Assembly: GCA_902589185.1 (NCBI GenBank) | Contig: CACIRZ010000014.1 | Coordinates: 1 to 35,904 of the forward strand | Source: an uncultured SAR116 cluster alpha proteobacterium | GTDB lineage: Bacteria; Pseudomonadota; Alphaproteobacteria; Puniceispirillales; Marisalimonadaceae | Direction of reading: 5' to 3' | DNA: 35,904 bases | Shown: positions 1 through 35,904 of the stretch, one piece after another | Numbering within the stretch: the stretch's first letter is position 1 | How the letters are laid out: every line of letters begins with the position of its first letter | Position numbers and translations under genes: made by a program | The notes under the pieces: model-generated | What the model was told of the DNA's origin: nothing | What the model saw: only the letters and a program-made list of their open reading frames with translations | The model's database searches: none

Positions 1-494
1 TTATAATATTTTTTGGTTTTGGTATTCAAGCAGTCTCAGGATTTTATATGTCTACTTTTGATATAAATATGACCTTTTCAAACATAGTTTGGGCTAGTTT
101 AGTTCAGGGTCTTGGAGTTGGTTTAACATGGCCACCAGTAAGTGTCATTTGCTTTGCAACTTTGTCAAATAAATTTCATGGAGAAGCTACTGCAATGTTT
201 CATTTAATAAGAAATATTGGGTCAAGTTTTTTTATTTCAGTAAGTGTTGCAGTCGTACTTCATATGGGACAAATAAATTTTGAAGAAATTGGGGCTTCTG
301 TGTCAATATGGAACCTTGGTATCAATTTTGATGGAGTTTTGAATTCATTAAATGATTTAAATATTTCTAAATTAACAAATGAATTAAATAGACAAAGTTT
401 AATGATTGGTTATATAGATGCATTTAAATTATACTCCTGGGTTGGTTTTTTATCTATTCCTTTGATATTTTTAATTAAAATTAAAAAGAAGTAA
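1..494 (+). CDS. MFS transporter, DHA2 (EmrB/QacA-type), C-terminal part only
   Basis: The reading frame is open from the left edge (an in-frame Met at 48 is internal), so this is the 3' end of a longer gene. The visible part has a hydrophobic helix around the WASLVQGLGVGLTWPPVSV stretch, followed by a motif-like segment with HGEATAMFHLIRNIGSSF. That pattern (small residues, RNIGSSF, then a helix) is typical of the last third of 14-TM DHA2 drug/H+ antiporters such as EmrB. A final helix ends in a short basic tail (KIKKK). It would sit in the inner membrane and export amphipathic compounds by proton exchange, but the substrate cannot be told. Family call is from pattern recognition; an EmrA partner would lie outside the window. 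Confidence 0.75.
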   Translation, partial: IIFFGFGIQAVSGFYMSTFDINMTFSNIVWASLVQGLGVGLTWPPVSVICFATLSNKFHGEATAMFHLIRNIGSSFFISVSVAVVLHMGQINFEEIGASVSIWNLGINFDGVLNSLNDLNISKLTNELNRQSLMIGYIDAFKLYSWVGFLSIPLIFLIKIKKK

Positions 495-529
495 TATATT
501 AATTTTTAAAAAAAGAGAGATCTAAAAAT

Positions 530-1417
530 ATGAATAATAATTTAATATTAATCGATGGTGGAATGGGGCAGGAATTAATCCACAGATCCAAAAAAAAACC
601 TGACGGTCTTTGGTCTGCTAGAGTAATGCTTGACGAGTATGACCTAGTTGTTGATTTACATAAAGATTTTATAAATGCAGGGGCAGAAGCTATAACACTA
701 AATTCCTACAGTGTTACACCACAAAGATTGAAACGATTTAATTTAGAAAATATGTTCAAGGAGCTTCAAAAGACTGCAATTAATGCTGCTTTAGATGCTA
801 TTAATTTAGCCTCAAATGAAAAGAGTATAAAAATAATTGGTTGCTTACCTCCATTAGTTATGAGTTACAAAGCTTCTATAGGAATAGATATTAAAGAAGC
901 AAAAGATACTTATAAGAGGATTGTTGCCTTACAAGAGCCTTCTGTTGACATATTTTGTTGTGAAACAATTTGTTCTATTGAAGAGGCTAAAATTAGCACG
1001 GAAGAAGCATTAAAAACTGATAAAAAAGTTTGGTTGAGTTTCTGTGTCAAAGAAGAAGATGGAACCTTATTACGATCTGGAGAGCGTTTAGAGGATGCTT
1101 TAAAAGAATTTGACAACACAAAAATCAATTCATTTTTGGTAAATTGTGCGCCACCTGAAGCTATTCAATCCTCTATTAAAATAATGAAAAATTTTTCAAA
1201 ACCTTTTGGTGCCTTGCCTAATGCTTTTGAGACAGTAAACAACCTAGACATTCATAATGATGTGTCAATTCTTAAAAAAAGATCCGATTTAAATATCAAT
1301 AAATTTGTAGGTCAAATATTGAGTTACATTAAAAATAATGCTTCTATAGTTGGAGGATGTTGTGAAGTGGGTCCTCATTATATTGAAGCACTGAGAAATA
1401 AAATTTTTAATAACTAA
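530..1417 (+). CDS. Homocysteine S-methyltransferase family protein
   Basis: A 295-residue cytosolic enzyme of the Zn-dependent homocysteine methyltransferase (MmuM/BHMT/MetH N-terminal) family. The N-terminus has the conserved LIDGGMGQEL segment. The three zinc-binding cysteines are visible as C206 in the VNCAPPEA motif and the adjacent pair C277-C278 in GGCCEVGPHYIEAL. Length matches stand-alone MmuM-type enzymes, which transfer a methyl group from S-methylmethionine, SAM or a betaine/sulfonium donor to homocysteine, giving methionine. The methyl donor cannot be read from sequence. It lies 35 bases after the transporter gene and 25 bases before the MoxR gene, so it could be co-transcribed with either. 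Start chosen at ATG 530 because the family motif begins within eight residues of it. Confidence 0.85.
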   Translation: MNNNLILIDGGMGQELIHRSKKKPDGLWSARVMLDEYDLVVDLHKDFINAGAEAITLNSYSVTPQRLKRFNLENMFKELQKTAINAALDAINLASNEKSIKIIGCLPPLVMSYKASIGIDIKEAKDTYKRIVALQEPSVDIFCCETICSIEEAKISTEEALKTDKKVWLSFCVKEEDGTLLRSGERLEDALKEFDNTKINSFLVNCAPPEAIQSSIKIMKNFSKPFGALPNAFETVNNLDIHNDVSILKKRSDLNINKFVGQILSYIKNNASIVGGCCEVGPHYIEALRNKIFNN

Positions 1418-1442
1418 ATTACGATGTTAGGGTTAATAAAGA

Positions 1443-2282
1443 ATGAAATTTAAAGGTACGCGTAATTATATTTCAACGGAAGATTTGAATGTGGCAGTAA
1501 ATGCTGCAATTACACTTGAAAAACCATTATTAATTAAAGGTGAGCCAGGCACTGGAAAAACAGAATTGGCTAGACAAGTATCTGACAGCCTAGGATTAGG
1601 TATTATTGAATGGAACATAAAATCCACAACAAAAGCTCAACAAGGATTATATGAATATGATGCTGTTAGTCGTCTCAGAGATAGCCAACTAGGCGATAAG
1701 AAAATAGAAAATATTGGAAATTACATAAAGAAAGGAAAGATTTGGAATGCTTTTGAGTCCAAAGAAAGATCAGTACTATTAATTGATGAGATTGATAAAG
1801 CAGACATAGAATTTCCTAATGACCTACTTCAAGAGTTAGATAAAATGGAATTTTTTGTTTATGAAACTAATGAAATTGTTAAAGCAAAAAAAAGACCCAT
1901 AGTCATTATAACATCTAATAATGAAAAAGAACTTCCAGAGGCATTCTTAAGACGTTGTTTTTTTCATTACATTCAATTTCCTGAAATTGATACTTTAAAA
2001 AAGATTGTTCAAGTACACTTTCCTGAAATTAAAAAATCATTACTAGAAGCAGCCTTACATAGATTTTTTGAAGTTAGAGAAATTCCTGGATTAAAGAAAA
2101 AACCATCAACTTCAGAGGCCTTAGATTGGATAAAACTTTTATTACTTGAAGATATTAATCCAATAGATTTAAAAAGTGATGGAAAGGATTTGCTGCCCAA
2201 GTTACATGGTGCTCTCATTAAAAATGAACAAGATATTCATTTATTTGAGAGGTTAGCTTTTATGGCAAGAGGAAATAGATAA
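1443..2282 (+). CDS. MoxR-family AAA+ ATPase (CoxD-like)
   Basis: A 279-residue AAA+ ATPase. Walker A is GEPGTGKT at residues 33-40 (Lys39). Walker B is LLIDEID with D115-E116. A sensor-1-like ITSNNEKELPEAFLRRC segment follows, with the arginine-finger RR. MoxR ATPases act as chaperones that insert cofactors into or remodel protein complexes, nearly always with a VWA-domain partner. The next gene, four bases downstream, encodes exactly such a partner, so the two almost certainly form one functional unit. An AGGG upstream of ATG 1443 can serve as ribosome binding site. CoxD of CO dehydrogenase operons is the closest type I recall, but no cox structural genes are visible, so the client is unknown. 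Confidence 0.88.
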   Translation: MKFKGTRNYISTEDLNVAVNAAITLEKPLLIKGEPGTGKTELARQVSDSLGLGIIEWNIKSTTKAQQGLYEYDAVSRLRDSQLGDKKIENIGNYIKKGKIWNAFESKERSVLLIDEIDKADIEFPNDLLQELDKMEFFVYETNEIVKAKKRPIVIITSNNEKELPEAFLRRCFFHYIQFPEIDTLKKIVQVHFPEIKKSLLEAALHRFFEVREIPGLKKKPSTSEALDWIKLLLLEDINPIDLKSDGKDLLPKLHGALIKNEQDIHLFERLAFMARGNR

Positions 2283-2286
2283 GAGA

Positions 2287-3477
2287 ATGTTTCTAGATTT
2301 CTTTTTCAAATTAAAAGATGCAAGAATTCCAGTAACATTAAATGAATTTTTTACTTTTCTAGATACAATCAAATTAGACTTTATTCAATTTAACACTGAA
2401 AATTTTTATTATATGGCTAGAGCTAGTTTAGTGAAAGACGAAAGGCTAATAGATCGATTTGACGTTGTGTTTGGTGAATATTTTAAGGGTGTTGAAACCT
2501 TGAAATTAGAAGATGTACTTGAACATCTTAGTGTCCCTAAAGAGTGGCTTCAAAAAATGTTGGACAAGCATTTTACTAAAGATGAGATTAAAGAGATCAA
2601 ATCTTTAGGTGGTTTTGATGAACTAATGAAAACTCTAGAACAAAGACTAAAAGAACAAAAAAAACGTCATCAAGGTGGAAATAAATGGATCGGCACAGCA
2701 GGTAAATCACCCTTTGGAGCTTATGGATACAATCCAGAAGGAATTAGAATTGGACAACATGCTAGAGGGCAGGGAAAAGCTGTTAAAGTATGGGACAAAA
2801 GAGTATTTCGAGATTTTGATGATACAAGAGAATTAGATACACGAGGAATGCAAGTTGCGTTGAAAAGATTAAGGCAATGGGCAAGAACTGGTATTGATGA
2901 AGAGTTAGATATAGATAATACAATATCACATACTGCAAAAAATGGCTATTTAGACATAAAAACCAGAAAAGAAAGAGAAAATGCAATTAAAATATTACTT
3001 TTTCTTGATGTAGGTGGTTCTATGGATGACTACATCCAACAAGTAGAAAATTTATTTTCAGCTGCAAAAAATGTTTTCAAAAACCTTAACTTTTTTTACT
3101 TTCATAACTGTCTATATGAAGGTGTTTGGAAAAGTAACGTAAGACGATGGAAAGAACAATTTTCTACAACAGAAATTTTCAGGACATATGGAAAAGAATA
3201 CAAGTGTATCTTTGTTGGTGATGCTTCGATGAGTCCATATGAAATTTTAGTAGAGGGTGGTGGTAATGAACACTTTAATCAAGAAACAGGACAAGTTTGG
3301 TTAGAAAGAGCTATTGCCCAGTGGCCATCAAATGTTTGGATTAATCCAACAAAACAGGAGCATTGGAATTATTCTCAGTCTACTCATATTATAAAAGAAA
3401 TATTTTCAAATAGAATGGTGCCCTTAAGCATAAAAGGGATAGAAGAAGCGACTAAAATTTTATCCAAAACTAATTAA
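2287..3477 (+). CDS. VWA domain-containing protein (CoxE-like partner of MoxR)
   Basis: A 396-residue soluble protein of the CoxE-like VWA family. The C-terminal half carries the metal-ion-dependent adhesion site: LFLDVGGSMDD around D241-x-G-G-S245 and a further acidic MIDAS residue near D312 (FVGDASMS). The N-terminal half is helical, and a basic/glycine-rich stretch near residues 125-165 (KWIGTAGKSPFG) is typical of this subgroup. Together with the upstream MoxR ATPase it would form a chaperone pair loading metals or remodelling a client enzyme. Start ATG 2287 follows the preceding stop by four bases, indicating translational coupling. The usual DxSxS of integrin-type VWA domains is DxGGS here, which I believe is normal in the CoxE-like group. 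Confidence 0.82.
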   Translation: MFLDFFFKLKDARIPVTLNEFFTFLDTIKLDFIQFNTENFYYMARASLVKDERLIDRFDVVFGEYFKGVETLKLEDVLEHLSVPKEWLQKMLDKHFTKDEIKEIKSLGGFDELMKTLEQRLKEQKKRHQGGNKWIGTAGKSPFGAYGYNPEGIRIGQHARGQGKAVKVWDKRVFRDFDDTRELDTRGMQVALKRLRQWARTGIDEELDIDNTISHTAKNGYLDIKTRKERENAIKILLFLDVGGSMDDYIQQVENLFSAAKNVFKNLNFFYFHNCLYEGVWKSNVRRWKEQFSTTEIFRTYGKEYKCIFVGDASMSPYEILVEGGGNEHFNQETGQVWLERAIAQWPSNVWINPTKQEHWNYSQSTHIIKEIFSNRMVPLSIKGIEEATKILSKTN

Positions 3478-3498
3478 AATTAATAGGTCATTTAATAA

Positions 3499-4002
3499 AT
3501 GAAAGAAAACAAAATTGGCGAACAGTATTCAACACCATTAATTCTTCCTGAACAAGAAGTTTTAAAAGAATGGTTGGATTACAATGGTCACATGAATGTT
3601 GCATATTACACATTGGCATTTGATAAATCTTTAGACATCTTTTTAGAAGATTTACTAGGTATTGGTGAATCTCATGCTTATAAAAATAATCAGGGTCCTT
3701 TTGTTGTTCAAGCTCATTATCATTATTTAAATGAAATGAGATTAAATGAAAAATTTCATGTCAGATTATTTGTAGTTGATTGTGATAAAAATAAGATGCA
3801 TTTATGCATGGAAATATATTCAACCTTTCAAGAAAAAGTAATAGCAGTTGTTGAACAAGTTTTAATAAATGTAAATTTAAAGTTACGTAAATCTGAACCA
3901 TATCCTCCATGGGCTTTTGAAAAACTTATCAAATTAAAAAATACTCATAAAAATGCTTCACTACCTTCTGCTTTTGGAAAATCCATAGGATTAAAAAAGT
4001 AG
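3499..4002 (+). CDS. Hot-dog fold acyl-CoA thioesterase family protein
   Basis: A 167-residue protein with the 4-hydroxybenzoyl-CoA thioesterase-type hot-dog signature: EWLDYNGHMNVAYYTLAFD near residues 26-44, where the aspartate/asparagine just before GHMN marks the active site of this family. The central helix is followed by the VQAHYHYLNEMRLNEKFHV strand pair. The sequence style resembles the thioesterase domains found alone or fused to L-carnitine dehydrogenase, which hydrolyse betainyl-CoA-like esters; that specificity is inference. It lies 21 bases after the VWA gene and 6 bases before the membrane protein gene, so it is probably in the same transcript. No signal peptide, hence cytosolic. 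Confidence 0.75.
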   Translation: MKENKIGEQYSTPLILPEQEVLKEWLDYNGHMNVAYYTLAFDKSLDIFLEDLLGIGESHAYKNNQGPFVVQAHYHYLNEMRLNEKFHVRLFVVDCDKNKMHLCMEIYSTFQEKVIAVVEQVLINVNLKLRKSEPYPPWAFEKLIKLKNTHKNASLPSAFGKSIGLKK

Positions 4003-4008
4003 AAAAAA

Positions 4009-5316
4009 ATGATCGTAAAATTAATTTTAACATGTTTTTGTTGGATTGCTGTTTTACCCATAATTTACGGACTAAATTTTGGTGAAAGATATATATTTTT
4101 TCTAATATTCATATATTTTTTATTATTATTTTGGATGTTTATATTCTCAAAAAACACTACTAAGATCATTGTTTCTCTTTTGTTTCTATTTACTTTTTTA
4201 ATTTTAGATAATTTCCCATCAAAAGAGATTATTCTAAAAGCTGGAAACTTTTTCATTATTTTTTCTGCTTTTCTTCCAAGTTTATGGATTTTAAGGGCTA
4301 CAGCTATTACAATGCCGTCAGTTCAAAACACTCAATCACTTCTATCAAAATTAAATTCAAAAAAAATACTCTCAGGTCTCCAAGTTACATCGCATTTTCT
4401 TGGCAGTGTAATTAATATTGGTTCTTTCCCACTGCTGTCGTCTGTTCTTCCTAAAAAATCAAAAATTAGTTTGAGACAATCTGCCGGTGAAGCATCAATT
4501 CGTGGAATGAATACTGCGGTTTTATGGTCACCTTTTTTTGTGAGTTTTGCTGTTGGACAAATTTATCTTCCTGAAATGTCAGCATGGATAGGGATTGGGT
4601 TTGGAATAATTATAGCTACACTCTTTAATCTCATAACAATAAGATTAATTATTGGTGAATTAACAATAAATTATCTTTTGGAGTCTTTATCATGTATTAA
4701 ACCAATATTTTCAAGATTACTTATTTTAGCAACATCTGTATTGTTTGTTGGCCAAATCTTTAATAAGACTGCTTTGAATGCAATAATAATTGTAGTACCA
4801 ATTTTAGTGTTTATTCAAATATTGAGACGACCAGAAACATCAAACTTCATTTTCAAAAATTTAAAAAATTTGATACAAAATTCTGGAGATGAAATGTTAT
4901 TAATTTCAGTATCTATGTTTTTAGGGTCAATATTAACTAACTCAGTTGAGATTCAAAATTTTGTTAGCAGTAATATAGGTGATTATTTCCCATTTTGGAT
5001 GATGATTATTTTATTACCCTTTATAGTTTGGTGTTTTAGTTTAATTGGTGTACACCCAATAATCACTTCAGCTCCAATTTTATCTATATTTGGTCCTTTA
5101 TTATCTGTTTGGGAAGCGGCCTTTTTAATGCAAGCACATCTTATTGGTTGGTGTGCGGGTACAGCAATAAGTTTTACATCTCTTTCTGTTTTAACAAGTG
5201 CTGAAAATTTTAAAATCTCAATTTCAAAATTAGTATTTGGACCTAACTTTTTTGCTACCATTGGACTTGTTTTTTTTGGAGCATTTATCTTAATTATATC
5301 AAATTACTTTTTGTAA
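4009..5316 (+). CDS. Polytopic membrane protein, putative secondary transporter (family not recognised)
   Basis: A 435-residue very hydrophobic protein with about 12-14 predicted membrane helices and short loops. I do not recognise the family with certainty. Two helix-break regions stand out: residues around INIGSFPLLSSVLP in the first half and SLIGVHPIITSAPILSIFGPLL in the second. Such paired Gly/Pro/Ser-rich hairpins are common in ion-transporter (IT) superfamily permeases (DctM, ArsB, CitMHS types), so an anion or carboxylate permease is a reasonable but weak guess. It starts six bases after the thioesterase stop, with no strong Shine-Dalgarno. Its 3' end overlaps the convergent DMT gene by 18 bases, so no separate terminator fits between them. 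Confidence 0.6.
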   Translation: MIVKLILTCFCWIAVLPIIYGLNFGERYIFFLIFIYFLLLFWMFIFSKNTTKIIVSLLFLFTFLILDNFPSKEIILKAGNFFIIFSAFLPSLWILRATAITMPSVQNTQSLLSKLNSKKILSGLQVTSHFLGSVINIGSFPLLSSVLPKKSKISLRQSAGEASIRGMNTAVLWSPFFVSFAVGQIYLPEMSAWIGIGFGIIIATLFNLITIRLIIGELTINYLLESLSCIKPIFSRLLILATSVLFVGQIFNKTALNAIIIVVPILVFIQILRRPETSNFIFKNLKNLIQNSGDEMLLISVSMFLGSILTNSVEIQNFVSSNIGDYFPFWMMIILLPFIVWCFSLIGVHPIITSAPILSIFGPLLSVWEAAFLMQAHLIGWCAGTAISFTSLSVLTSAENFKISISKLVFGPNFFATIGLVFFGAFILIISNYFL

Positions 5317-6213
5317 AGTTTCATTTGAATTAATCTTATCTAATTTGTGTTCTTTGTATGAAACATAACAGACACACATCATTATTATTGTGCCTCCTAA
5401 AATTACAAAAGGATCAAATTTTTCATTGAAGATGAATAAACCTACCATCGATGCCCATACAAGTTGTAAAAATAATATTGGCTGAGTTACTACCATTGGT
5501 GCTACTTTTATAGCTTTTGTCATAGTTATATGTCCAATAGTTGCTATTATAGCTGTGATAGTAAGAATTAATAAAGCTTCAATTGAAAGAGGTTCCCAAC
5601 TATAAATTGCGGATGGAATTAAAAAAATTGTTGTAAAAATAGATAGCATTGCAACAATTTCAGAAGAAGTTCTTTCTTTTGATACCACTTTAGCAATTAG
5701 ATAAGACATAGTGAAAACTACAGTTGCTAATAACATACTTAATTGACCACTTTCAATTACCTTAAATCCTGGTCTTAGAATTATAAGAGCACCAATAAAA
5801 GATATTATAATTGCTAATAGCCTGTGTTTATGTAGAGTTTCCTTTAGAAAAAAACATGCTCCAAAAGATACAAAAATATATGTTAAAAAACCAATAGCCG
5901 TTACCTCTGCAACGGGCATAACAGACATAGCATAGAACCATAAAGTAACACCAATAGAGTGAACGAAACCTCTTAAAATAAATTTTTTCATCAAAGGTCT
6001 ATGAGGTCTGAATTTCGTAAGTGAAATCAATGAAGGAATTAATAAAATTGTCCCTATTGCATATCTTAGAAATGCAGCTTGTGGAGCAGGAACTTCTCCT
6101 TCTAAGTATCTTACAGTTGCTGTGACACCTACAAACAAAATTGTTGTAATTACCATCCACAAAATACCAACTAAAGATTGATTCAAATCAAAATCCTTTA
6201 TTTTATTTATCAT
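5299..6213 (-). CDS. DMT-superfamily (EamA) transporter
   Basis: A 304-residue inner-membrane protein with about ten predicted helices organised as two EamA repeats. The first covers residues 14-150 (with AFLRYAIGTILLIPSL and the helix pair ending in GALIILRPGF). The second covers about 155-295 (from SMLLATVVFTMSYLIAKVVS, ending with LGGTIIMMCVCYVSY). The pattern LRPGF at the end of repeat one is characteristic of drug/metabolite exporters of the DME type. Substrate unknown; RhtA-like amino-acid export or SAM/nucleobase transport are possible. Transcribed alone on the minus strand, 43 bases downstream of the ETF-QO stop, so it may be read through from ETF-QO. The 3' end overlaps the convergent permease gene. 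Confidence 0.85.
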   Translation of the reverse strand: MINKIKDFDLNQSLVGILWMVITTILFVGVTATVRYLEGEVPAPQAAFLRYAIGTILLIPSLISLTKFRPHRPLMKKFILRGFVHSIGVTLWFYAMSVMPVAEVTAIGFLTYIFVSFGACFFLKETLHKHRLLAIIISFIGALIILRPGFKVIESGQLSMLLATVVFTMSYLIAKVVSKERTSSEIVAMLSIFTTIFLIPSAIYSWEPLSIEALLILTITAIIATIGHITMTKAIKVAPMVVTQPILFLQLVWASMVGLFIFNEKFDPFVILGGTIIMMCVCYVSYKEHKLDKINSNETLQKVI

Positions 6214-6256
6214 GTTAATTAAATAATTTAATTAAGTCTAATTAATTGTTTTAAAA

Positions 6257-7882
6257 TTACATTCCTTGGTAATTAGGGCCACCTCCACCTTGAGGTGTTA
6301 CCCAATTAATATTTTGAGTTGGGTCTTTGATATCACATGTTTTACAGTGAACACAATTTTGTGCGTTGATTTGAAGTTTTGGTTTATTATTATTTAAAAC
6401 AATTTCATATACACCTGCAGGACAATATCTTGTTTCTGGATTGTCATATAATTCAAAATTAGTATTTATAGGTACTTCCTCATCTTTTAACTGCAAATGA
6501 CAAGGTTGATTTTCTTCATGATTTGTCCCTGAAAAAGAAACATTTGTAAGTCTGTCAAAGCTTATAACATTATCAGGTTTTGGATAATTTATTTCTTTGT
6601 AATCATGTTTGTTACCAAGACTTTCATGATCAGTTCCATGGTGATCAATTGTCCAAGGTGCATTTCCACGAAAAATATAAGTATCAATAGCACTATAAAA
6701 TATTGCTTTCCAGAAACCCCATTTAAAAGAAGGTCTAATGTTTCTTACTTTATATAATTCTTTCCATAACCAACTTTTCTTAATAGAGCTTTCGTACTCT
6801 AATATTTCGTCATTTTTATCTATGTTAGCATAAATTGATTGAGCAGCAATCATGCCTGATTTCATTGCAAGATGGGTTCCTTTAATTTTTGGTACGTTAA
6901 GAAAACCTGCTTCACATCCAGTTAACATTCCACCAGGAAAAGTCAATTTTGGTAAAGACTGAATTCCGCCTTCATTTAACGCTCTTGCACCGTAATTAAT
7001 CCTTCTTCCACCTTCAAGTAATTTCTTTATTGCTGGATGATGTTTGAAGCGTTGAAATTCAAGATAAGGAGATAAATAAGGATTTTTATAATCCAAACCG
7101 ATAACGAAACCTATTGATACTTTATTATTATCTAAATGATATAAAAAAGATCCACCGTAAGTGTCATTATCTAGAGGCCATCCTGTAGTGTGCATTATAC
7201 TCCCTGGTTTACTATTTTCAGGTGTCACTTCCCATAATTCTTTTATCCCAATGCCGTAAGTTTGTGGAGAGTTATCTGAATTAAGACTAAATTTTTCCAT
7301 TAATATTTTCCCTAAATGACCTCTACAACCCTCAGAAAATATTGTTTGTTTAGCTCGTAGCTCTATACCTCTTTCAAAGTTAGGTCCTTCAGAACCATCC
7401 TTTAACCTTCCCATGTCACTAGTAGCAACACCTAATACTTTATTCTTTTCATCGAACAGTACTTCTGACGCGGCAAAACCTGGATAAATTTCTACTTCAA
7501 GTTCTTCAGCCTGTTGAGCTAACCATTTTGTAAAATCGCTTAAACTAATTATGTAGTTACCCTTATTGTGCATTTGTGGAGGGGTAGGGAGTTGATATGA
7601 CTTAGTCTCTGTAAGATATAAAAATTTATCATCTTTTGCTTCAGTTTTTAATGGACTATTTTTTGATTTCCAGTCTGGTATAAGTTCGTCTAATGCCTTA
7701 GTTTCAATTACTGCGCCAGATACGATGTGTGCCCCAACCTCTGATCCTTTTTCAATCACACAAACTGATAGATCCTTATTAGTTTCCTTAGTGAGTTGTT
7801 TTAATTTAATAGCAGCACTTAATCCAGAAGGTCCAGCACCTACCACAACAACGTCATATTCCATTATTTCTCTATTTGTCAT
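6257..7882 (-). CDS. Electron transfer flavoprotein-ubiquinone oxidoreductase (ETF-QO)
   Basis: A 541-residue membrane-associated flavoprotein carrying electrons from ETF (fed by acyl-CoA and methylated-amine dehydrogenases) to ubiquinone. The N-terminal FAD-binding motif is VVGAGPSGLSAAIKL (residues 14-28). The C-terminal 4Fe-4S ferredoxin domain has Cys487 (CPAGVYE) and C510/C513/C516 (CVHCKTC). The ending TPQGGGGPNYQGM is near-invariant in this family, and the length equals mitochondrial and alphaproteobacterial enzymes. Start ATG 7882 is preceded by a strong AAGGAAGG. The genes for ETF alpha and beta are not adjacent. With the crotonase at 24050 it suggests fatty-acid or amine oxidation. 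Very confident family call. Confidence 0.97.
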   Translation of the reverse strand: MTNREIMEYDVVVVGAGPSGLSAAIKLKQLTKETNKDLSVCVIEKGSEVGAHIVSGAVIETKALDELIPDWKSKNSPLKTEAKDDKFLYLTETKSYQLPTPPQMHNKGNYIISLSDFTKWLAQQAEELEVEIYPGFAASEVLFDEKNKVLGVATSDMGRLKDGSEGPNFERGIELRAKQTIFSEGCRGHLGKILMEKFSLNSDNSPQTYGIGIKELWEVTPENSKPGSIMHTTGWPLDNDTYGGSFLYHLDNNKVSIGFVIGLDYKNPYLSPYLEFQRFKHHPAIKKLLEGGRRINYGARALNEGGIQSLPKLTFPGGMLTGCEAGFLNVPKIKGTHLAMKSGMIAAQSIYANIDKNDEILEYESSIKKSWLWKELYKVRNIRPSFKWGFWKAIFYSAIDTYIFRGNAPWTIDHHGTDHESLGNKHDYKEINYPKPDNVISFDRLTNVSFSGTNHEENQPCHLQLKDEEVPINTNFELYDNPETRYCPAGVYEIVLNNNKPKLQINAQNCVHCKTCDIKDPTQNINWVTPQGGGGPNYQGM

Positions 7883-7910
7883 TTACCTTCCTTGGATATT
7901 GTTTGAAAAA

Positions 7911-7938
7911 ATTATATTGGTACTAGTAATTTTTACAA
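7911..7938 (-). promoter_or_regulatory. Candidate sigma-70 promoter for ETF-QO
   Basis: On the minus strand a TTGTAA (7938-7933) and a perfect TATAAT (7916-7911) are separated by 16 bases. A transcript starting near 7904 would give a leader of about 20 bases containing the AAGGAAGG ribosome site before ATG 7882. In such AT-rich DNA chance matches are common, so this rests on position as much as on sequence. Confidence 0.45.
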
Positions 7939-7991
7939 TTTATTTTATATTATGTATTTAATGATTATTATATAAATTAAAAGGTTTTAAA

Positions 7992-8090
7992 ATGAATCCT
8001 GACGTCGGCATTGTGTTATTAATTCTCTATCCAATCGTACTGGTTGGTGCGATTATTTGGTTTGGAAAACACTCTGTATCCCCTGATTGA
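7992..8090 (+). CDS. Small single-helix membrane peptide, 32 residues
   Basis: A 33-codon frame with ATG at 7992 preceded by AAGG at a workable distance. The product is MNPDVGIVLLILYPIVLVGA followed by IIWFGKHSVSPD. It is one hydrophobic helix (residues 5-25) with a short polar tail; it would be an integral inner-membrane peptide. It sits between the divergent ETF-QO gene and the convergent SufU-like gene and fills nearly all of that gap. The composition is that of a real helix, not of random AT-rich DNA, and GC is higher than in the flanking spacer. I do not recognise a family. Cannot be proven by sequence alone; conservation in relatives would decide. Confidence 0.5.
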   Translation: MNPDVGIVLLILYPIVLVGAIIWFGKHSVSPD

Positions 8091-8094
8091 TACT

Positions 8095-8523
8095 TTAATT
8101 ATTTCTAAAATCAACAGATCTGCAAGTTGCTTCAAAGGGCATCGTTATACACTTGTGTCTATTTTTAATTTCTCTAATTGGTTCAAAAATCTCCATTTCA
8201 ATTGGTAATTGACCTGAGAAGTTTTTTTCTGTGTTTTCAAGCCAACCTAAGAATTCATTCAAAAATTTTTCATCTGGAACATTTTTATTTTTAAATAATT
8301 CAACAACTAATCCAGCTGAAGCTTCACATAGTGCACATCCTCTCACCACTGCTGAAATATCAATTATTTTATCTTCAACTAATTTTATTCTTACTTTTAC
8401 TTCATCTCCGCACATTGGGTTACGCATTTCAAAAGATCGGTTAAAATCTTTCAAAGCAATAATCTTTTTATTTTTCGCAGCAAGACGTAATATTTTTTCT
8501 TGATAGATAGATAAATTGTTCAA
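8095..8523 (-). CDS. SufU/IscU-like iron-sulfur cluster scaffold protein
   Basis: A 142-residue NifU_N-type protein. It has all three conserved scaffold cysteines plus the aspartate: NPMCGD (C38, D40), GCALCEASA (C63, with an extra C66) and RHKCITMPFEA (C125), followed by another cysteine C134. These are the residues that hold a nascent [2Fe-2S] cluster or zinc in IscU/SufU. The ASA after the second cysteine favours the SufU-like subgroup. The start is TTG at 8523, because it directly abuts the stop of the 43-codon upstream gene (TAA then TTG), suggesting translational coupling; there is no earlier in-frame ATG before the first motif. It ends the Mrp transcript, with no obvious functional link to cation transport. 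Confidence 0.82.
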   Translation of the reverse strand: MNNLSIYQEKILRLAAKNKKIIALKDFNRSFEMRNPMCGDEVKVRIKLVEDKIIDISAVVRGCALCEASAGLVVELFKNKNVPDEKFLNEFLGWLENTEKNFSGQLPIEMEIFEPIREIKNRHKCITMPFEATCRSVDFRNN

Positions 8524-8655
8524 TTACTGATTAACCATTAATAATACCACGCTGGCTACTGCTATTGCGTAAAATACATACAATAATATATGAGTATTTT
8601 CGTAGACGTTCTCTTCAGGAACTCCGGCAGGTAAATCTTTTTTATTTTTTTTCAT
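8524..8655 (-). CDS. Small single-helix membrane protein, 43 residues, end of Mrp operon
   Basis: A 44-codon minus-strand frame with ATG at 8655 preceded by GAGG five bases away. The product begins MKKNKKDLPAGVPEENVY and ends in one hydrophobic helix, HILLYVFYAIAVASVVLLMV, with a short NQ tail. A basic N-terminus and a single helix predict an N-in membrane protein. It lies 39 bases after the third antiporter-like subunit and its stop codon touches the TTG start of the SufU-like gene, so it fits the polycistronic layout. No family recognised. It may be an accessory subunit of the antiporter complex, or simply a conserved small membrane protein of the lineage. Confidence 0.6.
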   Translation of the reverse strand: MKKNKKDLPAGVPEENVYENTHILLYVFYAIAVASVVLLMVNQ

Positions 8656-8694
8656 TTTTTCCTCAATGTTTTATAAATTAAATATTTTTACATT

Positions 8695-10404
8695 TTAAAA
8701 GTAAATTTTCCACATAAAGATTAAGACCAATATAACTATAAAAAGTTGAACAACAATTAAAGTATCTTGACCAACTTCTCTATCAAAAACTTTATTTCTT
8801 ATCATTGTATTAGCAAAAATATTTTTTACTGTCACAAATAAATATTCAAGAAATTTATAAAATTTTTGATTTAAATTTTTTACAAGATTTAATAAAGGCA
8901 AACAAACTCCAGGTAACATTTTTCTATATATCCAATCACTATTTAAAATGGTTGAATTGATCTCAGAAGGATAGATTTTAAAATGCCATAAACATATAAA
9001 TGCTAATGCAGAAAATCCCAAAAGCTGTATCTGTCCTACTATATGACTAAAGTCATAAGGTTGATAATGAATTTGATAGGGTAAAATATTATAAAAGTAA
9101 GATGGTAAAATACCAATTAATATACAAAGAATTGAAGCAGAAAACATGGCTATTATCATATTCAAGGGAGCTTCTTTTGATTTAATTTTACTTTCATTAG
9201 CAAAAAAAGCAAAGAAAGGAACTCTTATACCCGAATATATTAATACACCAGCAGAAGAAAATAAAAGCATAAAGTAAGCGAAAACTTGGCCTTCTTTACC
9301 TAGAGCTGATAATATTAAAGTTTTTGTAACAAAACCACTAAATAGAGGAAAAGCAGACAGAGAAACAGCACCTATAATTGTACAAATAGCGGTGATTGGC
9401 ATATATTTAAATAGACCACCTAATTCAGAAGCTTTACAAGTGCTTGTTCTATATAAGACCGCTCCCATACCCATAAAAAGTAACCCCTTATAAAGAATAT
9501 GAACTACTGCATGAGCTACAGCTCCATTTATAGCTAATTCTGTACCAATTCCTATGGCAACAATCATAAAACCCAGTTGACTATTTAAACAATAAGTTAA
9601 AACTCTTCGCAAATCATTTTCAATGATTGCAAAGAACATCGGGAAAAATGTCATAAATACACCAATTAAAATTAGTATATCAGTGCCGGCAAAAGATTTT
9701 GCAAAACAAAAAATAGCTAACTTTGTTGTAAAGACAGAAAGTGCAACCGTACCTATTTCTGAAGCTTCGGGGTAAGCATCCTGTAACCAACCATTTAATA
9801 ATGGAAAAGCAGCTTTTATTCCAAAAGCTATAAAAATTAACTGACCATATAAAGAATTAATATCAAAATTTTTAAATTCTGCATCACCAGTTTCAGACAT
9901 TAATAAAATTGCTCCTGCTAATAAAAACATTCCAGAGCCAATTTGGACTATAAGATATCTAAAAGCTGCTCCATATGATCTTTTTGTTTTACCAGCAAAA
10001 ATTAAAAACACTGAAGTAATTGCTGTTGCCTCCCACCACACAAATAAAGTAAACAAGTCACCAGCATGAACTGCAGCAATAGCTGCCCCACTATAACTCA
10101 TGATTGCCATATGCTGATTCCAGAGTTTTACGTGAGCTCCATACATTACATTTAATACTGCAGCCACATGAAAGATTATTGCAAATGGAAGTGTTAACGG
10201 ATCTGATTGAAATAATATGAACTCAAAATCCATTAGAGTAATTTTGGTATGTATACCAAATCCTAATGTCAAAGTATAAGCTGATGTTATGATCAAAACC
10301 AACATATAAATCTGTCTTATAATATGCGGTAAAAAGGGGATTAATAATGCCCCAATTATCATTACAAAACCTGGAGGAAAATTATTCATCATAATAATCT
10401 TCAT
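8695..10404 (-). CDS. Third antiporter-like subunit (NuoL/M/N-type, MrpD-related) of Mrp complex
   Basis: A 569-residue inner-membrane protein of the proton-conducting antiporter family, longest of the three here. The conserved helix-5 glutamate is in LFVWWEATAITSVF, the helix-7 lysine in FGIKAAFPLLNGWLQDAYPEAS, and a later histidine/lysine pair in HAVVHILYKGLLFMG. These residues form the proton path in complex I and Mrp. The WWEATA and GWLQDAYPEA versions differ from the usual FFELxx and HxWLPDA, so this is a divergent paralog. The C-terminal ~100 residues add extra helices beyond the core. The annotated ATG overlaps the preceding 75-residue gene by 23 bases; a start at Met5/Met6 (10392 or 10389), near that gene's stop, is at least as likely. 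Confidence 0.88.
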   Translation of the reverse strand: MKIIMMNNFPPGFVMIIGALLIPFLPHIIRQIYMLVLIITSAYTLTLGFGIHTKITLMDFEFILFQSDPLTLPFAIIFHVAAVLNVMYGAHVKLWNQHMAIMSYSGAAIAAVHAGDLFTLFVWWEATAITSVFLIFAGKTKRSYGAAFRYLIVQIGSGMFLLAGAILLMSETGDAEFKNFDINSLYGQLIFIAFGIKAAFPLLNGWLQDAYPEASEIGTVALSVFTTKLAIFCFAKSFAGTDILILIGVFMTFFPMFFAIIENDLRRVLTYCLNSQLGFMIVAIGIGTELAINGAVAHAVVHILYKGLLFMGMGAVLYRTSTCKASELGGLFKYMPITAICTIIGAVSLSAFPLFSGFVTKTLILSALGKEGQVFAYFMLLFSSAGVLIYSGIRVPFFAFFANESKIKSKEAPLNMIIAMFSASILCILIGILPSYFYNILPYQIHYQPYDFSHIVGQIQLLGFSALAFICLWHFKIYPSEINSTILNSDWIYRKMLPGVCLPLLNLVKNLNQKFYKFLEYLFVTVKNIFANTMIRNKVFDREVGQDTLIVVQLFIVILVLIFMWKIYF

Positions 10405-10609
10405 CCATCATAAATAACGAACGTAAGCTAATAGCGATTCCAAAAATAATTATACATGATAAAAAGCCAAAAATTGCCGGAAAGAATAATATATCTTCTA
10501 TGGAAGTTTCCCCATGCCTATGTCCAATTAATTCTAAAATTAGAAACATAATGCAGACAAAGAGCACTGAAGTGTTTGTCTTACCAATTTTATCTATTAA
10601 ATATTTCAT
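10382..10609 (-). CDS. Small two-helix membrane protein with acidic tail, between antiporter subunits
   Basis: A 75-residue protein with two predicted helices (residues 14-31 and 42-66) joined by a polar loop containing GHRHGETSIED. The C-terminus is strongly acidic, ending MMDEDYYDE. Start ATG 10609 overlaps the stop of the second antiporter-like subunit by four bases, and its end overlaps the third subunit, so it is co-translated with them. I do not recognise a named family. It is too short and lacks the motifs of MrpF/MrpG/MrpC. Its conserved position between two ion-pumping subunits would suggest a structural or gating role; that is inference. Confidence 0.75.
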   Translation of the reverse strand: MKYLIDKIGKTNTSVLFVCIMFLILELIGHRHGETSIEDILFFPAIFGFLSCIIIFGIAISLRSLFMMDEDYYDE

Positions 10610-12063
10610 ATCTTGCTCACTATCATAGAAGTTAGATTTTGAAATGGCTCTATAAAAAAGAATAATAAAATAGTTATAAAAGAAGTTATTAGAGTTGGTA
10701 TTAAAATAAGTTTTGGTATCTTTAAATTAACTTCCCTTTCATTTTTTAAAAAGAATGCTCTTGCTGGGATCTCCAGTAAATAAAAAGCATTTAGCATTGT
10801 AGATATACAAAAAACACCTATGACAACCACATAACCACTTTCGGCAGCACCTAACATTAAGAAGAATTTGCTCCAAGAACCTGCCATTGGAGGAACGCCA
10901 ATTATGGAAAGTGAACCAATAAAAAAAGCTAAAAAAATTAGAGGGTCACATTTACCATAACCATTTAATTCTGAAATTTTTGTAATTTTTGATCCAACAT
11001 ACAAAGCTCCTGCAACAAAAAACAATGTAATTTTACCAGTTGCATGTGTAATTATATGTAAAGCAGCACCTTGTGTTGCTATTGAAGTAGCTAAAGCTCC
11101 ACCTAAAGTAATATAAGAAAGTTGACTAATTGTAGAATATGCGAGTCTAGCTTTTATATCATCTTTATAAATAGCTATTATACTAGTTGCCAGAAGAGTA
11201 AATGATGCTAACCAAATCAACCATTCTGATGCACCTGTTTTGGCTAAAAAATCTATTCCAAAAACATTTGTCAGCACTATTAACATTGTAAAAACACCAG
11301 CTTTCACAACTGCCACAGCATGCAGGAGGGCAGACACGGGTGTTGGAGCAACCATAGCAGCAGGAAGCCACGTATGAATTGGTATTAGTGCCGCCTTTCC
11401 AATTCCAAAAACAAACATTACTAACAATAGTGGAGCATAAGCCTCATCTATTTTACCGTCTAATACACCATTTGGGGATATATCCAGTGAACCAGTAGCT
11501 ACCCAAACCCAAATAATTCCTGGAAGAAGTAATATAACAGAAGATCCAACCAATATAGATAAATATAATCTACCAGCTTTTTGAGCTTTTTCATTTTGCT
11601 TATGAGCAACTAAAGGATATGTAGAAAATGTAAGAACTTCATAAAAAATGAATAAAGTTAGTAAATCACCAGCATAAGCTATACATAAAGCAGCATGAAC
11701 AGCCATTGCATAAAATGAATAAAATCTTGTTTGATTTTTTTCTTTATTACCTCTCATATCACCAACTGAATAGATAGCCGCAAAAATCCATAGAAATGAT
11801 GCAACTAGTCCAAAGATAGCTCCTAAGGGCGTGATTTCAAAACCAATTGATACTCCCTCAGTAATTTTAACAATTTCTAAAGTGGTGTTTTGATTATTAA
11901 GTGCTGAACTAATGATATTAAATGCACCCCAAGAACTAATCACACCACCAATTGGACCCAAGCAGTCTCTCAAAATTGTATTTTTTGAAATGAATGGGGT
12001 TAAAACACAAACAATTAGAGGCGATAAAATTGTTATTAATATAAAATTTTCAATTGCTATCAT
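10606..12063 (-). CDS. Second antiporter-like subunit (NuoL/MrpA-N-terminal-like)
   Basis: A 485-residue membrane protein with about 14 helices. Key residues of the proton pathway are present: helix-5 glutamate in LFIFYEVLTFSTYPLV, helix-7 lysine in FGIGKAALIPIHTWLPAAM, and a later lysine in THATGKITLFFVAG. The WLPAAMVAPTPVSALLHAVAVVKAG segment resembles NuoL and the N-terminal part of MrpA more than MrpD. Since no fused MrpA gene exists here, this protein may supply that role, with the DUF4040/MbhE module encoded separately at 14383-14961. It overlaps both neighbours by four bases (ATGA-type junctions), indicating tight co-translation. Confidence 0.9.
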   Translation of the reverse strand: MIAIENFILITILSPLIVCVLTPFISKNTILRDCLGPIGGVISSWGAFNIISSALNNQNTTLEIVKITEGVSIGFEITPLGAIFGLVASFLWIFAAIYSVGDMRGNKEKNQTRFYSFYAMAVHAALCIAYAGDLLTLFIFYEVLTFSTYPLVAHKQNEKAQKAGRLYLSILVGSSVILLLPGIIWVWVATGSLDISPNGVLDGKIDEAYAPLLLVMFVFGIGKAALIPIHTWLPAAMVAPTPVSALLHAVAVVKAGVFTMLIVLTNVFGIDFLAKTGASEWLIWLASFTLLATSIIAIYKDDIKARLAYSTISQLSYITLGGALATSIATQGAALHIITHATGKITLFFVAGALYVGSKITKISELNGYGKCDPLIFLAFFIGSLSIIGVPPMAGSWSKFFLMLGAAESGYVVVIGVFCISTMLNAFYLLEIPARAFFLKNEREVNLKIPKLILIPTLITSFITILLFFFIEPFQNLTSMIVSKI

Positions 12064-13550
12064 TTAAGATCCCCAATTAATTTATCAGCGGCTTCAAAAC
12101 TTCCGTTTACAACCAATGAGGCATCTAAACCAAAATAAATATTTAAAAAAGTTATAATAATAAGTGATATGTAAATCGTTGGGTTTTCTTTTATTACAAT
12201 TTTTCTTCCATCACGCATCCACATGACTTCTATTATTTTCCACAAATAAACAACTGATAATGCTGAACTAATTAATATGAGTATTGCTATCCATATATCA
12301 TCTGAGCTTATAGATGCTTTAATTAAATATAATTTAGAAATAAAACCAGCTGTAAGTGGAAGGCCTGCGAGGCTTAATGAGCAGATGACAAAACAAAAAA
12401 ATGTGATAGGCATTTCTTTACCAAGACCAGATAGATTATTTATAGTAACTCTTTTTTTAATGTAAAAACCAATTGAAGTTATAGCGATGAATAAACCACC
12501 TTTAATTATTGCATGATTGAACATATGTATAAAACCAGCTGCTACACTCGCTTTTGTTCCAATAGCAAAAGCTAGAGTAATATATCCTATTTGAGCAACT
12601 GAAGAATGAGCTAGTAGCCTTTTAATATCTTTCTCATATATTGCCATAATTGTGCCAGCAAACATGGCTAAAAGTGAAAGAGGAAGTATAACAAACAATA
12701 AAGTGTTATTTATTAAATTTTCTGAATTTTTAAAAATAGAAAATAATATGCGAGCTAATATGTATAAAGAAGCTTTTGTTGCTGTTGCAGCTAGTAATAC
12801 GGATACTGCAGATGGAGCATAAGCATACGCTCGTGGTAACCAAATATGTAATGGGAAAACAGCAGCTTTAACCATAATCCCGATTATCATAAAACCAAAA
12901 CCTGCAATTAATGCTCTGTTGTTATTGAGATCAGAAATTCTATTTGTTAGATCTTCCATATTCAAAGTGCCAGTAATCCCGTATAATAATCCTACACCAA
13001 TTACATATAGCGTTGCTCCAACTGCACCTATGATAAGGTAATTATAAGCAGCGACCAAAGCCTGTTTATCTTTATGAGCGCCCATTGCTACCAAAGCAAC
13101 AGAGGCTAAAGATGATATTTCTAAAAAAACAAACAGGTTGAATGCATCGCCCGTAGTTACTAGACCCAGTAAACCTGCTATAGCTAAAAGCCATAAACTA
13201 TAAACTTTAGATATTGATTTCTTTTCTATTTCCTCAGGCATTATCTCATAAGCAAAGATAGTTGCTATAAAACTTATACCAGAAATTATTATAACAGGAA
13301 TTATTGCTACTTTATCAATAATATATTCTATTCCTATAGGGGGCATCCATTTGCCTAAAGCATAAGAAATATGAGAATGAATTTGGATTTCTTGGTATAA
13401 TAAAATTGAAAATAAAAATGTTAAAAAAGTGCTTAAAGTTGTTAAAATCCATGAAAAAAATATATTAGGAATAAGTACGACTAATAAAGAAGTCATCAAT
13501 GGACATAAAACTACAATAATTGGAAGATTTTTTATTAGAATGTCTATCAT
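12060..13550 (-). CDS. mrpD: Mrp antiporter subunit D
   Basis: A 496-residue membrane protein of the NuoM/N-MrpD family with about 14 helices. The conserved glutamate is in LFVFLEISSLASVALVAM, the helix-7 lysine in MIVKAAVFPLHIWLPRAY, and the HMFNHAIIKGGLFIA segment carries the later histidine and lysine. Its place directly after MrpC is the canonical position of MrpD, where it couples Na+(or K+) export to proton uptake. Four-base overlaps on both sides show translational coupling. A good match in length to MrpD (about 490-500). Which cation is moved cannot be read from the sequence. Confidence 0.93.
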   Translation of the reverse strand: MIDILIKNLPIIVVLCPLMTSLLVVLIPNIFFSWILTTLSTFLTFLFSILLYQEIQIHSHISYALGKWMPPIGIEYIIDKVAIIPVIIISGISFIATIFAYEIMPEEIEKKSISKVYSLWLLAIAGLLGLVTTGDAFNLFVFLEISSLASVALVAMGAHKDKQALVAAYNYLIIGAVGATLYVIGVGLLYGITGTLNMEDLTNRISDLNNNRALIAGFGFMIIGIMVKAAVFPLHIWLPRAYAYAPSAVSVLLAATATKASLYILARILFSIFKNSENLINNTLLFVILPLSLLAMFAGTIMAIYEKDIKRLLAHSSVAQIGYITLAFAIGTKASVAAGFIHMFNHAIIKGGLFIAITSIGFYIKKRVTINNLSGLGKEMPITFFCFVICSLSLAGLPLTAGFISKLYLIKASISSDDIWIAILILISSALSVVYLWKIIEVMWMRDGRKIVIKENPTIYISLIIITFLNIYFGLDASLVVNGSFEAADKLIGDLK

Positions 13551-13960
13551 TTCTTAAACTTCAAATCCAAAGTTTTTCCGGTTTCAATATCATCGTGATA
13601 GTCTACAAGATCTTGAGCAGATACATCATCTTCTTCAATGCTGCCGTACTCTGAGTTAATTCTTAACACTAAAGACAATCCCAAAGCTGTTGTTGCTACA
13701 CCAACAACAATAGCTGTAAGTATCAATACATGAGGAAGAGGATTTGAATAAATAGTATTAATAGATTCATTTAAAATAGGAGGTGTACCTCCTTTGATTT
13801 TTCCAAAAGTTATATAGAGTAAAAATACAGATGTTTGAAAAATAGTAAGTCCAACAATTTTTTTTAAAAAATTTTTTCTGCCTATTACAAGAAACAAACC
13901 TATCATCATTAGACAAAAAACTATCCAGTAATTCCAAATTCCAATTGTTGAAGAAATCAT
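13547..13960 (-). CDS. mrpC: Mrp antiporter subunit C (NuoK-like)
   Basis: A 137-residue membrane protein with three helices, homologous to NuoK. The first helix is IVFCLMMIGLFLVIG, the second KKIVGLTIFQTSVFLLYI, and the third ILTAIVVGVATTALGLSLVLRI; the segment NPLPHVLILTAIVVGVATTALG is a family hallmark. The C-terminal tail (about 35 residues, acidic then basic) is cytoplasmic. Position between MrpB and MrpD matches Mrp operons. The gene overlaps mrpD by four bases and lies one base after mrpB. Confidence 0.93.
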   Translation of the reverse strand: MISSTIGIWNYWIVFCLMMIGLFLVIGRKNFLKKIVGLTIFQTSVFLLYITFGKIKGGTPPILNESINTIYSNPLPHVLILTAIVVGVATTALGLSLVLRINSEYGSIEEDDVSAQDLVDYHDDIETGKTLDLKFKK

Positions 13961-13961
13961 T

Positions 13962-14390
13962 TTATTTCTCTTTTATTTTGTCGTAAGAAGCGAAAGCGTT
14001 AAAAAGTGCAATCATTACGTTTGAAACTGTTAAGCCAACGCCAAATTCAACTAACAGTATACCTATGTGCTGACCAGATTGTGGTGAAGAACCAAGTATA
14101 TTGTATGCTAAAAACTCATCGCCTAATATCATTGAAACTATGCCAACACCACCATAGAGGATTCCACCAAAAGCTAATAAAATTAAATTAAAATTTGGTG
14201 GAAATAGTTTTTTGCCTGCTTCTATACCAAACACAAGAGAATATAAAATAAATGCACTAGCTACAATTACTCCAGCTTGAAATCCTCCTCCAGGTCCAAA
14301 ATCTCCGTGAAATTGGACATAAAGCCCAAAAAGTATGATGGGTGCAAAAAGTATTTTGGTAGAAATTCTCAAAATCGGATTATTATGCAT
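13962..14390 (-). CDS. mrpB: Mrp antiporter subunit B
   Basis: A membrane protein of about 142 residues if started at ATG 14390, which I prefer. That start gives MHNNPILRISTKIL, the usual MrpB beginning, and overlaps the stop of the preceding gene by eight bases. An earlier in-frame start at 14459 would add 23 basic residues and overlap the upstream gene by 77 bases. Four helices are seen, with the conserved YVQFHGDFGPGGGFQAGVIVAS segment near residues 29-50 and FGVGLTVSNVMIALFNAFA near the end. MrpB joins the membrane arm to the DUF4040 subunit. Function by family and position. Confidence 0.92.
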   Translation of the reverse strand: MHNNPILRISTKILFAPIILFGLYVQFHGDFGPGGGFQAGVIVASAFILYSLVFGIEAGKKLFPPNFNLILLAFGGILYGGVGIVSMILGDEFLAYNILGSSPQSGQHIGILLVEFGVGLTVSNVMIALFNAFASYDKIKEK

Positions 14391-14961
14391 TTTTTCTAAT
14401 TTTTTGTTTGGGTTGAGATTTATTCTTTTTAGCTGAATTTTTCTTCTCAAGAAGTGCAAGCACAGCTACTCCAGCGGTAAAAACAACTATTGTTTCACCA
14501 AAAGTATCGTAACCTCTATAACTTGCCAATACTGAAGTAACTATGTTTGGAATACCAATATCCTCTTTGGATCCTCTAATATATTCAGGTGCAATATGTT
14601 GGTGTATTGGAGCTGTTAACTGACCAATTTCAGGTAAATCAAAACTACACCAGATTAATATTCCTCCAAGAATTATACATGAAAATGCCGGAATAAATTC
14701 ACTACTAATGCTCTCTTCCTCTTTTTTTGGCAAATAGGCCATAGCTGCTAAAAATAATATAGTAGAGATTCCTGCTCCAACTGATGCTTCTGTAAATGCA
14801 ACATCAACTGCATCTAATGTTATAAACATTAATGCTGCCACAAGAGAATAAGCACTTGTCAAAATCACTGTAAATATAACAGTTCTAGTTTTAATTAGAG
14901 CTATTGCAATACTGAGCATAATTGTTACTAAAAAAGCATTAATTAATAATTCAGAAATCAT
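14383..14961 (-). CDS. DUF4040 + MbhE-like subunit (detached C-terminal module of MrpA)
   Basis: A 192-residue membrane protein equivalent to the C-terminal part of MrpA. Residues 1-80 form the DUF4040/MbhD module, with DAVDVAFTEASVGAGISTILF, the hallmark acidic/glutamate pattern. Residues 85-185 form the MbhE-like module, with IPNIVTSVLASYRGYDTFGE and VFTAGVAVLALLE. In classical Mrp these are fused to a NuoL-like domain in MrpA (about 770-1000 residues). Here they form their own gene, as in Mbh-type hydrogenases and some Mrp variants. Overlaps mrpG by four bases and mrpB by eight. Confidence 0.9.
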   Translation of the reverse strand: MISELLINAFLVTIMLSIAIALIKTRTVIFTVILTSAYSLVAALMFITLDAVDVAFTEASVGAGISTILFLAAMAYLPKKEEESISSEFIPAFSCIILGGILIWCSFDLPEIGQLTAPIHQHIAPEYIRGSKEDIGIPNIVTSVLASYRGYDTFGETIVVFTAGVAVLALLEKKNSAKKNKSQPKQKIRKNA

Positions 14962-15278
14962 AAAATTTTCCCAATCTTTTTACCTACTGGAAGTATATTT
15001 TTTTGCCTCGCTAAATTTGCAGTTACATGACTTGTTACTGGACTAGTAAAAAAAATAAACACACCAATTAATATTAATTTAACGGTTATTAATGACCAAC
15101 CAGTTTGAAACACCATCCCTAGAATAAAAAAAGCACTACCTGCAGTATCAATCATACCAGCAGCATGAATTCTTGAAAATACGTCTGGTAGCTTAATTAG
15201 TCCACAAGCACCGATTATAATAGACAGAGAAGCAATAAAAAAACAAATGCCTGTCAAAATATCTAATATCAGTTCCAC
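14958..15278 (-). CDS. mrpG: Mrp antiporter subunit G
   Basis: A 106-residue protein with three predicted helices and the PhaG/MnhG family signature: GLIKLPDVFSRIHAAGMIDTAG near residues 26-47, followed by TSPVTSHVTANLAR near residues 79-92. It is a small structural subunit of the membrane complex. The gene starts two bases after mrpF and overlaps the next gene by four bases. Length is usual for the family. Confidence 0.94.
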   Translation of the reverse strand: MELILDILTGICFFIASLSIIIGACGLIKLPDVFSRIHAAGMIDTAGSAFFILGMVFQTGWSLITVKLILIGVFIFFTSPVTSHVTANLARQKNILPVGKKIGKIL

Positions 15279-15280
15279 TT

Positions 15281-15544
15281 TTACTTATCTCCTCCTAAAG
15301 AGCCAGAGCTAAAAAGTTTCAAAACAGCTACGGTTCCGATAAAATTAATTAATGCGTAAACAATAGCAATGTCTAAAAATTCTGGTCTGTTTGAATAGAA
15401 ACCATGAAGAGAAATACCAATTACTATAACAGTTCCAAGACTGTTAACTGCTAAAATTCTATCAAATGTTGTTTCCCCTAAAATAATTCTTACTAAGATT
15501 AAAATTCCTGTTATTGCACAGGCAATTAAACCAGCTAGAAACAT
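15281..15544 (-). CDS. mrpF: Mrp antiporter subunit F
   Basis: An 87-residue three-helix membrane protein of the MnhF/PhaF family. It shows ILVRIILGETTFDRILAVNS, the conserved arginine/aspartate segment between helices one and two, and DIAIVYALINFIGTVAVLKL at the third helix. The ATG shares one base with the stop of mrpE (TAATG), so translation is coupled. A small subunit that stabilises the antiporter; no catalytic role is known for it alone. Confidence 0.94.
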   Translation of the reverse strand: MFLAGLIACAITGILILVRIILGETTFDRILAVNSLGTVIVIGISLHGFYSNRPEFLDIAIVYALINFIGTVAVLKLFSSGSLGGDK

Positions 15545-16011
15545 TATTTTTTACCTTCTAACCAAGTTACTTTTTTGTCCATTTCATTAGTTCGAACATC
15601 ATTTCCAAAATCAGAATTTAGAGCATGAACCTCAAAAATATTTTTCTGCATTTTTGTAGTAACTGTTCCTGGTGTAAGTGTGATTGAGTTGGCATATGTT
15701 ACTTTTGCAACATCAGTAACTTGAGAAGCTTTTACAGTAAAAGTTTCAGGTTCAACTTTTCCGTTTATAATAACTTTCGCTGTTGCTAAGTTTGACATCA
15801 ATATCTCTTTAAATAACCACATAAGATAATTTAAAAGTCTTGGCATAAAAAATATTGGCAGACCCTCATCATCAATGATTTTTCCACGTTTAGCTACATA
15901 AACACAAAATGCGCATGAAATTATGCCTAGACTAATTAAAAGGTTATTGTAGTATCCTGACATCAATAACCATAGAGTAAGTAGTATCATAAAAAGTATT
16001 AATGATTTCAT
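15544..16011 (-). CDS. mrpE: Mrp antiporter subunit E, first gene of operon
   Basis: A 155-residue MnhE family protein. Two N-terminal helices (residues 3-42) precede a cytoplasmic domain with the family pattern FFMPRLLNYLMWLFKEILMS and the strand-turn segment SITLTPGTVTTKM. The C-terminus includes FEVHALNSDF, matching the usual IxVHxL motif. It begins the operon; a weak AAGG lies nine bases before ATG 16011. The order E-F-G-(DUF4040)-B-C-D is a recognised alternative to the Bacillus ABCDEFG order. Confidence 0.92.
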   Translation of the reverse strand: MKSLILFMILLTLWLLMSGYYNNLLISLGIISCAFCVYVAKRGKIIDDEGLPIFFMPRLLNYLMWLFKEILMSNLATAKVIINGKVEPETFTVKASQVTDVAKVTYANSITLTPGTVTTKMQKNIFEVHALNSDFGNDVRTNEMDKKVTWLEGKK

Positions 16012-16041
16012 TAATTTAAACCTTAACTAAATTATTATTAA

Positions 16042-16070
16042 TTTTTAACTAAAGTTAGGGTTGTTTTCAA
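16042..16070 (-). promoter_or_regulatory. Weak candidate promoter for Mrp operon
   Basis: On the minus strand TTGAAA (16070-16065) and TAAAAA (16047-16042) are spaced by 17 bases, about 30 bases upstream of the mrpE start. The -10 match is poor and the region is very AT-rich, so this is only a position-based suggestion. The 76-base gap between thiY and mrpE holds no clear terminator for the upstream thiY gene, so read-through from thiY is possible. Confidence 0.25.
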
Positions 16071-16087
16071 TAAGAGTTTTAGTTGTA

Positions 16088-17026
16088 TTATGGTTTGGCA
16101 AAAGTTTCTACTTTTGTTATGTTTTTAATAATTCCTTTTCTTTTTAAAAAATTACTAAATTTTTTATAGGTTTTTATGTCATGTGCTTGTGGTCTTAGAG
16201 CAAACCTAGATATAGTGTCTTTGTAAGCTCTTTTATTTAATTCATCATCTAAACCTTTTCTATATGAAGAAAAGTCTTTCCACGTAGATACTGGGTCATT
16301 TATAATTGTTAAAGTTGCTTTTTGAATTGCACTAAAAAATTTATCGAAAAGTGGGTGATTTTTATTTTTTTGATTTGCAATGTATATTAGTTCTTCATAA
16401 GTAGGTACGCCGTGCTCTTCGGGATAGAAGGCTCTACCTGGATGGTTGACAATATCCATTTGATTGAGCTCAAAATTTCTAAAAGCACCAATAACTGCAT
16501 CAACTTTTTTTGCAATTAATGAGGGTGATAATGAAAAGTTAATATTCACTAAATCTACATCAGACATCTTTAGGTTATATTTTTGAAGCATTCCAGAGAG
16601 TAGAGCTTCTTCAAATCCACCAACTGAAAATCCAATTTTTTTTCCTTTGAGATCTGAAATTGTTCTAATAGGCCCATTTCTTAAGACAACTAATGAATTT
16701 AATGGAACACTCACTAAAGTTCCAACTCTTACAACCGGTAAACCTTGATCAACTTGAATGTGTAGTTGTGGTTGATATGAAATTGCTAAGTCTAATTTGC
16801 CAGCTGCAACTAATTTTGGAGGATCATTTGGATCAGCTGGCTCGATCATCTCGACATCAAGGTTAAGATCTTTAAAAAAATTTCTTTTTTTAGCAATTAT
16901 TAGAGGAGCATGATCAGGATTTATAAACCAATCAAGTCCTATCGTTAACTTTTGTGATGAAGCATTAACATTACAAGTTAATGTTAAAAGAAAAAAACTT
17001 AATAATATTTTAAATGTTTTATTCAT
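16088..17026 (-). CDS. thiY: ThiY-like periplasmic binding protein for thiamine pyrimidine precursor
   Basis: A 312-residue periplasmic solute-binding protein of the NMT1/THI5-like family. An N-terminal signal peptide (basic start then ILLSFFLLTLTCNVNAS) is followed by LTIGLDWFINPDHAPLIIAKKR, the pyrimidine-site segment. Further conserved parts are GKLDLAISYQPQ and the segment with AFYPEEHGVPTYEELIYIA. ThiY binds formylaminopyrimidine or related HMP precursors for import and salvage. I choose ATG 17026 over the in-frame ATG 17032, because the latter touches the GGAGGGAG ribosome site with no spacer. A TPP riboswitch lies immediately upstream, strongly supporting the thiamine role. A permease gene lies further upstream but no ATPase is visible. 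Confidence 0.93.
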   Translation of the reverse strand: MNKTFKILLSFFLLTLTCNVNASSQKLTIGLDWFINPDHAPLIIAKKRNFFKDLNLDVEMIEPADPNDPPKLVAAGKLDLAISYQPQLHIQVDQGLPVVRVGTLVSVPLNSLVVLRNGPIRTISDLKGKKIGFSVGGFEEALLSGMLQKYNLKMSDVDLVNINFSLSPSLIAKKVDAVIGAFRNFELNQMDIVNHPGRAFYPEEHGVPTYEELIYIANQKNKNHPLFDKFFSAIQKATLTIINDPVSTWKDFSSYRKGLDDELNKRAYKDTISRFALRPQAHDIKTYKKFSNFLKRKGIIKNITKVETFAKP

Positions 17027-17110
17027 TTGCATCTCCCTCCGCTGGTTTTAACCAGATCAGGTTATAAGGGTTAATTTCTCAGCAAGACGAATGTCACGCA
17101 CCCCTGGCAA
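17027..17110 (-). promoter_or_regulatory. TPP (THI-box) riboswitch controlling thiY
   Basis: Read on the minus strand the leader contains the thi-box elements in order: GGGGTGC, CTGAGA, ACCTGATCTGG, then CCAGCGGAGGGAGA. These are the conserved TPP-aptamer core bases. A short closing stem TTGC (17110-17107) can pair with GCAA (17030-17027) just before the chosen ATG. The purine-rich 3' aptamer strand GGAGGGAG is also the only ribosome binding site for thiY. So ligand binding should hide the Shine-Dalgarno and switch off translation directly, without a separate expression platform. No intrinsic terminator is seen between aptamer and start codon. Confidence 0.95.
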
Positions 17111-17149
17111 TTTATTTCTATTACAAATATAGAAAAAATCAATTATATT

Positions 17150-17875
17150 TTATTTCCACCATACATATCGGCTAAGAACATAATCTGTGATTTTATAAAT
17201 AGTAATGGTCATAAAAATAAGAATTAATAGAGCAGCAAACATGTTATCAGTTTGCAATCTTGCATTACTGTATATCATAAATGACCCTAGCCCAGTACTT
17301 CCTCCAATCCATTCTCCTACAACTGCACCAATTGGAGCAAAGCATGCAGCCACTCTAAGTCCAGAACATAATCCAGGTAAAGAAGAAGGTATTTTTATTT
17401 TCCAAAACAATTGAATTTTTGAGAGATTTAATGTTTTTCCGGCGTCAATTAGTTCTTGAGGAACTTTATTTAAGGCATCTGTGAAATTTGATGTGATTGG
17501 GAAAAAAACTATTAAAACTCCTATTACTATTTTACTGATCATTCCGTATCCAAGCCACAAAATTAATAATGGAGCTAAAGCAAAAACTGGAATTGATTGG
17601 CTTGCAAGTAATATTGGCATTATCCATCTCTTTAATGTTACTGAAGAAAAAATTATCAAAGCTGTTGATATTCCAATTAGAGAGCCAATTGCTATAGAAG
17701 CCAAAATTTCAATAAGTGTATAGGATGCGTGAATTATGAGTTCATCCCAGTTAACGTAAATTGATACAAATATTTTTGATGGAGGAGGGAGCATAAAAAC
17801 AGGTAGCTGAAAAAATAAACAGCTTATTTCCCATATCACAAAAATAGTTGTTGCAATTAATATTCCTCTTATCAT
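17150..17875 (-). CDS. thiX: ABC transporter permease, ThiX-like
   Basis: A 241-residue BPD_transp_1 permease with about six helices. The conserved EAA-loop appears as the segment around FTDALNKVPQELIDAGKTLNLSK, followed by FWKIKIPSSLPGLCSGLRVA. The family is that of SsuC/TauC/ThiX. The next gene on the strand is thiY, supporting a ThiXY thiamine-precursor importer. I start at ATG 17875 (MIRGILIATT), which has AAGG just upstream. An in-frame start at 17956 would add 27 residues and run into the divergent deacetylase gene. The ATP-binding ThiZ is not seen here, and the riboswitch lies after this gene, so it does not control it directly. Confidence 0.85.
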   Translation of the reverse strand: MIRGILIATTIFVIWEISCLFFQLPVFMLPPPSKIFVSIYVNWDELIIHASYTLIEILASIAIGSLIGISTALIIFSSVTLKRWIMPILLASQSIPVFALAPLLILWLGYGMISKIVIGVLIVFFPITSNFTDALNKVPQELIDAGKTLNLSKIQLFWKIKIPSSLPGLCSGLRVAACFAPIGAVVGEWIGGSTGLGSFMIYSNARLQTDNMFAALLILIFMTITIYKITDYVLSRYVWWK

Positions 17876-17927
17876 TGTAACCTTAGTAAATAGTGTTATA
17901 TCAATTATATATATCAAATAGAAAAGA

Positions 17928-19052
17928 ATGCAGAATTTTTTATTTACAAGTGACATTTTTAGAGGCTCTAGATATGAAAAAGGTCATCCCCTCGATATGG
18001 ATAGAGTTTGGCCTAGTGTAGAGCTTATAAGGCTTATGGGATGGGTAAAAGAAGATCAAATTATAAAAAACTCACCCGCGGACATTAGTGAGTTAATTAA
18101 ATTTCATGATTTAGATTATGTAAAAGCATTAAAAAAAGCCGAAGAAGATCAAAATCTTCCAGATAATCTTAAGAAAAAATTTAATATTGGTATTGGAAAT
18201 AATCCAATATTTAACGAGGTTTTCTCAAGGCCGGCAACTGCAGCTAAAGCCTCTATAAAAGCTGTTGAAATGATAGCAAATAAAAAGGCAAAAAAAATAT
18301 TAAATATATCTGGTGGAACTCATCATGGAAAAAAATCTCAAGCATTTGGTTTTTGTTTTCTGAATGATTGTGTTTTAGCAATCCTAAAAGCTCTAGAATT
18401 AAATTTAAAAAATATCGTGTATGTAGATCTTGATGCTCATCATTGTGACGGAGTGCAAGATGTTTTTTCTGAAAATGAGAATGTGTCAATTATATCAATT
18501 CATGAAAAAAATAGATGGCCTAAAACTGGTAAATTTGAGGATAATAAACTTTTCAATGTAATAAACTTCCCTGTTAATGAGGATTTCAATGATAATGAAA
18601 TGGATTATATAGTATCCAACGTTATTATTCCTTTCTTAAAATTAAAGAAAGCTGATCTTATAATAATTCAAGCTGGAGCTGATATGCTTGATGGTGATCC
18701 TCAATCAAGAATTAGTTTGACTAATAATGCGTATTGGAAAGCAGTAAGGGATGTTCAGTCTCTAAATGAAAATGTTATAATCTTGGGTGGTGGTGGCTAT
18801 AATCCATATTTAACGGCAAAGGCTTGGGCTGGTAACTGGGTTTTAATAAATGATAAAGAAGAGTGTTTAGACCAAGAGATGAAGCCGCAGTGTTATGATT
18901 TTCTTAAATCTCTTACTTGGCATAATAGACGAGTTAAGAATGGGATTCCCAATAAGTGGATAAGTACTTGGAGAGATGAATATAAAAATGCCGAAGTAGG
19001 GGATGAAATTTTATTTCTTGTAGATAATATATTAAAGATAAAAAAAATATGA
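17928..19052 (+). CDS. Histone deacetylase family protein (AcuC/HDAH-like Zn deacetylase)
   Basis: A 374-residue cytosolic enzyme of the arginase/deacetylase superfamily. The active-site pair is H132-H133 in SGGTHHGKK. Zinc ligands are D169 and H171 in VDLDAHHCDG and D252 in AGADMLDGDP; the transition-state tyrosine is Y291 in GGGGYNPY. The N-terminal KGHPLDMDRV is also typical. Bacterial members remove acyl groups from small molecules (polyamines) or protein lysines such as acetyl-CoA synthetase; the substrate is not clear here. It diverges from thiX with a 52-base gap and overlaps the DUF192 gene by four bases, so those two are co-transcribed. Confidence 0.9.
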   Translation: MQNFLFTSDIFRGSRYEKGHPLDMDRVWPSVELIRLMGWVKEDQIIKNSPADISELIKFHDLDYVKALKKAEEDQNLPDNLKKKFNIGIGNNPIFNEVFSRPATAAKASIKAVEMIANKKAKKILNISGGTHHGKKSQAFGFCFLNDCVLAILKALELNLKNIVYVDLDAHHCDGVQDVFSENENVSIISIHEKNRWPKTGKFEDNKLFNVINFPVNEDFNDNEMDYIVSNVIIPFLKLKKADLIIIQAGADMLDGDPQSRISLTNNAYWKAVRDVQSLNENVIILGGGGYNPYLTAKAWAGNWVLINDKEECLDQEMKPQCYDFLKSLTWHNRRVKNGIPNKWISTWRDEYKNAEVGDEILFLVDNILKIKKI

Positions 19053-19516
19053 TAAACCAAATCAAAATTACCATGTTAGGAGTTTTCCTAATATTGTGGC
19101 AAAGTGTTTTATATGCTGAAATTAATAGCCCAATATTCAAAAAAATTATTTGTGGTGTTAATGTTGGTAATAATAATGTTCAAGAGTTATCTCTAGAAAT
19201 TGCTGATAATGAGCCAAAAAGATCTTATGGATTAATGAATAGAGAAGAAATGAAATCTAATTCAGGAATGTTGTTTATTTGGAAAGATAGACAAATTCGA
19301 AATTTTTGGATGAAAAATACACATTTTAATTTAGATTTATTTTTTTTGAATAACCAAGGTGAAATAATTGAGATTTATAAAAATGCTAAAGCATTTGATG
19401 AAACAAACATTAAAAGTCAAAATGAAGTAAATTTCGTGGTTGAATTAAGATCTGGAGAGTATCAACTATTAATAGGAGATAAATTTAACTGTCCATTTAA
19501 AGAATTATTGAAATAA
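19049..19516 (+). CDS. DUF192 family secreted protein
   Basis: A 155-residue protein with a cleavable-looking N-terminal signal (residues 1-25: ITMLGVFLILWQSVLYAEI). It is followed by a DUF192 domain: LEIADNEPKRSYGLMNREEM, then GMLFIWKDRQIRNFWMKNTHFNLDLFFL and a C-terminal VVELRSGE segment. The WMKNT...DLFF pattern is the family hallmark. It is probably periplasmic; no enzymatic activity is established for DUF192. Overlap of ATGA with the deacetylase stop suggests co-expression, but the functional link is unknown. Confidence 0.9.
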   Translation: MINQIKITMLGVFLILWQSVLYAEINSPIFKKIICGVNVGNNNVQELSLEIADNEPKRSYGLMNREEMKSNSGMLFIWKDRQIRNFWMKNTHFNLDLFFLNNQGEIIEIYKNAKAFDETNIKSQNEVNFVVELRSGEYQLLIGDKFNCPFKELLK

Positions 19517-19577
19517 ATTCAATTAGTTTAAAGTAAAGCTTGATTTTAACAATTTCTAAAGTATAAATCGAATTGTT

Positions 19578-19654
<77 letters not shown>

Positions 19655-19677
19655 AATTTATTATTTATCTTCTATTT

Positions 19678-20544
19678 TTAAGCCATTATAGGTTTTTGGT
19701 CACCAACCAAGGTAACTCTATGCATAATCCTTTTGATAGTATTGTTATCAAAAGCTTCAACTGAATGCATTGTACATCTATTATCCCACATCACAATGTC
19801 ATCATTATTCCAAATATGTTTGTAAACATATTTAGATTGAATTGAATGTTCTATTAAGAAATCAAGCAATTCTCTTCCTTCACTATAATCATAATCATAA
19901 ATTTTTACCATCGTATGTGGTGATAAAAAGAGACTAGATTTCTTAGTTGAAGGATGCTTCCTTACCAAAGGATGAATAACAGGATCAAGTTTATCATAAT
20001 TGCCTTTGTTTTTTCTTTTGCTAAGTTCGTCAGACAAACTTATTATAAAGTCGTGATCGTGTACTACTTTTAAGTTTTTTATTTTCTGTTTTATCGATTC
20101 TTCTAGATCCTCATAAGCTTTATACATATTTGCAAATAGAGTATTTCCTCCTTTATTTGTAGTAGAAATACCATGAAGAATAGATCCATTACTTGGTATT
20201 TTTCGAAATGAACTATCAGTATGCCAAAGCCATGATTGTTTTAAATATTGCCATGAGGTTTCTTTGTTAGGAATAATATCACCATTTTCATCAACATTGG
20301 AGACCCTATAAATTTCAGGATTCTTTGATGATCTATGTGATAAAGAAGGGTGAACTTCTAGTTTACCAAATCTTTTCCCAAATTTAATATGATCTTCATC
20401 AGAAATATTTTGATTGGGAAAGACAATAACTAAATATTCAAGCCATAATTTTTTGATTTTTTGAAAAGTATCACTATCTAAATTTGAGATATCAATACCT
20501 TCAATTGAAATGCCTATATTCTCATGTAAACTTTTTACAATCAA
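19678..20544 (-). CDS. TauD/TfdA family Fe(II)/2-oxoglutarate dioxygenase
   Basis: A 288-residue cytosolic dioxygenase. The iron-binding facial triad is visible as H108-x-D110 in SWLWHTDSSF and distal H260 in RCTMHSVEAF. The 2-oxoglutarate-binding arginine is R276 in MHRVTLVGD. Families with this architecture (TauD, TfdA, alkylsulfatases) hydroxylate sulfonates, phenoxyacetates or similar carboxylates; the substrate is unknown. The start is TTG at 20544, with AAAGGA upstream; no ATG precedes the first motif. It lies 34 bases after the coiled-coil gene of the DUF1538 operon on the same strand, so read-through is possible, but its GC is much lower than that operon's. Confidence 0.88.
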   Translation of the reverse strand: MIVKSLHENIGISIEGIDISNLDSDTFQKIKKLWLEYLVIVFPNQNISDEDHIKFGKRFGKLEVHPSLSHRSSKNPEIYRVSNVDENGDIIPNKETSWQYLKQSWLWHTDSSFRKIPSNGSILHGISTTNKGGNTLFANMYKAYEDLEESIKQKIKNLKVVHDHDFIISLSDELSKRKNKGNYDKLDPVIHPLVRKHPSTKKSSLFLSPHTMVKIYDYDYSEGRELLDFLIEHSIQSKYVYKHIWNNDDIVMWDNRCTMHSVEAFDNNTIKRIMHRVTLVGDQKPIMA

Positions 20545-20578
20545 AATAAGATATCCTTTGATGCGTTACTAAAATCTC

Positions 20579-21331
20579 TTATTTTAATTTAATCAGTAGA
20601 TCTGCAGTACGTCTCTGATTTGCTACAACACGTTCGCGATCTGCTTGTATGCGTTCACGTCGTTTAGCTATTTCATCACCAAGTTCTAAAATGCCTTTTG
20701 TATCGTTCTCAACACGATTTACTAAGTCAGCAGCCTCGTTCTCTGCAGTATTCGCTCTTTCTAGAAGTTTTTCTAATCGCTCAGCATTAGATTTTACAAA
20801 TTGTGCATTTGCACTTGAAGTAGCCTTTCTCATTTGTTTAGCAATCGATCCATCAGCCCAATCAGCATTTTCAGAAATCATTGTATCACCTTGTTCTACT
20901 ACTGACTCATTTGCTTCAGTGATTAAACCGTTAACTGACTGTAACATCTGATTTACTTCAATCATTTTAGTGGCAATTTCGCGTAAAGTATCGTTGAGAT
21001 CAGAACGATTTTCAAGTTGTTCAATCCTTACTTGATTTAACATCCTCACCTTGAAATTATTTTGAATGTCAGATGATGGTTCAAGTGCTTCAAGCATTGC
21101 CATTCGACAGCCATACAGATCATTAACATTGTCAATTGCTATTGATCGGTTACCCATAAAAGCAGAGGTAAAATTTCTTTGTAGTAACGAACGATTTTCT
21201 TCAATATCAGCGAGTAAAAGCATGAGTTCAGCATATGTCGTAGACACTTCTGCATCCAGCTCAAAAATCCTTCGTCTATTCTTACGAATATTTGTTTTAT
21301 TTTCAGATATTAAATCAGTTTTTTTTGCCAT
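20579..21331 (-). CDS. Soluble coiled-coil protein of unknown function, linked to DUF1538/PII operon
   Basis: A 250-residue highly charged, almost entirely helical protein with no membrane helix or signal. Heptad-like runs are seen throughout, notably residues 1-50 (KNRRRIFELDAEVSTTYAEL), 95-135 and 175-245 (NAERLEKLLERANTAENEAA; DEIAKRRERIQADRERVVA). A central segment QGDTMISENADWADGSIAK may break the coil. I recognise no family. It is the last gene of the unit DUF1538-PII-PII, 11 bases after the second PII gene. Base composition is like its upstream neighbours (about 40% GC in a counted line) and unlike the flanks. A scaffold or partner of the PII proteins is a guess. Confidence 0.8.
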   Translation of the reverse strand: MAKKTDLISENKTNIRKNRRRIFELDAEVSTTYAELMLLLADIEENRSLLQRNFTSAFMGNRSIAIDNVNDLYGCRMAMLEALEPSSDIQNNFKVRMLNQVRIEQLENRSDLNDTLREIATKMIEVNQMLQSVNGLITEANESVVEQGDTMISENADWADGSIAKQMRKATSSANAQFVKSNAERLEKLLERANTAENEAADLVNRVENDTKGILELGDEIAKRRERIQADRERVVANQRRTADLLIKLK

Positions 21332-21342
21332 GGTTTCACCTA

Positions 21343-21729
21343 TTATTCTATAATTTCCTCTAACTCTGCGTGATCATCATCCTGAAGTTCATGTTTAGTG
21401 GATTTCTTTAGTTTGTTCATATAGATTATTCCTTTATTTGGCTCTGATAATTCGCAGAAGCGATAAATAAAATCGAATATATTCTCAGCTTGGTCAGCTG
21501 TTACCACAACATGAAATTGCTCTACATCAAAAGAACCTGAAACACCCGCCACAGTTTTCTGTCCAATCATCGTGCCAGCCACGTTGTAAAAGTAAACTTC
21601 ATTGATATTACGTTTCATTAGCTCAGGGATTAACTTGTCGGTACCACCTTCATACAATATACCTGAAATTAACCAAGTGTAATCAAGATAGTGCACTCTA
21701 GGATCTGTTTTTATTTCAGGAAAAACCAT
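21343..21729 (-). CDS. PII-like protein 2 (ferredoxin-like regulatory fold)
   Basis: A 128-residue soluble protein resembling PII-like regulators. The C-terminal half has a strand-helix-strand pattern with FHVVVTADQAENIFDFIYRF, then GIIYMNKLKK, equivalent to the last repeat of the PII ferredoxin-like fold. The N-terminal half has WLISGILYEGGTDKLIPELM followed by VYFYNVAGT, equivalent to the first strand-helix-strand; the loop containing AGTMIGQKTVAGVSGS may be the T-loop. The acidic tail (DDDHAELEEIIE) is extra. Canonical PII T-loop uridylylation (Tyr51) is not visible. The gene starts one base after the stop of PII-like 1. Family by fold pattern; no exact subfamily. Confidence 0.72.
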   Translation of the reverse strand: MVFPEIKTDPRVHYLDYTWLISGILYEGGTDKLIPELMKRNINEVYFYNVAGTMIGQKTVAGVSGSFDVEQFHVVVTADQAENIFDFIYRFCELSEPNKGIIYMNKLKKSTKHELQDDDHAELEEIIE

Positions 21730-21730
21730 C

Positions 21731-22090
21731 TCATGAACCTACATATTTAGATAAAATGGAAGGCGGAACGTAGGTGGCAGCCTGCATTAGAGGAGTTGCG
21801 TACATGAAACCCATACCAGGTGTATCCAACTTTCCAGCTAAAAACATTCGTTCAAAAACTCTATCTACTTCATCACTTGAAACCATCACATTGACGACAT
21901 CTCTTTCGGCATCTACAGCAACACCCAAAGCACCTAATCTTTCACGAATTCCTACACCCATTGCGCCATGTACAGTTGATCCTTGAATTCCCACCTCTAG
22001 TAAAGCGTCAGTAATAATCTCCCCATAACCATGTTGTACAACTGCAGTAATTAGTGTTGCTTCAGTTAATGTGGTAAATGAACGTTTCAT
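21731..22090 (-). CDS. PII-like protein 1
   Basis: A 119-residue protein of the PII signalling fold. The first strand and helix are ATLITAVVQHGYGEIITDALLE; a T-loop-like region follows (HGAMGVGIRERLGALGVAVD). The second repeat is DVVNVMVSSDEVDRVFERMF, then LDTPGMGFMYATPL in place of the usual B-loop/C-loop region, and a C-terminal AATYVPPSILSKY. PII proteins bind ATP/ADP, 2-oxoglutarate or other small molecules and plug membrane transporters. It overlaps the DUF1538 gene by four bases, as expected for a dedicated partner. Signature residues of GlnB/GlnK are not present, so the ligand is unknown. Confidence 0.8.
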   Translation of the reverse strand: MKRSFTTLTEATLITAVVQHGYGEIITDALLEVGIQGSTVHGAMGVGIRERLGALGVAVDAERDVVNVMVSSDEVDRVFERMFLAGKLDTPGMGFMYATPLMQAATYVPPSILSKYVGS

Positions 22091-23877
22091 TTTGTTTCTC
22101 CTTCATGAGCAAGCTCACGAGCAACACGGCGCTCCTCGCGTTTTACTTTAAATTGTACATAAATACCAAGTGTCAAAACTGCGACAATAGGACAAATTGA
22201 TGCAGCAGCCAAAATTCCAAATCCGTCTGTTGAACCAAGTGCATTACCAAATCCTAGACCCATAGCAAGCACTAATGGAACAGTGACAGGCCCAGTGGTA
22301 ACACCTGCTGAGTCCCAACCAACATTAACGAATTCTTCAGTCGATAAAAGTGTCAATATCAATCCAAGAGTATAACCAGGTATTAAAATATACATTATAT
22401 GAAACCCATAGATAAGTTTCAAAACACCTAGCATAATGCCAGTACCCACACCAAATGCGACTGCTATCATTAACATGGATTTTTTAAATGCACCGTTTGT
22501 TAAATTCTGCACAGTCATCCCAAGTGCGTTTAGGGCAGGCTCTGCAAGAGTAGCTGAAAGACCAAGTACCCAAGCAAATAAACCCGCAATCCCAACACCA
22601 ACTGTCATGCTATAAAGAGGACTTGCTATAATTGCATCAATTGATGTAAAAGCACCTGCAATCAATCCGCCCGATTGATCTCCGAGTTTAGCTAAACCGT
22701 AGGTTAAACCGATATTAAAAATACACATTCCCATGACTGCTAGTATAATTCCGTAGTAGGTGATGAAGGCATTTTTTAATTTTTCACGTAAAATTACTAA
22801 TAGCACCACTGCTAAGAAAATCACCAATGGTACAATGGCTCGCACACCTAAGATTACTTCAGTCCAAGGGGTAACTTCATACCATAGTGGCTGAGAGGTT
22901 GCAGTCTGAGCGGCTAATTTTATTTCAGCTGCTTTTTCGATAATCAGTTCTGCTGGAACTGTATACGCAGTGTAAAAGCTTAGTATCAATACCCCTAGAA
23001 TTGGGAACACTGATGCCAATGTCACAATACCAAATCCAGATAATGAAGAATCTGCACCTTTACCGGCTGCTGCAGCGACACCAATACCAAGTGCAAGGAC
23101 TAATGGTACTGTTACTGGACCAGTTGTAACTGCTCCACAATCCCAAGCTAAACCAACAATTTTAGTTAGTTCAGGGTCCATGAAAGCAATAATACTCAAA
23201 ATCAAAGTAGGGGTGACGCTCATAAAAATCATTGGCTTTAAACTCCAGCCACGTAAAAACCTAACTGTACCCAAAACTGCTGCTAAACCAACACCAAGTC
23301 CAACTAGTAAAACAGTTGCACCTGAGCGATCATTTAGTAATGTAAATAAATAAGGTGCTTGTTCTGGATCAACAATGGATCCAGCCACTTGTAATGCTCC
23401 AATTGCTGGCTCGGCAAATGTTACACCTATACCTAATAAGAATGCTATAAATAGTACGCCAGTCAATGGTAGTTTGCGAGGCAAAGTATTACCGATTATC
23501 TCACCAAAAGGCATGAGCCCGAGTTTTAACCCTTCCATAAACATCATTAAGCCGATCATAACAGCAAATAAACCGCCTGCAATTATACTTGCGTCCATGA
23601 CAGGTGTTTGAAGAACTAAATATTGGAAAAGTGCCAAATAAATTGCCAGTGGAACAACTGCACGTGCCTGGTCAATAAATCGTGTAGACAAATATGGTTG
23701 TAGAATTTTAAATATATCACCACCACCCAATTTCATTTTTGGTACAGGTTGTGGATGTTCATTACCATGACGATCAAATAGTGGTTCTGGCATTAATTCT
23801 TGATATGGAATTTTTTGACTGTCGATTGACATTGCTTGGATGTAATCACCAAATCTTATGGTTTTTCGTCTTGACAT
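22087..23877 (-). CDS. DUF1538 duplicated membrane protein, putative transporter
   Basis: A 596-residue inner-membrane protein with two homologous DUF1538 halves. Repeat 1 has FAEPAIGAL (154-162), WDCGAVTTGPVTVPLVLA (245-262) and GFGIVTLASVFPILGV (281-296). Repeat 2 has LAEPALNAL (444-452), WDSAGVTTGPVTVPLVLA (521-538) and GFGILAAASICPIVAV (552-567). Each half starts with a similar helix (RAVVPLAIYLA 72 onward; RAIVPLVIFLA 346 onward). The internal symmetry and the near-identical Gly/Pro/Thr motif suggest a pore made of two inverted or parallel repeats. N-terminal 60 residues are cytoplasmic. PII-like genes follow directly. Substrate unknown. RBS AAGGA precedes ATG 23877. Confidence 0.88.
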   Translation of the reverse strand: MSRRKTIRFGDYIQAMSIDSQKIPYQELMPEPLFDRHGNEHPQPVPKMKLGGGDIFKILQPYLSTRFIDQARAVVPLAIYLALFQYLVLQTPVMDASIIAGGLFAVMIGLMMFMEGLKLGLMPFGEIIGNTLPRKLPLTGVLFIAFLLGIGVTFAEPAIGALQVAGSIVDPEQAPYLFTLLNDRSGATVLLVGLGVGLAAVLGTVRFLRGWSLKPMIFMSVTPTLILSIIAFMDPELTKIVGLAWDCGAVTTGPVTVPLVLALGIGVAAAAGKGADSSLSGFGIVTLASVFPILGVLILSFYTAYTVPAELIIEKAAEIKLAAQTATSQPLWYEVTPWTEVILGVRAIVPLVIFLAVVLLVILREKLKNAFITYYGIILAVMGMCIFNIGLTYGLAKLGDQSGGLIAGAFTSIDAIIASPLYSMTVGVGIAGLFAWVLGLSATLAEPALNALGMTVQNLTNGAFKKSMLMIAVAFGVGTGIMLGVLKLIYGFHIMYILIPGYTLGLILTLLSTEEFVNVGWDSAGVTTGPVTVPLVLAMGLGFGNALGSTDGFGILAAASICPIVAVLTLGIYVQFKVKREERRVARELAHEGETK

Positions 23878-23952
23878 AATTAATCCTTACAATAAATTAT
23901 TATGTATAAATAGCTGTAATATACGACTAAATCAATAAATTTTATTTAAGAA

Positions 23953-23981
23953 TTTATAAATGCATACTGTTAAAACTTCAA
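23953..23981 (-). promoter_or_regulatory. Candidate sigma-70 promoter for DUF1538/PII operon
   Basis: On the minus strand TTGAAG (23981-23976) and TATAAA (23958-23953) are exactly 17 bases apart. A transcript from near 23947 would have a 70-base leader. The 172-base gap upstream of the operon holds no gene. A second TTGATT further downstream could also serve. Base match is good but the gap is very AT-rich, so confidence is moderate. Confidence 0.4.
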
Positions 23982-24049
23982 ATTTAAAATAAATGATTTT
24001 TAATGTTATCCTTAATAAATCAATTAGTCACTAAAAGTTTGAATAGATG

Positions 24050-24823
24050 CTATCTCTTCCAACTGGGTTCTCTTTTTTCCAAAAAGGCTTTCAAGCCTTC
24101 CTGAGCATCTGGAGTTGTTGCTGCATTACAAAAATCTTCAACTGCATTAGCTACACCTCGTCTATAATCAAGATCATTAGTTCTTAAAAAGGCTGCTCTT
24201 CCTAAATTCATAGTTATAGGTGATTTTTTTGATAAATTTATTGCTATTTCATTAACTTTTTCTCTAATTTCACTTGATAAAACTTTTCGACTAATTAACC
24301 CTAACATAAGCGCTTCGTCAGAGTAAAATGTTCTACCGCTAAAAAGTAAGTCAAATGCTTTATATCTTCCGATAATTCTTGGAAGATGTGTGAAATGGAT
24401 TGCTGGTAACAATCCTAAGTCTATTTCTGGATATCCAAATGAAGCTTTTTCTGAAGCAATAATCATATCACATGATATAGCAAGGGTCATTCCACCACCT
24501 CTTGCAGCTCCGTTGATTGATGCTATTGTAGGCTTTCCCATGTTATATTGAATATCCCAAAGATCTATATAAAGGCGATTTAAAAACTCTCTAATTTCTA
24601 ATCCTGACTTATTTAGTAAAAGATTTAAATCTAGACCTGCAGAAAATATCTTGTTGATGTCACTCTCTACTATAAGAGCTCTTACTTCTTTATCTTTAGA
24701 GGCAATTTTAAGTGTGTTCAAAATATCATTTAAAAAATCAATGCTAAATGCATTAAAAGGATTACGTTTCAGTGTTATCCATGCAATATGATTAGTTACT
24801 TTGTATTCAATAAATTTATCCAT
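24050..24823 (-). CDS. Enoyl-CoA hydratase/isomerase family protein (possibly delta3-delta2 enoyl-CoA isomerase)
   Basis: A 257-residue crotonase. The oxyanion-hole segments are SAGLDLNLL and NGAARGGGMTLAISCDMIIAS. In enoyl-CoA hydratase the GGG is followed by a glutamate (Glu144), here replaced by a Met-Thr pair. The second catalytic glutamate (Glu164 equivalent) is kept in FGYPEIDLGLLPAI. A single glutamate at this site is the pattern of mitochondrial enoyl-CoA isomerase ECI1, so isomerase activity is more likely than hydratase. It would act in unsaturated fatty-acid oxidation, consistent with the ETF-QO gene. It stands alone with gaps of over 100 bases on both sides. Confidence 0.85.
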   Translation of the reverse strand: MDKFIEYKVTNHIAWITLKRNPFNAFSIDFLNDILNTLKIASKDKEVRALIVESDINKIFSAGLDLNLLLNKSGLEIREFLNRLYIDLWDIQYNMGKPTIASINGAARGGGMTLAISCDMIIASEKASFGYPEIDLGLLPAIHFTHLPRIIGRYKAFDLLFSGRTFYSDEALMLGLISRKVLSSEIREKVNEIAINLSKKSPITMNLGRAAFLRTNDLDYRRGVANAVEDFCNAATTPDAQEGLKAFLEKREPSWKR

Positions 24824-24971
24824 ATTGATATTTTCATAAATTTAATTTTACCTAATTAATTGATTAAAATTTTGACATAAATAAAATTAAAATTGCCAAA
24901 ATAAATAATAAGTAAAGGTTATAATAATTTTATATGTATGTTTGTTTAAAACTATTATTAAAATTTTAATC

Positions 24972-26801
24972 ATGCAACAATTACATTATTTTGAAAAGAT
25001 ATTAAAAAACATTGTTTCTGATAAAGATTTATCAAATTTATCATTAAAAAATTCTTGTGACAGCTTTTCTAAGCTTTGTAGAGCTTTTATTATTAAGTTT
25101 TATAAAGACAATAGAGACTTCAATGCATCTATGTCTTTATTAAACTCACTTAAGGATGAAACTTGCTTGAAGCTTTTTAATAAATTTTTTAATTCACAAT
25201 CACAAAATATTACTTTTAATCATAATATGAAATACAAAGATCACATTTGGGATATATTTTGTCCAGAGGCTCTTGAGTCTTATAATAAACCTGAAAAAAT
25301 AAAGAATAAAATATTACGAAAAAGAAAATTGACTAATCTTAAGGAGAGTAAAAATTTCCTTACAAATCCAGCTAAAGAGATACTTTTTTTAAGCAATGTT
25401 TTAATTACAACACCAATTGATTATTTTTCATCAAGCATTCCAATTGAAATTAAAGATGAATTACAACAATTCAAGAATGTAAGACAAAGCTATTGGTATG
25501 ATCATCCAATACCTTTGGATGCAACAATTTATGAGAATGAAATAATTTATGGATTGAAAAATCTTGATGAAGCAATTGCTTTCGAAGCACAAAGGAATAA
25601 CTTAAAAATTCCAGACAAAATCAAACTAGTTCTATCTGTTTCTGTTACACATAATGGTTTAGAAAAGATTGCTTTAGACTACGTTAAATTAATTATTAAG
25701 AAACAATTAAATTTAAAATTTATAGATGTTTATCTTTTTGATGAGGATATTTGTAATAAAATTTACGCAACAATTTTCCTGAAGAATGACAAATATAATG
25801 TATTTGGCGTCAATGGAAATTATGGTCGTCATTACACCTTTTTAAAATATATCTTATTAATTTATAATAAGGTAATCAACTCAGATTTAAGATATAGTTT
25901 TAAGATTGATTTAGATCAAGTTTTTGATCAAAAAATGTTATTAAAAAATACTGGTTTTTCTATATTTGAAATTTTTAAAAATCAAAAATTTTGGGGAGGT
26001 ACTGCGACTGATTTTGAAGGAAGAAAAGTTGATTTGGGCTTGTTGGCTGGAGCATTAGTTAATAAGAATGATATTTCAAAAGATTTGTTTACTCCAGATG
26101 TCCAAAGACCAAAAATTAAAAATTATGCGTCTGGTTTATCTTCAAAACGAATTTTTTGTCCAGAATGGCCACAGTCATTGTCAACAGAAGCAGAATTAAT
26201 GAACAAATCAAACGATATCCAAAGAATACATGTAACTGGAGGTACTACAGGCATAACAGTAGAAAGCTTAAAAAAATGGGCTCCATTTACGCCTAGTTTT
26301 GTTAATAGAGCGGAAGACCAAGCTTTTGTTATTTCATCTATTAATAAAAACGAATATTTAAGTCATTGCCATGCCAAAAACTTGATCATGAGACATGATA
26401 AACATGCATTTGCTCAAAAAAGTATAGAAATGTCCAAATTTGGAAAAGAAATAGGAAATTTAGAAAGAATATTAATTTTTAGTAATTATTTTGAAGCGCA
26501 TGAACTTGGTTTTAAAATTTTAAAAGAACACTTCTGGCCATTTACGTCAGTCTTTTCTTCAAAGCATGCTGAACTACTTGTAGGATTAGTATTTTTAATC
26601 GATGGGTGTTTTAATGGTGAATCATATGTGAGTACAGGTGCAAAAAGATTGTTGGAAATCCAAGAATTCTGCAAAACAAAACTACATGGTCAATACAAAA
26701 ACGAAAAACAATTTTGGCAGGAATTTGTTGATCGTTTAGAGGTTTTTGATGATAAAAATCATGGATTAAAATCAATAATAAATTCAACCAAAGTACTATG
26801 A
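24972..26801 (+). CDS. Putative GT-A fold glycosyltransferase-like protein (orphan)
   Basis: A cytosolic protein of 609 residues (from ATG 24972; an in-frame TTG at 24942 would add ten). I do not recognise a named family. The middle carries IKLVLSVSVTHNGLEKIALDYV, like a first GT-A strand-helix. YSFKIDLDQVFD gives a D-x-D at 313-315 that could bind metal and nucleotide sugar. A later FVNRAEDQAFV has an Glu-Asp (447-448) like the acid pair of GT2-type enzymes, and LSHCHAKNLIMRHDKHAF follows with histidines. The N-terminal 200 residues have no recognisable domain. No transmembrane helix. It lies on its own between oppositely oriented genes, so no context helps. A glycosyltransferase is inference from these motifs. 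Confidence 0.6.
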   Translation: MQQLHYFEKILKNIVSDKDLSNLSLKNSCDSFSKLCRAFIIKFYKDNRDFNASMSLLNSLKDETCLKLFNKFFNSQSQNITFNHNMKYKDHIWDIFCPEALESYNKPEKIKNKILRKRKLTNLKESKNFLTNPAKEILFLSNVLITTPIDYFSSSIPIEIKDELQQFKNVRQSYWYDHPIPLDATIYENEIIYGLKNLDEAIAFEAQRNNLKIPDKIKLVLSVSVTHNGLEKIALDYVKLIIKKQLNLKFIDVYLFDEDICNKIYATIFLKNDKYNVFGVNGNYGRHYTFLKYILLIYNKVINSDLRYSFKIDLDQVFDQKMLLKNTGFSIFEIFKNQKFWGGTATDFEGRKVDLGLLAGALVNKNDISKDLFTPDVQRPKIKNYASGLSSKRIFCPEWPQSLSTEAELMNKSNDIQRIHVTGGTTGITVESLKKWAPFTPSFVNRAEDQAFVISSINKNEYLSHCHAKNLIMRHDKHAFAQKSIEMSKFGKEIGNLERILIFSNYFEAHELGFKILKEHFWPFTSVFSSKHAELLVGLVFLIDGCFNGESYVSTGAKRLLEIQEFCKTKLHGQYKNEKQFWQEFVDRLEVFDDKNHGLKSIINSTKVL

Positions 26802-26825
26802 TATATAATTAGTTTAATTTATATT

Positions 26826-27653
26826 TTAAATTGCAACATATTTATATCCATTACCAAATTTATCTAAATATCCAAATTTTGGCTCTAGAATATGGCCTCC
26901 CGAACAAATTATTCTATCATTACACACCATATCAAAAGCTTTTTTTCTTGATTTCAGTCCTTGTTCTACATCAATGTCAAAAAGCACAGAAATATTTGGA
27001 TCTGATAACTGTAAATTAGGCGTGTGTAATACATCGCCCATCTGAACAAAACTGATATTACCATCGTCTATTCTAAATCCACTATGTCCAGGTGTGTGTC
27101 CTGGAAGTGGTACAGGAAATACGCCAGAAATAATTTCTTGATTAGTTTTAATAGTTTTTACTTTTTCTCCGTAGGCTTTGATAACAGATTTGTTTAAATC
27201 AGCCATGTTTTTACCATTTACCTCAACGTCTTCAAAATCATCCTTACTCCAAAAGTTCAATTCATCTTCTATAATGTTAACGGTTGCATTTGGAAAAATG
27301 GCCTTACCATCTTTGTTAATTGATCCTCCTACATGATCAGGATGTAAATGAGTAAAAAAGATGTCGGTTATATCTTCAGGTTTGACATTAGCTTTTGCAA
27401 GTTCTTCATGAATAAATCCACAGGTTGGTCCAAATAAATCTCTACATCCTGAATCAACTAATAGAATTTTTTCATTTTTGAATATTAGATAAGCATTAAT
27501 TTGACTGTTTGTGAGTTGATTATTTTCATCAGAAAGTTTTTTAGTAGTTTCTTCATCTATATTAAGAAGTATTTCCTTAGGTAAAGTTAACTCTCCATCC
27601 TTAAGAGCAACTACTCTTGTTGAACCAACCATGAGTTCTTGTAAATCTGACAT
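26826..27653 (-). CDS. MBL-fold metallohydrolase
   Basis: A 275-residue metallo-beta-lactamase fold protein. The metal motif is FFTHLHPDHVGG (HxHxDH) near residue 95, a second histidine is in LPGHTPGHSGFRI, a further aspartate in FVQMGDVLHTP, and a late histidine in CSGGHILEPKFG. All standard metal ligands are therefore present. No signal peptide is seen, so it is probably cytosolic. The arrangement is that of quorum-quenching lactonase/glyoxalase II-like hydrolases. Substrate unknown. It converges on the glycosyltransferase-like gene with a 24-base gap; an 81-base gap separates its start from the DNA ligase stop. Confidence 0.88.
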   Translation of the reverse strand: MSDLQELMVGSTRVVALKDGELTLPKEILLNIDEETTKKLSDENNQLTNSQINAYLIFKNEKILLVDSGCRDLFGPTCGFIHEELAKANVKPEDITDIFFTHLHPDHVGGSINKDGKAIFPNATVNIIEDELNFWSKDDFEDVEVNGKNMADLNKSVIKAYGEKVKTIKTNQEIISGVFPVPLPGHTPGHSGFRIDDGNISFVQMGDVLHTPNLQLSDPNISVLFDIDVEQGLKSRKKAFDMVCNDRIICSGGHILEPKFGYLDKFGNGYKYVAI

Positions 27654-27734
27654 ATCTTACCCCTATAAAATAATCTACTTTTAAATGATAGAAAATAAAA
27701 TTTTGTAATTCAACACAATTAATCTAAAAAATTT

Positions 27735-29300
27735 TTACAAAAATTCTGATTTAAATTCACAAAGTTGTATCACTTCGCATGTTGGCTTATCTTCTCTAAG
27801 TCTCTTGATTCTGGGAAATCTCAACGCAACCCCAGATTTATGTCTTGTGCTAGAGTTAACAGAGTCAAAAGCAACTTCAATGACGAAAGTTTTTTCAACT
27901 TCTCTTACAGGACCAAATTTTTTAATCGTGTTGTTACGAACAAATTTATCTAAAATTTTTAATTCATTATCATTAAATCCAAAATATGCTTTTCCAATTG
28001 GAGAAATTTGTTCTCCATCCCATAAACCAAAAGTAAAGTCAGAATAATATGAACTTCTTTTGCCGTGACCTCTTACTGCATACATTAAAATTGCATCAAC
28101 AGTTTTAGGATCTTTTTTCCATTTAAACCAATGTCCTTTTGGACGACCAGAAATATAAGGGCTAGACTTTCTCTTTATCATTAAGCCTTCATGTTGTTCG
28201 TCTATAATTTCATTTTTTCTAATTGCAGTTAAATTCTTCCAACTATTGAAATTAATTATCTTTGATAAATCAAAAAATTCATTTTTGTTTTTATAATACC
28301 AATTCTCAAGTAAATTTCGTCTTTCTTCCCAATTTTTTTCTCTTAAATCATCATTGTTTAAATACAAAATATCATACAACTTTACAAAAGCAGGGAAGTC
28401 ATTAATGTGCTTCAAACTTACTTTTTTTCTATTCAATCTTTGTTGTAGTGAATTAAAATTCATTGGGATATAATTTCTTCCTACTAATAATTCTCCGTCC
28501 AGTATTACCAAATTTTTTTCATGACTTTTTATTTCAGGAAATGAAAGACTAATATCATCACCTGTACGAGAAAAAATTTTGATGTTAGAATCACTTATAA
28601 TAATTTGAACTCTTATTCCATCCCACTTCCATTCTGCAACAAAGTTTTTGCTATCAAGATTTATAAAATCCTTCTCTTCTATTGGGTTGGCAAGCATCAT
28701 TGGATTAAATGTATTTTTAAGATCAATCTTTGGGATAGGACCTGAATTACATAACCAATTAAATAAGTTTTCATATGGAGGATCAATTCCGTGCCATATT
28801 TTTTCTATATCATCTAATTTTTTATCTCCAAATTTAGCTAATGTGGTTTTAGCTAGTCTTGATGAAACCCCTATTCGCAAACCACCACTAATTAATTTAA
28901 TTAAGCCCCATCTTTCAGTTTCATTTGCTATGGAAAGAAAGGTTTGAATTTTTTTCTTTAATTCACTTTTATTGATATTTTGTAAAATACCAATCATTTT
29001 TGAAATTTGAGGAAGACCTCCATTTTCCTTGTGGGGCCAGATTAAAGAAATAGTTTCTGCTAGATCTCCAACATAATCGTATGATAACGCAAATAACTCT
29101 TCATCAACGTTTTCTCGAACTATTTCTTTTATTTTTGAAATTGGAATATTTTTAATTTCTAGACCGTTAGTAATAATAGCTAGAGTATACCCTCTATCTG
29201 GATCTGGAGTATTTTTAAAATAATCACATAAAATATCAACTTTTCTATTTCTAGATGAAGTTAACAACAATTTATCAATTAATTCACTAAAACCTCTCAC
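27735..29300 (-). CDS. ATP-dependent DNA ligase of the Lhr/MPE-associated cluster
   Basis: A 521-residue ligase. The nucleotidyl-transfer lysine is K225 in AEWKWDGIRVQI (motif I, KxDG). Motif III-like LDGELLVG follows, then EGLMIKRKSSPYISGRPKGHWFKWKKDP (motifs IV-V). The C-terminal OB domain ends with SSTRHKSGVALRFPRIKRLRED, family-typical for bacterial ligase with an N-terminal DNA-binding domain. The start is GTG 29300, overlapping the exonuclease stop (GTGA). It seals nicks with ATP and is encoded with an MBL exonuclease, helicase and phosphoesterase. That quartet is a known, still poorly understood bacterial DNA repair cluster. Confidence 0.95.
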   Translation of the reverse strand: MRGFSELIDKLLLTSSRNRKVDILCDYFKNTPDPDRGYTLAIITNGLEIKNIPISKIKEIVRENVDEELFALSYDYVGDLAETISLIWPHKENGGLPQISKMIGILQNINKSELKKKIQTFLSIANETERWGLIKLISGGLRIGVSSRLAKTTLAKFGDKKLDDIEKIWHGIDPPYENLFNWLCNSGPIPKIDLKNTFNPMMLANPIEEKDFINLDSKNFVAEWKWDGIRVQIIISDSNIKIFSRTGDDISLSFPEIKSHEKNLVILDGELLVGRNYIPMNFNSLQQRLNRKKVSLKHINDFPAFVKLYDILYLNNDDLREKNWEERRNLLENWYYKNKNEFFDLSKIINFNSWKNLTAIRKNEIIDEQHEGLMIKRKSSPYISGRPKGHWFKWKKDPKTVDAILMYAVRGHGKRSSYYSDFTFGLWDGEQISPIGKAYFGFNDNELKILDKFVRNNTIKKFGPVREVEKTFVIEVAFDSVNSSTRHKSGVALRFPRIKRLREDKPTCEVIQLCEFKSEFL

Positions 29301-30286
29301 AAATCTTCCTCATCCTCTCTTCCAGATAAGGATAGTGCTAATCCATTGATCTGATTCATTTTGCACCAATGAACTATTGCTTCTTCTCTGCCATGAGTCA
29401 CATACACATTTTCAGCGTCCGTAAATTTTATATATTGAGTTAACTCATTCCAATCTGCATGATCAGAAATTATAAGAGGGAGCTCAACTAGGCTTTGTTT
29501 AGCTCTTTGTTTGATTGACATCCATCCTGAGGCTTGACAAATAATTGGATCTTCGAATTTTCTAGACCATACATTTTTTATTGCAGATGGTGGAGCAAGA
29601 ATAATTTCTCCCTGGTATTCCTTTTTATCTTTGAGATTTGTCTTTAAAAATTTTCCTAAAAAAATTTTCTCTTCTACATAATAATTACATAATTTTTCTA
29701 ATGCTCCATGTATAAAAATTTCTTTATCATATCTTTGTTGTCTTAGTAAGCCTATTATTCTTTGTGCCTTTCCAAGAGCATAAACTCCGACTAGATGAGG
29801 TCTTTTTGGAAACAATTCAAGTGATCTTAAGAGTTTTTTTATTTCATTATGTTCATTTGGATGTTGAAAAACAGGCAGTCCAAAAGTAGCTTCAGTAACT
29901 AAAGTGTGACATTTTACAGGTTCAAAATTTTCACAAGTTTTATCCTTTTTAGTCTTGTAATCACCTGTAAAATTTATTCTTTCGCCCCTATACTCTGCTA
30001 ATACTTGAACACTTCCTAAAATATGTCCAGCTGGATAAAAGGTGATTTTAACATCATCAATTTTTAAAGTTTTATTTAATGTTAACTCTTGAAAATTTTG
30101 TGCACAATTTTCACCATACCTAATTTTCATAATATTTATTGTTTCTTTTGTAGCTAAAACATTTTTATGACCTGGTTTGGCGTGATCAGCATGTCCATGT
30201 GTTATAATTGCATTTTCCACTGGCTTAGACGGATCAATATATGTATTGATTGGGGATATATATAAATTTTCATTAATCCACTTCAT
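29297..30286 (-). CDS. Ligase-associated MBL/beta-CASP DNA exonuclease
   Basis: A 329-residue nuclease of the MBL-beta-CASP superfamily, the same superfamily as SNM1/Artemis and CPSF73. The metal site is ITHGHADHAKPG with H30, H32, D34 and H35. Further residues are FYPAGHILGS, NFTGDYKTKKD (a metal-bridging aspartate) and IISDHADWNEL late in the protein. It is the second gene of the ligase cluster and overlaps the ligase by four bases. It would trim 5' or 3' ends before ligation. Start ATG 30286 is only 17 bases from the divergent helicase start, and I see no Shine-Dalgarno in front of it. Confidence 0.93.
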   Translation of the reverse strand: MKWINENLYISPINTYIDPSKPVENAIITHGHADHAKPGHKNVLATKETINIMKIRYGENCAQNFQELTLNKTLKIDDVKITFYPAGHILGSVQVLAEYRGERINFTGDYKTKKDKTCENFEPVKCHTLVTEATFGLPVFQHPNEHNEIKKLLRSLELFPKRPHLVGVYALGKAQRIIGLLRQQRYDKEIFIHGALEKLCNYYVEEKIFLGKFLKTNLKDKKEYQGEIILAPPSAIKNVWSRKFEDPIICQASGWMSIKQRAKQSLVELPLIISDHADWNELTQYIKFTDAENVYVTHGREEAIVHWCKMNQINGLALSLSGREDEEDL

Positions 30287-30303
30287 TATAGTAATATATA
30301 ATA

Positions 30304-32727
30304 ATGTCAGATTTTTTAAAGATTGAACCTATTGATAATTGGTTGAAAAAAAATAATTGGTCCTTTTACAATCATCAAGTTGAAACCTTAAAATTATCTG
30401 AGAATGGTTTTGATGTTTTACTTGTTGCACCTACTGGAGGTGGTAAAACTCTAGCTGGTTTTTTACCATCACTAAATGACTTAATTAATAATAAATCAGA
30501 AAAAAATAAGCTGCATACACTATATATATCTCCCCTCAAAGCACTTACAATCGATGTTCATAGAAATTTAACTAGTCCTATTGAAGATCAGGGTTTGGAT
30601 ATAAGAGTTGAAACAAGAACAGGCGATACTTCAGCCTATAAAAAAAATAGGCAAAAGATTTTACCTCCTCATATGCTCATGACCACCCCTGAATCATTAG
30701 CTTTGTTATTGTCAAATAAGGAATCAAAAGATTATTTTAAGGATTTAAAATACTTAATTATTGATGAAATACATGTTTTAGTTAATTCAAAACGAGGTGA
30801 TTTACTATCACTAAATTTATCTAGAATTAATTCAATGAGTCCAGATTGCAAAAGAATAGGTTTGTCTGCAACGGTTAAAAATAAAGAAACTGTATTAAAA
30901 TTTTTAACTTCAAAAAATCAGGCAAAAATTTTAAACGTTAAAGAAACATCTCTTCCCAAAATAGAAATTTTAGAAACAAAAACTAGGGTTCCATGGTCTG
31001 GTCACATGGCAAGTTATGCAATTAAGGACATATATCAAAAAATAAAAAAATCATCCTTAACAATTGTTTTTGTAAACACAAGAGCGCAAGCAGAATTAAT
31101 TTTCAACAAACTGTGGCAAGAGAATGATAATAATTTAAGAATTGCTATCCATCATGGAAGTTTAGAAAAAGAGATTAGAAGGAAGGTAGAAAACTTAATG
31201 TCTCTAGGAAAAATCGACTGTGTAGTAGCAACAAGTTCTTTAGATCTTGGAATTGATTGGGGAGATGTTGATTTAGTTATTCAAATTGGTTCACCAAAAG
31301 GGATTTCAAGATTTTTACAACGTATAGGAAGAAGTAATCATAGATTTGATGAACCTTCAAACGCAATTTTAGTACCATCAAATAGATTTGAATATTTAGA
31401 ATGTTTATCTGCAATAAATTCAATCCAAAATAAGTTATTAGATGAAACAAGAGAAAAAAAAGGAAGTTTAGATGTACTTGCCCAGCATGTTTTAGGTGTT
31501 GCGTGTAGTGAACCATTTCAAGTTGATGATTTGTATAATCAAGTCATAAATGCATGGCCATATAGACATTTAACAAAAACAAAGTTCTTTGAAGTTTTAG
31601 AGTTTGTAAAAAATGGGGGATATTCTCTGAAACATTATGAACGATATTCTAAAATAGGACTTAATAAAAATAAATTCTATGCAATTAAAAATAAAAGTAT
31701 ACGAAATAAATATAGATTAAATGTAGGCACTATTGTTGAATCTTATATGCTTAAAGTCAAATTAGGGAATAGAACTTTAGGTCAAGTAGAAGAATGGTTT
31801 ATAGAAGGATTAAATGAAGGAGATACTTTTTTATTTAGTGGTAGAGTATTAGAATATCAAAGTATTTCAAATAATAATGTCATTGTAAAATCTACAAGTC
31901 ATACTCAACCTAAAATACCATCTTATGCTGGAGGAAGATTACCTCTAAGTACAGAACTTTCAATTGAAGTAAGAAAATTATTGAGCAAAAAACAATTTTG
32001 GAAAAATTTTCCAAATCAAATTAATGAATGGTTAAAGCTACAATCAAAATTTTCAAATTTACCATCTTTAAACGGGCTTTTAGTTGAAACATTCCCTCGT
32101 TTAATGAGTGGTAAAAAAAGATTTTTTTTAATTTGTTATACTTTTGAGGGAAGAAATGCCAATCAAACACTAGGTTTTTTAATGTCAAAAAAAATGCAAC
32201 GCATTGGTTATAAACCTATCAGTTTTGTTGCTACAGATTATGCCTTAGCTATATGGTCAATAAATGAGGTCAAAGATGTAAATAATATTCTAAATGATGA
32301 TCTAATGTTAGATGATTTATATGAATGGTTAGAAGAAACACCATTGCTGAAAAAAAATTTTAGAGATGCAGCTATTATTTCAGGTTTAATTGAGCGTTCC
32401 ATACCTGGTCAGAAAAAAACTGGTAAACAGGTATTATTTAACTCTGATTTAATTTTCAATGTTCTTAAAAAACACGAACCAAAGCATCTTGTATTAGAAG
32501 TAGCAAGAGAAGACTCTTATAGAGGATTAATAGATTTAGATAGATTGAGTGAATTTTTAAAAAGAATTGAAAAAAATATTACTCATGAAAAACTTGATAG
32601 AATTTCACCATTGGCGGTTCCTCTAATATTAGAAATCAATAGACAAACCATTGATAAATCTGAAATGGAAGAATATTTCCTTGAAGAACTTGAAAATGAA
32701 ATATTAAGTGAAGTTGGTTTAAATTGA
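30304..32727 (+). CDS. Ligase-associated DEXH-box DNA helicase (Lhr-core type)
   Basis: An 807-residue superfamily-2 helicase. Walker A is APTGGGKTLAG with K48. The DEIH box is D154-E155-I156-H157 (LIIDEIHVL). Motif III-like GLSATVKN and motif VI QRIGRSNHR follow, giving two RecA domains. The C-terminal half contains the winged-helix and Lhr C-terminal core, with SGRVLEYQ and LVETFPRLMSGKKRF. The size (about 810) is that of Lhr-core ligase-associated helicases, a 3'-to-5' translocating DNA helicase. There is no Shine-Dalgarno ahead of ATG 30304. The next gene begins with TTG overlapping its stop (TTGA). Confidence 0.94.
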   Translation: MSDFLKIEPIDNWLKKNNWSFYNHQVETLKLSENGFDVLLVAPTGGGKTLAGFLPSLNDLINNKSEKNKLHTLYISPLKALTIDVHRNLTSPIEDQGLDIRVETRTGDTSAYKKNRQKILPPHMLMTTPESLALLLSNKESKDYFKDLKYLIIDEIHVLVNSKRGDLLSLNLSRINSMSPDCKRIGLSATVKNKETVLKFLTSKNQAKILNVKETSLPKIEILETKTRVPWSGHMASYAIKDIYQKIKKSSLTIVFVNTRAQAELIFNKLWQENDNNLRIAIHHGSLEKEIRRKVENLMSLGKIDCVVATSSLDLGIDWGDVDLVIQIGSPKGISRFLQRIGRSNHRFDEPSNAILVPSNRFEYLECLSAINSIQNKLLDETREKKGSLDVLAQHVLGVACSEPFQVDDLYNQVINAWPYRHLTKTKFFEVLEFVKNGGYSLKHYERYSKIGLNKNKFYAIKNKSIRNKYRLNVGTIVESYMLKVKLGNRTLGQVEEWFIEGLNEGDTFLFSGRVLEYQSISNNNVIVKSTSHTQPKIPSYAGGRLPLSTELSIEVRKLLSKKQFWKNFPNQINEWLKLQSKFSNLPSLNGLLVETFPRLMSGKKRFFLICYTFEGRNANQTLGFLMSKKMQRIGYKPISFVATDYALAIWSINEVKDVNNILNDDLMLDDLYEWLEETPLLKKNFRDAAIISGLIERSIPGQKKTGKQVLFNSDLIFNVLKKHEPKHLVLEVAREDSYRGLIDLDRLSEFLKRIEKNITHEKLDRISPLAVPLILEINRQTIDKSEMEEYFLEELENEILSEVGLN

Positions 32728-33386
32728 AGACTATTAATTTTAATAATAATAAATTTCAAATTAGTAGAGATGGGATATTATATTGGTTTGATAAACAAAT
32801 TGCAATTATATCAGATTTACACCTTGAAAAAGGGAGTAGTTTCGGTCCTTCTGGACAATTTCTACCACCTTATGATAGTGAAGAAACCCTAACGAAACTT
32901 CTAAATACATTAAGTAATTATAATATAACAAAAGTAATTCTTTTAGGAGATACTTTTCACGATAAAAATGCATTGAGCAGAATGTCTAATAAAGTTTTAA
33001 TTTTGTTTGAAACATTTATCAAAAAATACGAAGTAATTTTTGTACTTGGGAACCATGAAACCAAAATGCAATTAGAAAATATAAAGTTTTTTAATGAGTA
33101 TGTTTTAGATGGGATTCATTTTATCCATCAAAAATCAAAAAAATCTATATATCAAATTTCAGGGCACTATCATCCAGTTGCAACAATAAGAACAGGTTCT
33201 AAGAAAATAACTGGTAAATGCTTTATTCACGAACAGTACAATTTAATCATGCCTTCTTATGGCGTTTATACAGGTGGCTTAAATATAAAAAATGAGTTAT
33301 TTAAAAATTTATTTAAAAAAGAACCAAATGTTTATTTTTTAGGAAAAAAATCTGTGTATAAATTTCCATATAAGTTTTATTTATAG
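32724..33386 (+). CDS. pdeM: Ligase-associated metallophosphoesterase (PdeM-like)
   Basis: A 220-residue calcineurin-like phosphoesterase. The motif I AIISDLHLEKGSSFG has D31 and H33, motif II is ILLGDTFHD, motif III is VLGNHETKM, and the final metal pair is in ISGHYHPVAT. All five metallophosphatase motifs are intact. Its start is TTG 32724, overlapping the helicase stop; no ATG precedes motif I. As in other bacteria it is coupled to the Lhr-core helicase; together with ligase and exonuclease it forms the fourth member of the repair quartet. It would remove 3' phosphates or hydrolyse phosphodiesters, by family inference. Confidence 0.93.
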   Translation: MKTINFNNNKFQISRDGILYWFDKQIAIISDLHLEKGSSFGPSGQFLPPYDSEETLTKLLNTLSNYNITKVILLGDTFHDKNALSRMSNKVLILFETFIKKYEVIFVLGNHETKMQLENIKFFNEYVLDGIHFIHQKSKKSIYQISGHYHPVATIRTGSKKITGKCFIHEQYNLIMPSYGVYTGGLNIKNELFKNLFKKEPNVYFLGKKSVYKFPYKFYL

Positions 33387-33459
33387 GGCATATTTATTAA
33401 ATCAAGCGTTAATGATATGATGAATTATATATATTTCTGAGTTAAAAGGTTAATATATT

Positions 33460-34158
33460 ATGAATTTTTCATCTGTATTACTTTCTATAATTTTTCATAC
33501 GGGTATTTTTTTATCTTTAATAACTTTTTTTAACCCAGAATTACATCAAAGAACAAAAATTCAGCATGATTTAGTTTCGTTTCAGATTATAGAAAATGAT
33601 CTTTTTGAAAAACAAAAGCAAAATAAAATTTTAGATAATAAACAATTCAAAATTTATCAAACTAAAAAATATGATTCTATACAAAGATTAATTAAAAAAA
33701 ACCAAAGCACTAAGATATTAATGCCAAAATTTAGAGTAATCAAAGAAAAAAACTTTGAGGTTAAAAAAAAGGAAATCAAAAAAGTAAAATCATTAGTCCC
33801 AAAGATAAAAAATAAAATTAATCAAAATAAGTTAGTAACACAAGGCAATAATTTTAATGAAAAGCCCTTTATATCAGTTATACCAAATATTGAAAAATTT
33901 AGAAGTGCAAAATTAAATCAAAAATTTTATGGTTGTTCTAAATCTCAAAGATCAAATCTTGAGAAAAAAAATAAAAAAGATAGTTTTGTTAATAAAAATG
34001 TTACAATATCAAATTTGCTAGGATATTTTTACCATTATGATCCTAATTATATAAACATTTCTAATCTTTTAAAAAGTGATCAAATAACTCGTAAAACAAA
34101 CATAAATATTTCTGAATTACTTAACATAAGAATGGATAATATTGAAGATTGTAATTAA
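33460..34158 (+). CDS. TolA/TonB-like single-helix membrane protein of unknown function
   Basis: A 232-residue protein with one N-terminal helix (residues 4-26: FSSVLLSIIFHTGIFLSLIT). The helix carries a Ser9-x3-His13 pattern like the Ser-His motif with which TonB and TolA bind ExbB/ExbD or TolQ/TolR. After the helix a long, lysine-rich, low-complexity linker (about residues 45-135, e.g. KKKEIKKVKSLVPKIKNK) would cross the periplasm. The C-terminus (DPNYINISNLLKSDQITRKTNINISELL) is not a TonB C-terminal domain I recognise. A weak AAAAGG lies before the start. It is 66 bases before the TolC gene. A TolA-like energy-transducing linker is a guess. Confidence 0.55.
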   Translation: MNFSSVLLSIIFHTGIFLSLITFFNPELHQRTKIQHDLVSFQIIENDLFEKQKQNKILDNKQFKIYQTKKYDSIQRLIKKNQSTKILMPKFRVIKEKNFEVKKKEIKKVKSLVPKIKNKINQNKLVTQGNNFNEKPFISVIPNIEKFRSAKLNQKFYGCSKSQRSNLEKKNKKDSFVNKNVTISNLLGYFYHYDPNYINISNLLKSDQITRKTNINISELLNIRMDNIEDCN

Positions 34159-34163
34159 TTCTT

Positions 34164-34184
34164 GATTTTTGATTTTTGATTTTT
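34164..34184. repeat. Perfect tandem repeat, three copies of GATTTTT
   Basis: Positions 34164-34170, 34171-34177 and 34178-34184 each read GATTTTT, so the 7-base unit occurs three times without a mismatch. Each copy creates a TTGATT hexamer. One of these (34169-34174) sits 18 bases before a perfect TATAAT, so the array overlaps the likely -35 of the TolC promoter. Confidence 0.9.
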
Positions 34185-34198
34185 TAGAATTTTATAAT
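34169..34198 (+). promoter_or_regulatory. Candidate promoter for the TolC-family gene
   Basis: TTGATT (34169-34174), an 18-base spacer and TATAAT (34193-34198) precede the tolC-like gene. Transcription would start near 34205, so a coding start at ATG 34207 would be almost leaderless, while ATG 34225 follows a GGGG-rich sequence. That supports 34225 as the true start. Confidence 0.45.
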
Positions 34199-34224
34199 AT
34201 TTTTTTATGTGTGGGGTTGGGTTT

Positions 34225-35805
34225 ATGAAAAAATTTCTTTTATCAGTTTCATCAATCATTTTGATTATTTTTTCAATTGCAAATGCTAATAGTCAGACAA
34301 AAGCTACATCAGATAATGAAGCTAAGAAAAGGCAAATATTACAAAATATAGCCAATGAAGCAAGAAAGCCTAGTCCAGATGTCCAAAAAAGATTAATGTT
34401 ACGCAGTATTGCACAGGAATCAAGGAAGCCACAATATATAAAGTTTTTAAATATTCTTCCAAAAGCTATTGAAATTGATGAGTCATTAAAAAATGCAAAC
34501 CTAACTTATCAAGCTTCTGTAGATGATGCAAAAGCTTCAAGATCAGCTATTTTTCCAAAAGCAACACTTACAGCAACTGGGCAAGAACAAGACGACGTCA
34601 AACCAGCTGCTGCTAATGATAATTACACACAAAGAGAATTAAAATTAGAAATTAAACAATCACTGTATGATTTTGGTGAGAACCAGGCAGCAATTGATAC
34701 TAGTGATTTACAATCACAACAAAAATTTTTAGGAATTAATGCAGCAAGGAATGCAGCAATTTTAGGTGCGGCCCGATCCTATATTGGATTAAAGGGTGCA
34801 CAATCTCAACTCAAAATCGCACTTGAGTCTGAAGCTAGGTTAAAAAAACAAACAGGTATGCAAGATTTTAGAGTTCAAAGAGGGGCTGCAGTAAAAGCAG
34901 AAGTTTTACAGGCTAAAAATGCATTGGCAGGTGCTGTTGCAGCTAGGGTTATGGCACAGGGAAACTATGAATTAGCTTCAAATGATTTTGAAAACAAATT
35001 TGGCTTTGTACCTCAAAATGCTGAGTTGCTATTGCCAATAAATATTCCTAACTCACTTATCCCAAAAACTAGAAAAGAATATAGAGATGCTGTCTTCAAG
35101 AATGGTGATCAATATAAACAAGCTCAAATTGCATATAAAATTGCTCAGATAGCTGCCGAAAAAGCATTTGCAGAAAATTTTCTACCCTCCTTAGATTTCA
35201 CAGGTACTATGCATTACAAAGGAGACAATGCAGGAACAACAGGTGGTAAAACTGAATATATTGCAAAAGTTGAATTATCAATGCCAGTTGAACTTTTTGG
35301 AACTCAGCTTAATAAGTATAATTCTAGTGTTGCTACTGGAAAATCAGCAGGAATTACTTTCAATCAAGCGAAACGCACAGTTGAAAATACCGTGAATTCT
35401 AATTGGATTAATTACTTAAATTCTAAAATGAACCAGTCGAATGTAGCCAATCAAGTTGAAATAGCACGTTCATTTCTAACTAATGCTCAAATTGCTGTAA
35501 AACAGGGCAGGGGGCAAATGACTTTAGTAGTTAATGCACAAAATGCATTAGTAAATGCGCAAAAATCACTTGAAAGTACAAACACTAATTTTGCAGTTCA
35601 AATTTACTCGATGCTAAGTGATATGGGCTCTTTATCAGTTAAAAATCTTGAAAAAGCAGTTGAAGACGATTTGAAGATGAGAAAAGAAAGAAGAGAAACT
35701 CAAATGAAAATCAATCAACAAAGAATGGAAGAAAGAAATAAGAAAATAAAAGAGTTTCAAGAAAATTTAAAGAAAAATACTAAAAAAAAGACCAAAGATA
35801 ATTAA
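34225..35805 (+). CDS. TolC-family outer membrane efflux/secretion channel protein
   Basis: A 526-residue protein with a typical signal peptide (MKKFLLSVSSIILIIFSIANA). I choose ATG 34225; an in-frame ATG at 34207 would add six residues. Two OEP domains of alternating long helices follow, e.g. QSLYDFGENQAAIDTSDLQS near residue 150 and VKQGRGQMTLVVNAQNALVN near residue 430. The mature N-terminus carries a direct repeat: KRQILQNIANEARKP (35-49) and KRLMLRSIAQESRKP (55-69), spacing 20. The C-terminal about 40 residues are a basic coiled-coil tail. The family forms trimeric outer-membrane channels for type I secretion or efflux. A new gene starts 23 bases downstream. Confidence 0.88.
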   Translation: MKKFLLSVSSIILIIFSIANANSQTKATSDNEAKKRQILQNIANEARKPSPDVQKRLMLRSIAQESRKPQYIKFLNILPKAIEIDESLKNANLTYQASVDDAKASRSAIFPKATLTATGQEQDDVKPAAANDNYTQRELKLEIKQSLYDFGENQAAIDTSDLQSQQKFLGINAARNAAILGAARSYIGLKGAQSQLKIALESEARLKKQTGMQDFRVQRGAAVKAEVLQAKNALAGAVAARVMAQGNYELASNDFENKFGFVPQNAELLLPINIPNSLIPKTRKEYRDAVFKNGDQYKQAQIAYKIAQIAAEKAFAENFLPSLDFTGTMHYKGDNAGTTGGKTEYIAKVELSMPVELFGTQLNKYNSSVATGKSAGITFNQAKRTVENTVNSNWINYLNSKMNQSNVANQVEIARSFLTNAQIAVKQGRGQMTLVVNAQNALVNAQKSLESTNTNFAVQIYSMLSDMGSLSVKNLEKAVEDDLKMRKERRETQMKINQQRMEERNKKIKEFQENLKKNTKKKTKDN

Positions 35806-35828
35806 TTAAAATATTTATGGGGCTTATC

Positions 35829-35904
35829 ATGGATTTAAAAAATAAACTCAACGAAGATAATGCTAGCAATGATAATATTATTTTAGCTCAAGCTACACCA
35901 TCAA
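35829..35904 (+). CDS. Start of a gene truncated by the window edge, unknown product
   Basis: Frame from ATG 35829, with GGGG just ahead, open to the window end: MDLKNKLNEDNASNDNIILA followed by QATPS. An in-frame ATG at 35817 would add four residues. Only 25 residues are visible, so no family can be assigned. The position after TolC, and a polar N-terminus with an ILAQATPS-like stretch, recall the N-termini of large type I secreted adhesins, but that is a speculative comparison. Confidence 0.5.
   Translation, partial: MDLKNKLNEDNASNDNIILAQATPS

Follow-up and report, generated by a model that had tools for sequence, protein, structure and literature searches.

A two-halved DUF1538 membrane protein encoded with two unlike PII-like proteins points to an unstudied cation-transport switch

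UmpAB of Halomonas zhaodongensis is reported to be a Na(Li,K)/H antiporter made up of two components, both DUF1538 homologues, with antiport measured in everted vesicles (PMC5484666). It is described as a heterodimer that works in E. coli when expressed from a clone for which no PII gene is described, and PII, P-II and GlnB are nowhere mentioned in the main text of that paper (PMC5484666). Control of transporters by PII proteins has precedents in AmtB-GlnK and SbtA-SbtB (PMC10710835, PMC10117731); the PII-controlled transporters named in one account are those for ammonium, bicarbonate, nitrate/nitrite and urea, and according to the same account such control seems limited to transporters able to work as trimers, while one PII protein may act on several targets (PMC10710835). 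In the NifI1,2 system as described, two PIIs are both required for control (PMC9765008). Literature searches, with most subscription papers and all preprints outside their scope, showed none among the papers listed that links PII to DUF1538.

The cassette and its DUF1538 protein

The window analysed here is a 35,904-nucleotide stretch of DNA from an uncultured SAR116 cluster alphaproteobacterium, and it contains a cassette of four genes with these features:

22087..23877, minus strand: DUF1538 transporter with fused UmpA-like and UmpB-like halves, 596 aa (ORF, Pfam, NCBIfam)
23704..23865, minus strand: N-terminal extension of the DUF1538 protein, residues about 5-58 (low confidence in the AF2 model)
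22975..23646, minus strand: first DUF1538 half, UmpA-like (Pfam, NCBIfam)
22162..22824, minus strand: second DUF1538 half, UmpB-like (Pfam, NCBIfam)
21731..22090, minus strand: PII1, PII-like protein, 119 aa (above the Pfam P-II cut-off)
21343..21729, minus strand: PII2, fast-evolving PII-like paralogue, 128 aa (profile and tblastn homology)
20579..21331, minus strand: CC, helical protein, 250 aa (AF2 model)

All four open reading frames lie where the initial annotation had put them, and the coordinates bear out its 4-base overlap between the DUF1538 and PII1 genes and its 1-base gap between PII1 and PII2; the gap between PII2 and CC is 11 bases. A tRNA-Pro was the sole match of an Rfam search. 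A scan of nine window proteins (16088-24823) gave no nif families, which places the cassette outside a nif operon context.

The DUF1538 protein has two domain matches to PF07556 (E 2.2e-50 and 6.8e-50; full-length E 6.8e-99). The two halves share 38.4% identity across 219 aligned residues, and the motifs A-E-P-A and W-D-x-x-x-V-T-T-x-P are invariant or nearly so in both halves of the alignment. The claim that the substrate is unknown was too strong, because Na(Li,K)/H antiport has been reported for UmpAB (PMC5484666). The protein does not reach the NCBIfam UmpA and UmpB equivalog cut-offs (216.1 versus 490 and 164.6 versus 500 bits), an observation that counts against membership of the UmpAB family; a split pair, L107, likewise falls under these cut-offs, with 336.8 and 321.8 bits. 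The AF2 model (mean pLDDT 76.6) matched no solved fold at E <= 0.001, and the DUF1538 profile found no PDB match at E <= 1.

Sequence relations of PII1 and PII2

PII1 scores above the cut-off for Pfam P-II (PF00543; 27.3 versus 25 bits), and PII2 has no match in Pfam. Used as a tblastn query, PII2 picks up PII1 in distant loci (L048, E 6e-8; L043, E 5e-7), and its profile aligns with the PII1 profile over 113 columns (hhalign 99%); judged by these matches, PII2 is a PII homologue. Against solved structures the PII matches of the PII2 profile are weak, the best of them (E 0.05) ranking below a chance-like match to OSCP (E 0.03). PDB entry 9p1x contains two P-II chains, which we suspect to be NifI1/NifI2.

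Identity to the corresponding proteins of L031 is 67% for DUF1538, 55% for PII1 and 37% for PII2. The PII2 sequences form one group (100/97, with few columns and long branches). Across the stretch that corresponds to the B-loop of PII1, the first glycine is present in 3 of 38 PII2 rows, the proline in 26 of 38 and the last glycine in all 38. One PII2 match, in G055, has one internal stop codon.

The motifs T-G-x-I-G-D-G-K and R-I-R-T-G belong to the ATP site of canonical nitrogen-sensing PII (GlnB/GlnK). The SAR116 genome also encodes a canonical GlnB-type PII, in which both motifs are present. They are absent from the PII1, PII2 and single-PII rows tabulated, where the T-loop region is also shorter; for this comparison six canonical stretches were taken, two of which (L198 and L199) gave no usable row. 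PII1 and PII2 have lost the canonical ATP/2-oxoglutarate motifs, and PII1 lacks the canonical T-loop motifs as well.

Conservation of the gene order across genomes

The order of a long-fused DUF1538 gene, then PII1, then PII2, is conserved in 79/79 assessable loci examined, comprising 53/53 in L003-L056, the loci L124 and L145, 14/14 long-fused loci of Nitrospinota and 10/10 lower-scoring loci. The duplicated DUF1538 gene therefore has two distinct PII-fold genes in stable linkage, as initially proposed, and because the arrangement recurs in many distant genomes it is far beyond chance. Among 61 near genomes, DUF1538 and PII2 occur in the same 10. The suggested co-occurrence is borne out for DUF1538, PII1 and PII2. 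The coiled-coil gene is not a core member of the set: among the loci seen CC is confined to one clade, and it has relatives elsewhere that lack a neighbouring DUF1538 gene. CC is modelled by AF2 as three long helices (pLDDT 94) and may perhaps serve as a tether.

The N-terminal extension co-occurs with PII2. It is present in 73/73 long-fused DUF1538 proteins with an intact 5' part, and was seen only in proteins encoded alongside PII2; the profiles of the extension and of the PIIs derive from the same loci and so are not independent of them. No CBS match was found in the long-fused sets (L003-L056, L169-L182, L200-L211, L124 and L145). Flanking genes change across groups while the DUF1538-PII1-PII2 linkage stays; ECH, TauD, DUF192 and HDAC neighbours were matched in just 14 of 56 loci, and in two of those 14 the match was to a distant HDAC only. 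At L206 the DUF1538 frame is broken inside the first half.

Split or short-fused DUF1538 systems have a PII gene beside DUF1538 in 41 of 45 cases, usually a single one, and a CBS-pair gene nearby in 33 of 45; PF00543 and PF00571 were confirmed at L112. The extension is absent from those examined. Four single-ORF short fusions (L110, L120, L127 and L144) have two halves and one PII each, so two halves need not mean two PIIs; around a fifth, L133, two PIIs occur, but its gene run includes a CBS gene and a split umpA-umpB pair as well. L126, L129 and L131 (3/38 of the loci L107-L144) and L212 have no PII gene, which counts against the reading favoured below.

These counts reflect how the loci were drawn. 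L003-L056 lean to close relatives because they were drawn by peptide patterns of the query. L107-L144 are one or two loci per genus among the listed high-scoring matches (38 of 126 positive Pseudomonadota genomes), and 13 lower-scoring genomes (L200-L212) were added against the high-score bias of that set; 42 of 43 DUF1538-positive Pseudomonadota genera were covered, leaving out g158, with 75 of the 126 positive genomes outside the sample. For Nitrospinota, 20 loci were taken among the matches listed, and long-fused loci in G755 and G730 were left out. Rows were dropped for L057 and L058 (contig-end fragments of 63 and 25 residues), L042 and L204 (truncated downstream of DUF1538), L202 (a run of N inside PII1), and L146 and L189 (judged to duplicate the contigs of L044 and L029).

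A possible control module and its known counterparts

The cassette combines a two-halved membrane ion exchanger with two unlike sensor-like PII proteins, and points to an unstudied cation-transport switch. We lean modestly towards a reading in which PII1 and PII2, probably as a heteromer, regulate a fused cation/proton antiporter of the UmpAB family, perhaps via the N-terminal extension. The operon would encode a UmpAB (DUF1538) family antiporter with its subunits fused, antiport being presumed from the family, together with a dedicated cytosolic control module. PII1 would correspond to the lone PII-like protein generally encoded with DUF1538 transporters, and PII2 would be a second, faster-evolving paralogue, found in the fused-long branch only, that would occupy the place of the CBS-domain pair elsewhere. 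By analogy with NifI1/NifI2 the two may act jointly, most likely as a hetero-oligomer; they would dock on the transporter, with the extension as the candidate site, and presumably inhibit cation/H exchange, or lift the inhibition, in response to a signal inside the cell, most likely adenylate or energy state. A stronger proposal makes PII1 and PII2 an obligatory mixed sensor, which would be the first of its kind for a membrane ion exchanger. It would bind to an extension that arose together with PII2 and would have taken over the work done by the CBS pair in the sister branch. This is possible and is put forward only tentatively.

Two published observations run against a PII-controlled antiporter: PII-controlled transporters are described as seemingly limited to those able to work as trimers (PMC10710835) whereas UmpAB is a reported heterodimer, and UmpAB was active from a clone without a described PII (PMC5484666). 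The DUF1538 protein could instead be under PII control but carry a substrate that is not an alkali cation, such as a small anion or a nitrogen/carbon compound, driven by Na or H and with antiport as a side activity. The sole functional study of the family that we found is heterologous (PMC5484666), and the named PII-controlled transporters carry ammonium, bicarbonate, nitrate/nitrite and urea (PMC10710835); however, UmpAB antiport was measured (PMC5484666) and there is no conserved substrate-linked neighbour among ECH, TauD, DUF192 and HDAC (14/56 loci matched), and we consider another substrate rather unlikely. The idea of one PII per half, with separate PII1 and PII2 homotrimers that each control a half of their own in the fused protein, fits two unlike, conserved PIIs beside two unlike halves, but a single PII is the norm in two-halved or two-subunit systems, among them the UmpA+UmpB pairs and the four short fusions, and PII2 tracks the extension rather than the presence of two halves. 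Such a dual gate is disfavoured and appears improbable.

PII1 and PII2 might also have their targets elsewhere, in the cytosol or in transcription, and simply be co-expressed with the transporter, as PII proteins may have several targets (PMC10710835) and the genome has a GlnB-type PII besides. The linkage in 79/79 loci across distant groups despite changing flanks, and the PII gene adjoining DUF1538 in 41/45 of the remaining loci, make this quite unlikely. That PII2 is a decayed PII1 duplicate without a role would suit its fast evolution (37% against 55% and 67%), the first B-loop glycine missing in 35/38 rows and the stop codon in G055, but its retention in every assessable locus, its single group (100/97, on few columns and long branches) and the last B-loop glycine kept in 38/38 rows render decay very improbable indeed.

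DUF1538 was found in 126 of the 398 Pseudomonadota genomes drawn and, for Nitrospinota (the phylum of L041's genome), in 42 of 60 genomes, and a DUF1538-coupled regulator would therefore be widespread. If PII1 and PII2 do control a cation/proton antiporter, this would link ion and pH balance to metabolic signals inside the cell, and would add to the ammonium, nitrate, urea and bicarbonate uptake described as being under PII control (PMC10710835). Should they form the obligatory mixed sensor, DUF1538 transporters would make up a widespread class of antiporters under PII control whose nucleotide-sensing modules can be exchanged. The role of PII2 could be approached by a natural comparison of the split branch, where a single PII usually comes with CBS, and the fused branch, where PII1, PII2 and the extension go together.

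UmpAB (PMC5484666; NCBIfam NF041627/NF041628) shares with the protein described here the DUF1538 Pfam domain, a UmpA-like and then a UmpB-like half, and conserved acidic motifs in both halves, but it consists of separate subunits, whereas here a single 596-aa ORF with an N-terminal extension is followed by two PII genes. The umpA-umpB-PII-CBS operons of Pseudomonadota and Nitrospinota also have a PII-like gene after DUF1538, although one PII and a CBS-pair gene replace PII1 and PII2, and the extension is lacking. Like the cassette, SbtA-SbtB and AmtB-GlnK have a PII-family gene directly beside the transporter gene (PMC10710835, PMC10117731), but are described as trimeric transporters with one PII each, and we saw no sequence relation to DUF1538 in the profile search of the PDB at E <= 1. 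NifI1/NifI2 of methanogens, compared by description, differ in that their target is nitrogenase and their genes lie in a nif operon, but they too are two adjacent unequal PII genes, with both products needed for one target (PMC9765008).

Organization of the DUF1538 operon

The initial annotation proposed that a two-halved DUF1538 protein is followed by two PII-like proteins and a coiled-coil protein (CC). This four-gene anatomy is confirmed, with the open reading frames and junctions as described there, and is strongly conserved. The window belongs to a SAR116-type genome.

22087-23877, minus strand: ORF, DUF1538 protein, 596 aa
21731-22090, minus strand: ORF, PII1, 119 aa, above the Pfam P-II cut-off
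21343-21729, minus strand: ORF, PII2, 128 aa, no match over the Pfam cut-off
20579-21331, minus strand: ORF, CC, 250 aa, no match over the Pfam cut-off

The DUF1538/PII1, PII1/PII2 and PII2/CC junctions are -4, +1 and +11 bases, respectively. The DUF1538 protein contains two PF07556 domains, of which the first matches UmpA and the second UmpB, in each case under the NCBIfam cut-off; alignment of the two halves over 219 residues gives 38.4% identity. Despite the lack of a Pfam match, PII2 is by sequence comparison a PII paralogue, because tblastn searches with PII2 find distant PII1 genes, and hhalign agrees.

Other lineages of Alpha- and Gammaproteobacteria have DUF1538 proteins 84-93% identical to that of the window, and the DUF1538 tree requires several class-label changes, which together suggest, but do not prove, transfer. 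The flanking genes of the window have close matches in near relatives only. A tRNA-Pro gene lies at 19578-19654, about 900 bases past the 3' end of the operon; together with the patchy distribution of DUF1538 among near genomes (10/61), this may indicate an insertion site.

PII genes and the architecture of DUF1538 proteins

A scan of GTDB genomes yielded 56 DUF1538 loci (L-numbers denote loci from other genomes), two of which, L057 and L058, contain only a short piece. They span SAR116, other Alphaproteobacteria, Gamma- and Betaproteobacteria, one Bdellovibrionales and one Nitrospina genome. The order DUF1538, PII1, PII2 is present in all 53 assessable loci of L003-L056 (L042 is cut downstream), with spacings of -8 to +53 bases between DUF1538 and PII1 and -11 to +27 between PII1 and PII2, the start codons being script-chosen. 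The same PII pair is found in L124 and L145, in 14/14 Nitrospinota long-fused loci fetched and in 10/10 assessable lower-scoring Pseudomonadota loci, so that PII1-PII2 follows a long-fused DUF1538 gene, encoding UmpA-like and UmpB-like halves in one chain, in 79/79 assessable loci. DUF1538 and PII2 are also both present in the identical 10 of 61 near genomes, and neither was found in the remaining 51, many of which are incomplete. The predicted co-occurrence of DUF1538 with two PII genes is thus borne out. None of the long-fused DUF1538 genes in L003-L056, L169-L182, L200-L211, L124 or L145 was found to have a CBS gene next to it. In L054:6001-9308, from a Planktomarina MAG, DUF1538 and CC are fragmented into several ORFs, perhaps through assembly error or decay.

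In long-fused proteins, approximately 55 residues precede the first DUF1538 domain. A profile built from this extension matches 51 of the 54 proteins of L003-L056 (including L042), missing L033, L053 and L055, which are cut by the contig start; it also matches L124, L145 and 12 of the 14 Nitrospinota loci, L176 and L178 being cut by the contig end. Among the divergent, lower-scoring loci, L200, L201, L203, L205 and L207-L211 match with E values from 0.02 to 7e-16, some of them weak, L202 and L204 are missed by the profile and have a similar leader by eye, and L206 has its frame broken within the first DUF1538 half. The extension is therefore present in 73 of the 79 dual-PII loci, the other six being without the 5' part, and the profile has zero matches among split or short-fused proteins, L212 included. 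PII2 is thus strictly associated with the long-fused, extended DUF1538 branch in the loci examined, which is a new point. Confidence in the extension is low in the AF2 model (block pLDDT 40-65), which would fit a segment becoming ordered on a partner, but also plain disorder.

Loci with separate umpA and umpB genes (split), or with both halves in one ORF without the extension (short-fused), are organized otherwise. Among 38 such loci from 37 genera (L107-L144), a PII-like gene adjoins DUF1538 in 35, with a CBS-pair gene also near in 27; L126, L129 and L131 have no PII gene. All six Nitrospinota split loci fetched have PII and CBS, and L212 has neither, giving totals of 41/45 for PII and 33/45 for CBS; both Pfam assignments were confirmed on L112 proteins. 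The initial annotation raised the possibility of one PII per DUF1538 half, but this form of a dual gate is disfavoured: in each of the short fusions L110, L120, L127 and L144, a single PII gene and a CBS gene accompany both halves, and two halves thus need not have two PIIs. The exceptions to a single PII among split and short-fused loci are L133 (1999-6214), where a fifth short fusion begins the run short fusion-PII-CBS-PII-umpA-umpB, and L135, where the opposite strand carries an extra PII gene at a distance of about 3.5 kb. L124:4938-9952 has both types in tandem, a split system with one PII and then a long-fused system with two. DUF1538 is therefore linked family-wide to PII (and CBS), also a new point; no mention of this linkage was found in the papers searched. 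DUF1538 is listed in a table in the section on key pH-adaptation genes of a growth-pH machine-learning study (PMC13255231).

The coiled-coil protein

CC lies outside the core formed by DUF1538, PII1 and PII2: it follows PII2 in the clade comprising the window and its relatives among Beta- and Gammaproteobacteria. In the DUF1538 tree, rows with CC come together in a single supported group (24 rows), and CC was not found in the available DNA of L040, L041, L043-L052 and L056. Among 398 phylum genomes drawn it is present in one, the window's own; it accompanies the operon in 8 of 61 near genomes, G045 has CC without a DUF1538 match, and G017 has the operon without CC. G055 has a dual-PII operon without CC and weak CC matches at two other places (L149:1-1184 and L150:1157-2414), each divergent beside a similar ~170-aa protein with no Pfam match. 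A wider CC profile matches six of 289 class genomes: the window's, that of L029, L190-L192 (E ~1e-39), and one weakly in a 1143-aa frame. L190-L192 derive from three 1.4-Mb alphaproteobacterial genomes (G681, G475, G592), and their CC relatives lie near TerB-like genes (by Pfam in L190 and L192) and DnaJ-like genes (a Pfam assignment in L190, visual identification in L191 and L192), with no DUF1538 match in these stretches (L190:3701-7127, L191, L192). A nearby gene in L190 has a ribosome-recycling-factor match below cut-off. Because it is clade-limited, occurs without DUF1538 and is absent from some dual-PII operons, CC is an add-on that also exists independently.

Three long helices are seen in the model of CC (4-82, 88-159 and 172-249; pLDDT 94). 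Asparagines recur every 14 residues, at 99, 113, 127, 141 and 155 (window 20867-21037), with little or no variation across 29 rows, as if forming polar layers within the coiled coil.

Putative ligand and control of the presumed antiporter

The genome's own GlnB-type PII retains the canonical motifs. Neither T-G-x-I-G-D-G-K nor R-I-R-T-G nor the T-loop stretch with its Tyr occurs in the PII1, PII2 or single-PII rows inspected, and the T-loop region of all three is shorter than canonical. PII1 has instead L-D-x-P-G-x-G, with D, P, G and G in 35/35 rows and L in 34/35; of the 38 PII2 rows, 26 have the proline of this stretch, three its first glycine and all 38 its last. In a tree of few columns and long branches, a branch (100/97) separates all PII2 rows from PII1, the single PIIs and the canonical rows. 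The missing motifs make it unlikely that PII1 or PII2 binds ligand in the canonical ATP/2-oxoglutarate manner. SbtB is reported to bind ATP, ADP, AMP, cAMP and c-di-AMP through side chains differing from those of canonical PII (PMC10117731), and an adenylate is therefore our best guess for the ligand.

UmpAB of Halomonas zhaodongensis is reported to be a heterodimer with Na(Li,K)/H antiport activity, functioning in E. coli from a clone for which no PII gene is described (PMC5484666). Transporters under PII control are known in AmtB-GlnK and SbtA-SbtB (PMC10710835, PMC10117731), and NifI1,2 is reported to illustrate that two PIIs can both be needed for one target (PMC9765008). By analogy with these systems, we favour a PII1-PII2 module that would regulate the presumed fused DUF1538 antiporter, perhaps by acting on the N-terminal extension; on contact, stoichiometry, ligand and direction of control we infer throughout. 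A review according to which PII control is apparently restricted to transporters able to act as trimers (PMC10710835) argues against a simple plug by analogy: AmtB-GlnK and SbtA-SbtB are PII-controlled, trimer-capable transporters, whereas UmpAB is a reported heterodimer.
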